A stretch of DNA of 64,000 nt. Origin: Geoglobus ahangari. Its GTDB lineage: Archaea; Halobacteriota; Archaeoglobi; Archaeoglobales; Archaeoglobaceae. The stretch is taken from assembly GCF_001006045.1 (NCBI RefSeq), contig NZ_CP011267.1, positions 1,240,001 to 1,304,000 on the forward strand, in the 5' to 3' direction. The stretch's first letter is position 1, and the number at the start of each line of letters is the position of its first letter. This document shows positions 1 to 64,000 of this stretch, piece by piece. The notes under the pieces are model-generated. The model did not search any database. It was given only the letters and a program-made list of their open reading frames with translations, and was not told the DNA's origin. Both the position numbers and the translations under genes were made by a program.

Positions 1-503
1 AACACCTCCCATATGTGGTGATCGTTGAAGCTCAGAACACTCCTCGCCATTAGCTGACCGGGAATCAGAACCACAACAAATGCGGAGATAACTCCGGCCC
101 TCTTTCCGAAAACCTCCTTTGTCAGGACGTATGCTGGTATTGCCAGCAGTGCTCCGCCAAACGCCGGGATGAATGCGATAGCTGTTCTTATCTCAGCCGG
201 AGTTGTCGCTCCGGTCAGCATAGATACCAGTGCTCCGAGGTAAACCAAGAACGGGCCGAAGTGTGTGTACGTGCCGTAGGGGTAGTGTGTGAACGCATCG
301 AACCATATTCTGCTCGGGAAATTGTGTATTGCTGAGTCTATCAGCCTGAAGTAGTACCATGGATCGTTGCCGCTCAGCCTCGCACCCTCCATCCACGGCA
401 CGAAGACGTTGTTCCACGGATTTGCAATTCTCAGGTAAAGGCCAACAGCTATAGCGATGAGAATAAAGGGAATGTGCCAGTACTTCTCCACTTTCTCGTT
501 CAT
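1..503 (-). CDS. aglB: AglB/STT3 oligosaccharyltransferase, N-terminal part (cut by window edge)
   Basis: Membrane enzyme that transfers a lipid-linked oligosaccharide to Asn in N-X-S/T sequons. Only the first 167 or so codons are present; the gene runs off the left edge. The translation starts at ATG 501-503 and has a first membrane segment at about residues 10-26, then the family's first acidic motif in GNDPWYYFR (about residue 47), a run of HYPYG/HFGPF type typical of STT3, and a second acidic motif SFNDHHIWEV near residue 160. An AT-rich ATAAAAA at 526-532 lies about 26 bp upstream, so the mRNA is probably leaderless; it sits in a near-palindrome at 523-540. Its position beside the glycan locus (841-22712) fits an N-glycosylation role. 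Identification rests on motif recognition; the catalytic C-terminal domain with WWDYG is outside the window. Confidence 0.88.
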   Translation of the reverse strand, partial: MNEKVEKYWHIPFILIAIAVGLYLRIANPWNNVFVPWMEGARLSGNDPWYYFRLIDSAIHNFPSRIWFDAFTHYPYGTYTHFGPFLVYLGALVSMLTGATTPAEIRTAIAFIPAFGGALLAIPAYVLTKEVFGKRAGVISAFVVVLIPGQLMARSVLSFNDHHIWEV

Positions 504-840
504 TGGCAGAGGTAAGGCGGGAGGGATAAAAATTTTTCCCGTCATCGCACCTTTTTGGGTCGGAGTTTTAAAGTGCGACTTGAATCTTAATTACTTTGAT
601 GAAGGAGGGCATGGTTTGGACAGAAAGAGTTGGAGAGAATAATTATTGCTCCTTGATCAGCGAACGGCGATTTTCAGCAGGTATCGGTTGGGAGGCAAAA
701 CATCGAAATCGTTCTTGTAACTGTGGTGAAAGGTTATGGTGTGCTTTGAGATTTCGGAGGAGATAATTTCTGTTTAGAAATCTAAAGCAGCTTTTGCTGT
801 GGACAAAAGGTTATAAACACTCGGCACAAGCTTTCATCAA
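504..840. other. Intergenic region with promoters and a possible minus-strand gene remnant
   Basis: This 337-bp stretch holds the promoter of aglB on the left and that of the gene at 841 on the right. Between them, 657-767 on the minus strand is open for about 36 codons, ends in TGA, and reads like a natural C-terminus (ending in LLKIAVR), but an in-frame stop lies just upstream and no start is seen, so it could be a decayed gene end. A plus-strand ATG at 611 preceded by GGAGGG opens a 51-codon frame of unlikely, Arg/Cys-rich composition that I do not call. Confidence 0.4.
811..818 (+). promoter_or_regulatory. TATA box of the DUF354 operon
   Basis: TTATAAAC lies 27-30 bp before the ATG at 841, the archaeal spacing from TATA to transcription start, which implies a leaderless transcript. 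Confidence 0.6.
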
Positions 841-1944
841 ATGGCTGAGAGGGTTGCAATCTTCATATCAACGCCGGCGCAGTTCCACTTCTACAGGAAC
901 ATAGTTGAGGGTCTGGAAAAAAGGGGAGTTGAGATCAGACTGCTGTTCAGGGATTACGGAGAAACGCTCGAGGTTGTGGAGGAGTATGATGGCTTCGTGT
1001 TCTCAAAAGTCCGATCCAACTGGGACAGGATATACAAGCTCCCCGTGGATGTGCTGAGGGCGAGAAAACACCTGGCGGGCTTTAAACCCGATCTGGTAAC
1101 CGGCTTTGAGATATATGCGCCCTACACTGCCAAACTCCTTGGGGCGAGAAGTTTCGTGTTTTACGATTCCGAGCCGAGGGTGAACAGGCTTTTAAACCTT
1201 CAGATCAGGGCATACCTTCCGTTTGTTGATGCGATACTGACACCCTCTGCATACCTCGACGATCTGGGCAGTAAGCATTTGAGGGTTAATGCATACAAAG
1301 AACTCGCATATCTGCACCCGAAGTATTTCACTCCCGACAGGAACGTTCTTGATGAGCTTGGTGTCTCGGAGAATGAGTATGCTATTCTGCGTTTCAATGC
1401 ATTTGATGCAGCACACGACGTTGGCTTAAAGGGGTTTGGCTTTGAAGAGAAGATCAGGCTCGTGAAAGAGCTTGAGAAACACCTTGATGTTTTCATATCT
1501 GCAGAAGGCGATAACATCCCTAAAGAGCTGGAATCAAATGTCCTGAGGGTGTCCAAGAAAAAAATACACCATGTTCTTTATTTCGCGAGGCTTGCAGTCT
1601 GCGAGACAGGTACAATGTCCACCGAAGCGGCTTTACTTGGGACTCCAGCAATCTTCATACACCCAAGAGCTTTTGCATTTGGCGTCTTTAAGGAATTGGA
1701 AGAGAGGTATGGGCTGCTGTACAGGTTTGACAGCGAGAATTCGGAGGACATATTCGAGAAATCGCTAATGCTGGTCAACCAAAAAGAAGTGAAGAGTGCT
1801 TGGAAGGAGAAATTGAGGAAGGTACTAAGGGAAAAGATAGATATTGCAGAGTTCATGGTGTGGTTTGTGGAAAAGTATCCAGAAAGCTTGGAAGAATTTG
1901 GAGATAATCCAGATTTGCAATACTCGTTTAGATGGCGTGAGTGA
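841..1944 (+). CDS. DUF354 family protein (GT-B-like, predicted glycosyltransferase)
   Basis: 367-residue protein matching DUF354 (COG1817), a family with a GT-B-like fold found mainly in archaeal polysaccharide loci; no reaction is established. Seen: an N-terminal Rossmann-type half (VAIFISTPAQFHFYRNI at the start) and a C-terminal half with CETGTMSTEAALLGTPAI, the acceptor-type loop used by UDP-GlcNAc 2-epimerases and related GT-B enzymes for nucleotide binding. It could therefore be a transferase or an epimerase-like enzyme. Start ATG 841 is supported by the TATA box 27 bp upstream. It is the first gene of an operon with the deacetylase, ATP-grasp and PHP genes (6 bp, then 4-bp overlaps). 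Confidence 0.8.
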   Translation: MAERVAIFISTPAQFHFYRNIVEGLEKRGVEIRLLFRDYGETLEVVEEYDGFVFSKVRSNWDRIYKLPVDVLRARKHLAGFKPDLVTGFEIYAPYTAKLLGARSFVFYDSEPRVNRLLNLQIRAYLPFVDAILTPSAYLDDLGSKHLRVNAYKELAYLHPKYFTPDRNVLDELGVSENEYAILRFNAFDAAHDVGLKGFGFEEKIRLVKELEKHLDVFISAEGDNIPKELESNVLRVSKKKIHHVLYFARLAVCETGTMSTEAALLGTPAIFIHPRAFAFGVFKELEERYGLLYRFDSENSEDIFEKSLMLVNQKEVKSAWKEKLRKVLREKIDIAEFMVWFVEKYPESLEEFGDNPDLQYSFRWRE

Positions 1945-1950
1945 TTAGCT

Positions 1951-2820
1951 ATGGGCAGTGTTTGCTGGCCTGCGGGAAAGAAGTTTGCCATCTGTCTGAC
2001 ACATGATGTTGACAGAGTGTACAAGCGTTGGTGGCACAGTTTATACTATTTTGTAAAAACAAGAGATGTTCACCACATCAAGACGTTGTTGGGCGTGAGA
2101 GGCAATCCGTACTGGAACTTTGACAGGATCACTGAACTTGAGGAAAAGTATGGTGTGCGCTCAACATTTTTTTTCTTGGAAGAAAAAAAGAAATTTGAAA
2201 TGACGAATCCTAAAACGTTTCCTCTGTCGTTTGGCTACTACTCCTTTGACGATCCCCGAATTATTCAGGCAATTCGTATGCTCGACTCCGGTGGATGGGA
2301 GATCGGTCTTCATGGTTCTTACGAATCGTACAGGAATGAGGATCTCTTGAGGATTGAAAAAAGCAGACTTGAAAAGGTTTTAGGTAAAAAAGTGATCGGA
2401 GTGCGACAACATTTCCTGAATTTGGATGTTCCCGGTACTTGGCAGATTCAGAAAAAAGTCGGGTTTAATTATGACGCAAGCTTTGGCTTCAGAGAGAGGG
2501 TAGGCTGGAGGGATGGAAAGGATCTCCCGTTTAGACCTTTTGAAGAAGACAATTTCCTTGTTATTCCTCTGACAATTATGGACGTTGCCTTAGAGAGATC
2601 AAGCAGGGGTCTCAAAGAAGCAGCAGAAAAAGTAGAGGCAATCTTAAAGTATGCTGAGAGAAGAGGGAGCTTGGTAACTGTCCTCTGGCACCAGAGGGTT
2701 TTCAACGAAAGTGAGTTTCCGGGCTGGAGTAAGCTGTACGAAAAAATCATTGTAGAGGGTAAAAGGAGGAATGCGTGGTTTGCAACCTGTAGGGAAGTTT
2801 ATGAGGTGTTCGAAACATGA
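1951..2820 (+). CDS. Polysaccharide deacetylase family protein (NodB-like)
   Basis: 289-residue protein of the NodB-homology/COG0726 superfamily, metal-dependent enzymes that remove N- or O-acetyl groups from sugars. Seen: motif 1 as THDVDR near residue 16 (catalytic and metal Asp), motif 2 as GLHGSYES near residue 113, and a late LWHQR that may act as the C-terminal His motif. Motif 2 has Glu where the classical HxxxH has its second His, a variant of the group lacking the canonical triad. No signal peptide, so it acts in the cytoplasm, probably on a nucleotide or lipid-linked sugar. It sits 6 bp after the DUF354 gene and overlaps the ATP-grasp gene by ATGA (2817-2820), implying translational coupling. 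Confidence 0.8.
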   Translation: MGSVCWPAGKKFAICLTHDVDRVYKRWWHSLYYFVKTRDVHHIKTLLGVRGNPYWNFDRITELEEKYGVRSTFFFLEEKKKFEMTNPKTFPLSFGYYSFDDPRIIQAIRMLDSGGWEIGLHGSYESYRNEDLLRIEKSRLEKVLGKKVIGVRQHFLNLDVPGTWQIQKKVGFNYDASFGFRERVGWRDGKDLPFRPFEEDNFLVIPLTIMDVALERSSRGLKEAAEKVEAILKYAERRGSLVTVLWHQRVFNESEFPGWSKLYEKIIVEGKRRNAWFATCREVYEVFET

Positions 2821-3968
2821 AAACAAAAGTGTTGGTTAGCGATGGGGATCATAAAAATGCATTAGCTATTTTAAGAACATTTCGAAATAAATATGAGGTT
2901 GACGTTACAACTCCATTTCCGAAATTCCTCACACTTACTGCTTATTCACGATACGTCAAGAACGTTTTTGTGGTAAATGATGAAAACGAAGACATCTACC
3001 AAAAAAGGCTGTTTTCAATTTTGGCAAGAAATAAATACGATGTTTTCCTTCCTGTTGGACTTAAAACGTATATCATTTCGTCTAAGTTTAGGGATGAGCT
3101 ACTTGGAATTGTCAATTCACTTGTACCTACATGGGACTCTATGAAAATTGCATATAACAAAGATGCTACAATGGAGTTTGCAAAGAAAATTGGCATTCCT
3201 GTACCAAAAACAATCGTGGTAAGGGGGGAGGAAGACATCAGAGAACTTGAGAATTTTCCCATAGTCCTGAAGTCTTCTGATGAGGCGGGGAAGTTTATAA
3301 GATATTGTAACGATGTAAACGAGCTTCGATCCGGATTTTGGCAACTTAGGTCCGAAAGTAAAACAGAAGTCATCGCTCAGGAATACATCAGAGGCTATGG
3401 TGTTGGTTTTTACAGTGTGTGCAAGGGTGGAAAGATGTATGCAGTGTTCATGCACCGGAGACTAAAGGAATTTCCGATTACAGGTGGACCAAGTGCAGTA
3501 GCTGAATCATTCTACAGCAAAAAATTATTCAAGTACGGTAAAAAAATTTGCAAGAAATTAAAGTGGACGGGACCAATAATGGCAGAGTTTAAGTATTCAC
3601 CTGAAAAAGACGAGTTCTACCTCATAGAGATCAATCCTAAACTCTGGGGATCACTGGACCTGACAATTTCTGCGGGAGTCAATATACCAGAAATAATAAT
3701 GGACTTGGCGATGGGAAACGATCCAGAGCCAATAAAAACTTACAAGAAAGTGAAGTTTAGATGGGTGTTTCCAGATGAGCTGAAGGTTTTAATGTCGGGG
3801 GGAGAAACCATAAGCGAATTTTTGAGAATAGACAAAGCGACTTATACCAACGTGTCATTGAAGGATCCCTTACCTACTATGTTTCAAATGGCACAAGGAT
3901 TTGTGTTTGGAACCATCGTTTTGCTAAGTCGAAAAAGGAAATTCCCTCACGGAGTTGTTAAAACATGA
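2817..3968 (+). CDS. ATP-grasp ligase (carbamoyl-phosphate-synthetase-like)
   Basis: 383-residue ATP-grasp protein (COG3919-like), an enzyme class that joins a carboxylate to an amine or thiol through an acylphosphate. Seen: an N-terminal preATP-grasp fold (about 1-100), the ATP-binding lysine region around PIVLKSSDEAGK (about 147-160), a central EYIRGYGVGF, and the metal-binding LIEINPKLWGS (about 268-278), equivalent to the usual ExNxRxWGS. Overlaps its neighbours on both sides by ATGA. In this context it may attach an amino acid or other acid to an amino sugar exposed by the deacetylase; that substrate is inference. Codon and base usage become more AT-rich from here on. Confidence 0.8.
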   Translation: MKTKVLVSDGDHKNALAILRTFRNKYEVDVTTPFPKFLTLTAYSRYVKNVFVVNDENEDIYQKRLFSILARNKYDVFLPVGLKTYIISSKFRDELLGIVNSLVPTWDSMKIAYNKDATMEFAKKIGIPVPKTIVVRGEEDIRELENFPIVLKSSDEAGKFIRYCNDVNELRSGFWQLRSESKTEVIAQEYIRGYGVGFYSVCKGGKMYAVFMHRRLKEFPITGGPSAVAESFYSKKLFKYGKKICKKLKWTGPIMAEFKYSPEKDEFYLIEINPKLWGSLDLTISAGVNIPEIIMDLAMGNDPEPIKTYKKVKFRWVFPDELKVLMSGGETISEFLRIDKATYTNVSLKDPLPTMFQMAQGFVFGTIVLLSRKRKFPHGVVKT

Positions 3969-4630
3969 GGTTGGGCTTCCATATACATACGAAATATTCC
4001 TTTGATTCGTTGATGGACCCAAGAGAGATTCTCAAAACATGCAAAAAAATTAAAGTGGATACTGTGTGTATTACTGATCACAATTCCATTCTTGGATCAA
4101 TAAAGGCAAAAAAATATGAAAAGGAGATTGGTGTGTCTGTTATTCTCGGGGAAGAAGTGAGAACACAGTATGGTGAGGTGATAGGAGTTTATATTAATGA
4201 AGAGATTAGCTCTAGAGATTTTGATGAAGTTATTGATGAAATACGATCTCAGGGTGGAATAAGCGTGTTGCCTCATCCTTTTAGAGGTCATAAAAACGTG
4301 GAATATCTTGCATCTCGGGTGGATGTTGTGGAAGTATGGAATGGCCACTCGACTCCTGAAGAAAATGCAAAAGCACTTGAATTGGCTTTAAAGCTTAAGA
4401 AACCGGCAATAGTTGGCAGCGATGCTCATTTTTATTCTGAAATTAAAAATGCGATTACAGAGTGTGGGAGTATACTCGATCAAGAGAAAAAATTTTACAC
4501 CGCTTACCCGTCTCCATATGTAAAAGAGCTTAGCAACATTGTTGGCCATGTACGGAGGGGGAGAATTTGGAATGTGGTGAAACCGGTGTACAGAATGGCA
4601 AAAGAGACGATAAAATTTATGTTTCGATGA
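3965..4630 (+). CDS. PHP-domain metal-dependent hydrolase
   Basis: 221-residue protein of the PHP phosphoesterase superfamily (relatives: histidinol phosphatase, 3',5'-nucleoside bisphosphate phosphatase, polymerase PHP domains). The metal-binding motifs are complete: HIHTKYS at residue 5, ITDHNS near 38, GEEVRT near 60, LPHPFRG near 101 and GSDAH near 155. The last 40 residues form a basic tail. Starts in an ATGA overlap with the ATP-grasp gene, so it is the fourth cistron of that operon. Likely a phosphatase, possibly removing phosphate from a sugar or nucleotide intermediate; substrate unknown. Confidence 0.78.
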   Translation: MRLGFHIHTKYSFDSLMDPREILKTCKKIKVDTVCITDHNSILGSIKAKKYEKEIGVSVILGEEVRTQYGEVIGVYINEEISSRDFDEVIDEIRSQGGISVLPHPFRGHKNVEYLASRVDVVEVWNGHSTPEENAKALELALKLKKPAIVGSDAHFYSEIKNAITECGSILDQEKKFYTAYPSPYVKELSNIVGHVRRGRIWNVVKPVYRMAKETIKFMFR

Positions 4631-4688
4631 ATGTAAATGGTCGGTGCAAGCATGTAGGATGTAACTATTTGGAGGGGTGAAGGTTTTA

Positions 4689-6086
4689 ATGAGAAATATA
4701 GTTTTGATAACTATCGATAGCTTAAGATATGATGCGATATCTGACGAATACACGCCCTTTATATCTCGGCTTAAAGATAAGGGTTTGTTTTTCGAAAGAG
4801 CATACAGCCTCAGTAGCTGGACATCTCCTTCGGTAGTTGGTATGCTGACCTCTACGTACCCCCTTATGTATGGTGGAGATCTTAGAATTAGATATCCAAG
4901 AGTCTCCGTGGCAGAAATCCTTAAATCCGAGGGATATGCTACTCTGGGATTTACATTTCACCCTTACTTAGATAATAAATATGGTTTTGGTCGTGGATTT
5001 GATGTCTATTATGATGAAATACGTGCATCTGATTTGGAAGGTATGTCTAACTCTTCGCAATCAAAAATTGTTGGTGTCATAAAGAAAGTATATGATAGCA
5101 AACTTATGCCTAAAATGTTGCGCAATTACATATGGTTAAGGATGCTGTATCGGAGAATAGTCAACCGAAAATTGCCATATGTACCGGGGTTTGAGATCAA
5201 TACTATGGTTAAAGATCATCTGGAAGATATGGAAGAACCTTTCTTTTTGTGGGTACATTATTTGGACACTCATTTTCCTTACGTGCCTTTAGAGTCGGAT
5301 AAATCTATGGATAGAATAGCAAAAGTTAATGTCGAAAGAGAGAAGTGGTTTAAGTTCGGTCGTTCTATAGATAAACACATCCTGAACGAGCTTAAAGAAT
5401 TGTACTTAATTAAAACTAAAGAAGTTGACAAATATGTAGGAGATTTGGTAAATTATTTCAAAGAAATTGGACTTTATAAAGATACAATTTTTGTTATAAC
5501 GTCAGACCATGGAGAAGAATTTTATGAGCATGGTGGATTCCATCACGAGATGAAGTTATACGAGGAGTTAATTCACGTTCCACTAGTAATTATCGGAAAC
5601 AAGCTAAAATCTAAGGTAATCTCAGCTAATGTTAGTCACATTGATCTTTTTCCGACTATCTTTGATATACTCGGCATTCCAAAACCTCGTGAATGGATTG
5701 GCAAAAATATGCTACTAAATAAATCACATATTGTCTTTAGTGAGGAAGGGCAGAAACACTATGGCAGTGCCTTTGTTGACCATACGGTAAGGCTGGACAT
5801 ATCCTTCGCAAAAATTGCAATTTTGTTTGATGAATGGAAATATATTCGTGGGAGTGATAGTGAAGAACTGTACAATTTGGAGAGAGATCCGACGGAATCG
5901 CTGGATCTTGCAGGAAATTCTGAGTATGGCAATATTTTAGATGCCTTCAGGAATTTGTACAAGAGACATTTGGAGACTGTTAAAACGGCCACACCGGAAA
6001 AATTTATTGTGTCGAGAGTAGTGAAAAAAAGAATAGTAAAGTATGATAGGCCTGTAGAAAAAGGCTTCGAAAACAATAAACTCTAA
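4689..6086 (+). CDS. Alkaline phosphatase superfamily protein (sulfatase fold, Thr at nucleophile position)
   Basis: 465-residue protein annotated by fold as a sulfatase. Metal ligands are visible: TIDSLRYD at the start, HYLDTHFPY near 200, TSDHGEEF near 275 and HGGFHHE just after. The nucleophile loop reads SWTSPSVVGMLTS, so the sulfatase signature C/S-x-P-S-R becomes T-S-P-S-V: no Cys/Ser for formylglycine. Thr nucleophiles are known in phosphoethanolamine and phosphoglycerol transferases and nucleotide pyrophosphatases, so a phospho- or phosphodiester transferase acting on glycans is more likely than sulfate release. No membrane segments. I place the start at ATG 4689, 9 nt after GGAGGGGTG (4671-4679); a GTG at 4677 lies inside that ribosome-binding site. 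Confidence 0.78.
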   Translation: MRNIVLITIDSLRYDAISDEYTPFISRLKDKGLFFERAYSLSSWTSPSVVGMLTSTYPLMYGGDLRIRYPRVSVAEILKSEGYATLGFTFHPYLDNKYGFGRGFDVYYDEIRASDLEGMSNSSQSKIVGVIKKVYDSKLMPKMLRNYIWLRMLYRRIVNRKLPYVPGFEINTMVKDHLEDMEEPFFLWVHYLDTHFPYVPLESDKSMDRIAKVNVEREKWFKFGRSIDKHILNELKELYLIKTKEVDKYVGDLVNYFKEIGLYKDTIFVITSDHGEEFYEHGGFHHEMKLYEELIHVPLVIIGNKLKSKVISANVSHIDLFPTIFDILGIPKPREWIGKNMLLNKSHIVFSEEGQKHYGSAFVDHTVRLDISFAKIAILFDEWKYIRGSDSEELYNLERDPTESLDLAGNSEYGNILDAFRNLYKRHLETVKTATPEKFIVSRVVKKRIVKYDRPVEKGFENNKL

Positions 6087-6087
6087 A

Positions 6088-7266
6088 ATGGTGTTAGTGA
6101 AGAGTATGTATAAGCCTAAGGTTTGTTTGTGGTGCATATCCTCAATTAATTCAGCAGATTTCGTAGAGAGATTTAAGGAGGAGTTCGATATTGTTTCTAT
6201 TGCGATAGATATTCAGGATGCTAAATTTAAGTATGATTACACATATACTATAAAGATACCAAAATTATTCAATTTAAAAATATTTAGAATTTTATATAGT
6301 ATTCTTTTTATATTGCCAAGAATGATTTACCTGTTTTCAAAATATGACAAGATTGTTGATTGTCACATCATTCACTATCTTTTTGAGCCATTTACAATAC
6401 CTATATTTATTGTCAATCCGAAAAAATCTATCCTTTACTTTACTTATGGTTCTGATTACAGATATCCATCTTTAAAATATGTTTTTAAAAAAGTCCTTAA
6501 TAATAAGGTAAATTTAGTCTTTTCTGGTTCAAGAATAGTCAAAAAAGAGCTTGAATTATTATATGGAACAGAAAGCTCAAAAATTGACACTACTCTAACT
6601 TTTGGATGTGACACAGACATATTCAGGCGATTTCCATTAAATTATAGGAACAAACTTAGACAGAAATATCACATTTCTAATGATTTATTTACACTTTTTT
6701 ATCCTAGGAAACTTACTAGACTTTATAATCATCATCTTGTATTAGAATCGATTAGTTTTTTGAAGAATAATGTTAGAGAAAAAATTAAACTAATTTTAAT
6801 CAATTATGGTGACCAAAATTATTTTAGTGAATTGATAAAACTTGCAGAAAAACTGGGAATTAAAGACAATGTAATTATTTTTGAAAATAGGTTATCAAAA
6901 AAAGAAATGGCAGAAATATATAACATCTCAGATGTCACTCTAAGCATTCCGACCAATGATGGAATTGGCAGATCTAATGTAGAGGCTGTTCTGTGTGGGT
7001 CAGTCTTATTATTGAACAAGAATATACTAAACTATAAAATCTTGTTCAGGGATGGCAAGTACTGCAAATACGTTGAACCCACTCCCCAAGCAATCTCTGC
7101 GGAACTTGAGGATCTTATACTCCGGCTGGATGAGTTGAAAATAGAAAGTGAGAGGATCCGAATTGCGAGATTTGTAGATTGGGAAAGGAATAAAAAACGA
7201 ATTGCTAATAAGATCCGAGAAATAATTCAAATTCAGAAATGTGGTGGGAAAAATGGCCGAGGGTAA
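6088..7266 (+). CDS. Glycosyltransferase family 4-type
   Basis: 392-residue GT-B glycosyltransferase, cytoplasmic or peripheral on the membrane. The C-terminal donor domain (about 190-370) has the GT4 pattern: a strand and loop LFYPRKLTRLYNHH for the first nucleotide contact, then LSKKEMAEIYNISDVTLSIPTNDGIGRSNVEAVLCGS, which carries the GT4 E(x7)E-like acidic site in shortened form. The N-terminal acceptor half has hydrophobic patches (about 60-80) likely to touch the membrane. Very AT-rich, more than genes on either side of the locus, suggesting transfer. Begins 1 bp after the preceding stop. Confidence 0.8.
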   Translation: MVLVKSMYKPKVCLWCISSINSADFVERFKEEFDIVSIAIDIQDAKFKYDYTYTIKIPKLFNLKIFRILYSILFILPRMIYLFSKYDKIVDCHIIHYLFEPFTIPIFIVNPKKSILYFTYGSDYRYPSLKYVFKKVLNNKVNLVFSGSRIVKKELELLYGTESSKIDTTLTFGCDTDIFRRFPLNYRNKLRQKYHISNDLFTLFYPRKLTRLYNHHLVLESISFLKNNVREKIKLILINYGDQNYFSELIKLAEKLGIKDNVIIFENRLSKKEMAEIYNISDVTLSIPTNDGIGRSNVEAVLCGSVLLLNKNILNYKILFRDGKYCKYVEPTPQAISAELEDLILRLDELKIESERIRIARFVDWERNKKRIANKIREIIQIQKCGGKNGRG

Positions 7267-7930
7267 AAAAGTGGTAATATTCGGAACCAGTAGCTTTGCA
7301 GAAGTTGCATACTACTATTTAACAAAAGATAGCCCCTACGAAGTCGTAGCTTTCACAGTAGATAGGAATTTCATCACCAAGAAGGAGAAATTTGGCTTGC
7401 CGGTAGTGTCATTCGAAGAAGTTGAAAAAATTTATCCTCCAGAAGAGTTTAAAATGTTCATAGCTGTGGGTTTTGGTAGAGTAAACAGATTAAGAGCAGA
7501 AAAATACTATCAAGCTAAGGAAAAAGGCTATGAGCTTATAAGCTATGTTTGTTCAAAAGCAATTGTATGGGATAATGTCAAAATTGGTGACAATTGTTTT
7601 ATCTTCGAAGCTAACGTAGTTCAGCCTTTTGTAAAAATAGGGAATAATGTAATAATATGGAGTGGAAATCATATAGGGCATCATACTGTTATTGGAGATC
7701 ACGTTTTCATTGCATCACATGCAGTTATTTCTGGACACTGTAAAATTGGAGCCTATAGCTTTATTGGTGTAAATTCTACGCTGAGAGACGGTATATCTAT
7801 AGCTGAGGATTGCATTATTGGTGCAAGCGCTTTGATAGTGAAAGACACACAAAAAGGGGGTGTTTATGGTGGGCAACCAGCTAAATTACTTAGAACTGTT
7901 TATGAAAAAGAATTAGCAGTTCAGGAGTGA
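7253..7930 (+). CDS. PglD-like sugar N-acetyltransferase
   Basis: 225-residue two-domain acetyltransferase. Residues 1-90 form a Rossmann-like sugar-nucleotide domain beginning KVVIFGTSSFAEVAYYY; the rest is a left-handed beta-helix of hexapeptide repeats with the catalytic His pair region GNHIGHHTVIGDH. This architecture is that of PglD/NeuD/PerB, which acetylate the 4-amino group of UDP-4-amino-sugars. With the aminotransferase at 10329 and dehydratase at 11475 it completes a UDP-bacillosamine-type route; PglD could also serve another 4-amino sugar. I chose ATG 7253; a GTG at 7241 would add 4 residues and more overlap with the upstream gene. Confidence 0.82.
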   Translation: MAEGKKVVIFGTSSFAEVAYYYLTKDSPYEVVAFTVDRNFITKKEKFGLPVVSFEEVEKIYPPEEFKMFIAVGFGRVNRLRAEKYYQAKEKGYELISYVCSKAIVWDNVKIGDNCFIFEANVVQPFVKIGNNVIIWSGNHIGHHTVIGDHVFIASHAVISGHCKIGAYSFIGVNSTLRDGISIAEDCIIGASALIVKDTQKGGVYGGQPAKLLRTVYEKELAVQE

Positions 7931-7936
7931 TTTGTT

Positions 7937-8854
7937 ATGAAATGGAAAAAGCTGGGTAAAATATTTGAGCCACAAGGCCAATTTGATTGGTTACAAACTC
8001 ATGCATCGGTTCCCTTTGCAATGCATTTAGGGAAAGACTTGTATAGGATCTATTTCGGTAGCAGAAACAGAGAAAATAAAACTCAGCCGGGATATATAGA
8101 AATTAATATAAATAATCCTACTAAAATTCTTTATATCTCGCCTAAGCCTGTTTTAGAATTAGGAGAACCCGGACTCTTCGATGATAGTGCTGTATGGTGT
8201 CACTGGATTGTTGAACATGATGGGTTTCTGTATATGTATTATAATGGATGGATGAGAGGTGTTAGTGTTCCGTATTATTCTGCCATTGGTTTGGCAATTA
8301 GTGAAGATGGAGGAAAGACTTTCAAGAGATACTCAAGAGCTCCGATAATAGATAGAAATGAATTAGATCCATATTCTACCTATACCTCATGTGTATTAAT
8401 AGAAGATGATATTTGGAGAATGTGGTATGTTTCTGCAGTAGACTTTAAAAAAGAAAATGGAAAATCAATGTATTATTACCATATAAAATATGCAGAATCG
8501 GAGGATGGAATTCATTGGGTGAGGAAAGGAATCGTTTGCATAGACTTTAAGCACCCTAAAGAAACTCGTATAGCTCGTCCTTGTGTGATAAATGAAGATG
8601 GGATCTACAAGATGTGGTATAGCTATGCTATCGGCCATGGAGGGTATAAAATAGGTTACGCAGAATCAGAAGATGGAATTCATTGGGTGAGAAAAGACGA
8701 AGAAGTTGGAATTGAGGTGTCAGAATCTGGGTGGGACTCTGAAATGGTATGCTACCCGTTCGTGTTTGAACATAAAGGTAAAAAATATATGCTATACAAT
8801 GGAAATGGATATGGAAAAACAGGAATTGGGCTAGCAGTTATGGAGGTGGATTGA
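7937..8854 (+). CDS. Five-bladed beta-propeller glycosidase-like protein
   Basis: 305-residue protein with repeating propeller blades of the GH43/GH32/GH130-like clan: recurrent motifs such as WRMWYVS, YKMWYSY, KYMLYNG and IGLAISEDGGKTFKR, each closing a blade. Similar proteins occur in polysaccharide clusters beside WbqC and are of unproven function, possibly phosphorylases or sugar-binding scaffolds. No signal peptide, so cytoplasmic. An identical 13-residue peptide, YAESEDGIHWVRK, occurs twice (encoded around 8489-8527 and 8657-8695). 6 bp after the acetyltransferase gene. Confidence 0.65.
   Translation: MKWKKLGKIFEPQGQFDWLQTHASVPFAMHLGKDLYRIYFGSRNRENKTQPGYIEININNPTKILYISPKPVLELGEPGLFDDSAVWCHWIVEHDGFLYMYYNGWMRGVSVPYYSAIGLAISEDGGKTFKRYSRAPIIDRNELDPYSTYTSCVLIEDDIWRMWYVSAVDFKKENGKSMYYYHIKYAESEDGIHWVRKGIVCIDFKHPKETRIARPCVINEDGIYKMWYSYAIGHGGYKIGYAESEDGIHWVRKDEEVGIEVSESGWDSEMVCYPFVFEHKGKKYMLYNGNGYGKTGIGLAVMEVD
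8492..8696 (+). repeat. Internal near-identical 37-bp direct repeat in the propeller gene
   Basis: Copies at 8492-8528 and 8660-8696 differ at 3 of 37 positions, all silent. They encode corresponding strands of neighbouring blades. Confidence 0.85.
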
Positions 8855-8857
8855 TAT

Positions 8858-9538
8858 ATGGAGTCAACTAAAATTGATCCACTAAATTTGGAGATTCTAA
8901 AAAAACATACTGATAAAATAAAAAAAGAATACGAAATCCATGCCTTAAAATATGACCCAAATTCTCCTGAGGCATCTCACTGGAAGGGGAAAGATAAAGT
9001 ATGGCTTAGGTTTAAGATCTTAACAGAAATTGATAATTTAAATGGTGGAAAAATTTTGGATTTTGGTTGTGGAAATGCCCTGTTGATGGACTATCTATTG
9101 GAAAATAACGTAATATGCGAGTATCATGGGTGGGATATCTCAAAAAAAATGATAGAGATTGGAAAAAATAGACATCCCAATGCGAATTTTAAGGTAGTAG
9201 ACATTTTAAATGAGAATTTAGAACATTATAAGGATTTTTTTGATTACGTTTTGGTTAGCGGAGTCTTCCACATTAAGGTAGATTCCGATCCAAATGTACA
9301 CAATGCTTGGATAAAGGAAATTCTATTGAGATTGTGGTCACTTTGTAAAAAAGGCATTGCGGTTAATTTTTTAACTGAGTACGTTGACTGGGAAGATGAC
9401 GATCTGTATTATTGTTCTATATCTGATATTGTTTCTTTCTGCGTTAGTAATTTAAGCAGATGGTTTGTAATTAGACACGATTATCCGCTATGGGAGTTTA
9501 CGCTTTACATTTACAAAACTCCAAGAGTGAAACTATGA
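8858..9538 (+). CDS. Class I SAM-dependent methyltransferase
   Basis: 226-residue methyltransferase with a Rossmann core. Motif I KILDFGCGNALLM is at about residues 65-77, the acidic residue ending strand 2 in YHGWDISKKMIEIG near 95, and FDYVLVSGVFH for motif IV near 130. The N-terminal 60 residues are extended and charged, as in many small-molecule methyltransferases. In a glycan locus it probably methylates a sugar or a lipid-linked intermediate, but no substrate can be read from sequence. Overlaps the WbqC start by ATGA (9535-9538). Confidence 0.8.
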   Translation: MESTKIDPLNLEILKKHTDKIKKEYEIHALKYDPNSPEASHWKGKDKVWLRFKILTEIDNLNGGKILDFGCGNALLMDYLLENNVICEYHGWDISKKMIEIGKNRHPNANFKVVDILNENLEHYKDFFDYVLVSGVFHIKVDSDPNVHNAWIKEILLRLWSLCKKGIAVNFLTEYVDWEDDDLYYCSISDIVSFCVSNLSRWFVIRHDYPLWEFTLYIYKTPRVKL

Positions 9539-10251
9539 AAGCCGTGATACTACAACCCATGTACTTGCCGTGGATTGGATATTTTGGGTTAATTGATTTG
9601 GCGGATATTTTCGTTTTTTATGATGATGTTCAGTTTGTGGAGCGGTCGTGGCAAAGAAGGAATAGGATAAAAATGCCAAATGGCAAATGGATTTGGTTAT
9701 CAGTGCCAGTCATCAAAAAATTTGGACAAAAGATAAATGAGGTGAAGGTGAATAATGGGGTAGAGTGGTCAAAAAGGCATTGGCACTCTATCGTACATGC
9801 TTATCGTAAAGCGCCGTATTTTAAAGAGTATGAGACTCTTTTTAGGCATGTGTATTCGGTAAGTTGGGATTACTTGGTTGATTTGGATATTTTTTTAATT
9901 AAGGAAATATCAAAAATATTGGGGATTGATACTAGATTTGTTTTATCTTCTGAGCTAAATGTATCTGGCGGTAAGACTGATCGTTTGATCAACATATTGA
10001 CTGAGATTGGTGCTGATGAATATATCTCTGGTCCAGCGGCAAGAGAGTACATCGAACCAATAAAGTTCAAGAAATCTGGAATCAAGTTATATTGGTTTGA
10101 GTTTAATCATCCTGTATATCCACAACTATATGGTGAATTTATCCCATATTTGTCTGTTATCGACTTACTATTCAATGTCGGTCCTAAAGCGATAGATTAT
10201 ATACGGGAAGGTGCAGAAGATTCATTGGTTTTGGACGAAAGAACTATATGA
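9535..10251 (+). CDS. WbqC family protein
   Basis: 238-residue WbqC-like protein (PF08889), a family found in O-antigen and exopolysaccharide loci, with unsettled chemistry. Seen: the characteristic opening AVILQPMYLPWIGYFGLI, then FYDDVQFVERSWQRRNRI, and the conserved late segment with FEFNHPVYPQLYGEFIPYLSVIDLLFNVG. I start at ATG 9535, which overlaps the methyltransferase stop; the frame is open 45 nt further upstream but the family begins at MKAVILQP. In bacteria WbqC genes often neighbour aminotransferases of sugar biosynthesis, as here. Confidence 0.85.
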   Translation: MKAVILQPMYLPWIGYFGLIDLADIFVFYDDVQFVERSWQRRNRIKMPNGKWIWLSVPVIKKFGQKINEVKVNNGVEWSKRHWHSIVHAYRKAPYFKEYETLFRHVYSVSWDYLVDLDIFLIKEISKILGIDTRFVLSSELNVSGGKTDRLINILTEIGADEYISGPAAREYIEPIKFKKSGIKLYWFEFNHPVYPQLYGEFIPYLSVIDLLFNVGPKAIDYIREGAEDSLVLDERTI

Positions 10252-10328
10252 TTTAGCATTAGGCCAGATTTTTTAGATATTTTAGAGAAAGTAAGATTTT
10301 TTAATTCCGACAAGTTTGCTAGCCTTGT

Positions 10329-11468
10329 ATGGTAATGAACATTCCTTTTGCCCGACCATATATAACCCAAGAGGAGATTCGAGCAGTTACAGAAGTGCTG
10401 AAATCTGGTTGGTTGTCTATGGGCGAGAAAACGGTTATGTTTGAGAGAGCTTTTGCTGAGTATATTGGTAGTAAATACGCAGTAGCAACAAATTCTTGTA
10501 CGTCTGCGTTATTCCTTTCTTTGAAAGTACTTGGTATTGGTAGAGGGGATGAAGTGATACTTCCTACGTTTACTTTTACGGCAACTGCCAATACAGTCGT
10601 ACATTGCGGAGCAAAACCGGTTTTTGTAGATATTGATGAGAAAACATATAATATTGACCCAGATAGTGTGGAAGAGAGGATTACCGATAATACAAAAGCA
10701 ATAATTGTAGTACATTATGCTGGGCAACCAGCAGATATGCGAAAAATTATGAAAATCGCTAAGACTTATGGTTTAAAGGTGATAGAAGATGCTGCCCACG
10801 CTGCAGGTGCAAAATATGAAAACGGTAAAAAAGTGGGCGCATTGGGCAATTTAACTTGTTTTAGTTTTTATGCTACGAAGCCCATGACTACTGGTGAGGG
10901 CGGTATGATCACTCTGGATGATGGCTATTTAGCTGATAAGTTAAGAATATTGAGACTCCATGGCATTAGCAAAGACGCGTGGAAAAGGTATTTAGAAAAT
11001 AATAGCTGGTATTATGAAGTGATAGAAGCAGGCTATAAATGTAACCCAACTGATTTAGCTTCAGCTATTGGGCTGGAACAACTTAGGAAACTGGATTGGA
11101 TGAATACACGCAGAAAAAAAATTGCTGAGTATTATAATGAACATCTAAATGATTTAGATATCATATTGCCTTATGTGAGACCAAAAATTGAATCTGCATA
11201 TCACTTGTATCCTATACGTCTAGTTAAATATAATAGAGATAAATTTATAAATGAAATGGCCAAACGGGGTGTTGGTACAAGTGTACATTTCATGCCTCTT
11301 CATCTCACACGATTCTATCGGAAAATGTTCAAATACAAAAAAGGTGATTTTCCCGTGGCTGAGAGGGTATTTAGGAGCATCGTGTCACTACCCATATATC
11401 CTCAATTGACCGAACGTCATTTGGAATATGTTGTTAGGTGTGTAAAAGAAATACTAAAACCGCGGTGA
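10329..11468 (+). CDS. DegT/DnrJ/EryC1 sugar aminotransferase (PglE-like)
   Basis: 379-residue PLP enzyme that transfers an amino group to a keto nucleotide sugar. Seen: FARPYITQEEI at the start, TNSCTSALFL for PLP phosphate binding near 55-64, EDAAHAAGA with the PLP-contacting Asp near 155, and the lysine in FSFYATKPMTTGEGG near 185. Following the dehydratase in biochemical order, it would aminate a UDP-4-keto-6-deoxy sugar to give UDP-4-amino-4,6-dideoxy-GlcNAc. A second family member at 17097 acts on a 3-keto sugar acid, judging by its neighbours. Start may be ATG 10329 or the ATG 6 nt further in. Confidence 0.88.
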   Translation: MVMNIPFARPYITQEEIRAVTEVLKSGWLSMGEKTVMFERAFAEYIGSKYAVATNSCTSALFLSLKVLGIGRGDEVILPTFTFTATANTVVHCGAKPVFVDIDEKTYNIDPDSVEERITDNTKAIIVVHYAGQPADMRKIMKIAKTYGLKVIEDAAHAAGAKYENGKKVGALGNLTCFSFYATKPMTTGEGGMITLDDGYLADKLRILRLHGISKDAWKRYLENNSWYYEVIEAGYKCNPTDLASAIGLEQLRKLDWMNTRRKKIAEYYNEHLNDLDIILPYVRPKIESAYHLYPIRLVKYNRDKFINEMAKRGVGTSVHFMPLHLTRFYRKMFKYKKGDFPVAERVFRSIVSLPIYPQLTERHLEYVVRCVKEILKPR

Positions 11469-11474
11469 TAAAGT

Positions 11475-12530
11475 ATGCTGAAAAAGAATCAAATTAGAGA
11501 CATGTTTGAAGATAAAACAATACTAATAACTGGAGGGCTTGGCAGTATTGGGTCAGAAATAGTTAAGCAGGTTTTGAATTACTGCCCAAAAGAGGTTCGT
11601 GTGTTAGACAATAGAGAAACTGAATTATTTTACTTTAAAAGGAAATTTGAGAAGGTACATAATATGTCTTTTTTGTTTGGAGATGTTAGGGATATGGATA
11701 GATTGATAGAATTAACAAACGATGTGGATATTATTTTTCACGCAGCCGCAATGAAACATGTGATATTGTGTGAGTACAATCCATTTGAAGCCATAAAAAC
11801 GAATGTTATAGGGACTCAGAACATCATAAAATGTGCTTTGGACAACAAAGTGGAGAAAGTGATACTGATATCTACTGATAAAGCAGTGAATCCTACTAAT
11901 GTCATGGGTGCTACAAAGCTCTTAGCAGAAAGGTTAGTCTCAGCTGCATGTTATTATAACAGAGGTCCGAGTAAATTTGGTGTTGTTAGATTTGGAAATG
12001 TTTTAGCAACGAGGGGTTCGGTGTTGGAAGTTTGGCAGACTCAGCTAAATGAAGGGAAGAAAATAACGGTTACTAACCCGGAGATGACGAGATTCTTTAT
12101 GGATGTGGAGGAAAGTGTTAAGCTCATATTTCAAGCGGCATATTATGCCGAAAATGGGGAAGTATTCATATTGAAAATGCCGTCTGTAAAGATTGGCGTT
12201 TTGGCAGAAGCGTTTTTGGAAGTTATGGGTTATCCCCCAGATCATTTTGAGATTGTTGGTATGAGAATCGGTGAAAAGATGCATGAAGAATTAATATCAA
12301 AGAATGAAAGTGATCTTCTACTTGAAAGTGAAGATCTATTTGTGAGACTTCCGATAATATTTTCCGAATATACTGAATATATAAAAACCAATGAGTATTT
12401 GAGATTTGTGAAGCTTGGCTTTAAAAAAGCTTCAGTAAGTGGTTTTTCTTCGAATAATGATGAATATTTATTATCAAAAGATCAAATAAAAAATGTTTTA
12501 AAAAAAATGTTAAAACCTGAGATTGATTAA
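11475..12530 (+). CDS. UDP-GlcNAc 4,6-dehydratase-like SDR enzyme (PglF/CapD soluble form)
   Basis: 351-residue extended short-chain dehydrogenase of the Polysacc_synt_2 group. NAD site ILITGGLGSIGSEIVKQ is near residue 17; AAAMKHVILCEYNPFEAI and ISTDKAVNPTNVMGATK carry the family's TDK triad and the MxxxK that replaces YxxxK, diagnostic of PglF, PseB, FlaA1 and CapD. It lacks the N-terminal membrane region of PglF, as do PseB-type proteins. Product could be the 4-keto-6-deoxy GlcNAc or its C5 epimer; the PglE and PglD homologs nearby favour the bacillosamine branch. Last gene of the AT-rich plus-strand block. Confidence 0.86.
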   Translation: MLKKNQIRDMFEDKTILITGGLGSIGSEIVKQVLNYCPKEVRVLDNRETELFYFKRKFEKVHNMSFLFGDVRDMDRLIELTNDVDIIFHAAAMKHVILCEYNPFEAIKTNVIGTQNIIKCALDNKVEKVILISTDKAVNPTNVMGATKLLAERLVSAACYYNRGPSKFGVVRFGNVLATRGSVLEVWQTQLNEGKKITVTNPEMTRFFMDVEESVKLIFQAAYYAENGEVFILKMPSVKIGVLAEAFLEVMGYPPDHFEIVGMRIGEKMHEELISKNESDLLLESEDLFVRLPIIFSEYTEYIKTNEYLRFVKLGFKKASVSGFSSNNDEYLLSKDQIKNVLKKMLKPEID

Positions 12531-12579
12531 ATGTGTTTGTTAGTTTATTGTTTCTCTGATTTTAATTACATATTGCAAT

Positions 12580-14025
12580 TTATTTTCTGATCAAAGCTAT
12601 CAGGTATTTCAGATCTTCTTTTTTAACCCCTTTTATTATATAAAGTGTTACAAAATACACAGCAACCCCTATGAGAATCATCAGAACTCCTTCCACAATT
12701 GATGTCGGGCTAAATGTTACAAGAAACGCTACCATAACTAGGCTTGCCACAATCGGCTTTAGTAGGTGAGAGGGTGTGAAGAACACGTCAAAATGTATTT
12801 TCGAGAGATAAGCGAGGATACACCACACCACCATGTTTGAAGCGATTGTTGCAATAGCTGCCCCAATAATTCCAAATTTTGGAATCATTAGGTAGTTAAG
12901 GAGGATGTTCAATGCCATCCCTAAAAGTATGACTTTAACAGGGTATTCTGGCATCTCTTTTGCGTTAAATATCACCCCCCAGAATCCAACTGCGCTCCTA
13001 AGTATCAGAAAGGACAATATCCAGAAGACCGGCACAGCTGAAAGGTATTCCGGCCCATAGATTGCTAAGACGATCTCTTTAGATATTGCAGGGAGCCCGA
13101 AAGATGCGGGCACAGCAATCATCGCAGAGTATTTGAAAACCCTGTTGAACGCATTTTTCAGGTCATCTCTTCCCAGCTGTACGAAAACTGGGAACAGTAC
13201 TACTGGGAGTGACAGAATTCCTGCCACTGCTCCAATAATCGTGTAGCTTGCTCTGTAGTAGCCAACATACTCTGCAGGTAGAAACGTACCGATCATAACA
13301 GAATCCACGTATGTAAACACTGTCCAAGCAATGCCGCTGATCGTTAGGTATCCTGTGAACCTGAGCACCCTTAGTATGTCTATTTTTTCGGCTTTGCCAA
13401 TAACATATGTTTTGTATTTCTTGAGCAGCAAGATGGCGAGGGATAAGAGGGAGGCGAGTGATGCGACTACAAAGCCAAAAATCGCCCCGACGACAGAGTA
13501 GCCGAGGGTTACGAGAGTTATTATCGTTGTAGCTCTGAAAAATTCGTATGTACTTGACTTAACGAAGTTGGCTCTGAAATCATTGAGTCCATTGAATATT
13601 CCTATGAGGAATCCAGATATTGGATAAAATAAGACAAAACCTGAGACTACTTTTAATGGCAACGATAAATCTGGTTTGTGAAATACATTTGTTGAGAGAA
13701 TATCGGATAGTAGAACGAGAGAAGCGGAAACGATAACTGCCAAAATAGCTTTGATCTTTCCAAGCTCTCGGATGTATCCTCTTGCAAGTGAAATTTCCCT
13801 TTTGCCGATGGCATCGGAAACGTATCTGATTACTGTCTGGTTTATTCCAAAATCTGTCAGGGAGATTATCAAAAGCGCTATTGAAATTGTCAGGGAGTAT
13901 ATTCCGAAATCAACAGGGCCGAGGGCTCTTGCGAGGAAGACTGTAATTATTATTCCGGAAATATTGCCTATAAGTATCGCGGAACTGTTGTAAAGTGCGT
14001 TTTTTGCTACTTTTTTTGCCAACAC
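12580..14025 (-). CDS. Oligosaccharide flippase, Wzx/RfbX type
   Basis: 481-residue polytopic membrane protein of the MOP superfamily, moving lipid-linked oligosaccharides across the membrane. Seen: about 14 hydrophobic segments spread through the length, the conserved N-terminal FLARALGPVDFGIYSLTISIALL, a mid-protein WTVFTYVDSVMIG and FPVFVQL, and C-terminal paired helices. Together with AglB it would supply flipped glycan to the outer face. Transcribed opposite to the glycan genes on its left, converging with the dehydratase gene across a 49-bp gap. Confidence 0.85.
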   Translation of the reverse strand: MLAKKVAKNALYNSSAILIGNISGIIITVFLARALGPVDFGIYSLTISIALLIISLTDFGINQTVIRYVSDAIGKREISLARGYIRELGKIKAILAVIVSASLVLLSDILSTNVFHKPDLSLPLKVVSGFVLFYPISGFLIGIFNGLNDFRANFVKSSTYEFFRATTIITLVTLGYSVVGAIFGFVVASLASLLSLAILLLKKYKTYVIGKAEKIDILRVLRFTGYLTISGIAWTVFTYVDSVMIGTFLPAEYVGYYRASYTIIGAVAGILSLPVVLFPVFVQLGRDDLKNAFNRVFKYSAMIAVPASFGLPAISKEIVLAIYGPEYLSAVPVFWILSFLILRSAVGFWGVIFNAKEMPEYPVKVILLGMALNILLNYLMIPKFGIIGAAIATIASNMVVWCILAYLSKIHFDVFFTPSHLLKPIVASLVMVAFLVTFSPTSIVEGVLMILIGVAVYFVTLYIIKGVKKEDLKYLIALIRK

Positions 14026-14438
14026 AGCACAATTCGATTGTATAGTGAATTTAATCTTTGCCTAATGTATGGAGTGGACCTCTCGCTACCCACTTTTTCT
14101 CGGAACTATCTGTACTGTGGAAATGTTCACAGTTTTGTTATGACTAGGGTGTAGTTCACGCAGCTGTAGCTAATTTTATACTCTAAAAAAGCTAAAGCAA
14201 ATGAAAGAAACTGGTACTCGGAAAAGATAAGAAGTTAGGGATTTATTGAATTGAATCGAAGATCGGGAAATAGGGGAAGAAAAAGCCATTAAAGATATTG
14301 ATGCTACGCTTTCAAACCCGTCGAGGGTGAATAAGGCGATAGCAGGAGAATACGTGAAGAAGGATCGTGGCGATAAAATAATGCCTCCCACATGAAATAA
14401 TCTGGAAATCAAGGGAAGTCGGGAGTTGATGATATTCG
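14026..14438. other. Intergenic region with flippase promoter and possible decayed small gene
   Basis: This 413-bp stretch contains no convincing intact gene. On the plus strand, about 14260-14395 is open for some 44 codons with a protein-like string that includes ATLSNPSRVNK and ends at TGA before 14400, but no start codon precedes it and a stop bounds it, so it may be a remnant of a small toxin-like gene. The flippase promoter should lie in the left part, near 14050. Confidence 0.35.
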
Positions 14439-15605
14439 TTATCCCGTGAAAATTTTCAGCTCAAAGCAGTCAAACACCACATCCGCCTCTCCCGGCTCCC
14501 TCCACCTCAGTCCAAGCTCTTCGACCTCTTTTTGCGTGAACAGCTCGTCGTGAACTCCGACATCCAGACCCTTCTCTACCAGAAGTCTGGCAAGGGCGAG
14601 ATTCCTGCTGTGGTAGAGCTCCTTCACACCCTTCCTGAACGTAATTCCCCTGATGCAGATCTTGACCTCGCTCAAGGGCTTGTCCACCTTCATGCACTCC
14701 AGAACGATCTTCTCAGCCCAGTAGTTGATCATCTCGTCGTTCAGCTCTCTTGAAACTCTGAGCAGCCTTGCATGGTTGAATTTCTCTCTCTTTTCCATCT
14801 CCCTTATGAGGAACCATGGATATACGGGGATGCAGTGACCGCCAACCCCGGTTGAGGGCAGGTGGATGTGGCAGTACTCGTGGTTTGCCTTCTCTCTCGC
14901 TTCGTAAAAGTCTATTCCGAGCTCCTCTGCAATCTTGAACAGCTCGTTTGCCAGAGCAATGTTCACGTCTCTGTAGCAGCCCTCTATAACCTTTATGAAC
15001 TCTGCAGTCCTCGCGTTTGAGACGAGATGCAGGTTCGGGATGAACTTCGAATACAGGTCGTAAGCCCTCTCTCCGCTCTCCTCATTCACGCCTCCTATTA
15101 CCTTGGGAAACTCCCTGAGCCTCGAGATGCTGTACCCGGTCATTATCCTCTCCGGAGAGTATGCAAGGTAAAATTCACCGAGCTCCAGCCCGCTCTCCTC
15201 CTCAAGCCACTCCTTCACGAGAGTTTCGGTCGTTCCGGGAGGAACAGTCGTCTCGAGGACAACTATGTCTCCCTTTTTGAGTATCCTTCCGACCCCCCTG
15301 AAGGCGGATTCGAGGATGCTGAAGTCCGGGTTTTTGAGCTCGTCAAGGAGCAGGGGAACTATGACGATGTACGCGCTGCAATCGGCAGCGTCCTCATACT
15401 TCGGCGTGGCCTTCAGCCTTGTTCCCCCATGTTTGGCTATCAGCTCGTCGAGCCCAGCCTCCTCCGGAATCGGGTTCCTGCCTGAGTTTACCATCTCGCA
15501 TTTCTTGGGGTCAAGATCTACGCCGACCACCTCAATGCCGGAGTCCGCTATTACGGCAGCAAGCGGAAGCCCAGCCTTTCCGAGGCCTATCACTGCCACC
15601 CTCAC
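14439..15605 (-). CDS. wbpA: UDP-N-acetyl-sugar 6-dehydrogenase (WbpA/WecC type)
   Basis: 388-residue nucleotide-sugar dehydrogenase that oxidises C6 of a UDP-HexNAc to the uronic acid using two NAD. Seen: NAD-binding MRVAVIGLGKAGLPLA at the start, ETTVPPGTTE near 117, SPERI near 150, and the catalytic Cys in GVGGHCIPVYPWFL near 255. The C-terminal third is the UDP-binding domain. Last cistron of a minus-strand operon with 4-bp overlaps throughout; starts with GTG overlapping the TGA of the acetyltransferase gene. With the other three enzymes it makes UDP-GlcNAc(3NAc)A; UDP-ManNAc as substrate is the alternative. Confidence 0.88.
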   Translation of the reverse strand: MRVAVIGLGKAGLPLAAVIADSGIEVVGVDLDPKKCEMVNSGRNPIPEEAGLDELIAKHGGTRLKATPKYEDAADCSAYIVIVPLLLDELKNPDFSILESAFRGVGRILKKGDIVVLETTVPPGTTETLVKEWLEEESGLELGEFYLAYSPERIMTGYSISRLREFPKVIGGVNEESGERAYDLYSKFIPNLHLVSNARTAEFIKVIEGCYRDVNIALANELFKIAEELGIDFYEAREKANHEYCHIHLPSTGVGGHCIPVYPWFLIREMEKREKFNHARLLRVSRELNDEMINYWAEKIVLECMKVDKPLSEVKICIRGITFRKGVKELYHSRNLALARLLVEKGLDVGVHDELFTQKEVEELGLRWREPGEADVVFDCFELKIFTG

Positions 15606-16177
15606 TCAGTCCACCTCCTGTCTATTCTCACCCTCTCCCCGCAGTGCTCGCATTCGTAGATGAGCGATTCATCATCGCTCTCCACAACCCTCTCAAGCCT
15701 TCGTCCGCAGAAGCAAACGAAACCTCTAAGCCTTGCTGGATTACCGTAAACGAGCGCGTGAGGTGGGACGCTTCTGGTAACAACGCTTCCCGCGCCAACC
15801 ATCGCATACTCTCCGATCTCAATTCCGCACACTATCGTGGAATTTGCGCCTATGCTTGCCCCCTTCCTGACCCTCGTTTCCACAACCCTTTCGTCGCTCC
15901 AGATAAACGCCCTCGGATACAGGTCGTTGGTGAACACAACTGCAGGGCCCACGAAAACGTCATCCTCTATAACCACACCCCTGTAAAGCGTGGCGAAGTT
16001 CTGGATCTTGACGTTGTTTCCTATGACCACTTCCGTGTCAATGTAGACGCCCTTTCCGATGTTGCAGTTCCTGCCTACCCTCGCCCCCTCCCTGATGTGC
16101 ACAAAATGCCAGATCCTTGTGCCCTCGCCAATGTTTTCGCTCTCGACTATTGCCGTTGGATGGATGAACGTGCTCAA
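15602..16177 (-). CDS. wbpD: UDP-3-amino-sugar-acid N-acetyltransferase (WbpD/WlbB type)
   Basis: 191-residue left-handed beta-helix acetyltransferase. It starts FIHPTAIVESENIGEGTRIWHFVHI, the WbpD/WlbB hallmark, has the loop VFTNDLYPRA for substrate, and GAGSVVTRSVPPHALVYGNPAR at the end of the helix. A C-terminal zinc-ribbon-like tail has two cysteine pairs (FCFCGRR and YECEHCGE regions), unusual compared with minimal bacterial WbpD. It would acetylate the 3-amino group of UDP-GlcNAc3NA. Begins at TTG in a TTGA overlap with the preceding gene. Confidence 0.87.
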   Translation of the reverse strand: MSTFIHPTAIVESENIGEGTRIWHFVHIREGARVGRNCNIGKGVYIDTEVVIGNNVKIQNFATLYRGVVIEDDVFVGPAVVFTNDLYPRAFIWSDERVVETRVRKGASIGANSTIVCGIEIGEYAMVGAGSVVTRSVPPHALVYGNPARLRGFVCFCGRRLERVVESDDESLIYECEHCGERVRIDRRWTE

Positions 16178-17100
16178 GCGATCCCCCTCCGAATCATCTC
16201 GCAGATTCTGAGGTTGTTCACAGCCTGTTCAGCAGTCACAGGGAATTCAAGCTTTCCGTCAATTGCATCAACAAATGCCTTGAGCTCAACCTTCAGGGGC
16301 TCCACCTTGTTTATCAGAACCTTCTCGATGACGTTCTCTTGCAGGTACTTCTCGTTCACGCTCTGATACACGCTCGGTTTCCTGTATATGTAAACCTCCT
16401 GAGTCATGAAGTCACCTTCTACTGTCATCTCCTCGTTTTCGAGGTATATCGTCCTTATCTTCTTCGACGAAATTCTGCTCGCAGAGAGGGACGCGACCTT
16501 TTCCCCGAACTTAACCAGCACCTGCACGACGTTTCTGTTTCCAGCAGCTGTAATTTTGTAATCACTATGTCCTGAAAAAATGACGTTGAACACAAGGTCT
16601 ATGTCGTGTATCATGAGATCCTCAACCACCGTGGAGTCTGTGATCCTTGATGAGGCTGGATTGTGTCGCTTTGCGCTGAGGTATGCTACATCGAGCTCAA
16701 GGCCCGCGAGCTCGGACACTATCGGGTTGAACCTCTCAATGTGCCCGACACCAAACACGAGATCTCTGCGTTTGCTGAGAAACTCGAGCACCTTCCTCCC
16801 CTCATCATAGCTCGATGCGAGGGGCTTCTCAACGAGGGTGTGTTTCCCGGCCTCTATGCTCTCCCGGACGTGCTGAAAGTGGAACTTGGTGGGAGAGCAG
16901 ATGCTGACCGCGTCCACTTCTCTTAGCAGCTCCTCCACAGAACCGGCAACTCTCACATCATACATCCCGCCAATCCTCTCTGCCTGCTCCCTGTTGGTAT
17001 CATAGATCACAACATCCTCGACCTTCTTGATCTCGGTCAGAACCCTGACGTGGTTCTTTCCCATTGACCCAACGCCGATGACTCCAAAGATCATGATCAC
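16174..17100 (-). CDS. wbpB: Gfo/Idh/MocA sugar oxidoreductase (WbpB/WlbA type)
   Basis: 308-residue NAD-dependent dehydrogenase, proposed to oxidise C3 of UDP-GlcNAcA. N-terminal Rossmann fold FGVIGVGSMGKNHVR, the EKP motif in HTLVEKPLASS near 95, and GVGHIERFNP near 120 are typical. A dimerisation sheet occupies the C-terminal half. Context places it between the acetyltransferase and aminotransferase genes, matching bacterial wbpB-wbpE pairs in which the two enzymes share substrate and cofactor. Starts at GTG 17100 in a GTGA overlap, or at the ATG 6 nt further in. Confidence 0.86.
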   Translation of the reverse strand: MIMIFGVIGVGSMGKNHVRVLTEIKKVEDVVIYDTNREQAERIGGMYDVRVAGSVEELLREVDAVSICSPTKFHFQHVRESIEAGKHTLVEKPLASSYDEGRKVLEFLSKRRDLVFGVGHIERFNPIVSELAGLELDVAYLSAKRHNPASSRITDSTVVEDLMIHDIDLVFNVIFSGHSDYKITAAGNRNVVQVLVKFGEKVASLSASRISSKKIRTIYLENEEMTVEGDFMTQEVYIYRKPSVYQSVNEKYLQENVIEKVLINKVEPLKVELKAFVDAIDGKLEFPVTAEQAVNNLRICEMIRRGIA

Positions 17101-18182
17101 ACCCCGTTTACAACCTCGGCAACCCTCTCAAGCTCCTCCTCACTCAAGAGTGGGTGCACGGGTATGCTTATAACTTTCTCCGCAACGTATTCAGCGGTTG
17201 GACACAGCCCCTTCCCGTACCCGAGCTCCCTGTACAGGGGCTGGAGGTAGACGGGCTTTGGATAGTGGACTGCGTTCCCAACACCGTTCTCTGAGAGATA
17301 TCTGGAGAACTCGTCCCTCGTCATGGGGAAGTCCTCCTCCACAAGCAGGACGTACTGGTGGTAAACATGCTTCGCGTACCTCTTCTCCACCGGCTTCCTC
17401 AATCCCTCGACCTTTATGTTCTTCCTGTAGAATTCTGCGTTCTCCCTTCTTCTCTCATTCATCCAGTCGAGCTTCTCAAGCTGGACAAGGCCAAGGGCTG
17501 CCTGAATGTTTGTCATCCTCATGTTGTGCCCGAGCAGAATGTGTTCGTACTTCCTGATCTCTCCGTGACTCCTGAACAGTCTGCACCTCTCCGCGATTTC
17601 ATCATCGTTGCACGTGATCATCCCGCCCTCCGATGTCGTCATGTTTTTTGTAGCATAGAATGAGAAGCACCCCACTCCGAAGCTCCCAACCCTCCTTCCT
17701 CTGTATTCAGCTCCATGAGCCTGAGCGGAGTCCTCTATCAGGATCAGGTTGTGATCCTCGCAGATCTCGAGAATCGCCTTCACGTCGAAAGGGTGTCCGA
17801 AGATATGCACTCCCACGATTGCTCTCGTCTTTGGCGTGATCTTCTCCACAACATCGTCCGGGTTGATGTTGTACGTGTCCTCCTCAATGTCCGCAAACAC
17901 CGGTCTTGCTCGCTGGAATAGGATGGCGTTGGACGTGGCTATGAACGTGAAGGGCGTTGTTATGACCTCATCCCCCTCACCAATGCCTGCGGCCTTTAAA
18001 GCAATGTCAAGCGCTGCTGTGCCGTTCGACACCGCTATCCCGTACTTGGAGCCACTGTAGCTCGAGAACTTCTCCTCGAACTCAGCCACTCTATCCCCCT
18101 GAACTATCATCCCAGAGCGTAGAACTTCCACCACCTTGGCTATTTCCTCCTCTCCAATAACCGGTTTTGCGATTGGGATCAT
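17097..18182 (-). CDS. wbpE: DegT family aminotransferase (WbpE/WlbC type)
   Basis: 361-residue PLP enzyme. Seen: IPIAKPVIGEEEI at the start, SNGTAALDIAL for phosphate binding near 55, EDSAQAHGAEY near 155, and the PLP lysine in FSFYATKNMTTSEGGM near 180. Predicted to aminate the 3-keto intermediate produced by the WbpB-like enzyme. It is a paralog of the product at 10329 but from a GC-richer operon, so the two were probably acquired separately. ATGA overlap with the small upstream gene. Confidence 0.88.
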   Translation of the reverse strand: MIPIAKPVIGEEEIAKVVEVLRSGMIVQGDRVAEFEEKFSSYSGSKYGIAVSNGTAALDIALKAAGIGEGDEVITTPFTFIATSNAILFQRARPVFADIEEDTYNINPDDVVEKITPKTRAIVGVHIFGHPFDVKAILEICEDHNLILIEDSAQAHGAEYRGRRVGSFGVGCFSFYATKNMTTSEGGMITCNDDEIAERCRLFRSHGEIRKYEHILLGHNMRMTNIQAALGLVQLEKLDWMNERRRENAEFYRKNIKVEGLRKPVEKRYAKHVYHQYVLLVEEDFPMTRDEFSRYLSENGVGNAVHYPKPVYLQPLYRELGYGKGLCPTAEYVAEKVISIPVHPLLSEEELERVAEVVNGV

Positions 18183-18451
18183 TCGACCACCTCGAGCCTG
18201 AAAACGACCTTTCCGTCCCCGAGTGGTTTGCCTGGGTCCGGGCAGGAGAAGTAAATCCCGTCCCTGCCAGCAGACCTCAGCTCAGCCCCGTGGGACAGAG
18301 CGTAGGCGACGTGGGAGAGTGAGAGGAGGGCGTGTATGCAGACTGGCCTTTCCGACTCGAGGAGGAACGAGTTCAGGTAGAACCTGTCGCCGGGAGTGTA
18401 TTCAGCGGCACACCTGCCCTCGACATCCACTACGCGAATTTCGACCTTCAC
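18179..18451 (-). CDS. TIGR04076 family small protein
   Basis: 90-residue protein of the TIGR04076 type: VEIRVVDVEGRCAAEYTPGDRFYL at the N-terminus, a middle HALLSLSHVAYALSHGAEL, and the CPDPGKPLGDGKVVFRLE ending, with conserved Cys in the EGRC and CPDP motifs. Function unknown; the two cysteines could bind metal. It is the first gene of the WbpE-B-D-A operon and is translationally coupled to wbpE by ATGA. TATA-like ATATAAAT (minus strand, 18474-18481) is about 26 bp upstream, suggesting leaderless start at 18451. Confidence 0.75.
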   Translation of the reverse strand: MKVEIRVVDVEGRCAAEYTPGDRFYLNSFLLESERPVCIHALLSLSHVAYALSHGAELRSAGRDGIYFSCPDPGKPLGDGKVVFRLEVVE

Positions 18452-18473
18452 AGATCACAGTTGGAAAGCTGGA

Positions 18474-18482
18474 ATTTATATG
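18474..18482. promoter_or_regulatory. TATA element in the divergent promoter between wbp and glm operons
   Basis: The sequence TTTATATG is readable as a TATA box on either strand. It is spaced about 26 bp from the minus-strand start at 18451, and lies about 70 bp before the plus-strand GTG at 18547, so it may serve one or both operons. Confidence 0.5.
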
Positions 18483-18546
18483 TTATTCTGGATGGGCGAG
18501 TGTCTCCAGTTAATTTTTTAACTTGGTTTTTGTGATATGTTTATCT

Positions 18547-19755
18547 GTGCAGGCCGTAATCCTTGCAGCTGGTGAAGGGACGAGAATGCGTCCGCTAACC
18601 TACACAAAGCCCAAGGTAATGCTCCCAGTGGCGAATAAGCCAATACTCGAGCACGTCATCGAGAACCTTGCAAAGGCTGGTGTGGATGAGGTCGTGCTCG
18701 TTGTTGGCTATAAGGAGGAGACTGTGAGGGGCTATTTTGGCAGTGAGTTCAATGGTGTTAAGGTTAGATATGTGAGGCAGGGCAAGCAGCTCGGTACCGC
18801 GCATGCGCTCCTTTCAGCCGAGCACGTTCTCGATGAGAGGTTTCTGATGCTCAACGGGGATGCGATAGTGTTCTCAGAAGATCTGAGGAAAATTCTTGGA
18901 GAAAAGAGTGCGATTGCCGTGAGGGAGGTTCCAAACCCTCAGGATTTTGGGGTGGTCGAGTTAAAGGACGGGTTCGTCAGGAGGATTATCGAAAAACCCT
19001 CCAGCCCACCCTCAAACCTGATAAATGCCGGAATTTACCTGTTCACTAAGGAGATTGTGGAATACCTGAAAAGAACTCCTCTCTCCGTGAGGGGGGAGTA
19101 CGAGATAACAGACTCGATAAGCATGGCCATTGCTGATGGAATGGAGTTCAAGGCTGTCAGGATAGAGGGGTGGATCGACGTGGGCTACCCATGGGATCTG
19201 CTGAAGGCCAATGAGGCGCTCCTCTCAGCCCTCGAGCCAAGGATTGACGGTGAGGTCGAGGATGGGGCGGTTATAAAGGGCAATGTCGTCATTGGAGAGG
19301 GAACGGTTGTCATGGCGGGAAGCTACATTGTTGGGCCTGCAATCATTGGCAGGAACTGCAGAATAGGGCCAAACTGCTACATAAGGCCGTTCACGTCCAT
19401 AGGTGATAACTGCCACGTGGGCAATGCTGTGGAAGTGAAGAACTCGATAATCATGAGCAACACGAAAGTGCCCCATCTCAACTACGTGGGCGATTCCGTT
19501 ATAGGTGAGAACTGCAACTTTGGTGCTGGAACCAAGATCGCAAACCTCAGGCTTGATGAGGGTGAGGTGGTCGTGAACGTTAAGGGTAAAGCTGTGAGGA
19601 CGGGCAGGAAGAAGTTCGGGGCGGCCATAGGTGATAACGTCAAGACAGGCATAAACGCCTCGATAAATGTTGGAAGCATGATTGGGAATGACGTTTTCAT
19701 AGGTCCCGGGGCTGTGGTAAGCGGCTTTGTGGAGCCGAACTCGAGGGTGTTTTAG
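18547..19755 (+). CDS. glmU: Bifunctional sugar-1-phosphate nucleotidylyltransferase/acetyltransferase (archaeal GlmU)
   Basis: About 402-residue enzyme: an N-terminal nucleotidyltransferase domain with AVILAAGEGTRMRPLTYTKPKVMLPV and a C-terminal left-handed beta-helix. The helix keeps the archaeal acetyltransferase signature VPHLNYVGDSVIGENCNFGAGT and RKKFGAAIGDNVKTGINASI, equivalent to the catalytic region of Sulfolobus ST0452. It should acetylate GlcN-1-P and make UDP-GlcNAc. Start at GTG 18547 gives the family's MQAVILAAGEG; the frame is open to a TTG at 18523. First of three genes ending with glmS. Confidence 0.88.
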   Translation: MQAVILAAGEGTRMRPLTYTKPKVMLPVANKPILEHVIENLAKAGVDEVVLVVGYKEETVRGYFGSEFNGVKVRYVRQGKQLGTAHALLSAEHVLDERFLMLNGDAIVFSEDLRKILGEKSAIAVREVPNPQDFGVVELKDGFVRRIIEKPSSPPSNLINAGIYLFTKEIVEYLKRTPLSVRGEYEITDSISMAIADGMEFKAVRIEGWIDVGYPWDLLKANEALLSALEPRIDGEVEDGAVIKGNVVIGEGTVVMAGSYIVGPAIIGRNCRIGPNCYIRPFTSIGDNCHVGNAVEVKNSIIMSNTKVPHLNYVGDSVIGENCNFGAGTKIANLRLDEGEVVVNVKGKAVRTGRKKFGAAIGDNVKTGINASINVGSMIGNDVFIGPGAVVSGFVEPNSRVF

Positions 19756-19763
19756 GTGATGGG

Positions 19764-20936
19764 ATGAAGGCTGTAATTCTCGCAGCCGGTGAGGGCCAGA
19801 GGCTGAGGCCCTTTACCGTGAGCAAGCCGAAGGTCATGATAAAGGTGGGCAACAAGCCCATCCTTCAGTACGTGGTCGAGGCTCTGAGAGATTCGGGAAT
19901 AATGGACATTGTGATGGTCGTCGGATACAGAAAGGACAGGGTGATGAGCCACTTCGGTGACGGGAAGAGGTTTGGAGTGAGGGTTGAGTATGCTTTTCAG
20001 GAACAGCAGCTCGGCACCGCGCATGCTTTAAAACAGGCCGAGAACCTCGTCAGTGACGAATTCATCGTCGTCTCAGGGGACAACATAATTGATGAGGGGA
20101 CTGTGAGGAGCGCGCTTGCCGAGAAGAACTCGGTGGTTTACAGGGTCGTCGACTCTCCCTCGAAGTATGGCGTCATAAAGCTCGGAAGGAACGGAAGAAT
20201 AGAGGAGATCGTGGAAAAGCCGGAGGAGGAGATCAGCTACCTCGCCAACACGGGTGTGTATCACTTTGACTCGAGAATATTTGACTATCTTGCCGGTGAA
20301 AACGACCTGACAGCGGTGATAAACCGCATGATCGGCGATGGAATCGAGTTTAAGGCCGTGGAGAGCAAAGGGGTCTGGCTTGACATAGTCTATCCGTGGG
20401 ACATCCCGAAGGTGAACGAGCTTGCCCTCGGCTTCAGAGGGAGGGTGATTTCCGGCAAGGTTGAGAGCGGCGTGTTCATCTCCGGAGATGTCGTCATCGG
20501 AAAGGGGTGTGTGATCAGAAGCGGAACCTACATCAGGGGGCCCGTGGTCATTGGAGAGAACTGCGAGATCGGGCCGAATGCCGTGATAGGCCCGGCAGCG
20601 TCCATAGGCAGCAACACGGTAATCGAGCCCTTCTCAGCTGTGGAGAACAGCGTGGTTGGGGACAACGTGAGAATCGGCAGCGGCAGCAGGCTGGAGAGCT
20701 CGGTCATAGACTCGGGGACGAGGATAATGCCCGGGTTTACAGCTGTGAAGGGTAAAGCGTCGGTTGAGGTTGATGGAACAGTCCAGAAAATTGAGACCGG
20801 GGCCTTTATTGGGGAAAGATGTACCATAGGTGCGAAGGTCACGGCGATGCCAGCGTGCACCGTTGGCAATGAGGTGGAGGTCAGCCCGCTGAAGGTTCTG
20901 TCCGGGGTGATTCCCGACGGCTCGAAGGTGTTGTGA
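19764..20936 (+). CDS. GlmU-like nucleotidylyltransferase lacking acetyltransferase signature
   Basis: 390-residue paralog of the preceding gene: nucleotidyltransferase domain with AVILAAGEGQRLRPFTVSKPKVMIKV, then hexapeptide beta-helix repeats. Unlike its neighbour, the helix lacks the HLNYVGD and RKKFGAAIGDN motifs, having FTAVKGKASVEVDG and FIGERCTIGAKVTAMP instead. It therefore probably keeps only uridylyl- or thymidylyltransferase activity and may activate a different sugar phosphate. 8 bp after glmU, and its TGA directly abuts the ATG of glmS. Confidence 0.82.
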   Translation: MKAVILAAGEGQRLRPFTVSKPKVMIKVGNKPILQYVVEALRDSGIMDIVMVVGYRKDRVMSHFGDGKRFGVRVEYAFQEQQLGTAHALKQAENLVSDEFIVVSGDNIIDEGTVRSALAEKNSVVYRVVDSPSKYGVIKLGRNGRIEEIVEKPEEEISYLANTGVYHFDSRIFDYLAGENDLTAVINRMIGDGIEFKAVESKGVWLDIVYPWDIPKVNELALGFRGRVISGKVESGVFISGDVVIGKGCVIRSGTYIRGPVVIGENCEIGPNAVIGPAASIGSNTVIEPFSAVENSVVGDNVRIGSGSRLESSVIDSGTRIMPGFTAVKGKASVEVDGTVQKIETGAFIGERCTIGAKVTAMPACTVGNEVEVSPLKVLSGVIPDGSKVL

Positions 20937-22712
20937 ATGTGCGGAATCGTTGGGTATCTGGGCTTCAGGAGGGCGGATCAGGTCATAATCTCAGCCCTGA
21001 AGAGGCTTGAATACCGCGGCTACGACTCTTGGGGAGTTGCCGTAAAGCATGGGGATGAGCTGGGACTGATAAAGAGAGTTGGGGCGATTGGCGAGGTTGA
21101 GGGCTACAGTGTGGCCGAGGGAAGCGTTGGAATAGGTCACACAAGGTGGGCCACCCACGGGAAGCCCTCAGAGCTAAACGCCCACCCCCACACGGATTGC
21201 AGGGGGAAGGTAGCAGTTGTGCACAACGGCATAATCTCAAACTTCCAGTCGCTCAGAGAAGAGCTGGAGAGCAGGGGGCATGAGTTCAGCTCTGAGACTG
21301 ACACCGAAGTGATCGCCCACCTCATAGAGGAGGAGTACAGAGGGGATCTGAGGGAGGCGGTGATGAGGGCAGTTGAGAGGCTGAAGGGATCATATGCCAT
21401 AGTTGCGATGCACGCTGATAGCGAGGAGCTCGTCGCTGTGAGGTACAAAAGCCCCCTCGTCATCGGTGTTGGGGATGGGGAGTGGCTCATAGCCTCGGAT
21501 GTTCCTGCGGTTCTCGACTACACCAACAGGGTGATCTACCTCGAGGACGGAGATGTTGTGAAGCTGTGGAGTGACGGCCTCAGGATCTGGAACGGCGGGA
21601 AGGAGGTTGAGAGGAAAATCGTCACGATCCCCTGGAGCATTGAGGATGCCGAGAAAGGCGGGTATGAGCACTTCATGCTCAAGGAGATCCACGAGACGCC
21701 GAGAGTGATTGAGGATACCCTTTTTGAGTACCTCTCGGAGGACATCGAGATTGACGCGAGCTTCTCTGCCGGGATATCCGAGATCGTGTTCATAGCCTGC
21801 GGAACCTCGTATCATGCGAGCCTCATAGGGAAGTACCTCATAGAGAAACTCTCGGGCATTCCCGTGAGGGTTGAGTTTGCCTCGGAGTTCATCTACCACC
21901 ACCCGCCCATGCACAGGGCATTGGCCATAGCCATAACCCAGTCGGGAGAGACCGCAGATACCCTCGAAGCGATGAGAATAGCCAAGAAGCTCGGGGCGAG
22001 GACGCTTGCGATAGTGAACGTTCTCGGGAGCACGGCGACAAGAATCGCTGACCACGTCCTGTACACCAGGGCAGGGCCTGAGATAAGCGTTGCCGCAACG
22101 AAATCCTTCATAGCCCAGCTCATCGTTCTCTACCTAATTGCGCTGAAGCTGTCCAGAATGCCGGGAAGTGAGGTGAGCAGGCTCGTGGAGGAGCTGAGGA
22201 TAATGCCGGAGCTCGTCAGGAAGATCCTTGAGAGGGAGGATGAGATCAGGGAGATTGCCGAGAGGCTTGCTGGCTTTGAGAACATGATGTACATCGGGAG
22301 GGGCATAGGGGTGCCCATTGCGATGGAAGGGGCGTTGAAGATGAAGGAAATCTCCTACATCCACGCTGAGGCATATCCTGCTGGTGAGCTGAAGCACGGG
22401 CCATTTGCACTGCTCGGAGAGCAAACTCCCGTCGTGGCGACTCTCGTCCCCGACGACACCTACGAGATAATGCTCAACAACATAAAGGAGGTCAAGGCCA
22501 GAGACTCCATCGTTGTTGCGGTGGCGGAGGAGAACGACATGGAGGTGGAGAAGTATGTCGATCACGTCATCAGAGTGCCGAGAACAGAGCACATCTTTAC
22601 AGCGATAACCCACTCAGTCGCACTCCAGTTACTCGCCTACTACGCCGCGAGAAAGAGGGGCTGCGAGATAGACAAGCCGAGGAATCTGGCGAAGAGCGTG
22701 ACTGTGGAGTAA
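20937..22712 (+). CDS. glmS: Glutamine-fructose-6-phosphate aminotransferase (isomerizing)
   Basis: 591-residue GlmS. Seen: N-terminal nucleophile Cys in MCGIVGYLG, glutaminase motifs RLEYRGYDSWG and GHTRWATHGKPSELNAHPH, two SIS domains (about 280-420 and 450-580) with CGTSYHAS, TQSGETADT and HAEAYPAGELKHGP, and the C-terminal KSVTVE. It forms GlcN-6-P, first step to UDP-GlcNAc, feeding both sugar routes of the locus. No phosphoglucosamine mutase is seen in this window. Full family length. Confidence 0.96.
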   Translation: MCGIVGYLGFRRADQVIISALKRLEYRGYDSWGVAVKHGDELGLIKRVGAIGEVEGYSVAEGSVGIGHTRWATHGKPSELNAHPHTDCRGKVAVVHNGIISNFQSLREELESRGHEFSSETDTEVIAHLIEEEYRGDLREAVMRAVERLKGSYAIVAMHADSEELVAVRYKSPLVIGVGDGEWLIASDVPAVLDYTNRVIYLEDGDVVKLWSDGLRIWNGGKEVERKIVTIPWSIEDAEKGGYEHFMLKEIHETPRVIEDTLFEYLSEDIEIDASFSAGISEIVFIACGTSYHASLIGKYLIEKLSGIPVRVEFASEFIYHHPPMHRALAIAITQSGETADTLEAMRIAKKLGARTLAIVNVLGSTATRIADHVLYTRAGPEISVAATKSFIAQLIVLYLIALKLSRMPGSEVSRLVEELRIMPELVRKILEREDEIREIAERLAGFENMMYIGRGIGVPIAMEGALKMKEISYIHAEAYPAGELKHGPFALLGEQTPVVATLVPDDTYEIMLNNIKEVKARDSIVVAVAEENDMEVEKYVDHVIRVPRTEHIFTAITHSVALQLLAYYAARKRGCEIDKPRNLAKSVTVE

Positions 22713-22720
22713 TCTCTAAC

Positions 22721-22926
22721 TTAGTCAAGGATATTGATCCACTCAAACTTTTTAAATCCTCTATCAAAGGTCGCCAGCACGTCTATCTGAAAAATCTTAA
22801 CCGCTGCTGCAATCGTGCAGTCTGTGAAACTCATCTTAGATCTTTTGAAGATCTCTATGCTTCAGCGAATACGGCATCATTCACCTTGAGGATTTCTATG
22901 TTGCAGAAAGGTTGAATGATAATCTG
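22721..22926 (-). pseudogene. Remnant of a PIN-domain (VapC-like) toxin gene
   Basis: Minus-strand translation from stop TAA 22721-22723 gives a PIN-domain C-terminus: MSFTDCTIAAAV, DVLATFDRGFKKF, ending in INILD. Upstream the frame meets a TGA near 22858, while the other frame continues the protein (NIEILKVNDAVFAEA), showing a frameshift. The N-terminal half with the first catalytic Asp is missing and the 5' end abuts the permease gene, so it is inactive. Confidence 0.75.
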
Positions 22927-22929
22927 GCT

Positions 22930-23673
22930 TTATAAAACGTGCTTCAAAAGAATAATCGCTCCGATAGCCGCAATTATCAGGTTAATCATTTTCTTGAGCT
23001 TTTCACTCTCCACTCTCGTGCTTATCCTCGTTCCCGCGAGAACTCCAAAGATTGATCCGAGAATGAGCGTGAGAGCTATTCCGTAATCCACGCTCCCCAT
23101 CAAAGCGTAGTTGAGGAAGCTCATGGACGAGAGGAGAAGGCCGTAGAAGAGCGATATCCCGACAACTTCTGCCGGGGAAATTCTCGCGAGGTTTATGAGG
23201 GTGAAGCTGACTATGACTCCCGCTCCAACAGAGGTGAACTGGACTGTGAGGCCAACGACGAATCCGAGGATGTACAGGTAGGACATTCTCGGCCTGATCG
23301 GTGGCTTGATCTCCTTCTTAATCAGGCTTATCACAGCACTGAGCAGTAGAACGATCCCAAGCAGGAGGGTGAGGTGTGCGTTCAGAATGTTTTTATCTAT
23401 GACTCTTAGCAAAAGCCCCCCAATCGCTATAGCAGGCAGGCTGCCCGCTATCAGCCTGAGGGCTATGTCGTACCTGATTCTGCCCATCTTGTGGTGAAAT
23501 GCTGTGCCAAAGACTTTTGTTGCGGTAACGAACAGCAGGTCTGTTCCCACAGCCCTCAGCGGCGTCATTCCGAGAAAAATCAGTGAGGGGGTCATCAGTG
23601 CTCCTCCACCTATCCCCGTCAGGCCCACGAGAAATCCGACTATAAATCCCAGAAAAACGTAGATGCCTTCCAA
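22930..23673 (-). CDS. TauE/SafE family membrane transporter
   Basis: 247-residue membrane protein of the TauE/SafE (DUF81) family, anion exporters/permeases for sulfite, sulfoacetate and similar compounds. Two homologous halves are seen: GFLVGLTGIGGGALMTPSLI near residue 12 and GFVVGLTVQFTSVGAGVIVSF near 136, with about 8 membrane segments. As last gene of the sulfate-activation operon it may move sulfate, sulfite or an organosulfur compound. Start is TTG 23673, preceded by GAGGGG; other starts are not obvious. Confidence 0.82.
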   Translation of the reverse strand: MEGIYVFLGFIVGFLVGLTGIGGGALMTPSLIFLGMTPLRAVGTDLLFVTATKVFGTAFHHKMGRIRYDIALRLIAGSLPAIAIGGLLLRVIDKNILNAHLTLLLGIVLLLSAVISLIKKEIKPPIRPRMSYLYILGFVVGLTVQFTSVGAGVIVSFTLINLARISPAEVVGISLFYGLLLSSMSFLNYALMGSVDYGIALTLILGSIFGVLAGTRISTRVESEKLKKMINLIIAAIGAIILLKHVL

Positions 23674-23682
23674 TGAGACCCC

Positions 23683-24222
23683 TCAGGGCAGGTAACCCAG
23701 CTCCCTTGCCTTCTCTATGATGGCATCCACCTCTTCTTCGGGACTCATTTTCGAGCTGTCAACTTTGATCTCGGGGTTGTCTGGCTCCTCATAGACACCA
23801 TCGTAGCCCGTGAGGCCCTTTATCTCACCCTTCATGGCCTTCGCGTACAGACCCTTAGGATCTCTCTTTATCCTCACCTCGAGCGGGGCGTAAACGTACA
23901 CCTCCATGAACCTTCCTATCTCCCTTCTCGCGAGCTCTCTGACTGTCCTGTATGGTGAGATCAGCGAGACTATCGCAATGACTCCGTTCCTCGACAGCAG
24001 CTTTGCCATGTGGATCACAACGCGGTTGTGCATCTCTCTCGCCTCCTTGCTGAAGCCGAGCTCAGGATACAGCGACCTTCTGATCTCATCGCCGTCCAGT
24101 ATCTCCACCCTGTATCCCATGTCCGCGAGCCTTTCAGCTAAGCTTCTCGCAAGCGTCGTCTTTCCAGCTCCGCTCGGCCCGGTAAGCCAGATTGTAAACC
24201 CCCTCTCGAGATCCCTGCGCAT
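23683..24222 (-). CDS. cysC: Adenylylsulfate (APS) kinase
   Basis: 179-residue kinase converting APS to PAPS. Walker A GPSGAGKTT is near residue 14, EILDGDEIRRSLYPELGFSKEAR contains the APS-binding Asp-Gly-Asp and Arg, FMEVYVYAPLEVRIKRDPKGLYAKA carries the lid and substrate residues, and the C-terminus LTGYDGVYEEP is typical. I choose ATG 24222 with AGGTGG just upstream; the frame is open 9 nt further. Its presence beside sat points to PAPS formation rather than only APS for respiration. Confidence 0.92.
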   Translation of the reverse strand: MRRDLERGFTIWLTGPSGAGKTTLARSLAERLADMGYRVEILDGDEIRRSLYPELGFSKEAREMHNRVVIHMAKLLSRNGVIAIVSLISPYRTVRELARREIGRFMEVYVYAPLEVRIKRDPKGLYAKAMKGEIKGLTGYDGVYEEPDNPEIKVDSSKMSPEEEVDAIIEKARELGYLP

Positions 24223-24233
24223 CCAAACCACCT

Positions 24234-25613
24234 CTACACGACACTCCGTCCTTTCAGCTTTTGCTTGATCCCGAACAACTTGAGCACGGTAGGAGCGAAA
24301 TCGTAAATTTCAGTGATCAGTTGCCTCGAGCTTTCCATTCCGGGAATGTAGATGGAAAACACCCCGTGTTCTGAGTGAACGGCGTCATCCGGCCCGGTGT
24401 CGTTCTCCTCGAGGTACGGGCTTTCATATCCGAGCGTACCAGCGGCCCTCCAGTTCAGGTTGTCGAGGTAGACCATCATGTCCGGCCTGTCTCCCTTCGC
24501 AACAGGGTAGATGTCCTCCGGATAGTAGACCTTGGTGTCCCACCTCTCTCCATCCGGCCCGCGAATTGACCTTACAAGCTCTGCGATCTCATCTCTGACC
24601 TCGTAGAATCTCTCTGCTCCAATTCTCCCCTCGGGCTCCCTACCCTCGACGTTTATGAATATCCTCGAGTAGTAGCCGCCCCAGGCCCATGCCGTCGAGT
24701 TCTTCCAGTCGACATCGAGCCTTTCAAGCTTTGAGCCAGCCTCAATTTCCTTGCTTTTCACCTTCAGCAGCCCCTCCTCTATGAGCCACTGGTTTATCGC
24801 AAAAGCCCCCTTCATCGCCTTCACTCCGTGGTCTGAAACAATCATGATGGCAGTCTCATCCATATCAAGCAGCTTCAGGGTCTTCCCAATCTCCTTGTCC
24901 AAAAGCCTGTAGTAGTCCCTGATCACGTTCTTGTATCTGCTATCCGGCTCGTGCAAATGGTGAGTTTCGTCGAAGTACTTCCAGAACGCGTGATGGACTC
25001 TATCCAGACCGATCTCAACGAACTCGAAGAAGTCCCACTCCTTGTTCTCGATCAGGTATCTGATGACCTCGAACCTTTTCTCGGTCATTTCCCACAGCTT
25101 CTCCTTGACCTCATCCCTCTCATCTTTTCTGAAAACAACGTCGAAGATGTACTCTCCAACAAGCCTCTCAATCTCTCCCTTCAGGCTCTCTGGATACGTG
25201 TAATCGCTGTTTGCATCGGGAGTTATGAAGCAGCCGATCATGCAGCCGTTGATCTTCTTCGGAGGGTAGCTTGGTGGGACTCCGATGACTATAGACTTCT
25301 TGCCATTCTCGCCCAGATGATTCCACACCGCCTTCTCTTTAACCATCAGGCTGTGGGCTATCCAGATGTTGTTGTATGTGCCCTTTTTCCTGTGTCTGAA
25401 CCCGTAAAGACCGAGCTCTCCGGGAGTTTTTCCGGTATTCATCACCATCCACGCCGGGATGGTTATGGCGGGAATGCAGCTCTTCATTGGGCCGTGAAGT
25501 GACCTTTCGAGCAACTTCCTCACGTTTGGCATGTCCTCCAAGAACCTGTTGAACAGGAGTTCCGGAGGTGCGGAGTCGAGGCCGATGACAAAAACTTTCT
25601 TAACGCTATCCAC
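24234..25613 (-). CDS. Type I phosphodiesterase/alkaline phosphatase superfamily enzyme (COG3379-like)
   Basis: 459-residue protein of the nucleotide pyrophosphatase/phosphodiesterase branch. Metal and nucleophile sites: FVIGLDSAPPE at the start, the Thr nucleophile in AITIPAWMVMNTG near 55, LDRVHHAFW near 195, MIVSDHGVKAMKG near 250 and DAVHSEHGVFS near 415. No signal peptide, so cytoplasmic. In archaea such proteins are often in sulfur or glycan loci, with unknown substrates; here a PAPS/pAp-related or sulfate ester reaction is possible. Start is ambiguous: GTG 25613 chosen, GTG 25637 would overlap the DHH gene by 13 nt. Confidence 0.8.
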   Translation of the reverse strand: MDSVKKVFVIGLDSAPPELLFNRFLEDMPNVRKLLERSLHGPMKSCIPAITIPAWMVMNTGKTPGELGLYGFRHRKKGTYNNIWIAHSLMVKEKAVWNHLGENGKKSIVIGVPPSYPPKKINGCMIGCFITPDANSDYTYPESLKGEIERLVGEYIFDVVFRKDERDEVKEKLWEMTEKRFEVIRYLIENKEWDFFEFVEIGLDRVHHAFWKYFDETHHLHEPDSRYKNVIRDYYRLLDKEIGKTLKLLDMDETAIMIVSDHGVKAMKGAFAINQWLIEEGLLKVKSKEIEAGSKLERLDVDWKNSTAWAWGGYYSRIFINVEGREPEGRIGAERFYEVRDEIAELVRSIRGPDGERWDTKVYYPEDIYPVAKGDRPDMMVYLDNLNWRAAGTLGYESPYLEENDTGPDDAVHSEHGVFSIYIPGMESSRQLITEIYDFAPTVLKLFGIKQKLKGRSVV

Positions 25614-25624
25614 CTGCCCGTTAC

Positions 25625-26569
25625 TCAACCAAACCACCCCAGATGGTCATACACGATCTCTCTGACTACGTCCCATTTGTTCGGACTGAAAACGCACCCC
25701 ACAACCTCGTCCTTTCCACCAGCGTTAACCCCAGCTGACCTGAGCTTTGAAATCAGGTTTGCCAGATCCTTTTCTCTTGAAATCTTCTTGGAGACCCTGT
25801 AATAGAGCTGAACTCTCCTGCCAAAGTCCCGGTTTATGACAAGGGCCTCATCGTAGCCCACTTCCCAGACGAGATGCCTTGCCACCCTCGAGATTATGTT
25901 GAAGTCACTCTTGAACTCGACGAACGCCCTCTTTCCTTCTGAAGAGACGCTGGAGATGACGCTTCTGAACTCCTCCTCGATCCTCTCAGACTGGCGGATC
26001 CACGGCTCGAAACTGATGAGCTCCCTCCATTCGAGCTCTCCCACAACCCTTACTGCTTTTTCAACACCCTCTCTGTTTCCGGAGATGTGGTTGGTGTCCA
26101 TCAGGGTTGCAATCTTTACCGCATCCTCCTCAGACATTCCGAGCCTTTCCATGGATTTTTTGATTTCAGGTATGGATAAAGCCTCTCTGCCGACATCTCC
26201 AACCGTGCCTATGACGCTCTCGACACCCCACCAGTCAATATGCCTCGATATCACGAACGCGCATGATGGGGCCTTTTCTCCATTGATTGCGGGATTTATC
26301 TGCCTGACGAGCCTGTTCTGAATGCGGGGCTGTATGTGGTGATCGAAGAATGTGGTTTTCCTGTCTATCCTCTCCACCTCTCCCGGCACGTTCAGGTCTG
26401 CGACGAATACCGATTCTGAGCTCCCTATGGCTTTCCACACCCTCTCATCAAACCTGAACTCTCCTATTGGCGGGGAGACGTTTGTGCAGCCTTCACTTAC
26501 AAGATGCTTAGCTATGAGGGATGCGGAGCATATCCCGTCGGCATCCCAGTGATGGACTATGAGCTGCAT
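25625..26569 (-). CDS. DHH/DHHA1 family phosphoesterase (NrnA-like)
   Basis: 314-residue DHH phosphoesterase. Motifs: HHWDADGICSA at the start (metal Asp), VADLN near 57, FFDHHIQP for the DHH motif near 75, a later LMDTNH, and the DHHA1 substrate loop GGKDEVVGC near 290. NrnA-type relatives degrade nanoRNA and dephosphorylate pAp, the product left by PAPS-using enzymes; RecJ-like activity is the alternative. ATG 26569 follows the sat stop by 4 nt with GTGGAGTGA as ribosome-binding site. Placement between sat and cysC favours the pAp phosphatase role. Confidence 0.8.
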   Translation of the reverse strand: MQLIVHHWDADGICSASLIAKHLVSEGCTNVSPPIGEFRFDERVWKAIGSSESVFVADLNVPGEVERIDRKTTFFDHHIQPRIQNRLVRQINPAINGEKAPSCAFVISRHIDWWGVESVIGTVGDVGREALSIPEIKKSMERLGMSEEDAVKIATLMDTNHISGNREGVEKAVRVVGELEWRELISFEPWIRQSERIEEEFRSVISSVSSEGKRAFVEFKSDFNIISRVARHLVWEVGYDEALVINRDFGRRVQLYYRVSKKISREKDLANLISKLRSAGVNAGGKDEVVGCVFSPNKWDVVREIVYDHLGWFG

Positions 26570-26573
26570 TCTT

Positions 26574-27713
26574 TCACTCCACAAACGGGTTTTCGAAGCC
26601 CCTTATGGCCTCGAATACCTCTCTCCTCATCATGTGCTCTGGGGGAGCTTTGCTTTCTGCTATCATCTTCCTCAGCTTCGTGCCGCTTATTCTCACCCTG
26701 AACTCCTCGTCGTGGTTGCATATCTTCGCGTTGACCATCCCACCGCACTTCCTGCAGTAGAACGCCTCTCTGATGAACATCGGGGTTATTCCGAGATCCG
26801 GAAACTCGTCGAAGATCTCCCACGCCTCGTAGGGTCCGTAGTAATCTCCAACCCCGGCATGATCCCTGCCGACTATGAAGTGCGTCGCTCCAAAGTTCTT
26901 TCTCATGATCGCATGGTGTATCGCCTCTCTCGGGCCAGCGTACCTCATCTCGTACCTCACTGTCGCAAGGACGGCAGCATCCTTCGGGTAGTAGTGCTGG
27001 AAGAGGGCCTCGTAGGCCTTTATAATCACCTCGTCCCTGAAATCCCCGCTCTTCTTCCTCCCGAGAACCGGATTGATGAAGAGCCCGTCAACGAATGTGA
27101 GCGCGGCTTTCTGCACGTATTCATGGCCAAGGTGGGGAACGTTCCTCGTCTGGAAGGCGACAATCGTCTTCCAGCCTCTCTCTCTGAACAGAACCCTTGT
27201 CTCCACTGGTCTTAACGTGTAGTCGGAGAATGGATTTTCAAGCTCGTTGAGCAGCTCAATTTCTCCGCCGACCAGATACTTTCCCATCGCGTTGACTCTG
27301 CTTACTCCCGGATGGGTAGGGTCTGTGGTCTTGAAGACCTTCTCCGCAAACTCCCTCTTGTCGAACCTGTAGATCTCTTCCACGTGCATCCTCGCAACCG
27401 GAATGTTGCGATGGTACAGCAGAACCGCATCGCCCTCTCCGAAATCTGGCTTCGAAACGTCCAAGACGATGGGAATTGTCCATGGCGTATCGTCACTGAG
27501 TCGCATGTGGTGCAGAACTGAGGTGTAGTCTTCATCGGTTAAAAATCCGGTGAGGGGTGAGTAGATTCCGTGGGCTATGTTCTCCACATCGATGGCCTCA
27601 CCATGCTCCACATAGATTCTCGGATACTCGTTCTGCTCGCTCAGTATTCGTTCTCTGGTTTTGTCTGAAGCAACTCTCCTTACAATTCTGCCCCCGTGGG
27701 GCTTGGATACCAT
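26574..27713 (-). CDS. sat: ATP sulfurylase (sulfate adenylyltransferase)
   Basis: 379-residue homo-oligomeric ATP sulfurylase forming APS from sulfate and ATP. Seen: PUA-like N-terminal domain with PLTGFL, catalytic FQTRNVPHLGHEY near 190, GRDHAGVGDYYGPY near 285, and a zinc-binding CRKCGGMVNAKICNH near 325. Length and zinc site match the archaeal/dissimilatory type. No aprAB genes lie nearby. Second gene of the operon after the ribbon-helix-helix gene, whose stop is 9 bp upstream. Confidence 0.95.
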   Translation of the reverse strand: MVSKPHGGRIVRRVASDKTRERILSEQNEYPRIYVEHGEAIDVENIAHGIYSPLTGFLTDEDYTSVLHHMRLSDDTPWTIPIVLDVSKPDFGEGDAVLLYHRNIPVARMHVEEIYRFDKREFAEKVFKTTDPTHPGVSRVNAMGKYLVGGEIELLNELENPFSDYTLRPVETRVLFRERGWKTIVAFQTRNVPHLGHEYVQKAALTFVDGLFINPVLGRKKSGDFRDEVIIKAYEALFQHYYPKDAAVLATVRYEMRYAGPREAIHHAIMRKNFGATHFIVGRDHAGVGDYYGPYEAWEIFDEFPDLGITPMFIREAFYCRKCGGMVNAKICNHDEEFRVRISGTKLRKMIAESKAPPEHMMRREVFEAIRGFENPFVE

Positions 27714-27722
27714 CTCAACCCC

Positions 27723-27950
27723 TCAGTCCAAGTACCCGAGGGCCCTGAGCCTCTCCTTGACCTTCTCCTCCTCTTCCTTGCTGAAGACCTCCTCCTTCTC
27801 CTCCTCTTCGAGGCTCGCCAGAACCTCTCTCAGGACGTAGGTCACGTAGTCAGAGACAGACGTGAATCCCGTTCCTTCAATTCTTGCCTTGATCTTGTCG
27901 TAGAGGGGCTTTGGAATTGAAACGGTCGTGTACTTCTTCTCCTCCGTCAT
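27723..27950 (-). CDS. Ribbon-helix-helix DNA-binding regulator
   Basis: 75-residue protein: beta-strand KYTTVSIPKPL, helix-turn-helix segment of CopG/MetJ type through SVSDYVTYVLREVLASL, then a highly charged coiled-coil tail with runs of Glu and Lys. Short CopG-like proteins of this kind bind tandem AT-rich sites as dimers. It heads the sulfate-activation operon and faces an array of TTAATTAA boxes at 27963-28000, so autoregulation is likely. Start ATG 27950 follows GAGGTG by 6 nt; GTG 27959 is inside that site. Confidence 0.78.
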   Translation of the reverse strand: MTEEKKYTTVSIPKPLYDKIKARIEGTGFTSVSDYVTYVLREVLASLEEEEKEEVFSKEEEEKVKERLRALGYLD

Positions 27951-27962
27951 GGTCATCACCTC

Positions 27963-28000
27963 TTAATTAAGTTTAATTAAATTTAATTAAGATACATTAA
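27963..28000. promoter_or_regulatory. Operator-like array: TTAATTAA boxes with 10-bp period
   Basis: Three consecutive 10-mers end in TTAATTAA (27963-27970, 27973-27980, 27983-27990) and a fourth ends in CATTAA (to 28000). Spacing is exactly one helical turn. They lie between a TATA-like TTTTTTAATG (minus strand, about 27994-28003) and the start of the regulator gene, well placed for repression. Confidence 0.7.
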
Positions 28001-28095
28001 AAAACTTTCGATTGGCTGCATAACGACCATAGCAACAGGGTCTTTAACTCCTCCCTCATCATATCAACAAAATTTTTGAACTCCAGCGTGAATTT

Positions 28096-29910
28096 ATGCC
28101 GATGCCGAAGTTCAGGCCAACACTTATGACCCTGCTTGCATTCATGTTCATTGCATCAATTCTGTCATCTGTCCTCATCCTCTCCCAGCTCCACATAAGC
28201 GTGGTGAATGACTTTTTTGAAGACAAAACGAAAAGCACCCTTGAATCGAGAGTTCTTGCCATAGAAGATATGCTGAACCGTGAAATAAACTCACAAAAGG
28301 CCTTCTTCATGGCTGTGAAGCAGCACCCGCAGATAATCGATCTCTTCAGGAAGTTTGGCGAGCTTAAGGAGAGGGATGGCATATCTCCTCCCTACCCGAT
28401 GGTCATAAGGGACTGGGATGCTTACAGGGCCGTCATCTCCTACTTCGCCGAGGTCTCGTCCTATGAACCCTCTCTCGAGATGCTGAGGACGTTCTGGAAG
28501 GACGGGAACGTGGTTGCCGGAGTTGTTTACGGCAGCGAGGACATAATGGACTACAAGGGTGACAAGGAGTGGTTCAGGCTCGTGATCTCTGGAAACGCGA
28601 GCGGCAGCGTTTACGTGTCGCCCATAAACATAGCGAGGCACACCAACACGCCCGCGATAAGGTATGTGTCTCCTGTGGTCGTTGACGGCAGGATCGTTGG
28701 TCTGGTTATCGCCAACTACAACTTCAAGAAGACGTTCTCGCTGATCAAGGACATCTACTGGGAGGAGGGGGAGCACATACTGATAATAGATCCCTCCTAC
28801 GAGAACGCTGAGGGAGAGGTGCTCGGCCCCAGGTTTATAGTGAACACGTACGACCCGAGAACCGAGTTCAACGAGAGCTGCCCAGTCTGCCCGCTGGTGG
28901 ACATCAAGGAGTTTCCGGGGCAGAACGGCTTCGTCAAGTTCAGATACGGCGGTGAGAAAACACTATACGGGTACTACAGGTGGACGACCCTCGAGAACGG
29001 GAGAGAGTACCTGATCATCTGCGCGGTAACTCCCGAAACTTTCGCAGCGGTGACCAACGACATAAAGAAGACGGCGGTCATCGGGGCCACAGCCATCGGG
29101 GCGGTTTTCGTGCTTGCATCGATTTTCATGTCGAGATTCCTCCTGAACCCGATCGAGGACATAATAATGAAGGCGAGGGTCATCGCAAGCGGAGCATACT
29201 ACTCGAAGGTCAGCGTGCACAGAGGGTACAGGGAGGCGGAGGTGCTTTCGAGGGCGATAAAGGAAATGCAGGAGAGCCTGCTGTCCTACCTGAGGAAAAT
29301 AGAGGAGTTCGGTGAGGGACTGAAGCTCGTTAACTCCGTCATCAGGCACGACACGATAAACCACCTGACCGCGGCGATGAACTACCTTGACTTCTACAGG
29401 GAGACGGGAGACGAGGATTATCTTGAAAAGCTCAGGGTGTCTCTGAGGAGGGTTTCGGAGACGCTCAGGGTGTCGAAGGTTCTCGAGGCAGTTATGGAGA
29501 CTGGGGAGAGGAAGAGAGTCAGGGTGGCAAACCTCGTCTCGAAGGTTGCCGAGAGGTACCCCGAGGTCAACGTGGTGGTGGAGGGTGACTGCGAGATTCT
29601 CGCCGATGACGGGATGGAGGTGGTCTTCGACAACCTGATTCAGAATGCGATCAAGCACGGAAAGGCAAAGAACCTCTTCGTGAAGATAGTGGATGACAGG
29701 GAGTGGTGCACCATCACCGTCTCAGACGACGGGGTCGGGATACCCGATGAGCTGAAGGGTCAGATTTTCGAAAAGGGCTTCAGCACCTCCGGCACGGGAC
29801 TCGGGCTGTTCATAACAAAGCTGATTCTCAGCAGGTATGATGGAGAGATAAGGGTTGAGGACAACGAGCCGAAGGGTGCGAGGTTCGTGATAAAAATAAG
29901 GAAGTTCTGA
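28096..29910 (+). CDS. Membrane sensor histidine kinase with extracytoplasmic Cache-type domain
   Basis: 604-residue kinase. A membrane helix at about 10-30 and another at about 312-335 enclose a 280-residue external sensor of double-Cache type (segments such as WFRLVISGNASGSVYVSP and VSPVVVDGRIVGLVIANYN). It is followed by a HAMP-like linker, the phosphoacceptor region with NSVIRHDTINHLTAAMNYL near 418-436, and an ATPase domain with DNLIQNAIKHG, VSDDGVGIPD and TGLGLFITK. No response regulator gene is near, so it is an orphan. Its stop directly abuts the convergent aquaporin gene stop. Ligand unknown; small carboxylates or amino acids are usual for Cache. Confidence 0.88.
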   Translation: MPMPKFRPTLMTLLAFMFIASILSSVLILSQLHISVVNDFFEDKTKSTLESRVLAIEDMLNREINSQKAFFMAVKQHPQIIDLFRKFGELKERDGISPPYPMVIRDWDAYRAVISYFAEVSSYEPSLEMLRTFWKDGNVVAGVVYGSEDIMDYKGDKEWFRLVISGNASGSVYVSPINIARHTNTPAIRYVSPVVVDGRIVGLVIANYNFKKTFSLIKDIYWEEGEHILIIDPSYENAEGEVLGPRFIVNTYDPRTEFNESCPVCPLVDIKEFPGQNGFVKFRYGGEKTLYGYYRWTTLENGREYLIICAVTPETFAAVTNDIKKTAVIGATAIGAVFVLASIFMSRFLLNPIEDIIMKARVIASGAYYSKVSVHRGYREAEVLSRAIKEMQESLLSYLRKIEEFGEGLKLVNSVIRHDTINHLTAAMNYLDFYRETGDEDYLEKLRVSLRRVSETLRVSKVLEAVMETGERKRVRVANLVSKVAERYPEVNVVVEGDCEILADDGMEVVFDNLIQNAIKHGKAKNLFVKIVDDREWCTITVSDDGVGIPDELKGQIFEKGFSTSGTGLGLFITKLILSRYDGEIRVEDNEPKGARFVIKIRKF

Positions 29911-30645
29911 TCACTCACTTGCAAGGTAGTCGTACAGGAAGGCCGCAGCCACCGCCCCGACAATCGGGCCTATGACGTATATCGGGAAGAACTGCCAGAG
30001 GTTTATGCCGTACATCGAGTCTATGACGTAGGGCCCGAACGTTCTCGCGGGGTTGAGCGAGGAGCCGGTTATGTTTCCGATGGTTATGATTATCCCGCCG
30101 ACAGTCAGACCTATCACAAGGCCGGCAAACCCCGGTGGGGCGCGCTCATCAACGGCGATGCCCATAATCACCAGCATCAGGACGAAGGTTCCTATTGCCT
30201 CTGCCAGAATCGCCTGCCCGTAGCTTATGCCCGGGAATGGTGCTGTCGCTCCCATGCCCCCAACGAGCGCCGCGTCACTGCCAACGCAGGCCAGGAATAG
30301 CCCGCTGCCAACAGTCGCGCCTATAAGCTGTGCGACTATGTATGGGCCGACATCTGACGTTGGAAACCTCTTCGTCGCCCACAGAGCTATGGTTACGGCA
30401 GGGTTTATGTGGGCACCGCTGACCCTCCCGAGAGAGTAGATGACCGCCGCTATAATCAAAGCGAACGCCATTCCGATGCCGAGCCAGTCCCCTATGCCCC
30501 CAAGGGCTCCTATGCCTATGTTGAACTCGTTTGGCCTCGCTGCGTTTCTTGCGATCATCAGGGTTATCACTGCCGAGCCTGCGCCGAAGAAGACGAGCAG
30601 TGCCGTGCCAACAAGCTCAGCAACAAACCTCTTCGCGAGCGTCAT
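29911..30645 (-). CDS. aqpM: Aquaporin/glycerol facilitator (AqpM-like MIP channel)
   Basis: 244-residue MIP family channel with six membrane segments and both pore motifs: HINPAVT near 80 and SLNPARTFG near 200. Archaeal AqpM channels pass water, glycerol and possibly H2S or CO2. N-terminus has FVAELVGTALLVFFGAGSA. It is the last gene of a minus-strand unit with DUF2180 and the DUF2193-like gene (2-bp and 30-bp gaps), an unusual setting for a channel. Selectivity cannot be assigned from the motifs alone. Confidence 0.92.
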   Translation of the reverse strand: MTLAKRFVAELVGTALLVFFGAGSAVITLMIARNAARPNEFNIGIGALGGIGDWLGIGMAFALIIAAVIYSLGRVSGAHINPAVTIALWATKRFPTSDVGPYIVAQLIGATVGSGLFLACVGSDAALVGGMGATAPFPGISYGQAILAEAIGTFVLMLVIMGIAVDERAPPGFAGLVIGLTVGGIIITIGNITGSSLNPARTFGPYVIDSMYGINLWQFFPIYVIGPIVGAVAAAFLYDYLASE

Positions 30646-30647
30646 CT

Positions 30648-30857
30648 TCAGCCCTCCTCGTATGCCTCATTGCATATGACGCAGAGAATCCTCGGAACCG
30701 GCTTCTTCAGCTTCCTCGCCGGAAACGGGTAGTCCCCCCTCCAGAGCTCCACGTCCTTCCTGACCAGATGCTCCATGCACACGCCCATCCCGCACACTAT
30801 GCAGATCGCGACCGCCTCGGTGTCCCTACCCTGCTCTGCGCAGATGTAGCACTTCAT
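30648..30857 (-). CDS. DUF2180 zinc-ribbon small protein
   Basis: 69-residue protein matching DUF2180: cysteine pairs CYIC at residues 3-6, CIVC and GVCMEH in the middle, CVIC near the end, giving a likely two-zinc fold. No enzyme motif. Lies 2 bp upstream of the aquaporin gene and 30 bp downstream of the DUF2193-like gene; the trio is transcribed together. Function unknown; could be an assembly or regulatory partner. Confidence 0.8.
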   Translation of the reverse strand: MKCYICAEQGRDTEAVAICIVCGMGVCMEHLVRKDVELWRGDYPFPARKLKKPVPRILCVICNEAYEEG

Positions 30858-30887
30858 GGTCTACCACCACGAAAAAAGAGAAGAGAA

Positions 30888-32387
30888 TTAGACAGCCTCT
30901 CTCCACTGGCAGTGCGCGTGCCTCGTGTCTATGAGCGCAGCAGTAGCACAGTCCTTGCACCTTCTCGCCGGAGAGTTGGGCGTGTCCTTGTGCAGGGCAA
31001 TGACGTTGGTCATCATTGTAGCAGTAACGGGCTCGCTCGTCAGCAGGCACGGGTAGTCTGCGAGCCTCATCAGCGCCGAGAACCTCACGCTTATAGCACA
31101 TCCCGGATACGCGTAGCGCTGCGGGTTCATGAGAACCTCGTTCTTGTGCACAGGGCTCAGGTCGACCTCAAACTCTCCAACCTTCACCTTCAGCTCCTCA
31201 GAGCTTCCGTTTCTCGCCCTTGTTGCTTTATCCAGCAGTTTCCATCCCCTGTATATCATGTCCATGAAGTCGTGGTTGTGCAGCTCGACAGCCGCATCTC
31301 TCGCAGGATAAAGCTGCACGTAGTTGTGGAAGCGCTTTGTGAGCAGATCCACTATCATCGGCGCCGTGAATCCGTCGAGCTCGAGTATGTACTCCGTCGC
31401 AACAGCTGTTGAGCCGGTCGCCACCCACAGCGGGTGGAACTCGTTCTCGAACTTGTCGAGGTTTGCCCTAAGCGTGCTCTCCATTACCTGACTCACGCTC
31501 TCTATGACCGCCATCACCACATCGTCCTTGCACATGTTGAACGTTGACTGGGCGATGTGATGGGCTATATCTCCAACGCAGTACGCCGGAACTGTGAGGA
31601 TGTTGCCGTAGTGCACACCGTCGTCAATTGCCTCCTTCACTGCAGGAGTCATCCTCTTCTTGTACTCGCTCATGTACTTCCTCACGTCAAAGCTCTCGTG
31701 TCCGAGGCTCTCCATGAGCTGGGCCTGAGCTTCGGTGGGCTGGTCGTATATGAACTTGAGCATCTCGATCTCCTTCTTAACAGCCTCGCTCACAGTCGCG
31801 CCCTTCTCAAGCTCCTTGGCGAAGACATCCCCAATCCCGTAGGACGTGTTCATGGCCCACGACTTGGCTGCGAGAATCGCCTCCTTATGCTCCTTCGGAA
31901 TGTCTACCGTCTTGAGAATCTGGTTCACAACATTGCTCGTGCTTCCCGGAATCAGGGCGAAGTCCACGACACAGGTGGGGCCGTAGAATCCCCCGTACCT
32001 CCTCACGACTTCCTTGCCAATTATGGCCTCGCCCTTCTCAATTGCCTCTATAAACTTCTCCACACTCTTCCTGAACCCCTCATCCTCCTCGTACAGGATC
32101 TCCATTACTGCCGGGGTCTGGTAGTGCTCCACAAACGGGTCGTCCTCAGGCCTAACAGTCTTCGTCAGGCTCCTGAGGATCTCGTAGTGGGCGTTGACGC
32201 TGTCCACGTGAAGCCTTATCACGGCCTTGCTCTGCTCGCCAACGGCTTTCATCTTGTTCACAACATCTACATAGGGCTTCACGTCGTCAATTACGAACTC
32301 TCCACCCCTCTTCTCCTTAATCACGTTCACATCGGCCCACTGGGCCGCGATGGCCTCTTCGACCATCTTCTCAATAACTTCTCTCAT
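30888..32387 (-). CDS. DUF2193-like conserved archaeal protein
   Basis: 499-residue cytoplasmic protein that I recognise, with moderate certainty, as the DUF2193 family of methanogens and Archaeoglobales; no function known. Seen: mostly helical N-terminal half, a Gly/Pro-rich YGGFYGPTCVVDFALIPGSTSNVVNQIL near 125-155, several Met/His-rich stretches, and a C-terminal CKDCATAALIDTRHAHCQW with three Cys and two His that could bind metal. A conserved-looking PGCAISVRFSALMRLADYPCLL precedes it. Starts at ATG 32387, divergent from an HTH_10 regulator across a 119-bp promoter region with three copies of GGTGGACA. Confidence 0.65.
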   Translation of the reverse strand: MREVIEKMVEEAIAAQWADVNVIKEKRGGEFVIDDVKPYVDVVNKMKAVGEQSKAVIRLHVDSVNAHYEILRSLTKTVRPEDDPFVEHYQTPAVMEILYEEDEGFRKSVEKFIEAIEKGEAIIGKEVVRRYGGFYGPTCVVDFALIPGSTSNVVNQILKTVDIPKEHKEAILAAKSWAMNTSYGIGDVFAKELEKGATVSEAVKKEIEMLKFIYDQPTEAQAQLMESLGHESFDVRKYMSEYKKRMTPAVKEAIDDGVHYGNILTVPAYCVGDIAHHIAQSTFNMCKDDVVMAVIESVSQVMESTLRANLDKFENEFHPLWVATGSTAVATEYILELDGFTAPMIVDLLTKRFHNYVQLYPARDAAVELHNHDFMDMIYRGWKLLDKATRARNGSSEELKVKVGEFEVDLSPVHKNEVLMNPQRYAYPGCAISVRFSALMRLADYPCLLTSEPVTATMMTNVIALHKDTPNSPARRCKDCATAALIDTRHAHCQWREAV

Positions 32388-32432
32388 ACAATCACCAAAC
32401 TATTATAATTTTTAATCGTAGATATAGCATTT

Positions 32433-32500
32433 GGTGGACAGGTTTATATTCGAAACGCGGAAATGTCCACCCTCATGAATAAATATGATGGGGTGGACAT
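32433..32500. promoter_or_regulatory. Divergent promoter with three GGTGGACA operator motifs
   Basis: GGTGGACA occurs at 32433-32440 and 32492-32499, and inverted (TGTCCACC) at 32464-32471. The last two extend to a perfect 10-bp inverted repeat, ATGTCCACCC (32463-32472) and GGGTGGACAT (32491-32500), separated by 18 bp. A TTTATATT TATA-like element (32443-32450) lies between the first two copies. The layout suggests a binding site for the adjacent HTH_10 protein. Confidence 0.7.
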
Positions 32501-32506
32501 ATACAC

Positions 32507-33154
32507 ATGTACATTGCAAAGATTCGCGTTAACCAGCACACCTGCTCCCTCGCCAAGGCAACGGAGAACGGGCAGGTTTCAATGGAACTGCTGGAATACA
32601 TCCTCATGAATGACGAGGAGGCGCTTTTCTTGGGGAGAATTTCGAGGATGGAGGGCAACCCGAGGGAGTGCTTCGACATAATCGAGAATCACGAGAGCAC
32701 GAAGTTCTTCCAGATTCTCGAGAAGACCAAAACGAGCCTCGACTTTCTCGCGGTGATCAGGGACACCACGGGAATCAAGGCGTTCGAGGAGTCTTACTGC
32801 TTCATAAAGCCGCCGATTATAGTGGAGAACGGAAACAAGCTCTACACTGTTTACGCCCCAGAAATAAGCCTGCTCAGAAGGGCCTATGAGAAGCTGAAGA
32901 GGGTGGGCAACTGGGAGGTAATCGAGGTGAAGAGCATAGACAGCAAGGGTGTCAGGCTTACAGAGAGGCAGTACGCGATCCTGAAAACGGCCTACGAGAT
33001 GGGCTACTTCGACAGGAGGAGGAAGGTGAAGCTTGAGGACATCGCGAGCGTCATGAACCTCTCGAAGAGTGCGGTGCACAAGCACCTTCAGGAGGGGATA
33101 TGCCGGCTTGTGGCAAAGTACTTCAGGAGCGAGGAGTTCGGAGAGGGAGAGTAA
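32507..33154 (+). CDS. HTH_10 (bacterio-opsin activator-like) transcription regulator
   Basis: 215-residue regulator. The last 60 residues are the HTH_10 domain: RLTERQYAILKTAYEMGYFDRRRKVKLEDIA, then MNLSKSAVHKHLQEGI, as in archaeal Bat-type activators. The N-terminal 150 residues form a mixed alpha/beta region without PAS or GAF signature, probably the sensor. Its gene starts 7 bp after the third GGTGGACA box, suggesting autoregulation and control of the divergent DUF2193-DUF2180-aquaporin unit. Confidence 0.84.
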   Translation: MYIAKIRVNQHTCSLAKATENGQVSMELLEYILMNDEEALFLGRISRMEGNPRECFDIIENHESTKFFQILEKTKTSLDFLAVIRDTTGIKAFEESYCFIKPPIIVENGNKLYTVYAPEISLLRRAYEKLKRVGNWEVIEVKSIDSKGVRLTERQYAILKTAYEMGYFDRRRKVKLEDIASVMNLSKSAVHKHLQEGICRLVAKYFRSEEFGEGE

Positions 33155-33190
33155 CTGTTAAAAGCTGCCCGCGTCAACTCTCACTTCCAG

Positions 33191-35887
33191 ATGAATCCCA
33201 GACTTGTCGAGGCGCTAAGAAAAGTGGGCATTGAGGATCTGAACGAGCTCCAGAGAATGGCTTATGCGGAGGTAAAGTCGGGAAGGAACTGTCTGATCGT
33301 CGCGCCCACGGGTAGCGGGAAGACCGAGGCTGCGGTTATCCCGCTCATTGAGTCCATTCTGGAGAACGATTTTTCGGGGATAGCTCTCCTCTACATAACT
33401 CCTCTCAGGGCTCTGAACAGGGACATGCTGAGGAGGATCGAGCAGATAGCCTCGAGGCTCGGTATAAGCATCGCCGTCAGGCACGGGGACACGGGAGAGG
33501 GGGAGAGGAGGAGACAGTCACTGAGGCCGCCGCAGATTCTCATAACCACTCCCGAGACGTTCCAGCTCCTCTTCCTCGGGAAGAATCTGAGAAGGGCGCT
33601 GAAAAACGTGAGGTTTGTTGTGATTGACGAGGTTCATGAGTTTGCGGACAGCGAGAGAGGGGTTCAGCTTTCGGTCGCTCTCGAGAGGCTCAGGGAGTAC
33701 ACGAGGTTTCAGGTCATCGCATTGTCTGCGACGGTCGGGGACAGGGAGAGGATAATGAGGTACTTCGGCTGCGAGACCGTGGTTGAGTTTCAGGGCAGGA
33801 AGAGGTACGACTTCTCTGTTGTGAAGGCCGAGGTCACTGACGAGGACAGGAGGCTTGGCAGGGAGCTGGGAGTTGGTGAGGAGACTGCTGCAGACCTGAG
33901 GATGATAAAGGAGATTGCTGACAGGCACGAGTCGGTTCTGATCTTCGTGAACACCCGTCAGACGGCTGAGGCACTCGCGCTGAGGCTTAAGAGGATAATG
34001 AGCGCAGAGGTTCACCACGGCTCCCTCTCCAAGGATGTGAGAATTGAGAACGAGAGGAGGTTCATGGAGGGTGAGGTCAAGGCCCTCATATGCACCTCCT
34101 CCCTCGAGCTCGGGATAGACATAGGCCACGTGGACTGCGTGATCCAGTACAACAGCCCGAGGGAGGTGGCAAGACTTATCCAGAGGGTCGGGAGGAGCGG
34201 TCACAGGCTCGAGAAGGTGTCTAAGGGGTACGTCATAGCCAGCAGCTTCGACGACATCCTCGAGTCGGCGGTGATAGTCGGGAGGGCCTACAGGCGTGAG
34301 GTCGAGAAAACCGAAGTCCACGAGATGAGCCTCGACACACTCGCAAACCAGATATCCGCGATTGCCCTCGAATACGGGAAGATTTCGGCTGAGAGAGCGT
34401 TCGAGATCATAAGGCGGGCTTACCCCTTCAGAAACCTCGAGTTCGAGTTCTTTGACGAGTTCTGCAGGTTTTTAAGCGAGATGAGGGTTGTGGACTACGA
34501 CGGAGAGGCTCTTAAAGCAAGGAGGAAGACGAGGAGGTACTTCTACGAGAACATCTCGATGATCCCGGACGAGAGGCACTACCCTGTGAGGGACATAACC
34601 ACCGGGAAGGTAATTGGGGTTCTGGACGAGTCATTCCTCCAGACGTTCACGGGCGAGCTCTTTGCCATGAAGGGAGAGGTGTGGAGAGTTGTAAGCGTGG
34701 ACGACATGGTTAGGGTTGTTCCTGCCGGTGTGGATGCTGACGTGCCGTCTTGGGCTGGGGAGGAGATTCCCGTACCCTTCGAGGTCGCTCAGGAGGTCGG
34801 AAAGCTCAGGAGGGTGCTGGCGGATTTAGCGAGAAGAGGTGAGGATGAGGCCGTCAGGTACCTGCTGGACAACTACAGCGTGAACGTGGAAGCTGCCAAA
34901 GCAGTGGTTGAGAAGATCAGAGAGCATGTGGAGTCAGGCTATGCAGTTCCCAGCGACGTGAGGATCGTTATTGAGGGGAACGATGACGTGGCCGTTGTCA
35001 ACGCATGCTTCGGGCACAAGGTGAACGAGGGACTCGGCAGGATACTCGCACTGCTGATCTCTGCGAGGAGGGGGAGGAATGTCGGTGTTGAGATAGATCC
35101 CTACAGGATAAGGCTGATTCCCGCGAGTGTCGAAGAAGTTGCCGACGCGCTGAACTCCCTGAGAGGTGTGGGCAGGGAGGGGCTGGAGAGGCTGCTTGAA
35201 AGGGCCGTTGTGGACACCAGACTGTTCCAGTGGAAGATGCTGAACGTAGCGAGGAAGATGGGGTACCTGAGCAAGGACGTGGAGCTGAACAGGGTCAACG
35301 TCAGGAAGCTCGTCCAGAGGCTCTACGACACACCCATCTTCAGGGAGGCCATGAGGGAGCTTGAGGTGGAGAGGGTGGACATCGACAGGCTCGCTCAGAT
35401 ACTCGAGAACCTCGACAGCCTCGAAATCTCTGTCTACAGCTCCCTCACCCCAATAGGCACGGCAAGCTCGAGGCAGAGCTTCGACGTGCTTCTGACATCA
35501 AAGCCGATAGAGGCTGTTCTGGAGGCGTTCAGGGAGAGGATTGAGGACGAGGAGTGCCACGTTCACTGCCTCAACTGCAGGTACACGATCACCCTGAAGG
35601 TCAGGCATCTGGACTCCCTCACATGTCCGAGGTGCGGGTCGAGGATGCTCGCCTGCGTTAATGCTAGGAGGAGGCTTGAGGATGTGAGCAAGAGCGAGCT
35701 CTACAGGATAGCGAACCTTGTCTCCATGCACGGGATGAGGGCGGTTTATGCGATGAACACCTACGGCATCGGGGTTGAGACGGCAAGCAGGATCCTGCTG
35801 AACTTCTATCCAGACGACAAGAGCTTTTTCAAGGCTCTTCTGGAGGCGGAAAAGAATTATATAAAATCGAGGGCCTTCTGGGACTGA
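33191..35887 (+). CDS. lhr: Lhr-type DEAD/DEAH-box helicase
   Basis: 898-residue superfamily 2 helicase of the Lhr group. Motifs: Q-like LNELQRMAYAEV, Walker A APTGSGKTE near 40, DEVHEF (motif II) near 152, SATVG (III) near 180, FVNTRQTAE (IV) near 257, SSLELGIDIG (V) near 304 and QRVGRSGHR (VI) near 332. The rest contains the winged-helix and Lhr-specific domains, and near 785-825 a four-Cys zinc module (CHVHCLNC with CPRCGS). Lhr enzymes are 3'-5' helicases acting on repair or transcription-coupled structures. Its stop overlaps the start of an OB-fold gene (TGATG). Confidence 0.9.
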   Translation: MNPRLVEALRKVGIEDLNELQRMAYAEVKSGRNCLIVAPTGSGKTEAAVIPLIESILENDFSGIALLYITPLRALNRDMLRRIEQIASRLGISIAVRHGDTGEGERRRQSLRPPQILITTPETFQLLFLGKNLRRALKNVRFVVIDEVHEFADSERGVQLSVALERLREYTRFQVIALSATVGDRERIMRYFGCETVVEFQGRKRYDFSVVKAEVTDEDRRLGRELGVGEETAADLRMIKEIADRHESVLIFVNTRQTAEALALRLKRIMSAEVHHGSLSKDVRIENERRFMEGEVKALICTSSLELGIDIGHVDCVIQYNSPREVARLIQRVGRSGHRLEKVSKGYVIASSFDDILESAVIVGRAYRREVEKTEVHEMSLDTLANQISAIALEYGKISAERAFEIIRRAYPFRNLEFEFFDEFCRFLSEMRVVDYDGEALKARRKTRRYFYENISMIPDERHYPVRDITTGKVIGVLDESFLQTFTGELFAMKGEVWRVVSVDDMVRVVPAGVDADVPSWAGEEIPVPFEVAQEVGKLRRVLADLARRGEDEAVRYLLDNYSVNVEAAKAVVEKIREHVESGYAVPSDVRIVIEGNDDVAVVNACFGHKVNEGLGRILALLISARRGRNVGVEIDPYRIRLIPASVEEVADALNSLRGVGREGLERLLERAVVDTRLFQWKMLNVARKMGYLSKDVELNRVNVRKLVQRLYDTPIFREAMRELEVERVDIDRLAQILENLDSLEISVYSSLTPIGTASSRQSFDVLLTSKPIEAVLEAFRERIEDEECHVHCLNCRYTITLKVRHLDSLTCPRCGSRMLACVNARRRLEDVSKSELYRIANLVSMHGMRAVYAMNTYGIGVETASRILLNFYPDDKSFFKALLEAEKNYIKSRAFWD

Positions 35888-36549
35888 TGGATTTTGAAGA
35901 GAAGGTGAAGGAGATTCTGGAGCACTTTGGCGGGCTGATTGACGAAGAGACTGCAAGGCTCCTCGCCGAGTACTCGGCAGGCAGGCAAAACCCAGCAGAT
36001 GTGAGGAGAGGCTTCGTCAGAATCTCCGGAAGGGTTCTCGACAGGAGGGTCTTTGAAGACAAGAGGTACTGCAGGGTTGAGGTGGAAAGCGAGAAGGGGA
36101 GGGTTTACGTGTACTTCTGGGATGAGGCCTACGAGGTTGCTGTGAGGGACGTTTTTCCGGGGATGGTGGTTGAGGTGCTGGCAAACTCGGGAGAGAGCGG
36201 TTTTCACGTCAACTCAGCCGATAACGTCAGGGTCGAGCTCGACGACTCGGCCTTCACCTCACTCAGCGACCTGAAACCGGGAGGTGGTGTTTGCGTTAGG
36301 GGGAGGGTCAGCGGAATCGAGGGCGAGAGGGTGACGAGGGACGGGAGGAGGATGGCGGCCCTGACGATAACTGACGGGAAGACATTCGTTCCCCTCCTGC
36401 TATGGGACGATAAGGTCGAGCTTTTCAGTACAATCTCGCCCGGAGACGAGGTGATAGTTCTAAACGCTAACGTCAGCGAGTTCGGTGGAAGGATCAGGAT
36501 CCACGCTGGGAGGAGGTCGTTTGTGGATGTGAGGAGGCTTGAGATTTAG
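35887..36549 (+). CDS. OB-fold nucleic-acid-binding protein (RPA-like)
   Basis: 220-residue protein with an N-terminal helical segment (FEEKVKEILEHFGGLIDEETARLLA, resembling the start of archaeal RPA), a degenerate first OB region at about 45-115, and a clear OB fold at about 120-215 with VRGRVSGIEGERVTRDGRRMAALTITDGKT. Shares 1 nt with the lhr stop (A at 35887), indicating coupled translation and a likely shared role in DNA repair. Converges with the pilin operon, overlapping its end by 4 bp. Confidence 0.72.
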   Translation: MDFEEKVKEILEHFGGLIDEETARLLAEYSAGRQNPADVRRGFVRISGRVLDRRVFEDKRYCRVEVESEKGRVYVYFWDEAYEVAVRDVFPGMVVEVLANSGESGFHVNSADNVRVELDDSAFTSLSDLKPGGGVCVRGRVSGIEGERVTRDGRRMAALTITDGKTFVPLLLWDDKVELFSTISPGDEVIVLNANVSEFGGRIRIHAGRRSFVDVRRLEI

Positions 36550-37286
36550 GTTTCTATGCTGACCTGCGTCGTGTATTCTGCTATCACGATTCTGTCAACG
36601 TAGACGCTGAGCGTTGCCGTGTTCGTGGTGTTGTTGAGCATCGCATCCCCCGGCAGTTTGTCGAAGAACTCGTACCAAAGCTTCGCGTAAGGAGAGGTGA
36701 TGGTGAGGTTCATAACATCCCCAACATCCTCTGCCGTTACGTTAACCGATGTCGTGTTGAATATGAGCTTGACCGAACCCTCGCCGCTCACCGAAACGTC
36801 CCCGACGAGCCTGTTTATCACGACAACAGCGACAACCTTGGTGGAGTAGGACGGGCTCTTGGCAAAGCTCGTGTGGATGAATATCCTCGGCTCCTCTATC
36901 GCTCTGTCGTATCCGTAGTATCTCTCCCACACAGCCCCGTTCTCGAGAGTCACCTCAAGCCCTTCATACCTGTAGTTGAGGGCTCCGGTGTATCGCTCGA
37001 GCGTAAGGTTCCCTACCGTTATGTTGATCTTGGTCTCGTTACTTATCCAGAACGTTCCTCCCTGCATCTCGACCTGAATGCTCTGGAGCGGCGCACCCCC
37101 GTACGTTGATATCGCAACAACGTTCAGGATCCTCTTGAAGCTCTGCCTTATACCCTCTGAGATGAACATCTTGCTTGTGTTCTCCACCATGCTGTTCGTC
37201 TTCAGGTAGACCATCGAAATGGCCACGATGACTATCCCGAGGATGAGCATGTATCCGAGCACTTCCGAAACACCTTTCGAGTTCAT
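36546..37286 (-). CDS. Pilin-like surface protein (DUF7289-type), last of operon
   Basis: 246-residue protein with an archaeal pilin-like N-terminus: MNSKG, then a hydrophobic helix VSEVLGYMLILGIVIVAISMVYL, followed by a beta-rich ectodomain with many N-X-S/T sequons. Resembles the paired pilin-like DUF families of haloarchaeal surface-appendage loci. No enzyme motif. Overlaps the gene at 37283 by ATGA. The short charged stretch before the helix could be cut by a prepilin peptidase, not present in the window. Confidence 0.65.
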   Translation of the reverse strand: MNSKGVSEVLGYMLILGIVIVAISMVYLKTNSMVENTSKMFISEGIRQSFKRILNVVAISTYGGAPLQSIQVEMQGGTFWISNETKINITVGNLTLERYTGALNYRYEGLEVTLENGAVWERYYGYDRAIEEPRIFIHTSFAKSPSYSTKVVAVVVINRLVGDVSVSGEGSVKLIFNTTSVNVTAEDVGDVMNLTITSPYAKLWYEFFDKLPGDAMLNNTTNTATLSVYVDRIVIAEYTTQVSIET

Positions 37287-37936
37287 CCCAGCCTCACCCT
37301 GTACAGTACGATATACGAGTCCTCAACAACGACCGTAACCTCATTTCTGCTCACGCTCGGGCTCAGACCGAGCTCGCTGAAGAACTTCTCCCACAGCTTG
37401 TAGTTGCTGCTCCTTATCTTTATCTCCGCAGGACCGGTTTTTATCAGGCTCACGTTCTCCTGAGTGATCCTCAGGGTGACGTAACCCCCACCCCCGGCCG
37501 AGAGGGATCCGTTGAATGAGATTATCGGCATTGTGAGCGTTTTCCCTGTGAGATATATTGGAGGGGCCGTGAGCATCTCCGAATGGCTGTCCCACTTTCC
37601 TATAATCGCTCCATTCTCCATGACCACCTCCCAGCCGCTGCCGTAGAAGACTATGGATGAGACGTTGTATGCGGTTCCGTTCACGGTTATAACCGGCTCG
37701 TTCCTGAACGTTGCGGAGTAATCGCTGAAGTGTATTTTCAGGGTGGCCGTGGGCTCCATGCCGAACCTGACCTGATTTATCTTCTCGTTCACGTCGAGCA
37801 TTGTGAAGTACGCGTCCTTCTCTCTGAGGGACTCCTTGCTCTGGAACAGCACCGGCTGGGAGTAAACGAAGAGCATTCCCACTGTGAGCGTGATTATGAA
37901 CAGTATTATTACAGTCCCTACTACCTCCGAGCTCAT
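37283..37936 (-). CDS. Pilin-like surface protein
   Basis: 217-residue protein with N-terminal MSSEVVGTVIILFIITLTVGMLFVYS and a beta-rich ectodomain containing several sequons and a Gly-rich SLSAGGGGYVTLRI. The C-terminal domain (SSNYKLWEKFFSEL) mirrors that of the gene at 36546 (SPYAKLWYEFFDKL), so the two are homologous partners, likely a heterodimeric pseudopilin-like pair. Overlaps both neighbours by 4 bp. Confidence 0.65.
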   Translation of the reverse strand: MSSEVVGTVIILFIITLTVGMLFVYSQPVLFQSKESLREKDAYFTMLDVNEKINQVRFGMEPTATLKIHFSDYSATFRNEPVITVNGTAYNVSSIVFYGSGWEVVMENGAIIGKWDSHSEMLTAPPIYLTGKTLTMPIISFNGSLSAGGGGYVTLRITQENVSLIKTGPAEIKIRSSNYKLWEKFFSELGLSPSVSRNEVTVVVEDSYIVLYRVRLG

Positions 37937-40470
37937 GATATCTCCACCACCGCGCTCTCTGCGGTTGAAACCCTTCCTGACACGACGGTCAGGTTGTAGA
38001 CCGCTATATCTCCAGTGAACGGGTAGGGCTCGTAGGTGACGTTGCTCACTCCGTAGACATCAAGCTGGTAGTCTCCGGGCTTGTTGGCAACCGCCTGGAA
38101 CACAAGCTCAATCTCGTCGTTTATGTACACCTCCGAGATGTTCAGCCTGACTGCAGTTCCGTCTGGAAGCTGGTAGACAATCGGGACGTCTGCGGTGGCG
38201 TTTCCGCTTATGCTCACCGTCGGCTCTCCCACGAGCTCGAGACCGCTGGGTATCACGTCAGTGATCGTGACGTTCTTCGCGGACAGCTTGAACGTCTTCG
38301 ATATGTCGTTGTAGGCGTCAACGAGCTCCTGATAGTTTGTCGCGGTGTAGAAGCACTTGCTCCCGTCGGGCTTCGTGCTTGCTATCTCCTGCAGAAACGC
38401 CGTGTTTGCGTCGTAACCGAATGCTATGGTGCAGATGGTTATGTTCTCGCTTCCAATGTAGGTGCTTTTTATCGTGTTCGCCTCGTCTATTGCCCTGTTT
38501 GCAGCATCAACACAGTAGCTGCTCCCGTCACATCTGGGATCGGTGTACGGGTCTGCCGGATCCCAGAGGTAGCTGCCCCAGGTTGGCTCACCGTCGCTCA
38601 TCAGAATTATGAGCGGCTTCGTTCCCGATATGGCCGTTGTGTTCTCCAGAAGTACTTCCTTGGCCTGATTGAGGGCGTGGTATATGTTTGTCGCACCCGA
38701 TGGGCTCAGATCCTTGATCTCCTCGTCCACCACGGTTTTGTTGGTCGTCAGGTACGTCAGCGCTCCGGACGTGTTGACAGTATGTTTGGTTGCGTAGTAT
38801 GAGTAATCGACCAGTCCAACGTAATCGCTGTTTTCAAGCGCGCTGTCGAAGGTTATCGCGGCGATTCTCGCAGAATCGAGCTTCTGGATGCTCGCGTCTC
38901 CCTCGTAAAGCGAGGCGTCGAACGCATACGGGACGACGTAATACGTGTAGTTGTCCGCCGCCGCGGGGCTAATCAGGCAGTACGTCCTTGTGCTGTAGTC
39001 GTAGCAGAAGTCCGTTGTGGTTGAGTACGTTGCCCATGCGAGGAAGTCGTAGTAGTACGGGGAGTTCAGCTTGATGGCGAGGTAGTCGTAGAGGTCGTTT
39101 CTGGTGAAGTTCTCCGGTAGCTGTACTGTCTCCGTGCTGTAGTTCGCCGTGTACGTGGTTGTGGTGCTGTAAACGAGGTTCCAGTACCCGTCGTACCTGT
39201 AGACCTCGATGGTCACCGGAATGGGTTTCTCAGGTATCGCGACGAGTGTGCTTATGTTCCATATACCTATCTCGCTGGAAGTCACTCTCGAGTCGTAGAA
39301 GTACCTCCCGTTAAGCGTTCCGAGCTCTCCGTTGGCGTACCACACATCTCCATCGGCCTGCTCCACCCTGACAACGAACGCATCATCCTTATCGAGCCCG
39401 TCCCACCATGGCGACAGATCATCGGTTGTGTACACCTCTATCAGAACGCTCTTTCCGAGGAACGACGAGTTTATGTCCAGCTGCACGTTCCAGACAGAGG
39501 GCGTGACGTAGCCGGAGAATGAGTCGTACTTCGTCTTCCAGTCCATGCTCCCTGAGGTGTCTATCACGTGCACGACTGAAAGGGTTGTGCCCCTGCCCTC
39601 AAGCAGGAACCCCCTGCCCTGCAGGTATATGTGTATCTCGAACGGCTCTCCCGGAGCTACCTGCGGAGGTATGACGAACTTCCTTATGTACAGGTCGGGG
39701 TTTGAGGATGTGTTCTTGGTTATGACGAGCGTGGCCGTGTCCGTGTCGTTGAGGTTGTACGTGAGGTCGCTCACCGTGAGCGTGAGGTTGCAGTAGGCGG
39801 TGTAGTTGGTTGAGTCGTAATTGCAGTAGGTGACGAACTCGGTCTCGTTCCACACCACGCTCAGCGTGTATGTGGCGCTTCCCATGTCTCCGGTAATCTT
39901 CGTGCCGTTCCAGAGCTCCACCTCCCAATTCCACCACCCATATGCGGAGGACTTCGAGACATCGATGACCGTCTCACCGTTGGACGTCTCGTTGGCCAGA
40001 ACTATGGCTGGCCTTAAGATCAGAACTGCGCTCGGGAACACGACCGACTTCCTGCTGTACTCCAGGACGTGCTCCTCCGAGAGGCTGTTGGTTATCCCGC
40101 GGGGCTGGAAGTAGAGCGTCGTTCCACCGAGGCCGAGGTACTTCTGGTACTTCCCATCTTCCGACTCAATGTACACGTAGCTGTAACCGTCCTCTTCTTT
40201 AAACCCCGCGAAGTACTCCCTGTCCCCGATCCTGTCGGGCATGTATATTCTCGCCTTAACGTAACCGTTGCTCGGGGCGATTGTGAGGATGTCGACGATC
40301 TGGGAGGATATCTCCGCTGAGACGTCCGAGAACTGGTTCTCCACGACCTTTCCGAGGTGCACCTCCTTGAGCTGGTCGTTGAGCTGGAGCGTCATGAGTA
40401 TGACGAAGAACGAGACTATCGACATCAGCAGCAGGTACTCGACGAGTATCGAAACTCCACGGGAGTTCAT
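37933..40470 (-). CDS. Large von Willebrand factor A surface protein with pilin-like N-terminus
   Basis: 845-residue protein starting MNSRG, then a membrane helix (about 6-29), an all-beta region with many sequons to about 290, a VWA domain and a C-terminal immunoglobulin-like domain (about 730-835). The metal site DTSGSM is at 304-309, the matching Thr in PSGATN near 593, and DGEPTWG near 626. About 218 residues, rich in Tyr/Thr/Asp, are inserted between DTSGSM and the helix that normally follows (ASIQKLDSARIAAITF, near 526). Cys residues occur in pairs. Predicted extracellular adhesin or tip subunit. Start ATG 40470 gives an ATGA overlap. Confidence 0.78.
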   Translation of the reverse strand: MNSRGVSILVEYLLLMSIVSFFVILMTLQLNDQLKEVHLGKVVENQFSDVSAEISSQIVDILTIAPSNGYVKARIYMPDRIGDREYFAGFKEEDGYSYVYIESEDGKYQKYLGLGGTTLYFQPRGITNSLSEEHVLEYSRKSVVFPSAVLILRPAIVLANETSNGETVIDVSKSSAYGWWNWEVELWNGTKITGDMGSATYTLSVVWNETEFVTYCNYDSTNYTAYCNLTLTVSDLTYNLNDTDTATLVITKNTSSNPDLYIRKFVIPPQVAPGEPFEIHIYLQGRGFLLEGRGTTLSVVHVIDTSGSMDWKTKYDSFSGYVTPSVWNVQLDINSSFLGKSVLIEVYTTDDLSPWWDGLDKDDAFVVRVEQADGDVWYANGELGTLNGRYFYDSRVTSSEIGIWNISTLVAIPEKPIPVTIEVYRYDGYWNLVYSTTTTYTANYSTETVQLPENFTRNDLYDYLAIKLNSPYYYDFLAWATYSTTTDFCYDYSTRTYCLISPAAADNYTYYVVPYAFDASLYEGDASIQKLDSARIAAITFDSALENSDYVGLVDYSYYATKHTVNTSGALTYLTTNKTVVDEEIKDLSPSGATNIYHALNQAKEVLLENTTAISGTKPLIILMSDGEPTWGSYLWDPADPYTDPRCDGSSYCVDAANRAIDEANTIKSTYIGSENITICTIAFGYDANTAFLQEIASTKPDGSKCFYTATNYQELVDAYNDISKTFKLSAKNVTITDVIPSGLELVGEPTVSISGNATADVPIVYQLPDGTAVRLNISEVYINDEIELVFQAVANKPGDYQLDVYGVSNVTYEPYPFTGDIAVYNLTVVSGRVSTAESAVVEIS

Positions 40471-40886
40471 ATGCACCCCTCCAGCCTGCAGAGAGTCGTG
40501 TCGTTGTACTCCACACCCCCGCCAATGTAGGTGATCCTGACGTTGAAGTAGGAGACCGTGTCGGAGAGCTCCGACGGGTAGCTCGCAAAAACGGAAACGT
40601 CCGCGTAGCTCCCCTTCTGCGCGTACAGCAGTCTGATGTCTCTGCTGACGTTGTACGTGTACTCGTCGAACTCGTACTTCCTCAGACCCATGTGATCGAC
40701 GAAGTCGTTCTCGACTATGTCCCTCAGGTTCTTTATCTCCTCCTTCGGGAACACCATTATCGTCCTCGAGCTCTCCATTCCCGCCAGAAGGTTCTGGGTG
40801 TAGATTACAGAGAGCGTGACGATTATCCCGGAGACCACGAGGGCGAACAGTATTATTATCTGGCCGCTCTCGTTCACGCGCGCCAT
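40467..40886 (-). CDS. Pilin-like protein (TadE/G-like N-terminus)
   Basis: 139-residue protein. N-terminal NESGQIIILFALVVSGIIVTLSVIY is the Gly-Gln hydrophobic start of Tad-like pilins; the remainder is a small alpha/beta ectodomain ending in two cysteines (CRLEGC) that may pair. Overlaps the VWA gene start by ATGA and the upstream gene's stop by 13 nt. Function unproven; likely a minor pilin. Confidence 0.65.
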   Translation of the reverse strand: MARVNESGQIIILFALVVSGIIVTLSVIYTQNLLAGMESSRTIMVFPKEEIKNLRDIVENDFVDHMGLRKYEFDEYTYNVSRDIRLLYAQKGSYADVSVFASYPSELSDTVSYFNVRITYIGGGVEYNDTTLCRLEGCI

Positions 40887-41365
40887 ACTATCAGCCTCAC
40901 CTCTACAACTATCGGCGTGTAGCTCCTACCGTCAGGTCTGTAGAACGGGGAGTCGGGTGAGAGGTCTCCGTTGTCCAGCACGACAACCCTGCTCGCCGCA
41001 ACTGCTTCTGGCGTTGGCTGGTTGTTCACGAGAACTGCAGACTCGATTTTGCTCCCGTTCACCCAGTATATCTCGAGCCTGTAGTTTGCAGGCCTGATGA
41101 GCTTTTCCAGAGAGGAGATGAACTCCTCGTTTGGTTTGAATGACGAGTTCAGGCCGATCAGCATTCCCTTGAGTGAGTCGTTAAGAGAGGAGTTCCCGTC
41201 CATAACCCTCAGCGCATCGTATGCGAGCTGCTTCATCTGGGCATCGCTGAACTCGCTCCAGAGCGGGGAGATCACGAGGGAGCTCTGAAAGAGGGTGTAG
41301 GTTACGAGGAACAGCAGAATTGCTCCCATGATTCCCTCGAGCGTCATCATCTGTCCCTTCACCAT
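40874..41365 (-). CDS. Pilin-like membrane-anchored protein
   Basis: 163-residue protein. I start at ATG 41365 (MVKGQMMTLEGIMGAILLFLVTYTLF), placing the hydrophobic helix at about residues 9-28 as in the other operon members; the frame is open upstream but with unlikely, Arg/Gly-rich sequence. Ectodomain contains sequons (NSS, NGS) and an RLEIYWVNG beta-strand pattern. Overlaps the upstream gene by 7 bp. Confidence 0.62.
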   Translation of the reverse strand: MVKGQMMTLEGIMGAILLFLVTYTLFQSSLVISPLWSEFSDAQMKQLAYDALRVMDGNSSLNDSLKGMLIGLNSSFKPNEEFISSLEKLIRPANYRLEIYWVNGSKIESAVLVNNQPTPEAVAASRVVVLDNGDLSPDSPFYRPDGRSYTPIVVEVRLIVWRA

Positions 41366-41982
41366 ACTACCACCACCAGCTTCGCCACAGCCCTGCCGGA
41401 GACGATCGTCGGGTTTACCAGCACCGAGCTGTTGTCGATCCACACTATCCTCTCGAACCTCGCCATCTGTGTTTCGGGTATGTCCATGCCAACGTCCAGC
41501 AGGGGGGTTCCGGACGGGGTTCCCGAGGTCTCGAGCAGCAGCTCCCTCTTGAACGGCGTGGAGTTCAAAGTTTCGAGGCTGATGTGAAACTCGTAGTTGC
41601 TGTCCGGCGTTTTCAGGCCGAGCAGCTGCTTCACCTTTTCGTAGTCGCTTTGCGTGGCGTTCCTGAACTCCACAATCTTCTCATAACTCAGCTCGCAAGA
41701 CTTCACGGCAAGGCCGGGGAGGAATATAGTGTTCGGCCTGAACCAGTTGTTCTCCCAGTCAGTCCCGTTCTTTGTTCCGTTGCTCCACTTCCCCGGCATC
41801 TCCGCGAGTATGACCGAGACCTTGTAGGCCTCGTGTGAGAGTGAGATCTCGCTCCTGACCTCCCCAAACATCCCGGCTATGAGCTGAGAAACGACGAGGA
41901 ATGCCATGAGGAAGATGGACAGGCCTACGAGCAGATCGAGGCTGAGCTTGCCATGGCTGGATGTGGCAAGTTTCCTTATCAT
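41359..41982 (-). CDS. Pilin-like protein, first gene of the operon
   Basis: 207-residue protein with a short basic leader (IRKLATSSHGKLS) followed by the helix LDLLVGLSIFLMAFLVVSQLIAGMF and a beta-rich ectodomain with sequons; the C-terminus ends in hydrophobic KLVVVVW like the gene at 40874 (EVRLIVWRA), suggesting a related fold. Leaderless promoter: TTTATAA (minus strand, 42008-42014) is 26 bp upstream. The operon 41982-36546 holds six genes with overlaps throughout. Confidence 0.65.
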   Translation of the reverse strand: MIRKLATSSHGKLSLDLLVGLSIFLMAFLVVSQLIAGMFGEVRSEISLSHEAYKVSVILAEMPGKWSNGTKNGTDWENNWFRPNTIFLPGLAVKSCELSYEKIVEFRNATQSDYEKVKQLLGLKTPDSNYEFHISLETLNSTPFKRELLLETSGTPSGTPLLDVGMDIPETQMARFERIVWIDNSSVLVNPTIVSGRAVAKLVVVVW

Positions 41983-42007
41983 GATAATTGTAGTATGGAT
42001 GCGACCG

Positions 42008-42014
42008 TTATAAA
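42008..42014 (-). promoter_or_regulatory. TATA box of the pilin/VWA operon
   Basis: TTTATAA on the minus strand, 26 bp upstream of the ATG at 41982. Confidence 0.6.
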
Positions 42015-42049
42015 GGTTTTTGTGGTTACGCCAGTGTGGGGCCGAGCTT

Positions 42050-42607
42050 TCAGAGCGAGCTCAGAAAGTCAGAAACCTCGTTAGCGAGCACGTCCATCTT
42101 TCCGGTGTAGAAGTGGTCTGTCTCCAGCTCCACCACCTTCTTCGGATCGCTCAGCGCTCCAGCAATGTCCCTTGACTCCTCAACGCTCACTATGTCGTCA
42201 TAGCTCGCGTAGATGATCAGCTTTGGCACCTTGCTATCCTTCAGCTCGATCTCGTGCAATCTCTTCAGCGGAGAGATAAGAACGAGAGCGTCGCTCTCAT
42301 CCGCGATGTTGCTGGCAACAACTGCCCCGAAGGAGTAGCCGACAACCGCCACAAAGTCGTGCCTCTCCCTAAGATAGAGGAGCATGTATCTCGCGTCCTC
42401 AACCTCGCCGATGCCGTTCCTGAAGGGCTGCCTGTAGTCAAACCTGAGAGTTGAGAAGCCTGATTTGTGGAGGGCGGAGCTTATCCTCTCCAGCCTCACG
42501 TCAAACCTGTTTCCGCCCATCAGGGGGTGGGGTGGGCAGAGCAAAACTCCCTTCTCCCCTCTGACGTCGTAGGTTGCCCTTATGCCGTTCACAACGACCT
42601 CGACCAT
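42050..42607 (-). CDS. Alpha/beta hydrolase (dienelactone hydrolase-like)
   Basis: 185-residue minimal alpha/beta hydrolase. Nucleophile elbow VVGYSFGAVVAS near residue 92, acidic residue probably in ASYDDIVS near 140, and His in ETDHFYTGK near 165. N-terminal PPHPLMGGNRFD carries the oxyanion-type HP motif of the COG2945 group. Cytoplasmic; substrate unknown. Stands alone between the pilin operon and the toxin-antitoxin pair. Confidence 0.8.
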   Translation of the reverse strand: MVEVVVNGIRATYDVRGEKGVLLCPPHPLMGGNRFDVRLERISSALHKSGFSTLRFDYRQPFRNGIGEVEDARYMLLYLRERHDFVAVVGYSFGAVVASNIADESDALVLISPLKRLHEIELKDSKVPKLIIYASYDDIVSVEESRDIAGALSDPKKVVELETDHFYTGKMDVLANEVSDFLSSL

Positions 42608-42642
42608 ACCTCATGTTCTCCGGGAAGTATATAACTGCTTCT

Positions 42643-43140
42643 TCAGAGTCCAAGGAGCCTGAGAAATTCCGAGTACACTTCCGAACTCAGCCTGAAGCCC
42701 TGAGCCATCATCCTCTCCACAACCACTCTTGCATCCTTTCTGCCGAGCTTTCCGGACTTCACCATCAGAAAAATTAGATAAAGGGTTCCGTGAACTCTTG
42801 CTCCAAGCGCCTCTCCAACCTGTCTTGCAATGCTGTCGTCGAGTATTGCAATCGCGTTATATCTTAGTGCAACCTCTATGACTTCCTTCTCACCGTCCTG
42901 AATTTCCCTGACCCCTCTCAGAGCTTCCCTCACATCAGCTTTGACCACTCTGATGACATTATTTTCAATGAGGCTGCTCACTATGAACGCATCCACGTCT
43001 CCCCTTTCCCTCCCCTTGACCACCACTTCCCTGTATACTGCTTCCGGAATCAGCTTCTCGCCTTCAAGTTCTTCAAAGATCCAGCTCACACCTGCCTTGC
43101 TCAGGTAGATCAGTGGAGTGGAATTGAAGACCCACCTCAC
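42643..43140 (-). CDS. PIN-like toxin (DUF3368 family)
   Basis: 165-residue PIN-like protein: VFNSTPLIYLSKAG at the start (DUF3368 proteins carry Asn at this place), IQDGEKEVIEVAL near 85 with the central acidic pair, and AILDDSIARQVGEALG near 100. C-terminal helices complete the fold. Such proteins are RNase toxins neutralised by UPF0175 antitoxins. Coupled to the upstream antitoxin by ATGA (43137-43140), the usual toxin-antitoxin order. Confidence 0.82.
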   Translation of the reverse strand: MRWVFNSTPLIYLSKAGVSWIFEELEGEKLIPEAVYREVVVKGRERGDVDAFIVSSLIENNVIRVVKADVREALRGVREIQDGEKEVIEVALRYNAIAILDDSIARQVGEALGARVHGTLYLIFLMVKSGKLGRKDARVVVERMMAQGFRLSSEVYSEFLRLLGL

Positions 43141-43436
43141 TTCATTGCCTCCTCGAAGTCCCTTCTTAGTTCCTCAACCGTCAGGTTCAGTGGAACACCC
43201 CTCTCCTTCAGGTACTCCATCATCTCCCTGACCGACACCTCTGCGATCTCCGCGGCCTTCGCGAGGGAAACCTTTCGCGACATGTAGAGCTCAAGTGCCA
43301 CCTTCTTCAGCTCCTCCTCAACGCCTCTCTCCAAGGCCCTTCTCACCGCAGAGGACTTATCTGACTTCTCGAGCTCTATCAGCTTTCTTATCTTTCTCTC
43401 GAGCTCCGAGCCAACTCTAACAGAGATCACTGCCAC
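43137..43436 (-). CDS. UPF0175 antitoxin with ribbon-helix-helix N-terminus
   Basis: 99-residue protein with two parts: residues 1-45 form a ribbon-helix-helix DNA-binding unit (ISVRVGSELERKIRKLIELEKSDKSSAVRRALERGV), residues 46-99 the UPF0175 helical domain (LELYMSRKVSLAKAAEIAEVS, then MMEYLKERGVPLN). It should repress the operon and bind the DUF3368 toxin. Starts 34 bp from the divergent gatE region promoter. Confidence 0.82.
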   Translation of the reverse strand: MAVISVRVGSELERKIRKLIELEKSDKSSAVRRALERGVEEELKKVALELYMSRKVSLAKAAEIAEVSVREMMEYLKERGVPLNLTVEELRRDFEEAMK

Positions 43437-43520
43437 GTTTACAAATTTTGTTAATGTATACTTAAGCTTTTGGGAGCCGTAAGGAAAACCTTAATACCTC
43501 CCGGCAACCTTCAGAGCTTG

Positions 43521-45368
43521 ATGAATTACGCTGATCTCGGCCTCAAGGTTGGTATAGAGATTCACCAGCAGCTCGACACCAAGCACAAGCTCTTCTGCAG
43601 GTGTCCAACTGAGCTGAGGGAAGTCGAGGATTCGAATTTTGAGTTTTTCAGGTATCTCAGGCTCAAGAGAAGCGAGCTTGGCACGGAGGACAGGGCTGCC
43701 AAGGAAGAGGTGATGAGGAGCAGGAGGTTCACCTACAAGTTCTACGACACCACATGCCTCGTTGAGGCTGATGAAGAACCTCCGACGGAGATCAACAGGG
43801 AGGCGTTGATAATAGGCATCCAGATAGCCAAGATGCTCAACATGGAGCTTGTTGACGAGCTGCACGTGATGAGGAAGATTGTCATAGATGGCAGTAACAC
43901 CACCGGATTTCAGAGGACTGCGCTGTTAGCGTTTGATGGTTACTTGGAGGTGGATGGGAGGAGAATAGGTGTCGCAACCCTCTGCATTGAGGAGGAGGCT
44001 GCCAAAAAGGTCGAGGAGAGGAGGGGTGAGGTTGTATACTCCCTCGACAGACTCGGAATCCCTCTCGTTGAAATCGGCACGGAGCCGGACATAAACAGCC
44101 CCGAGATGGCCAAGAAGGTCGCGAAGAAGCTCGGAATGATCCTGAGGAGCACGGGAAAGGTGAAGAGAGGTCTCGGGACGATAAGGCAGGACGTGAACAT
44201 CTCGATCGAGCAGGGGGCGAGGGTTGAGATAAAGGGAGTGCAGGACGTGGACATTCTGGACAAGATCGTTGAGTACGAGGTGGTGAGGCAGGTTAACCTG
44301 CTCAGGATAAGGGATGAGCTTAGGAAAAGGAACGCCAGGGTCTGCGAGGAGATATTCGACGTTAAGGACGTTTTTGCCAGCACGAAATCAAAGATTCTCA
44401 GGAAGGCCAAGGCGATAATGGCCGTGAAGCTTGAGGGGTTTTCAGGCCTCGTTGGAATGGAGATCCAGCCCGGCAGAAGGCTTGGAACCGAATTTGCGGA
44501 CATCGCCAAAACCTTCGGTTTAGGGGGGATATTCCACACCGACGAGCTTCCAGCCTACGGGATAAGCGAGCAGGAGGTGGAGGAGCTCAGAAAGGCCGTT
44601 AATGCTGGAGAAGGCGATGCGGTTATAATCGCTGCCGGAGACGAGCAGAGGGTCAGAAACGCCCTCGCGAGGATAGTGGAGAGGGCAAAGTTCTGCCTCG
44701 TTGGCGTCCCTGAGGAGACGAGGAAGGCGAACGATGATGGAACAACCTCTTACCTCCGCCCGCTGCCGGGTGCGGCGAGGATGTACCCCGAGACCGATGT
44801 GCCACCAGTGGTGATTGACGAGGAGATGAGGGGCGTTGAGGTTCCAGAGTTAATCGAGGAGAGGGCTGAGAGATACATGAGAAGCTACGGACTTTCAGAG
44901 GATCTCGCGATGATAATGGCGGATCCGAGGTATAGCGGGATCTTCGAGGAGTTTGCAGGGAGCGTTGAGGCGAGCGTTGTTGCGAGGGTGCTCCACATAA
45001 TCCCGTCCCAGCTCAGGAAGGAAGGATACGATGTGGACAGGCTTGGAGAGGAGGACTTCAGGCTCACGCTGTCCATGATCAGGGATGGCAAGATAGCAAA
45101 AGAAGGAGCGGAGGAGGTTCTGAAGATCTTAAGCAGGGAGAAGGTCGGTGAGGAGGAGATACTCGCAAGACTCTCGCCCTCGAAGGATCTGGATGGGTTC
45201 ATAGCCGATCTCGTTAAAGAAAAGAGTGATCTGATCGCTGAGAGAGGAGAAAACGCGTTCAAGCCCCTCATGGGCCTCGTCATGAAGGAGTTCAGGGGCA
45301 AGGTTGATGGAAAGGTAATAGCCGAAAAGCTTAGAGAAGCGATAAAGAGGGAGCTGGAGAACATTTAG
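43521..45368 (+). CDS. gatE: Glutamyl-tRNA(Gln) amidotransferase subunit E
   Basis: 615-residue archaeal GatE, which with GatD converts Glu-tRNA(Gln) to Gln-tRNA(Gln). Seen: GLKVGIEIHQQLDTKHKLFCRCPTE at the N-terminus, zinc-type cysteines in FCRC, kinase-like region with LVEIGTEPDI and IRQDVNISI, the GatE-specific AspRS-like insertion (about 280-400), and the C-terminal YqeY-like helical tail. ATG 43521 fits family N-termini; CCTTAATACC about 27 bp upstream suggests a leaderless mRNA. GatD is not in the window. Its last 4 nt overlap the convergent lrgB gene. Confidence 0.94.
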   Translation: MNYADLGLKVGIEIHQQLDTKHKLFCRCPTELREVEDSNFEFFRYLRLKRSELGTEDRAAKEEVMRSRRFTYKFYDTTCLVEADEEPPTEINREALIIGIQIAKMLNMELVDELHVMRKIVIDGSNTTGFQRTALLAFDGYLEVDGRRIGVATLCIEEEAAKKVEERRGEVVYSLDRLGIPLVEIGTEPDINSPEMAKKVAKKLGMILRSTGKVKRGLGTIRQDVNISIEQGARVEIKGVQDVDILDKIVEYEVVRQVNLLRIRDELRKRNARVCEEIFDVKDVFASTKSKILRKAKAIMAVKLEGFSGLVGMEIQPGRRLGTEFADIAKTFGLGGIFHTDELPAYGISEQEVEELRKAVNAGEGDAVIIAAGDEQRVRNALARIVERAKFCLVGVPEETRKANDDGTTSYLRPLPGAARMYPETDVPPVVIDEEMRGVEVPELIEERAERYMRSYGLSEDLAMIMADPRYSGIFEEFAGSVEASVVARVLHIIPSQLRKEGYDVDRLGEEDFRLTLSMIRDGKIAKEGAEEVLKILSREKVGEEEILARLSPSKDLDGFIADLVKEKSDLIAERGENAFKPLMGLVMKEFRGKVDGKVIAEKLREAIKRELENI

Positions 45369-46039
45369 AACAGGAGAACAGCAATCAGTGGAAGGACTAT
45401 CGACGTGAAGATACCGTTCAGGGCCATTCCGAGCCCGCTCACCGCCCCACTCACTTCGTCATCCAGAATGATCCTCGCCGTTCCAAGACCGTGAGCTGTG
45501 ACGCCCATCGCAAGCCCCCTTGCAACCCTGTCCTTTATTCTTGCTGCGTTCATTACCTCCACCCCTGCAGCGTTCCCCATGATGCCCGTGAGAATCACGA
45601 GGACTGCTGTGAGGGATGGAATTCCGGAGATCTTCTCGCTCACGCCAATTGCGATAGCTGTGGTTATGCTCTTCGGCGCTATGCTTCTCATCACTACTTC
45701 GCTCCCTCCCAGAAGCTTCAGGATAAAGACTGCGCTTATTATCGCCACCAGCCCTCCCACAACAATCCCAGCAAAAATCTGCTTGGAGTACCTGTATATG
45801 TACTCCCTCTGCCTGTAGAGCGGCACCGCAAGGCTCACAACAGCCGGGCCAAGCAGGAACGTCAGGATCTGGGCACTGTCATTGTAGTAATCATAGCTTA
45901 TCCCCGAAACGCTCAGGATCAGGACTATGCCCAGTATCGTCAGCAGAACTGGATTGAGCAGGAAAACCCTCTTTCTTGAGTAAACCTCTGTGAATGCGTA
46001 GTAGAGGGCGAGGGTCAGGAAGATTCCGAACGGGTTCAT
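45365..46039 (-). CDS. lrgB: LrgB family membrane protein
   Basis: 224-residue membrane protein of the LrgB/CidB/YohK family, with about 7 hydrophobic segments. Typical motifs: LLGPAVVSLAVPLY, RSIAPKSITTAIAIGVSE near 115-130, LTGIMGNAAG near 148 and GVTAHGLGTARI near 180. In bacteria and plants the family is linked to export of glycolate or pyruvate/holin-like activity. Coupled by ATGA to lrgA. Confidence 0.86.
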   Translation of the reverse strand: MNPFGIFLTLALYYAFTEVYSRKRVFLLNPVLLTILGIVLILSVSGISYDYYNDSAQILTFLLGPAVVSLAVPLYRQREYIYRYSKQIFAGIVVGGLVAIISAVFILKLLGGSEVVMRSIAPKSITTAIAIGVSEKISGIPSLTAVLVILTGIMGNAAGVEVMNAARIKDRVARGLAMGVTAHGLGTARIILDDEVSGAVSGLGMALNGIFTSIVLPLIAVLLF

Positions 46040-46365
46040 CTCATCACTTCCACGGTCTTTGCAGTTATGAGCAGGGTGGCGAAGAAGCTCACCACAAGCG
46101 CTGTGGCTATTGGGAGCAGTTCAGACTTTATGAGGTCGAGGTAGAGTATCACGCCCGCTCCCGGAGGTACGAAGAGTATGCTCATGTGCCTGACGAAGAA
46201 TTCTGCTTCTCTCTCACACCACTCTACCTTCATGACTCCCGAAAAAAGGGCGATGGCGAGGAGGATCATTCCGAGAACGCTTCCGGGAATCATGAGGCTT
46301 AGGGTCTTTGAGAGAAACTCTCCGAGGAAGTAAAAGCCGAATATCACCGCGAGCCCCCTATACAT
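46036..46365 (-). CDS. lrgA: LrgA/CidA family membrane protein
   Basis: 109-residue four-helix membrane protein: IPGSVLGMILLAIALFSG near 28-45, a short charged loop VEWCEREAEFFVRHMSILFVPPGAGVIL near 48-75, typical of CidA/LrgA. Encoded just upstream of lrgB; the pair probably forms one transport system. Starts at ATG 46365; divergent from the aldolase gene promoter. Confidence 0.82.
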   Translation of the reverse strand: MYRGLAVIFGFYFLGEFLSKTLSLMIPGSVLGMILLAIALFSGVMKVEWCEREAEFFVRHMSILFVPPGAGVILYLDLIKSELLPIATALVVSFFATLLITAKTVEVMR

Positions 46366-46416
46366 GTTTTGAAATGTTTAATCGTTTACTTTAAACCTTT
46401 TCGATGATCCAAAAGC

Positions 46417-46426
46417 TTTATATATC
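46417..46426 (+). promoter_or_regulatory. TATA box of the aldolase gene
   Basis: TTTATATATC lies about 26 bp upstream of a presumed start near 46446-46450, leaving a short leader with GGTGGTG before ATG 46470. Confidence 0.6.
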
Positions 46427-46469
46427 TTTGCTACTGTGTCTCAATGTCTCACACTAACAAGGTGGTGTT

Positions 46470-47264
46470 ATGGAGATCGGGAAGAGGATAAGGCTGGAGA
46501 GGATAATAAACCGCGACAGCGGGAACACGGTAATCGTCCCCCTCGACCACGGGGTGAGCATGGGGCCGATAGAGGGGATAATCGACCTGAGAAAGACGAT
46601 CAACGCCGTGGCAGAGGGAGGGGCAAATGCGGTTGTGGTGCATAAAGGTGTGGTTGCGTTCGGCCACAGGGGTTACGGGAAGGATGTCGGGCTGATCCTG
46701 CACCTCTCAGCCTCCACGATGCTCTCTCCAGACCCAAATGAGAAGGTTCTGGTTGCGAGCGTGGAGGAGGCGATAAAGCATGGAGCCGATGCTGTCAGCG
46801 TTCACATAAACGTCGGGAGCAAGACTGAGGCAGAGCAGCTGATGAAGCTCGGGAAGATAAGCAGGGACTGCAGGGAGTGGGGGATGCCGCTGCTCGCGAT
46901 GATGTACCCGAGAGGCGAGGGGATCAATCAGTTCGACGAGAAGGCTGTGGCGCTTGCCGTGAGGGTGGGGGTTGAGCTTGGAGCGGACATAATAAAGACG
47001 AACTTCACAGGCAGCGTCGAGTCGTTCAGGAAGGTTGTGGAGGGGTCTCCGGTTCCCGTGGTTGTGGCCGGAGGGGAGAGGATGGATTCCGCGGAGGACA
47101 TACTCAGGATGGTCGAGATGGCGATGGATGCGGGGGCAAGGGGTGTTGCGATCGGCAGAAACGTCTTTCAGGCCGAGAATCCGACCCTGATGACGAAGGC
47201 CATATCTCTCATAGTCCACGAGAACGGGACCTGGAAGGAGGCACTCGAAGTTCTCAGGGGTTAA
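46470..47264 (+). CDS. aroA': 2-amino-3,7-dideoxy-D-threo-hept-6-ulosonate synthase (FBP aldolase class I fold)
   Basis: 264-residue DeoC/FbaB-type aldolase. Catalytic site elements: [14 protein letters not shown] near residue 24, [14 protein letters not shown] near 57, YPRGEG near 147, [14 protein letters not shown] with the Schiff-base Lys near 178, and [10 protein letters not shown] near 198. In euryarchaea without DAHP synthase this enzyme starts the aromatic amino acid pathway; class I fructose-bisphosphate aldolase is the alternative. Start ATG 46470 with GGTGGTG upstream. Confidence 0.85.
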
Positions 47265-47304
47265 GTTTATTAATTTTGGCTCTCCTCTTTTCTCCGGTGA
47301 TTCA

Positions 47305-47994
47305 ATGAGAATTCCGCTTTACATCGAGTTCTCCGGTAAAAACGTGCTCATCATCGGTGGAGGTGGAGTCGGGACGAGCAGGGCGAAGAAGTTTCTGAGT
47401 GCCGGGGCGAGGGTGAGGGTTCTGAGCATCGAGTTCAGCGACGAGCTGAAGGAGATGGATGTAGAGCTCATCAAAGGAGATGCGAGGGATGAGTCTCTCC
47501 TTGAGGAGCACATAGGCTGGTGCGACCTCGTGACTGTGGCGATTCCTGACACGAGCGTGAATGACGCGGTTGTAAGGCTGGCCAAGAAGCACAGGGCCCT
47601 CGTGAATCTCGCCAACGACGCTGAGAGGACTGAGGTTGTCGTGCCCTTCGACGGTGAGGTGGACGGAATAAGGTTCGCAGTCACCACCGAGGGAAAGAGC
47701 GGGGTCGTTGCGAGGGCAGTGAGGGACAAGTTCCTGCAGATTCTCAGGGAGGACGAGGAGCTGCTCAACCTGCTGAGGGCTATGGACTTCCTGAAAAGGT
47801 ACATGAAGGAGAATGAGGTTCCCGTAAATGTGAGGATGAAGATGTACTTTGCGGTGAGCGGTGACGAGGAGTTCAAGAGGCTGGTGAGAGAGGGGAGGAT
47901 CGAGGAGGCCAAGGAGTTCGCGATAAAGTACTTGAGAGAGTATTTGGAAGGAAAGCGGGATGTGGATGATAGTGTCGTCAAGATAAACTTCTGA
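47305..47994 (+). CDS. Precorrin-2 dehydrogenase (siroheme synthase N-terminal type)
   Basis: 229-residue NAD-dependent dehydrogenase forming sirohydrochlorin from precorrin-2, related to Met8/SirC/CysG-N. Seen: IPLYIEFSGKNVLIIGGGGVGTSRAKKFLSAGA with the Rossmann glycines, VTVAIPDTSVNDAV near 75, and FAVTTEGKSGVVARAVRDKF near 125 with the catalytic Asp region. Followed 9 bp later by the siroheme decarboxylase gene, so it feeds the alternative heme pathway and siroheme for sulfite reductase. Confidence 0.9.
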   Translation: MRIPLYIEFSGKNVLIIGGGGVGTSRAKKFLSAGARVRVLSIEFSDELKEMDVELIKGDARDESLLEEHIGWCDLVTVAIPDTSVNDAVVRLAKKHRALVNLANDAERTEVVVPFDGEVDGIRFAVTTEGKSGVVARAVRDKFLQILREDEELLNLLRAMDFLKRYMKENEVPVNVRMKMYFAVSGDEEFKRLVREGRIEEAKEFAIKYLREYLEGKRDVDDSVVKINF

Positions 47995-48003
47995 GGTGGT
48001 TCT

Positions 48004-48945
48004 GTGGATAAAGAGCTCCTGATGAAGGCCCAGTACGAGATGCCCGTCAGTGAAGACCCATTTGCGGAGCTTGCCGAAAAGCTCGACAGATCGGTAGAAT
48101 CCGTCATCGAGTCGCTGAGGGAGTATCTGAGGAGCGGAGTGGTCAAGAAGGTAGGGCCCCAGCTGAATTACAAGGCGTTCAGGGGGATAAGCTTCGCAGC
48201 CCTCGTCGGGGCGGAGGTTAGGGAAAATCTGGAGAGGGCCGTTGAGGTCATAAACTCCGACAGAGGGGTGAAGCACAACTTCCTGAGGGAGCATGACGTC
48301 TACAACATCTGGTTCACGATAAAGGCCCCGAGTAAAGAAGAGCTATTCGAAAGGACGAAAGCTCTGATGGAGAGGTGCGGCGTTGACAACTACGTGGTTC
48401 TTCCCAGCGTCAGGGTTTACAAGATGGACGTGAAGTACGACCTCTTCAGGGGGGTCTCGTTCAGCACGAGGGCTGAGGAGAGGGCAGAGGTGCCGAAGGT
48501 GGAGGAGCTTGGGGTTGATGGGGACATGCTGAGGGACATGGAGAGGAACTTCGCCGTGGAGGAGAGGCCGTTCAGGAGGTTTGCCGAGAAGTACGGGTAC
48601 ACCGAGTCCGAGCTGGCGGATCTGATTGCAGAGCTAATCGAGAAGAGGGTTGTGAGGGACTTCTACGCAGTCCTGAACGGCCAGAAAGCCGGTTTCAGGG
48701 AGAACGGGATGAACCTGATAAGGACGGAAGAGCCTGAGAGGGTTGCTGAGAGACTTCTCAGAAGAATCCCCGAGATCACCCACCTCGTCCAGAGGGAGGT
48801 GCCGGAGAACTGGAACTACCCGGTCTACTTCATGGTGCACGCGGTGAACAGGGAGATAATTGAGGGCATAGCCGAGAAGGCGAGGGACGTGGAGGGAGTG
48901 GAGGAGCTCAGGATACTTTACAGCCTGAGGAGTTTCAAGGACTGA
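48004..48945 (+). CDS. ahbAB: Siroheme decarboxylase, fused AhbA-AhbB (Lrp/AsnC-like)
   Basis: 313-residue protein made of two Lrp/AsnC-like units, each a winged helix plus an alpha/beta domain: first unit about 1-155 (FAELAEKLDRSVESVIESLREYLRSG and FAALVGAEVREN), second about 160-313 (FRRFAEKYGYTESELADLIAELIEKRVV and VYFMVHAVNREIIEGIAEKARDVEGVEEL). AhbA and AhbB are usually separate paralogs forming a heterodimer that decarboxylates siroheme to didecarboxysiroheme; here both are in one chain. Conserved His in GVKHNFLREHDVYNIWFT and in TDLV-type ITHLVQREVPENWNYPVYF matches the family. Starts at GTG 48004. Confidence 0.84.
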   Translation: MDKELLMKAQYEMPVSEDPFAELAEKLDRSVESVIESLREYLRSGVVKKVGPQLNYKAFRGISFAALVGAEVRENLERAVEVINSDRGVKHNFLREHDVYNIWFTIKAPSKEELFERTKALMERCGVDNYVVLPSVRVYKMDVKYDLFRGVSFSTRAEERAEVPKVEELGVDGDMLRDMERNFAVEERPFRRFAEKYGYTESELADLIAELIEKRVVRDFYAVLNGQKAGFRENGMNLIRTEEPERVAERLLRRIPEITHLVQREVPENWNYPVYFMVHAVNREIIEGIAEKARDVEGVEELRILYSLRSFKD

Positions 48946-49245
48946 TTACTTTAACTTGAACCTCCTCACGTGCCCGCAGTTCAGGCAGGTTATCCTCACA
49001 ACCCCCTTGCTCACCCTGACTCTCATTTTGTCGTGCCTGTATGGGTGGAGGCACCCCCTGCAGAACCTGAGCTTTTTCTTCTTCAGCCTGATTCTGTACT
49101 TCTTCGCTATCCTGACCGCAAGCTCAACATACCTCCTCGCGAGCTCGTAGTCCCTGAATTTCACCTCATCCGCGAGGTTTAGCAGGTAGTCTATCCTCTC
49201 CCTCGCGATCCTTTTCTCCAGAGCCTTGTCTCTTTTAACCGCCAT
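48946..49245 (-). CDS. rnp4: Ribonuclease P protein component 4
   Basis: 99-residue Rpp21/Rpr2-type subunit of RNase P. N-terminal helices (ERIDYLLNLADEVKFRDYELARRYVELAVRIAKKYRI) followed by a zinc ribbon CRGCLHPY and CLNCGHVRR. I place the start at ATG 49245 (MAVKRDK), which overlaps the stop of the upstream DUF134 gene; the frame is open 21 nt further. Its stop is adjacent to that of the convergent ahbAB gene. Confidence 0.92.
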   Translation of the reverse strand: MAVKRDKALEKRIARERIDYLLNLADEVKFRDYELARRYVELAVRIAKKYRIRLKKKKLRFCRGCLHPYRHDKMRVRVSKGVVRITCLNCGHVRRFKLK

Positions 49246-49555
49246 CCTCGCACCCGCACCTGTCAACCGGCTTGAGGCACCTTCTGCACCTCTTCACGGC
49301 TATGAAGCTGTCGTCGAACTCTATCCTTATCCTCCTCGACTCGAGCATCGCTATGCCGAGCTTCCTTCTTGCCTGCAAAAGCAGTCTGCTTATGGTCGGC
49401 TGCGACACCCCCATGAGCTCTGCAGCCCTCTTCTGGCTCATTCCGAGCACGTCCACGAGCCTCACCGCCTCGGCCTCATCAGGGAACACCACAACCTCTC
49501 CGCCCTTCTCGTGGAAGCTGAGCTCCACGAACCTCTTTCGCTTCCTTCGCGGCAT
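49235..49555 (-). CDS. UPF0251/DUF134 helix-turn-helix protein
   Basis: 106-residue putative DNA-binding protein. Sigma70-like HTH: AVRLVDVLGMSQKRAAELMGVSQPTISRLLLQARRK at about 30-65, then a C-terminal metal-binding tail CRRCLKPVDRCGC. Matches DUF134, widespread in archaea and some bacteria and of unknown target. Co-transcribed with rnp4 (11-bp overlap). Starts ATG 49555. Confidence 0.88.
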   Translation of the reverse strand: MPRRKRKRFVELSFHEKGGEVVVFPDEAEAVRLVDVLGMSQKRAAELMGVSQPTISRLLLQARRKLGIAMLESRRIRIEFDDSFIAVKRCRRCLKPVDRCGCEDGG

Positions 49556-49666
49556 CTGAATATTTATTCAGTTCGGTGTTATTTAACGGTTGTTCCCCTC
49601 GGGTGATTGGCGTCGAAGCCTTTTTAACCTCTCGATATTCAGAGAGATTCGGGACGGGTGGTCTGA

Positions 49667-49984
49667 TTGGAGAGGGACGACCTGATTGAAATCCTCATTG
49701 AGATCAGGAATCTGCTGGAAAGGATAGAGAGGAAAATGGACGAAATCGCGGGGCGTGAAAGGAAAAGACCGGATATTGATCCCCTCGCCCTTCTGGAGCT
49801 CCCAGGAAGCCTGAGAACAACGTACATGGCCCTCATGGAACTCAAGGAGGCCACAGCAGAGGAGGTCGCGTCCGTCACAGGAAGGGGGAGACCGTCCGAG
49901 AGCCACTACCTGAACACGCTCGTGAAGATGGGGTATGCGAGCAAGAAGAGGGTGGGGAAAAAGGTGTACTACTTTTTGGGGTGA
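49667..49984 (+). CDS. Winged-helix transcription regulator with N-terminal coiled coil
   Basis: 105-residue protein. Residues 1-28 form a coiled coil (LIEILIEIRNLLERIERKMDEI); residues 42-105 a winged helix (LPGSLRTTYMALMELKEATAEEVASVTGRGRPSESHYLNTLVKMGYASKKRVGKKVYYFL) like ArsR/TrmB-type HTHs. Starts at TTG 49667 with GGTGG upstream; no ATG is available. Precedes an MFS transporter and a MinD-like gene with short gaps, so it may regulate them. Confidence 0.72.
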   Translation: MERDDLIEILIEIRNLLERIERKMDEIAGRERKRPDIDPLALLELPGSLRTTYMALMELKEATAEEVASVTGRGRPSESHYLNTLVKMGYASKKRVGKKVYYFLG

Positions 49985-49988
49985 TGGC

Positions 49989-51041
49989 ATGCTTGCACTC
50001 GTTGTTGTAATCGCTGCGTTTGCCGCTTATTTTCTGTCGTTTCCGCTTTACGGGCCTCTGCTTGCAGATCTGCCCGCAAACCTTCTGGAGAGCTATCTGA
50101 CGACGTTCATGGCCTCCACCATCGCCGGCTCGCTGATCGCCGGCACGTTTGCGGACAGAGTTGAGAGGAAGATGGCTGCTCTAAAGATACTCGCCATTCT
50201 TCTGATCCTCGCGGTTTTCATTTACAGGTCGGGCCACTACATAGCAGCATCGGCCATTCAGGGGCTGGCTGTTGGTGCGCATGTGGTCTTCTGGGGTGCG
50301 CTGATGTCGAGAAAGGTCAAGCCATGGAGGAGAGCGACAGTCTTCGCGGTATCCGCTGCAATCGCCAACATTTATCTCATTCTCGTCCAGCACAGTGGCC
50401 ACGTGAACCAGCTCCTCGCGGCCCTCCCGCTCGTCCCGGTGCTCTTACTGCCCGAGGTTCGCGACAAACCGTCCAGGGAGACTTGGTCAATCAACAGAGA
50501 TGTTGTGAACTTCGCCCTCCCGATCGTGGTGTTCTACATTCTCGGTGGGTTCATGTACGCTGAGATGGAGGTGGCCTTCAGGGAGGCTGGCATAAGCGTG
50601 CACGTTCTGTTTTACGTGGCAGTCGTGGTTGTGGCTGGATACCTCTACGACAGGTTTGGCAGGAAGCCAGTATCAATCGCAGGCCTGCTGCTGCTTGCCG
50701 CGTCGTACGTTCTGTTCAACAGGAACCTCGTGCTCTCTGCCCTCCTCATCCAGTCGTCCTACGGGTTCGTGGACGTCTTTTCGATGATCATATGGGCTGA
50801 TCTCGCAAGGTACGGCAGCGAGGGGAAGCACTACGCCATTGGCTTCTCCGTTATAATGGCATCACTGCTCGCCGGGTACAAGGCCATCCTCTACTACTCC
50901 CCCAAGGCATCCGATTTTGAGGCCATTGCCCTGATCCTGCTGATCTTTGCATCGGTTCTCATAGCCTTGGTTAGGGAGCCGAAGATATCTCAGGAGGATT
51001 ACCTAATGAGGGTGAGGGAGATGGGGGGTGCGTCACAGTGA
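49989..51041 (+). CDS. Major facilitator superfamily transporter
   Basis: 350-residue polytopic protein with 11-12 hydrophobic segments. The MFS loop signatures appear as GTFADRVERKMAALK between helices 2 and 3 and YDRFGRKPVSIAG in the second half. Length is a little short for MFS (usually about 400). ATG 49989 is 4 bp after the HTH gene stop. Substrate unknown. Its end overlaps the MinD-like gene by GTGA. Confidence 0.78.
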   Translation: MLALVVVIAAFAAYFLSFPLYGPLLADLPANLLESYLTTFMASTIAGSLIAGTFADRVERKMAALKILAILLILAVFIYRSGHYIAASAIQGLAVGAHVVFWGALMSRKVKPWRRATVFAVSAAIANIYLILVQHSGHVNQLLAALPLVPVLLLPEVRDKPSRETWSINRDVVNFALPIVVFYILGGFMYAEMEVAFREAGISVHVLFYVAVVVVAGYLYDRFGRKPVSIAGLLLLAASYVLFNRNLVLSALLIQSSYGFVDVFSMIIWADLARYGSEGKHYAIGFSVIMASLLAGYKAILYYSPKASDFEAIALILLIFASVLIALVREPKISQEDYLMRVREMGGASQ

Positions 51042-51718
51042 AGGTTATCAGCCTCCACTCGTTCAAGGGTGGAGTCGGCAAAACCTTCATAGCCCTCAAC
51101 CTGGCGAGTGTGCTGGCGGAGTACGGAAAAACCTGCATAATGGAGCTTGATCTGATCGCTCCGAGCCTCTACTCGTTTTTCGAGGCAGACTGCTACATAA
51201 ACGACCTGATATACGGGAACGCAGAGGTTGGGGGGTGCACGGTCGAGGTCGACAGGAACTTGTACGCCATCCTCGCCTCACCATCCTCGAACGCGATAAA
51301 GAGAGAGCTCAGGAAGGAGTACAGGGAGGAAATGAGGACACTCGAGAGGCTGATGGAGGTCAAAAAGAAGCTGAGCGGGTTTGACTTCGTGGTTCTCGAC
51401 ACCCACCCTGGAATCAGCTACTCCAGCATAAACTCCATAATCCTGAGCGATCTTGTACTGCTCGCCCTGAGGCCTGACAAGATCGATGTTGACGGAACCG
51501 AGACCCTGCTGGATATAATCCGCAGCCTTTCCAAACCCATGTATGCGGTCATCAACAGGTACGACGGCAGGGATGTCGATGTCGGTGTCGAGGTTGTGGG
51601 CACAATTCCCTGCAGCTGTGACGTGACGATGGATAGGCCGTTCTTCGTCAGGGACCATGAGGATCACCCCGTCACAGCGGCAATAAGGGGTCTCGCGAGA
51701 AGGGTTCTCGACCTTTGA
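51038..51718 (+). CDS. MinD/ParA-like ATPase
   Basis: 226-residue deviant Walker-type ATPase: SFKGGVGKTFIALNLASVLAE near residue 8, LDLIAPS for the switch region near 39, VVLDTHPGISYSSI (Walker B) near 118. It lacks an obvious membrane-targeting amphipathic C-terminus. Orphan MinD/ParA proteins in archaea serve roles from polarity to metal-cluster assembly. Coupled to the MFS gene by GTGA, an unusual pairing. Confidence 0.82.
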   Translation: MKVISLHSFKGGVGKTFIALNLASVLAEYGKTCIMELDLIAPSLYSFFEADCYINDLIYGNAEVGGCTVEVDRNLYAILASPSSNAIKRELRKEYREEMRTLERLMEVKKKLSGFDFVVLDTHPGISYSSINSIILSDLVLLALRPDKIDVDGTETLLDIIRSLSKPMYAVINRYDGRDVDVGVEVVGTIPCSCDVTMDRPFFVRDHEDHPVTAAIRGLARRVLDL

Positions 51719-51811
51719 GTTGTTTCATTCTCTTTTCTTAAACTCATGTCTTGCAGGTAAAGGTTCGTTTTCACTTGTTTTTTGTGTTATTCTGTTCAAA
51801 CTCAGCAACAC

Positions 51812-51819
51812 TTAAATAT
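51812..51819 (+). promoter_or_regulatory. TATA box of the surface-protein operon
   Basis: TTAAATAT lies 27 bp before about 51840, giving a leader of some 45 nt with GAGGTGAG (51872-51879) before the GTG at 51886. Confidence 0.5.
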
Positions 51820-51885
51820 CCCCTTGCAGAACCGGTAGATGATCAGATGGAGTGTGCGAGCAAATGCGCGAGAGGTGAGTTTGGT

Positions 51886-54800
51886 GTGAAGGAAAAATTC
51901 AGGACCATTTTGGTTTTGATAGTGGTGTCAGTGGCGCTACTGGTGATCACGTCAACCGCAGCAGCCCAGTACAACATAACGGGCAACGTGACCGTGGTTG
52001 GTGCCACAGACCCTGCCACGACACCGCTCATTGTGGTAGCATACAACGAGACGAGGAATCTGTGGTACGCGAGCTTTGGGCCAGTCTTATCGGATCCCAC
52101 CACCGAGACGCTCGTTTTCCCCTACAACGTGAGCAACCTCCCAACCGGCAACTACACGGTTTTCGCGTTTCTGGACTTCAACGGAAACAACACTCCCGAC
52201 TCGGACGAGCCGCAGAACGCGTCAAATCAGATCCAGATTCTGAACGGAGATGTCAGCGGGGTGGATCTCGTCATCTACAACGCGACCTCAACCGCTCCCA
52301 CCCCACAGCCAGCCGGCACGGTGAACTACACAATCTCCGGATTCCTGTTCCCGTCTGCCAATGTGAGCGTTGGGCTGGTGGAGGTTTACGCCTTCAACTC
52401 GAGCCTCTACACGAGGGACGACCTGACAGCGGAGAATGTAACAGCCTTCCTCCCATCTGCCGACAACAGCACCACAGTCACCGTGATCGCTTACCCGGCA
52501 CAGTACTCGTTCCAGGTGGCTGCGGGGAGTTACTACGTGGTGGCACTTCTCAACGAGAGCGGAAACTACACGGCGATTGGCTACGCGGTGAACGCAAGTG
52601 ATGTGTTGGGGATGACTGCCATCAACGTCACCTTGGGTGACAACACCAGCGCGAACATCACTCTCTACGAGACTACAGCCTCACCAGCAGGAACCTCGTC
52701 TGGCACGGGCACCGTGAGTCAGGGAAGTGCGAACGTGACCGTGGGTGGAACAGTCTACTACAGCGGAATTGCCACCGGAACGCTCCACATAGCCGCGTAC
52801 AACGCGACCCAGCCCCTTACTGAATCCCTGCTTCTCTCACAGCCGGTCAACGTAACGGTGGTTCAGTCCCCGGCCTTCCCCTATGCATACTCGCTTTCCG
52901 TTCCACCGGGCTTTTACTGGGTGATTGCGTTCTTGGATTTGAACGCAAGCAATGGCTACGATCCCGGCGAACCCGTGGGCTTTGCCATAAACGCCACATC
53001 GAACGCGACCGCGGTTCCGATTGACGCGTTCGCAGGCAACAGCACTGCTGACGTAATCCTCAACGAGAGCAACGGGTTCTTGACAGGCTCGTATTACGGA
53101 AACTACACCGAAGGTGGGTACTTTGAGGAGAACTTCACGCTCCCCTCAGGACTGGTGTACTGGTATCCCGAAACCTGCAACCAGAGCACGGTAAACGTGA
53201 CCGTGAGGGCACTGAACTGGAGCACGGTTTACAACAGCACTTCCGACTTCATGATCACCTTAGAGGGCACCTGCTTCTACGGTGTGAGTGTCGACTCCAA
53301 CGGCACAGCGGACATCGGAATCCAGCCCGGAGAGTACAGGGTTGTGATATACGAGGCCATCCCTCCGTTCAGGATGATTGAGGTTGGTAACAGAACCGCC
53401 AGTGAGGGAGGTGAGATCGCCATAGACTTCTCCCAGCTCGACATACCTGAGGTCAGGTCGGTGACCGTGAGGGTGCTCGACAGCGGCGCGCCAGTAGCCA
53501 GTGCCGAGGTGGTTGTGTACTCGACCACAGCGTTCCTCGGCTACGGCATCACAGACCAGAACGGCAACGTGACTATAAATGGAATTGACGGCAACTACAC
53601 GGCTCAGGTCATGATATTTGGCAACTACACCGTGCAGACGTACACGTTCTCGGTCAGCATAAACAACACGACCTCAGTCATCGTCCTCGACATAAGCTCG
53701 CTGCCAACTCTCGCAGGATATGTGCTCAAGGATGGTACGCCCGTGAGCGGGGCCTTCGTCAGCCTGTACAGTGACGACTACCTCGTCTACGTCACGGCAA
53801 CGACCAATTCGAGCGGGTACTACAGCCTGTCTCTGCCGTCCTACGGCACGTACAACATCCGCGTGGATCCGGGCTTTTCCAGCGAGTACTTCACTCCATA
53901 TGAGGACAGGCTGGACGTGAACCAGAGCCTGACATCTTCGCTCTACAACATAAGCGTCGGCTTCGCGAATGGTGTGAAGCTCAGCGGCTACGTCACGGAC
54001 ACCAGTGGGAGGAGCGACACCCCCATGTCTGACGTCTTAATCTGGACGTTCTCGGAGGACACTCTCTACTACGCCTACACGTTCACGAACGACAGCGGAT
54101 ATTACGAGCTCGAGCTGCCAGCTGGAACGTACGAGATTCACTTCGACCCCACAACGTCCTCGTCTCCCGGATTCGTCGAGAAGGTGGTCACGCTCTCACT
54201 TGCCGGGGATACGGTTTACAACGTCACGTTTGACCTCGCAGATCAGGGCAACATGCTGTCCGGGTGGATCGTTGACGGAAACGGCCAGCCCGTCACCTGC
54301 TCCTACGGGTGCGGGTGGATCGTGGCGTACGGTGAGAATGGGTGGAATTCTGCTGAGGTCGGGAGCGATGGCTACTACGAGATGTACCTGCCGTCCGGGG
54401 ACTACACGGTGGAGTTCTACCCATACTCGTCTTCATACACCACCGTCAGGACATCGGTCTCACTGAGCGGGGACACTGTGATGAACCTCACGGTCTCCCA
54501 GGGCTACTCACTGAGCGGGCAGGTTCTCAGGAACGGTCAGGCGGTGAGCTACGCTGACGTTTACCTCTACAATTCCGACACGTGGGAATTCGCAGGCTGG
54601 ACTTCCACGGATTACAACGGCAACTTTGTCATCCACGGGCTGAGCGGGGGCAACTACACGATTGAAGTGTACTCCCCGACAGCCGGATACTACTCGGCGG
54701 AAGTTACGGTCAGCGGAGACGTTACCCTGACGGTGGACATGTCGGCGGTTGGAGGGTACACGCTCGACGGCACAATCCTCCCGTCCGGCTCGGCAGACGT

Positions 54801-55563
54801 GTACATCTACAACGACGAGTACTCCTTCTGGACGTACACGGACAACGGAACCTTCAGCATGGCCGGAATACCGCCCGGCAACTATACCGTTCAGATCTAC
54901 CACTACGACCTCGGCATGCCGATGAACTTCGAGGTCTCGATAAGCTCAGACACCTCGATGACATTCGACTTTGGTGTTTCCTCGACAACGCTCTCCAGCG
55001 TTAGAGTGACGGTTGTGAACGAGACCGGCAGTGCGGTGTCTGGAGCGAGCGTGAGCCTGTACTCTGACACGACGGGTGCGAGCAACACCACCGACTCCAA
55101 CGGCGTTGCGACCTTCCAGCTGCCAGACGGCACGTACAGCGTGGTTGTGCAGGCCGACGGGTACTACATCAACGCGACAACCCTGACAGTGAGCGGCGAT
55201 ACGAGTCTGAGCATCGCGCTGGAGTCAATAGCCACTCAGACCCAGAACGGAACGACCGGTGGAACCCAGACTTCGCTCGTCGTCAACATAACCAGCCTGT
55301 ACGACAGTGACGTGTCGGTGTGGATAACGGTGAAGGACAGCAACGCGACCAGCGACAGGTACTATGCTGAGGTTTTCGAGAGGACGATCCCTGCGGGTCA
55401 GACGGCGTCGTTCACACTCTCAGTTCCGGCGGGAACCTACAAGGTGGCAGTCCTGTACCCGGTTTACAGCAACGGCGTCATCGCCGAGACCGGTGAGGTG
55501 TACCAGCTGAATGTTACCGTTCCGGGATCTCCACCGCTGGAGTTCACGGTTCCGGGATCGTGA
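51886..55563 (+). CDS. Giant secreted beta-sandwich repeat protein (carboxypeptidase-regulatory-like modules)
   Basis: 1225-residue secreted protein. Signal peptide: KEKFRTILVLIVVSVALLVITSTAAAQ. Then about three larger modules (roughly 28-480, repeats with VVAYNETRN / EVYAFNSS / HIAAYNATQ strands), followed by at least seven tandem modules of about 75-95 residues at 540-1150 of the form LSGYV..., SGAFVSLYS, SSGYYSLSLP, GTYNIRV. Dozens of N-X-S/T sequons. No C-terminal anchor, so it may be held by its neighbour. I choose GTG 51886, 6 nt after GAGGTGAG; ATG 51847 would add 13 residues before the signal peptide. Probably a cell-envelope or S-layer-associated protein. Confidence 0.8.
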   Translation: MKEKFRTILVLIVVSVALLVITSTAAAQYNITGNVTVVGATDPATTPLIVVAYNETRNLWYASFGPVLSDPTTETLVFPYNVSNLPTGNYTVFAFLDFNGNNTPDSDEPQNASNQIQILNGDVSGVDLVIYNATSTAPTPQPAGTVNYTISGFLFPSANVSVGLVEVYAFNSSLYTRDDLTAENVTAFLPSADNSTTVTVIAYPAQYSFQVAAGSYYVVALLNESGNYTAIGYAVNASDVLGMTAINVTLGDNTSANITLYETTASPAGTSSGTGTVSQGSANVTVGGTVYYSGIATGTLHIAAYNATQPLTESLLLSQPVNVTVVQSPAFPYAYSLSVPPGFYWVIAFLDLNASNGYDPGEPVGFAINATSNATAVPIDAFAGNSTADVILNESNGFLTGSYYGNYTEGGYFEENFTLPSGLVYWYPETCNQSTVNVTVRALNWSTVYNSTSDFMITLEGTCFYGVSVDSNGTADIGIQPGEYRVVIYEAIPPFRMIEVGNRTASEGGEIAIDFSQLDIPEVRSVTVRVLDSGAPVASAEVVVYSTTAFLGYGITDQNGNVTINGIDGNYTAQVMIFGNYTVQTYTFSVSINNTTSVIVLDISSLPTLAGYVLKDGTPVSGAFVSLYSDDYLVYVTATTNSSGYYSLSLPSYGTYNIRVDPGFSSEYFTPYEDRLDVNQSLTSSLYNISVGFANGVKLSGYVTDTSGRSDTPMSDVLIWTFSEDTLYYAYTFTNDSGYYELELPAGTYEIHFDPTTSSSPGFVEKVVTLSLAGDTVYNVTFDLADQGNMLSGWIVDGNGQPVTCSYGCGWIVAYGENGWNSAEVGSDGYYEMYLPSGDYTVEFYPYSSSYTTVRTSVSLSGDTVMNLTVSQGYSLSGQVLRNGQAVSYADVYLYNSDTWEFAGWTSTDYNGNFVIHGLSGGNYTIEVYSPTAGYYSAEVTVSGDVTLTVDMSAVGGYTLDGTILPSGSADVYIYNDEYSFWTYTDNGTFSMAGIPPGNYTVQIYHYDLGMPMNFEVSISSDTSMTFDFGVSSTTLSSVRVTVVNETGSAVSGASVSLYSDTTGASNTTDSNGVATFQLPDGTYSVVVQADGYYINATTLTVSGDTSLSIALESIATQTQNGTTGGTQTSLVVNITSLYDSDVSVWITVKDSNATSDRYYAEVFERTIPAGQTASFTLSVPAGTYKVAVLYPVYSNGVIAETGEVYQLNVTVPGSPPLEFTVPGS

Positions 55564-55573
55564 GGTGAAGTGA

Positions 55574-57787
55574 ATGAAAAAGGCTGCATTGCTCCTAATA
55601 TTTTTTGCTCTGGCGATGGTCACGCCGGTGAGCGGCCTGACGGCCGACGCCGGGCCTGACAGGACAGCGAGCGTTGGGGAAAGCATAACGTTCGACGGTA
55701 GCGGGAGTGTTGGTACGATAATCTCCTACTACTGGAGCTTCGGAGACGGAGCGAACGCGAGCGGTGTCGTAGTGACCCACAGCTACGACTCTCCGGGAAC
55801 GTACACCGTGACGCTCATAGTGGTCGACACCGCCGGCAACATAGCCAGCGATACCGCACAGGTTACCGTCACAGCGGACACGACTGGGCCGACAATAGTC
55901 CACACCCCGGTCACCTCCGCGACGCAGGGACAGCAGATAACGATCACGGCGACAATCACCGACCCGAGCGGCGTGAACTCAGCCACCCTCTACTACAAGA
56001 GGGATAGCGACACGAGCTACGCGCAGATCAGCATGAGCGGGAGCGGTGACACCTACACCGCCACAATTCCGTCGTCAGCAGTTACGGAGAACATCTCCTA
56101 CTACATCAGGGCAGTCGACACTCGAGGAAACGCTGCCACCCTGCCGCTAACGGGCAACTACACGATCATCGTCACATCCACCGACACCACACCGCCGGTG
56201 GTGACGCTCCAGTCAGTCAACAACGACACGGCACCGCCATACTACTCCTCAACCGGAGACGTGAGCATCAGGGTGTCGGTGAGCGAGGACGTGAGCTGGT
56301 GCAGGATCGGGAAGCCCCTCACACTCGTCGAGACCTCCGGAAGCACCGGAACCCTCGTGTCCCTCAGAACCTACGAGTTCACCCTGAACTCGCTTGGTGA
56401 TGGGGATTACACGTACTACGTGGTGTGCGAGGACCTCTCGGGGAACAGGAACAACCAGACGACGAACGCCCTCACAGTAAACTTCACTGTCGACACCACG
56501 CAGCCAGCCGGCAGCATCAGCCTCGAGAGGCTGTCCAACGGAAGGGTCAGGATCAACTACACATACTCAGACTCCAACATGGCGACTGTCACGCTGAAAA
56601 GGGGAAGCTCGCAGCTGCTCTCGTTCGCGACTCTCCAGAGCGGCAGCGGCTCGTGGGTTGACACCGGCCTTGAGGATGGCGTAGCGTACACCTACTACCT
56701 GATCCTCACGGACAGGGCAGGGAACACGAGAACGGTTTCGGGAAGCATAGTGGCAGACAGCTCACCCCCGTCGATCTCCTTCTCTCTAAGCGGAAGCACG
56801 CTCACAGTAACCGTCACCGACACCGTCTCCAGCATAGGCCCGGTGACGATAATGGTTGACGGAACACAGGCAAGCCCGAGCGTTTCCGGAAGCGGAACGA
56901 GCAGGCAGTACACCCTCTCGCTCTCTGCCGGAGATCATGTGGTTAACGTAACTGCCTCAGACGCCCTTGGTCATACAGCATCAAGGAACTTCACCGTAAC
57001 AGTTCAGGAGACCCAGTCCGGCACGGGCACATCATCAACGACATCATCAGCTACCTACACCGGCACAACCTCTGGTGGAGCAGGCGGAGTCCAGCCCTCC
57101 ACGGCAGAGGAGATCAGGAGCGAGATAGTCTCCATGCTCTCGGGCGATGGAGAGGTTCAGGTGTCCATGAGGCTCAGGGAAGGGGAGCCCCTCAGGGTCG
57201 AGATCGAGCACGGAGTTGCTGGAGTTACGGAGATAGTCCTCAGCCCGGATGCGAGCTCGGAGAACGTCCGGCTCAAGGTGAGGAAGGTCGAGTCCCCCGA
57301 TGCTCCCAAGGCTCCCGGAAGGGTCTACTCCTACCTCAGCATAGAGCTCGAGAACGGAACAGTGCGGGAGGCGAGGATAAAGTTCAGGGTGGAGAGGCAG
57401 TGGCTCGAGCAGGAGAGGGCGAGGGCTGAGAACGTCTTCATGTACAGGTGGAACGGAAGCGAGTGGTCGAAGCTCAACACGAGCGTCAGCGGCGAGGACG
57501 AGCAGTACGTCTACTTCGAGGCAAGCACGCCGGGTTTCAGCTACTTCGCAATTGCGGTGGAGAAGCCGGTCGAGGTCACGCCAACGCCAGCTCAGACCGA
57601 GACCCCAGCCACGGTGAGCACGCCATCACCAACCCCGACGCCCGAAAAGACCGCTGAAGAAACCGCAAAAACCCCAACACCTGCAGAGACAGAAAAGGTC
57701 GAGGAAAAGGGAATCCCGGGATTTGAGGCGGTGCTGTCACTGGCTGGCCTGATCCTGGCCGCCGGGCTTGCAAGGAGAGAGAGGTAG
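55574..57787 (+). CDS. PKD-domain surface protein with PGF-pre-PGF domain and PGF-CTERM anchor
   Basis: 737-residue protein. Signal peptide at 1-21; a PKD domain at about 24-105 (SYYWSFGDGANASG, SPGTYTVTLIVVD); several Ig-like domains to about 490; a PGF-pre-PGF domain at about 515-665 (EVQVSMRLREGEPL, VENVFMYRWNGSEW, TPGFSYFAIAVEK); a Thr/Pro-rich stalk; and a C-terminal sorting signal GIPGFEAVLSLAGLILAAGLARRER, the PGF-CTERM tripartite form processed by archaeosortase A with lipid attachment. 10 bp after the giant repeat gene, so one operon; archaeosortase itself is not in the window. Confidence 0.9.
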   Translation: MKKAALLLIFFALAMVTPVSGLTADAGPDRTASVGESITFDGSGSVGTIISYYWSFGDGANASGVVVTHSYDSPGTYTVTLIVVDTAGNIASDTAQVTVTADTTGPTIVHTPVTSATQGQQITITATITDPSGVNSATLYYKRDSDTSYAQISMSGSGDTYTATIPSSAVTENISYYIRAVDTRGNAATLPLTGNYTIIVTSTDTTPPVVTLQSVNNDTAPPYYSSTGDVSIRVSVSEDVSWCRIGKPLTLVETSGSTGTLVSLRTYEFTLNSLGDGDYTYYVVCEDLSGNRNNQTTNALTVNFTVDTTQPAGSISLERLSNGRVRINYTYSDSNMATVTLKRGSSQLLSFATLQSGSGSWVDTGLEDGVAYTYYLILTDRAGNTRTVSGSIVADSSPPSISFSLSGSTLTVTVTDTVSSIGPVTIMVDGTQASPSVSGSGTSRQYTLSLSAGDHVVNVTASDALGHTASRNFTVTVQETQSGTGTSSTTSSATYTGTTSGGAGGVQPSTAEEIRSEIVSMLSGDGEVQVSMRLREGEPLRVEIEHGVAGVTEIVLSPDASSENVRLKVRKVESPDAPKAPGRVYSYLSIELENGTVREARIKFRVERQWLEQERARAENVFMYRWNGSEWSKLNTSVSGEDEQYVYFEASTPGFSYFAIAVEKPVEVTPTPAQTETPATVSTPSPTPTPEKTAEETAKTPTPAETEKVEEKGIPGFEAVLSLAGLILAAGLARRER

Positions 57788-57788
57788 C

Positions 57789-58772
57789 TCAATCAACAAC
57801 CCTATTTTTTATACACTCTTCGATCTGTTCGGCTGTGCAGTCCTCCGGGCTCTTGTCGTATCTGAGCCGCCTGAATACCGGAGCTCTCAGCTTGCAGTCC
57901 TTCGTGAGCTCGAGGTACTCCACCTCGCACACGTATACAGGCTTGACCCAGTGAACGGGTCTGGCAAAGCTCTCGCTGAAGTGGGGTGTCTGGATCTCAA
58001 TTTCTCTCAGCTTTCCCGTGAACTCCCTCAGAAAGTCTGATGAGAATCCTGTGCCAACTTGACCCACGTGGATGAGCGTTTCCCCATCATAAACGGCAAG
58101 CACGAGGGATCCGAAGAGCCCCTCCCTCTGCCCTTCCCCCTCGAGGTAGCCGGTTATGACGCAGTCCATGGTTCTCCTCTTCTTGATCTTGAGCCACTCG
58201 TCACTCCTGACTCCCGGCCTGTAGGGTGAGTCGATCCTCTTTGCTACAAGCCCCTCGAAGCCCATTGAAACCGCTTTGCTGAACAGCTCCACCCCCTTCT
58301 CCCTGAACGACTCAACCTTGAGAACGTGTTCGGTCTCGGAGAGCACTTCTCCGAGAATCTCCTTTCTCTCAGAGAGCGGACGCTTCATCGTCCACCTTCC
58401 CGAGGAGTAAAGGACGTCGAAGACGAAGTAAACTGCTGGATACAGCTTCGAGAGAATCCTTACCCTGCTTTCAGAGTCCACATGCTCCCTCTTCTGCAGG
58501 AGGGAGAAGTCCGGAACTCCGTTTTTCAGGACGACTATCTCCCCGTCAACAACTACGCTGTCGTCAAACGCACTCAGAAGGTCGATTTCGGGGTACCTGT
58601 AGGCTATCTCGAACAGCCTTCGGTTCTGCATCCTGACCCTTCGCCTCTCCACGTCCACGAAGGCGATGCACCTCGTGCCATCGAGCTTGAGCTCGTATAT
58701 GAAGTCTGGAGAGTCAAACGGCTCGGCCCTCTTCGCGAGCATTGGCCTTATCTTCTCGTCGAACCAGCTCAT
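57789..58772 (-). CDS. ligD: ATP-dependent DNA ligase (NHEJ, LigD ligase-domain type)
   Basis: 327-residue ligase. Active site ELKLDGTRC near residue 28 (nucleotidyl Lys), VVDGEIVVL near 70, FDVLY near 130, GLVAKRIDSPYRPG near 195, EWLKIKKRR near 210 and an OB domain through EVEYLELTK near 290. It is the stand-alone ligase domain of bacterial LigD without polymerase or nuclease parts. Gap to the upstream Ku gene is 1 bp, so both are co-translated. Converges with the PGF-CTERM gene. Confidence 0.92.
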   Translation of the reverse strand: MSWFDEKIRPMLAKRAEPFDSPDFIYELKLDGTRCIAFVDVERRRVRMQNRRLFEIAYRYPEIDLLSAFDDSVVVDGEIVVLKNGVPDFSLLQKREHVDSESRVRILSKLYPAVYFVFDVLYSSGRWTMKRPLSERKEILGEVLSETEHVLKVESFREKGVELFSKAVSMGFEGLVAKRIDSPYRPGVRSDEWLKIKKRRTMDCVITGYLEGEGQREGLFGSLVLAVYDGETLIHVGQVGTGFSSDFLREFTGKLREIEIQTPHFSESFARPVHWVKPVYVCEVEYLELTKDCKLRAPVFRRLRYDKSPEDCTAEQIEECIKNRVVD

Positions 58773-58773
58773 C

Positions 58774-59535
58774 TCACTTCACGGCCTCCAGACTCTCTTT
58801 GAGCGCCTCCACAAGAGATTTGGCCGTTTCAACCTCCTCCGTCACTTTAACCTCGTGGCCAGCGAGCTTGGCCTCTATTAGCTGCATGAGGGCCTCGTAG
58901 TACTCGTTCCTGTACTCCTCGAGCCTCAGTGGCTTCTTCATGGCAAGAACAAGCTGCTTTGCAAGCTCAAGCTCCTCCTCAGAGTACTCCTCCTTAGCGC
59001 CCCAGTTCGGAACCTCGTACGGGCTCCTGATCTCGTCCACGTAATAGAGCTGCGCGAGCAGAATCCCATCTCCAAATGCTCTCAGTCCGACGAGGTACTC
59101 CTTGCCCCTCATGGTGAGTTTTCCGAGCCCCATGCTGCCCGTGTCCTCCATTGCCTTCCTCAGGAGGGTGTACGCCTTGACGCCACCCTTGTCGGGCGAC
59201 ACGTAGTACATGCTGCCGTAGTATATCACGCTGAGCTCGGACGGGTCGAAGAACTGGAGAACCCTAACTTCCTTCGCGCTCCTGAGCGGAAGCTTTTCGA
59301 GGTCCTCGTCTGTGAGGATCACGTACTCGTTCTTGGAGATCTCGTAGCCCTTCACTATCTCGTTCTTGCTGACCTCCTTCCCGCACTTCTCGCACACCTT
59401 TTTGAACCTGATCCTGCCCCCGTCAGACGAGTGCAGCATGTGGAAGCTTATCTCCCTGCTGACTCTGGCGTTGTAGAGCTTTACAGGGATCGAGACGAGC
59501 CCGAAGGTTATCGAACCCCTCCAGATAGCCTTCAT
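58774..59535 (-). CDS. ku: Ku homodimeric DNA-end-binding protein
   Basis: 253-residue prokaryotic Ku. Seen: MKAIWRGSITFGLVSIPVKLYNA, FHMLHSSDGGRIRFKKVCEKCGKEV with a CxxC, YEISKNEYVILTDEDLE, GSMYYVSPDKGG and a C-terminal Lys/Glu-rich helix of the ligase-contact type. Binds double-strand ends and recruits the ligase. Rare in archaea but known in Archaeoglobus. Leaderless promoter: TTTTTATT (minus strand, 59561-59568) lies 26 bp before ATG 59535. Confidence 0.95.
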   Translation of the reverse strand: MKAIWRGSITFGLVSIPVKLYNARVSREISFHMLHSSDGGRIRFKKVCEKCGKEVSKNEIVKGYEISKNEYVILTDEDLEKLPLRSAKEVRVLQFFDPSELSVIYYGSMYYVSPDKGGVKAYTLLRKAMEDTGSMGLGKLTMRGKEYLVGLRAFGDGILLAQLYYVDEIRSPYEVPNWGAKEEYSEEELELAKQLVLAMKKPLRLEEYRNEYYEALMQLIEAKLAGHEVKVTEEVETAKSLVEALKESLEAVK

Positions 59536-59638
59536 ACACAGTAAACTTTACAGACGATACAATAAAAACTTTCTTTGCCACAACGGGCTGTGACAAACCA
59601 CAAAAATCATAAACCCATCCTCCATCAATATCGAAGGA

Positions 59639-59711
59639 GGGTCCGTGGTCTAGTGGTTATGACGCCTGCCTCACACGCAGGAGGTCCCCGGTTCGAATCC
59701 GGGCGGACCCA
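59639..59711 (+). tRNA. tRNA-Val (anticodon CAC)
   Basis: 73-nt cloverleaf: acceptor GGGTCCG pairs with CGGACCC at 59704-59710, discriminator A; anticodon stem CCTGC/GCAGG with loop CTCACAC gives CAC, reading GUG; T-loop GGTTCGAATCC. No CCA encoded. Its 3' half is overlapped on the other strand by an open frame that may be an integrase fragment. Confidence 0.97.
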
Positions 59712-59851
59712 CTTCCGATTCTGAGAATCTGGATTTCTATGGGTTCTTCAGTCCTGAGAGAGTCCAGCAGTTTGTCAATAGTCTCAGAAAATCGATTTCT
59801 GAAATTTTCTCTCAAGAATATATAATTCTCCCTTGAAATTCTTATATGCAA
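59657..59851 (-). other. Open frame running through the tRNA-Val 3' half, possible integrase N-terminal fragment int(N)
   Basis: 64 codons on the minus strand from ATG 59851 to TAA in the tRNA D-loop. The first 40 residues look like a ribbon-helix-helix unit (HIRISRENYIFLREN, then RFSETIDKLLDSL); the last 20 are encoded by the tRNA antisense. SSV-type integrases are split on insertion, leaving an N-terminal piece of about this size overlapping the tRNA 3' half. No catalytic part is seen here. Could be chance coding through a conserved tRNA. Confidence 0.4.
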
Positions 59852-60010
59852 ATCAACCCTCTGCTGGCTGTTTTTGGCGGAAAGTCTCTTTACAGAGATT
59901 GGTTTAGAGTGTGTTCCAGATTGTTCTATGTGGTGCGTAAGGGGCGGAGTGGTATATATGATGGAGGAGAGAAGAAAAACTATTCGAATTTTAGAATGGG
60001 GGTTTGTTAA

Positions 60011-60364
60011 TTAAAATAGAAAAAATAAAATAAAAAATCCAAAAAAGAATAGGATAAAGGTGCCAATGATAAGACCATCCACAAAAATCCTTAACAAACC
60101 TAGTAATCTTCCCCTCCGGTAAATGTATATTATCGATGCTAATATGCCTATAAAGCTTGAAAAAACAAAAATTAAGCCTGAAATTCCGAATGTTGCTGCT
60201 ATGCTTTGATTGGTAGATTTTAACGGCTCTGAAATCGCTAAAAAAATAGCACCCATTGTCATAATTGCTGAATAAACCGTTAGATACGGAGTAACTTTCT
60301 TTGTGTGCTCATATAGAGAGTCTATTAGGCTTTTTTCATTTTCTGTTTTTTCCTTCAGTCCCAC
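60011..60364 (-). CDS. Hypothetical membrane protein
   Basis: 117-residue protein with a charged N-terminus and three hydrophobic segments: about 30-46, 55-83 and 92-117. No family recognised. AT-rich and in an island between two tRNA genes. Its start region overlaps the end of the broken membrane gene upstream (60336-60364), so the two were probably co-transcribed. Confidence 0.5.
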   Translation of the reverse strand: MGLKEKTENEKSLIDSLYEHTKKVTPYLTVYSAIMTMGAIFLAISEPLKSTNQSIAATFGISGLIFVFSSFIGILASIIYIYRRGRLLGLLRIFVDGLIIGTFILFFFGFFILFFLF

Positions 60365-60726
60365 TAAAGCTATTTTCGGATTTTTTCAATCTTTTTCTTT
60401 TGTTTTCAGATTTTTTATATCCATTTGAGATGCTATTTTCCTTATTGTACTTCCTGAATGTCCAAAAAATCCCAAAAATCCCCAATAACAAAAAAGTTAG
60501 CCCAATTATTTTCTGGGCATATAGGGGTAATAAAGACACTATGAGGGAATATCCTGGCGAGTATGATGGTGAAACTAATGGATAATTTAAAAAACTGATC
60601 ATTCGTAGTTCGTGATATTGTCTCCATTTTTTTATTTGAAGTTGTTATTGTTTCATTAATTCTTTTAATTTCTCGTTCTATTTTCTCGATTCCTTTCTTT
60701 ATTTCCTCTAAACTATCGTCAGGCAT
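60336..60726 (-). pseudogene. Frameshifted coiled-coil/membrane protein gene
   Basis: One frame from ATG 60726 gives a coiled coil (LEEIKKGIEKIEREIKRINETI) and the start of a hydrophobic helix (FFKLSISFTIILA), then degenerates. From about 60560 the adjacent frame continues with GYSLIVSLLPLYAQKIIGL and FLLLGIFGIFWTF followed by a basic tail ending at 60336. Joining the two gives a natural two-helix membrane protein, implying a single frameshift (or sequencing error). Function unknown. Confidence 0.5.
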
Positions 60727-60986
60727 GAGTTTTCAACTCTTTCACGTTCTCTCTCCCTGTCTCATCAACCAACATTAAGAGAACCTCTTGAGATAATCTT
60801 TTTCTCGCAATTTATGGCACCATTGTATTCTTGAATACCCATATTCTGTTATTATCTCCATTCAAAAATATAGGTTTTGCGTAAATTTTTGAAAAAACCA
60901 TCTATCACAACGAACATAAGACAAATAATCCTGCTATAATGTCAGAATTCTAAAGGCACATCAAAAAATTCAAATTCGAAATTGCA
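60727..60986. other. AT-rich intergenic region
   Basis: About 260 bp of AT-rich sequence between the broken membrane gene and tRNA-Ser; no gene or repeat is evident. Confidence 0.5.
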
Positions 60987-61069
60987 CGCCGGGGCTGGGA
61001 CTTGAACCCAGGAGCCCGAAACGGGCACCGGCTCTCAAGGCCGGCGCAGTGCCTCTCTGCAACCCCGGC
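60987..61069 (-). tRNA. tRNA-Ser (anticodon TGA)
   Basis: 83-nt class II tRNA on the minus strand: acceptor GCCGGGG/CCCCGGC, discriminator G, anticodon stem CCGGC/GCCGG with loop CTTGAGA giving TGA (reads UCA), long variable arm with CCCG/CGGG stem, T-loop GGTTCAAGTCC. CCA not encoded. The G73 and long variable arm are typical for serine. Confidence 0.96.
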
Positions 61070-61206
61070 ACTACTGAGGAGGCTCTCTTTCCCTTCTCCT
61101 TGGGAATTGTGTGTTTATGAAGGTTTTGGTAATCGAGTTACGTGAGACTCACTGTAGTTATTTGACAAAAATTTAAAGAAGTGTTGAAAGAAGTTGCGAG
61201 TTCAGT

Positions 61207-62526
61207 TCACACAACTCCCTCTTTTCTCATCACTTCGAGCTCTTTCTCGTCAACTCCGAGCAGTTTAGAGTAGATGTAGCTGTTATCCGCCCCGACGGGC
61301 CTGCACGCCCACTTGATCCTCGGCGGTGTCTCGCTCATTTTTGCCGGGGTTCCCTGAATCAGCAGCTCTCCGTAATCCCTGTCTTTGAACCTGAGCAAGG
61401 CTCCCCTCTCAAACCAGTGGTTGAACTGCAGGGTTTCTATGGGCTTCAGCACCTCTCCCGCAACAGTAACCCCTTCTCCTTTGTAGGACAGCCAGATCTT
61501 CAGGATTTCCTCTCTCGTGTGCTCCATTGTGAACTTCTCTATCTCCCTCGTCATGGGAATCCAGTTCCTGGGGTTGGTTCGATCCTTTATTGTCGGGTAC
61601 TTCTCCACCAGATCCTCCCTTCCGATTATTCTGCACAGCGCTTTCCAGTTTGGATCCGTGTAGCCCGCTATGAACACCATCCCGTCCTTGGCTCTGAAGT
61701 AGTTGTAGGCAAATGCTGCGGGCTCAAAATTCCCGCTCCTCTCTATGACCTTCCCTGTGAGGTGGTAGAAGTGCAGGGCGTAGTTGTTCAGGCACATAAG
61801 TGCTTCGGCAGGGCTGATGTCTATGTACTGCCCCTCCCCGCTCATATCTCTGAAGATGAGCGCGGCCATTATCGATAGTGCTGCAAACGCTCCTCCAGCA
61901 TACCACCCCATCCAGTTGCCCATTCTTGTTGGCACTCTTGTGTGCTCCGGAAACTCCTCGTAGTCCTCGGGAATCCCTGTGGTGTAGGCGAATCCGCTCA
62001 TGGCCTGGGCGATTATGTCGTAGTCCCCAAACCCAGACCTTCCCGCCCTTTCGGACAGCTCCCCTCTGTGCCCGTGAGTGTGGATCGCGCAGTAGATCAG
62101 CCTGCTGTTAATCGAGCTGAGCTCATCGTAACCGAGACCGAGGGACTCCATGTGTCCCGGAGGGAAAGTCTCTATGAGAACGTCGCTCTTCTCCACGAGC
62201 TCCCTCAGCAGCTCTTTGCCCCTCTCGCTCTCTATGTTCAGCGTGATGTGGTACTTGTTTCTCCCCTCCACGATGTACGCTATTCCGGTGTCTCCGATTT
62301 TCAGGTTTTCAGGGGTGATTTTTCTCGAAATGTCACCTTCGGGCGGCTCTATTCTTATCACCTCAGCTCCAAACTCTGCGAGCATTGATGATGCGAACAG
62401 CCCTGCAAAGCTTCCGTAGCTCAGGTCAAGAACCCTGACCCCGTCAAGGGCTTCGGGCTTTCCGGTGCTGTGCTTCGGATCCGTCAGCTTTTGGGCGAAA
62501 ACCGTCCATTCTCCACTCTCAGACAT
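61207..62526 (-). CDS. CaiB/BaiF family (class III) CoA transferase
   Basis: 439-residue family III CoA transferase, moving CoA between carboxylates. Seen: LDGVRVLDLSYGSFAGLFASSMLAEFGAEVIRIEPPEGD, KYHITLNIESERGKELLREL near 95, SDVLIETFPPGHMESLGLGYDEL, the catalytic Asp region GFGDYDIIAQAMSG near 168, and GEGQYIDISPAEAL near 230. ATG 62526 follows GAGGTGGTGG. Its partner gene upstream is homologous and interrupted, so the two may form a heteromer. Substrates, perhaps aromatic or branched acids, are not readable. Confidence 0.88.
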   Translation of the reverse strand: MSESGEWTVFAQKLTDPKHSTGKPEALDGVRVLDLSYGSFAGLFASSMLAEFGAEVIRIEPPEGDISRKITPENLKIGDTGIAYIVEGRNKYHITLNIESERGKELLRELVEKSDVLIETFPPGHMESLGLGYDELSSINSRLIYCAIHTHGHRGELSERAGRSGFGDYDIIAQAMSGFAYTTGIPEDYEEFPEHTRVPTRMGNWMGWYAGGAFAALSIMAALIFRDMSGEGQYIDISPAEALMCLNNYALHFYHLTGKVIERSGNFEPAAFAYNYFRAKDGMVFIAGYTDPNWKALCRIIGREDLVEKYPTIKDRTNPRNWIPMTREIEKFTMEHTREEILKIWLSYKGEGVTVAGEVLKPIETLQFNHWFERGALLRFKDRDYGELLIQGTPAKMSETPPRIKWACRPVGADNSYIYSKLLGVDEKELEVMRKEGVV

Positions 62527-62536
62527 TTCCACCACC

Positions 62537-63793
62537 TCAGTAGATGGTCTTCCCCTCCTTGCCCTCAGGCGGAGCCGTCGTTGGAATGCTCGCGTCCCAC
62601 TTGCCGATCACTCCCTTTCTGTACAGCTCTTCCAGCTCATCCTCGGATATTCTGAGAACCCTTCTGAAAACGTGCTCGTTGTCAAAGCCAACAGGCCTCA
62701 TGCTCCACCTTATGCTGCCCGGTGTCTTGGAAAGGTGCAGGGCGAATGGGTAGCAGAGATCCTCGTATATCGGGTCGAAGTACTTCCACACCGCCTTTCT
62801 CTCGTTGAAGTGCTCGTTCGAATGGAGTTTTGCAGAGCTCATCACCTCCGCAGCAGCAAAGCCGCTCTCAAACCCGGCCTCGACAACCTCCTCCACCTTT
62901 TTGCCGGAAGCCCATGACTCGATCGCATCGTATATCCTTTCGACGTTCCTTATTCTGCTCTCGTAGTCGAGAAACTCCAGCAGATCTTCCCTGCCCATCG
63001 CCTCGCAGAGTCCTCTGTACTCGTTCTCCGAAAAAGCCGCTATGGCAGCAAACCCATCCTCACATCTGACTATGCATGAAGGGACAACGGCAGGGTCTCT
63101 GTTCCCGTACCTTTTCCTGTTCCTGTTTGTAAGAGCGATGTAGAGCCACGTCCAGTCCATGACTCTCAGCAACACCTCGGCCTGACTCATGTCTATGAAC
63201 TACCCCCTCCCACTCCTGTTTCTCCAGAACAGCGCAACGAGGGTTGTGAACGCCGCAACAGTTCCGCTCAGAAAATCACCGATCCATGCCTGAGACTTCA
63301 CGGGCATAGCCTCCTCAAAACCCGTAATCTCTGCAAGTCCTGTAATTCCCTGAGCGTAGGCGTCGTAGCTCGGCCTCTCCCATAGCTCCCCCCAGTTTCC
63401 GAATCCCTGCATGCTCACGTAGATGAGCTGCGGGTTTATCCTGCTGAGCTGTCTGTAACCGATCCCCCACCTGTCAAACGTTCCCGGCTTGAAGTTCTCC
63501 ATCAGAACGTCACTTTTGGCTGCGAGCTCCCTTATGAGTTCCCTGCCCTCCTCCTTTCGAAGATCTATGGCGACGTAGTACTTGTTCGCGTTGCAGCACA
63601 TCATCCCGGGAGAGATGTTTCTCGGAAAGACACCTCCCGGAGAGACAAGTCTGACCAGCGTGTCTCCGCTGCCTGGCAGTTCCACGTGGATAACCTCTGC
63701 TCCAAGCTGTGCGAGCAGCGTGGCAGCCCATGGGCCGTAGATAATTCTCGTTATGTCCAGCACCCTAACACCGTCGAGGGCACTTTTTCTCAT
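62537..63793 (-). pseudogene. CaiB/BaiF family CoA transferase interrupted by in-frame TAG
   Basis: A second family III CoA transferase, 418 codons if read through. N-terminal part 63793-63203 has ALDGVRVLDITRIIYGPWAATLLAQLGAEVIHVE and catalytic PSYDAYAQGITG; TAG at 63200-63202 then interrupts, and the same frame continues with FIDMSQAEVLLRVMDW to 62537. In the neighbour's homologous segment (GEGQYIDISPAEA) this codon is Gln, so a CAG-to-TAG change fits. Nonsense mutation or sequencing error is most likely; pyrrolysine is not supported by anything here. A restart at ATG 63190 would give only the C-terminal half. Confidence 0.8.
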
Positions 63794-63872
63794 GTTTAAT
63801 TATTTTAGATTATCCCACTTAACACTTTCGAATGCCGAGTCGAATCTGAAAACAGTGTTCGGAAAATCCGGT

Positions 63873-64000
63873 TCAGGCCCCGGAGATCTTCTCCTTCAGC
63901 TTCTTCACAAAATGCCTGAGCTGTCCCCTTATCTGGACGCTCGCCATGGGGTTTATTATCGAGGCCATTGCTCCCAGCCCCTCGACGTACAGCACTACAA
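63873..64000 (-). CDS. C-terminal end of a protein cut by window edge (possibly SRPBCC/CoxG-like)
   Basis: The last 41 codons of a minus-strand gene are present, ending at TGA 63873-63875. The translation has GLGAMASIINPMASVQIRGQ and a basic helix RHFVKKLKEKISGA, resembling the C-terminal helix of SRPBCC-fold proteins. Too little for a firm call. The promoter of the split CoA transferase must lie in the 79 bp between. Confidence 0.45.
   Translation of the reverse strand, partial: VVLYVEGLGAMASIINPMASVQIRGQLRHFVKKLKEKISGA

Follow-up and report, generated by a model that had tools for sequence, protein, structure and literature searches.

A conserved archaeal gene unit joining an AqpM aquaporin to DUF2193 and DUF2180 proteins, with a divergent HTH_10 regulator and predicted operator dyads

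What does an archaeal aquaporin admit to the cell when it is encoded with two proteins of uncharacterised family and faced by a regulator gene? The question is raised by a locus of Geoglobus ahangari, in which a DUF2193 gene of the A form (DUF2193-A), a DUF2180 gene and an AqpM-type aquaporin gene follow one another on the minus strand. The whole stretch of DNA analysed, hereafter the window, is 64 kb long (G000:C1:1240001-1304000) and belongs to a genome assembled as a single contig of 1,770,093 bases. Pfam searches confirmed both the family names and the coordinates that an earlier note on this DNA had given for the four genes (Table 1). The intergenic gaps are 30 nt (DUF2193/DUF2180) and 2 nt (DUF2180/aquaporin), and co-transcription of the three genes is therefore expected. 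On the aquaporin side the operon is bounded by a convergent histidine kinase gene, which ends at position 29910 and directly adjoins the end of the aquaporin gene. A literature search found no paper treating the operon, none on DUF2180 and none relevant for the A. fulgidus locus tags.

Table 1 Features of the operon, the divergent regulator gene and the region between them, in window positions.
Feature	Position	Strand	Basis or remark
AqpM-type aquaporin, 244 aa	29911..30645	-	MIP PF00230 E=5.5e-50
DUF2180 mini-protein, 69 aa	30648..30857	-	Pfam PF09947 E=6.3e-38
DUF2193-A protein, 499 aa, first gene of the operon	30888..32387	-	Pfam PF09959 E=4.1e-276
TATA-like box of the operon, GCTATATCTA	32419..32428	-	sequence reading; similar position in relatives
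Predicted operator dyad 3	32433..32448	.	-61 from DUF2193 ATG; weakest, 11/16
Predicted operator dyad 2	32456..32471	.	-84 from DUF2193 ATG; 13/16
TATA-like box of the regulator gene, AATAAATAT	32478..32486	+	sequence reading; ~21-29 nt before ATG
Predicted operator dyad 1	32492..32507	.	-120 from DUF2193 ATG; 13/16
HTH_10 regulator, 215 aa, divergent	32507..33154	+	PF04967 E=2e-17

Flanking regions were surveyed with phmmer and loci were collapsed to distinct ones at 97% identity, which gave 102 distinct DUF2193-A loci, each with at least 1.2 kb of downstream sequence. In 99 of them the next downstream gene, on the same strand, encodes an aquaporin, bearing out the earlier claim that channel and DUF2193 are locked together; scatter of the genes in relatives had been named as grounds for refutation, and the survey found them together. 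The pairing spans Archaeoglobi and several methanogen orders, the loci closest to the query being those of Archaeoglobus, Archaeoglobi and Geoglobus, and an aquaporin is absent at three loci (L046, L068 and L075). DUF2180 was counted at 76 of the 102 loci, an underestimate because some frames extend upstream and fail the overlap rule; none was seen at L146-L163 (putatively Methanobrevibacter-like) or L122-L125 (putatively Methanosarcina-like). Beyond the operon, a survey of 51 loci revealed no further broadly recurring neighbour, and several of the recurrent clusters in that survey were antisense or overlapping frames. Judged from these comparisons, the gene unit would be ancient and common to methanogens and their relatives. 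The original observation of the unit is borne out, with more support than at first claimed.

The DUF2193 protein matched its Pfam family over the full length (positions 2-498 of 498) and matched no other Pfam family. Its description as a Cys/His-rich protein of 499 residues was overstated, given a content of 8 Cys and 16 His, but many of these residues are invariant. DUF2193-A carries the C-terminal motif CX2CX6DX2HX2C in addition to invariant His and Asp positions, and H67, E87, E126, D142, H276, H277, H370, D373, D376, C447, C477, C480 and C493 are common to the A form and a paralogous B form (DUF2193-B). A single-sequence structure prediction was discarded (pLDDT 36.5) and an alignment of 91 sequences was used instead, from which AlphaFold produced an almost wholly helical model with a pLDDT of 93.1 and a pTM of 0.91. 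Foldseek returned no PDB match to this model at E ≤ 0.001, viral structures likewise gave no fold match, and sequence searches of the PDB gave no credible match, with chance matches only from the profile search. There was neither a sequence match in the PDB nor a fold match at E ≤ 0.001 to an MtaB/MttB-type methyltransferase, and DUF2193 fell into no known carbonic anhydrase family in Pfam or fold in the PDB (E ≤ 0.001). The fold, which is confidently modelled, would be new among solved structures, cellular predicted structures lying outside the comparison. Its conserved residues probably cluster in space, and we infer that DUF2193 is an enzyme and binds metal.

A metal-binding DUF2193 could also serve iron-sulfur or metal assimilation, holding a labile Fe-S cluster or a metal for trafficking. 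For Mvol_0354, a DUF2193 protein (voltae), a higher abundance was recorded on FeS2, and a role as cluster ligand has been proposed for its C-terminal Cys motif (PMC9431491). This was, however, one proteomic comparison in which hundreds of proteins changed, the H/C swap seen at position 490 between DUF2193 subfamilies fits zinc too, and the pairing with an aquaporin would go unexplained. We consider such a role very improbable.

Our preference for one-carbon chemistry derives from the DUF2193-B paralogue, which has the same conserved residues and pairs with MtrH and Mer genes. In Archaeoglobaceae, a shortened MtrH-family gene (NF002142) overlaps or directly adjoins DUF2193-B, and by coordinate comparison the two are adjacent on one contig in 11 of the 12 genomes with the B form; in the twelfth (G239) they lie near the ends of different contigs. 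The copy in the G. ahangari genome (G000:C1:1044828-1046276) overlaps an MtrH-family gene, the single MtrH homologue there. At locus L119, mtr genes, mer (TIGR03555, 445 bits, over the cut-off) and an aldehyde:ferredoxin oxidoreductase (AOR) gene are followed by DUF2193-B, and at L121 DUF2193-B occurs with MtrH-family, MtaA/CmuA-family, AOR and Mer-family genes. The pairing with the NF002142 gene resembles MtrH/MtgA-type methyltransferase modules. Unlike these, the DUF2193-A operon is devoid of MtrH, and none of the known substrate-specific methyltransferase families was matched by DUF2193. The test for corrinoid proteins covered the B12-binding_2 domain only and gave no match in the G. ahangari genome, an absence compatible with other corrinoid proteins.

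The distribution of DUF2193 follows that of Mer. A DUF2193 match was found in 85 of 295 sampled genomes, 84 of which have Mer over the cut-off; in the one remaining genome (G182) the match to Mer is weaker. Compared within the family, DUF2193 is present in 24 of 42 Mer-positive and in none of 9 Mer-negative genomes (Fisher p=0.002, a test that ignores shared ancestry). In one genome where Mer is not over the cut-off (G102), DUF2180, aquaporin and regulator survive as remnants only.

The aquaporin scored above the cut-off of the MIP family, and the solved structures closest to it, 2evu and 3ne2, are both AqpM; we take the latter to be an Archaeoglobus protein. It is similar over its full length to 3ne2 and to the AqpM of M. 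marburgensis (PDB 2evu/2f2b), and its filter (Phe62, Ile187, Ser196, Arg202; F/I/S/R) is identical to that of the M. marburgensis channel. Positions 62, 187 and 202 are F, I and R in all 144 DUF2193-linked aquaporins, with mostly S or A at 196. The comparison set comprised 20 regions of related genomes with MIP genes unlinked to DUF2193: five had the classical F/H/T/R filter, six had T, S or C/I/A/R, five had F/I/A or G/R in genomes without a listed DUF2193 match, and in four the frames were unalignable and the filter unreadable. Since five unlinked regions also show F/I, this filter accompanies DUF2193 yet is not exclusive to it. A familiar parallel is the GlpF-GlpK operon of glycerol facilitator and kinase, in which, as possibly here, a channel is encoded with an enzyme that traps or converts its solute under a local regulator. 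The likeness ends there, for the window protein does not have the Trp/Gly/Phe/Arg filter of GlpF-type aquaglyceroporins and DUF2193 matches no kinase family.

The AqpM proteins of known structure (2evu/2f2b and 3ne2) have been studied as single channels. Regarding the solute, a paper on AqpM states that the M. marburgensis channel conducts water, with a glycerol permeability far below that of GlpF, and that CO2 had earlier been proposed; operon partners are not discussed in the passages considered (PMC3287591). In Methanocalculus at 25 MPa, the AqpM transcript rose about 4-fold, from 2.17 to 9.19, and calculated free CO2 dropped more than 40-fold (PMC12727201). Water conduction and induction under pressure would both suit AqpM as a plain water channel, modulated by the DUF proteins in the service of water, pressure or osmotic balance. 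Against this, DUF2193 keeps an enzyme-like set of polar residues, its presence tracks Mer, and its B paralogue was unlinked to an aquaporin at every locus read; we hold a balancing role to be decidedly improbable. The pressure response and the earlier proposal of CO2, along with the prevalence of the unit in methanogens and Mer-bearing Archaeoglobi, could also be taken to indicate CO2 supply, with AqpM conducting CO2 and DUF2193, as a metalloenzyme so far unrecognised, hydrating or otherwise handling CO2 in CO2 reducers. That role, which we regard as distinctly unlikely, leaves the pairing of DUF2193-B with MtrH unexplained; moreover, the pressure experiment is confounded and no DUF2193 gene appears in its table.

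The regulator has an HTH_10 domain scoring 63.1 bits against a cut-off of 23.1. It has this C-terminal domain in common with archaeal HTH_10 (Bat-type) regulators but differs in its N-terminal domain, which matched no Pfam family over the cut-off and in which Cys13, His61 and Cys98 are invariant (alignment of 18 non-redundant relatives). The protein is present in 29 of the 295 genomes of the phylum, as a rule once per genome and beside DUF2193, in keeping with the suggestion that it is dedicated to the unit.

The earlier note had also proposed a three-copy operator. The motif GGTGGACA/TGTCCACC does occur three times within 67 bp (32433-32440 +, 32464-32471 - and 32492-32499 +), but each GGTGGACA is only one half of a longer dyad with the consensus GGTGGACATGTCCACC, so that the region holds three dyads, all of them imperfect copies. 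The perfect 10-bp inverted repeat reported there is present at 32463-32472 / 32491-32500 and consists of halves of two neighbouring dyads. Across the whole 64-kb window the motif is found 8 times against 1.87 expected, a count reached in 0 of 100 shuffles, and Geoglobus loci, like many of the Archaeoglobus type, have sites in comparable places. When 200 bp of upstream sequence was scored for the core GGACATGTCC (threshold 8 of 10 or better), sites appeared in 37 of 38 loci with the regulator (mean 1.87, expected 0.04) as against 1 of 111 without it, the regulator-bearing loci being related to each other (18 regulators left at 90% identity). This ties the operator to the regulator, as had been claimed. 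Two Methanosarcinaceae-type genomes with a regulator homologue beside DUF2193 (L124 and L262) likewise have the perfect core; the homologue at L262 is frameshifted. The notion of a regulated unit is not a general one: regulator and sites are restricted to Archaeoglobi and these two genomes, and other methanogens keep the operon without either. On present sequence evidence, a real operator and its coupling to the regulator appear well supported.

On sequence reading, dyad 3 sits just ahead of the operon's TATA-like box, and dyad 1 extends to the first base of the regulator start codon. The short distance between the regulator's own TATA-like box and its ATG (Table 1) suggests a leaderless transcript. 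Such a placement of dyads would suit activation of the operon combined with autorepression of the regulator; repression of both is equally open. In the whole genome, the dyad was found at 27 places with up to 3 mismatches, compared with 10 for a reversed control, and the 27 include two of the three operon sites, 36 bp apart. Genes around sites outside the operon were read at L164 and L165 only, their names coming from sequence reading and not from family search. Both candidates for a wider regulon, a putative DUF2589-like gene with two sites ~376 bp apart (L164) and a putative potassium-channel-like gene with one site (L165), were rejected, their sites being isolated or inside coding regions. 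Weaker sites mark four further candidate regions (L166-L169), at G000:C1 1-5000, 1398500-1404500, 680500-687000 and 403000-405000.

DUF2180 matched its Pfam family over the full length (positions 1-68 of 68). Seven Cys and one His (C3, C6, C19, C22, C27, H30, C59 and C62) are near-invariant among 126 sequences, a pattern consistent with two zinc sites. In one sampled family (f5, putatively Methanosarcinaceae), a tandem pair of DUF2180 genes is divergent from mer, and by coordinate comparison 35 of 40 genomes have the two within ~5 kb of each other. Next to the pair come a CMD-family gene and genes for cytochrome c, flavoproteins and rubrerythrin; because this is one conserved block, the adjacency of mer and DUF2180 amounts to one piece of evidence. 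The block resembles MA4664/MA3734-3743 of M. acetivorans, which a published account lists as a putative oxidative-stress operon (PMC3729527), and the corresponding clusters in related genomes carry DUF2180 homologues. The oxidative-stress annotation reportedly goes back to Lessner and Ferry. Such neighbours, and the two invariant Cys of the regulator, would fit an oxidative or redox defence in which AqpM passes hydrogen peroxide, DUF2193 and DUF2180 help to protect oxygen-sensitive C1 enzymes and the regulator, with its Cys residues, senses redox state. The Methanosarcinaceae clusters, however, have neither DUF2193 nor aquaporin, and no peroxidase-type gene was conserved beside the operon in the 51-locus survey; we judge this defence unlikely.

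The reading that we prefer, tentatively and at somewhat less than an even chance, is a regulated channel-plus-metalloenzyme unit for a small neutral molecule, probably one-carbon related. A small neutral substrate, as the earlier note suggested, is plausible and would equilibrate across the membrane through AqpM. In the cytoplasm, DUF2193-A would act on the channelled molecule as an all-helical metalloenzyme, with one site formed by His and Asp residues and a Cys-rich metal site towards the C-terminus, and DUF2180 would assist it as a small zinc protein. The divergent HTH_10 protein would bind the three dyads, controlling the operon as well as the regulator gene itself. The reaction would most likely involve one-carbon (methyl or methylene) groups linked to tetrahydromethanopterin, methanol and formaldehyde being examples of fitting substrates. 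We infer the one-carbon substrate, which we place below an even chance, as we do the direction of regulation. Several observations count against it: it draws on genes next to the B paralogue, and no C1 gene is present in the A operon; the DUF2180 genes of Methanosarcinaceae sit in a cluster annotated for oxidative stress, which favours a redox role; and Mer marks CO2-reducing metabolism generally. A bolder proposal, in our estimate rather unlikely, is that DUF2193 founds a new family of all-helical metalloenzymes for one-carbon or methyl transfer, in which the B form would partner MtrH-type enzymes without the usual corrinoid protein and the A form would be fed by AqpM.

For AqpM, an archaeal aquaporin of solved structure, the near-constant pairing with DUF2193 offers a direct handle on the physiological solute. 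Found where the tetrahydromethanopterin pathway has its methyl branch, the pairing is a handle on the widespread DUF2193 family too, and the regulator with its three mapped predicted sites provides a route to the inducing signal. Were the proposed function true, an archaeal aquaporin would gain a metabolic role in methanogens and Archaeoglobi.

A membrane histidine kinase, which matches Cache weakly, is convergent with the operon's aquaporin gene, the two ends abutting directly, and the kinase is retained at some Geoglobus loci. The aquaporin is missing at three DUF2193-A loci from other genomes, of which L046 carries an isochorismatase-like gene (identified by eye) after DUF2193-A, and L068 and L075 each have, downstream, a gene weakly similar to PNPOx (33-34 bits). 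In genome G102 (loci L260 and L261), the regulator, DUF2180 and aquaporin are present as degraded leftovers, and Mer over the family-profile cut-off is also lacking.

Matches to the operator-like dyad pattern occur elsewhere in the Geoglobus ahangari genome. Region L164 holds two at a spacing of 376 bp: one falls inside an HTH gene, the other in the stretch separating that gene from a DUF2589-like gene. Four more lie within regions L166-L169.

The DUF2193-B paralogue is overlapped by an MtrH-family gene, the sole MtrH homologue of this genome. At L119, from another genome, mtr genes are followed by mer, aldehyde:ferredoxin oxidoreductase and DUF2193-B. In Methanosarcinaceae-type genomes (L170-L175), DUF2180 genes, tandem in most cases, adjoin mer and head a cluster that also includes genes of the CMD, cytochrome c, flavoprotein and rubrerythrin kinds.

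Coordinates of the features described
Feature	Location	Position in locus
Membrane histidine kinase	window 28096-29910	
DUF2193-B and the overlapping MtrH-family gene	G000:C1:1044828-1047081 (own contig)	L112:6817-9106
mtr to DUF2193-B gene run		L119:131-7494
Operator-like site		L164:5269-5284
Operator-like site		L164:5645-5660
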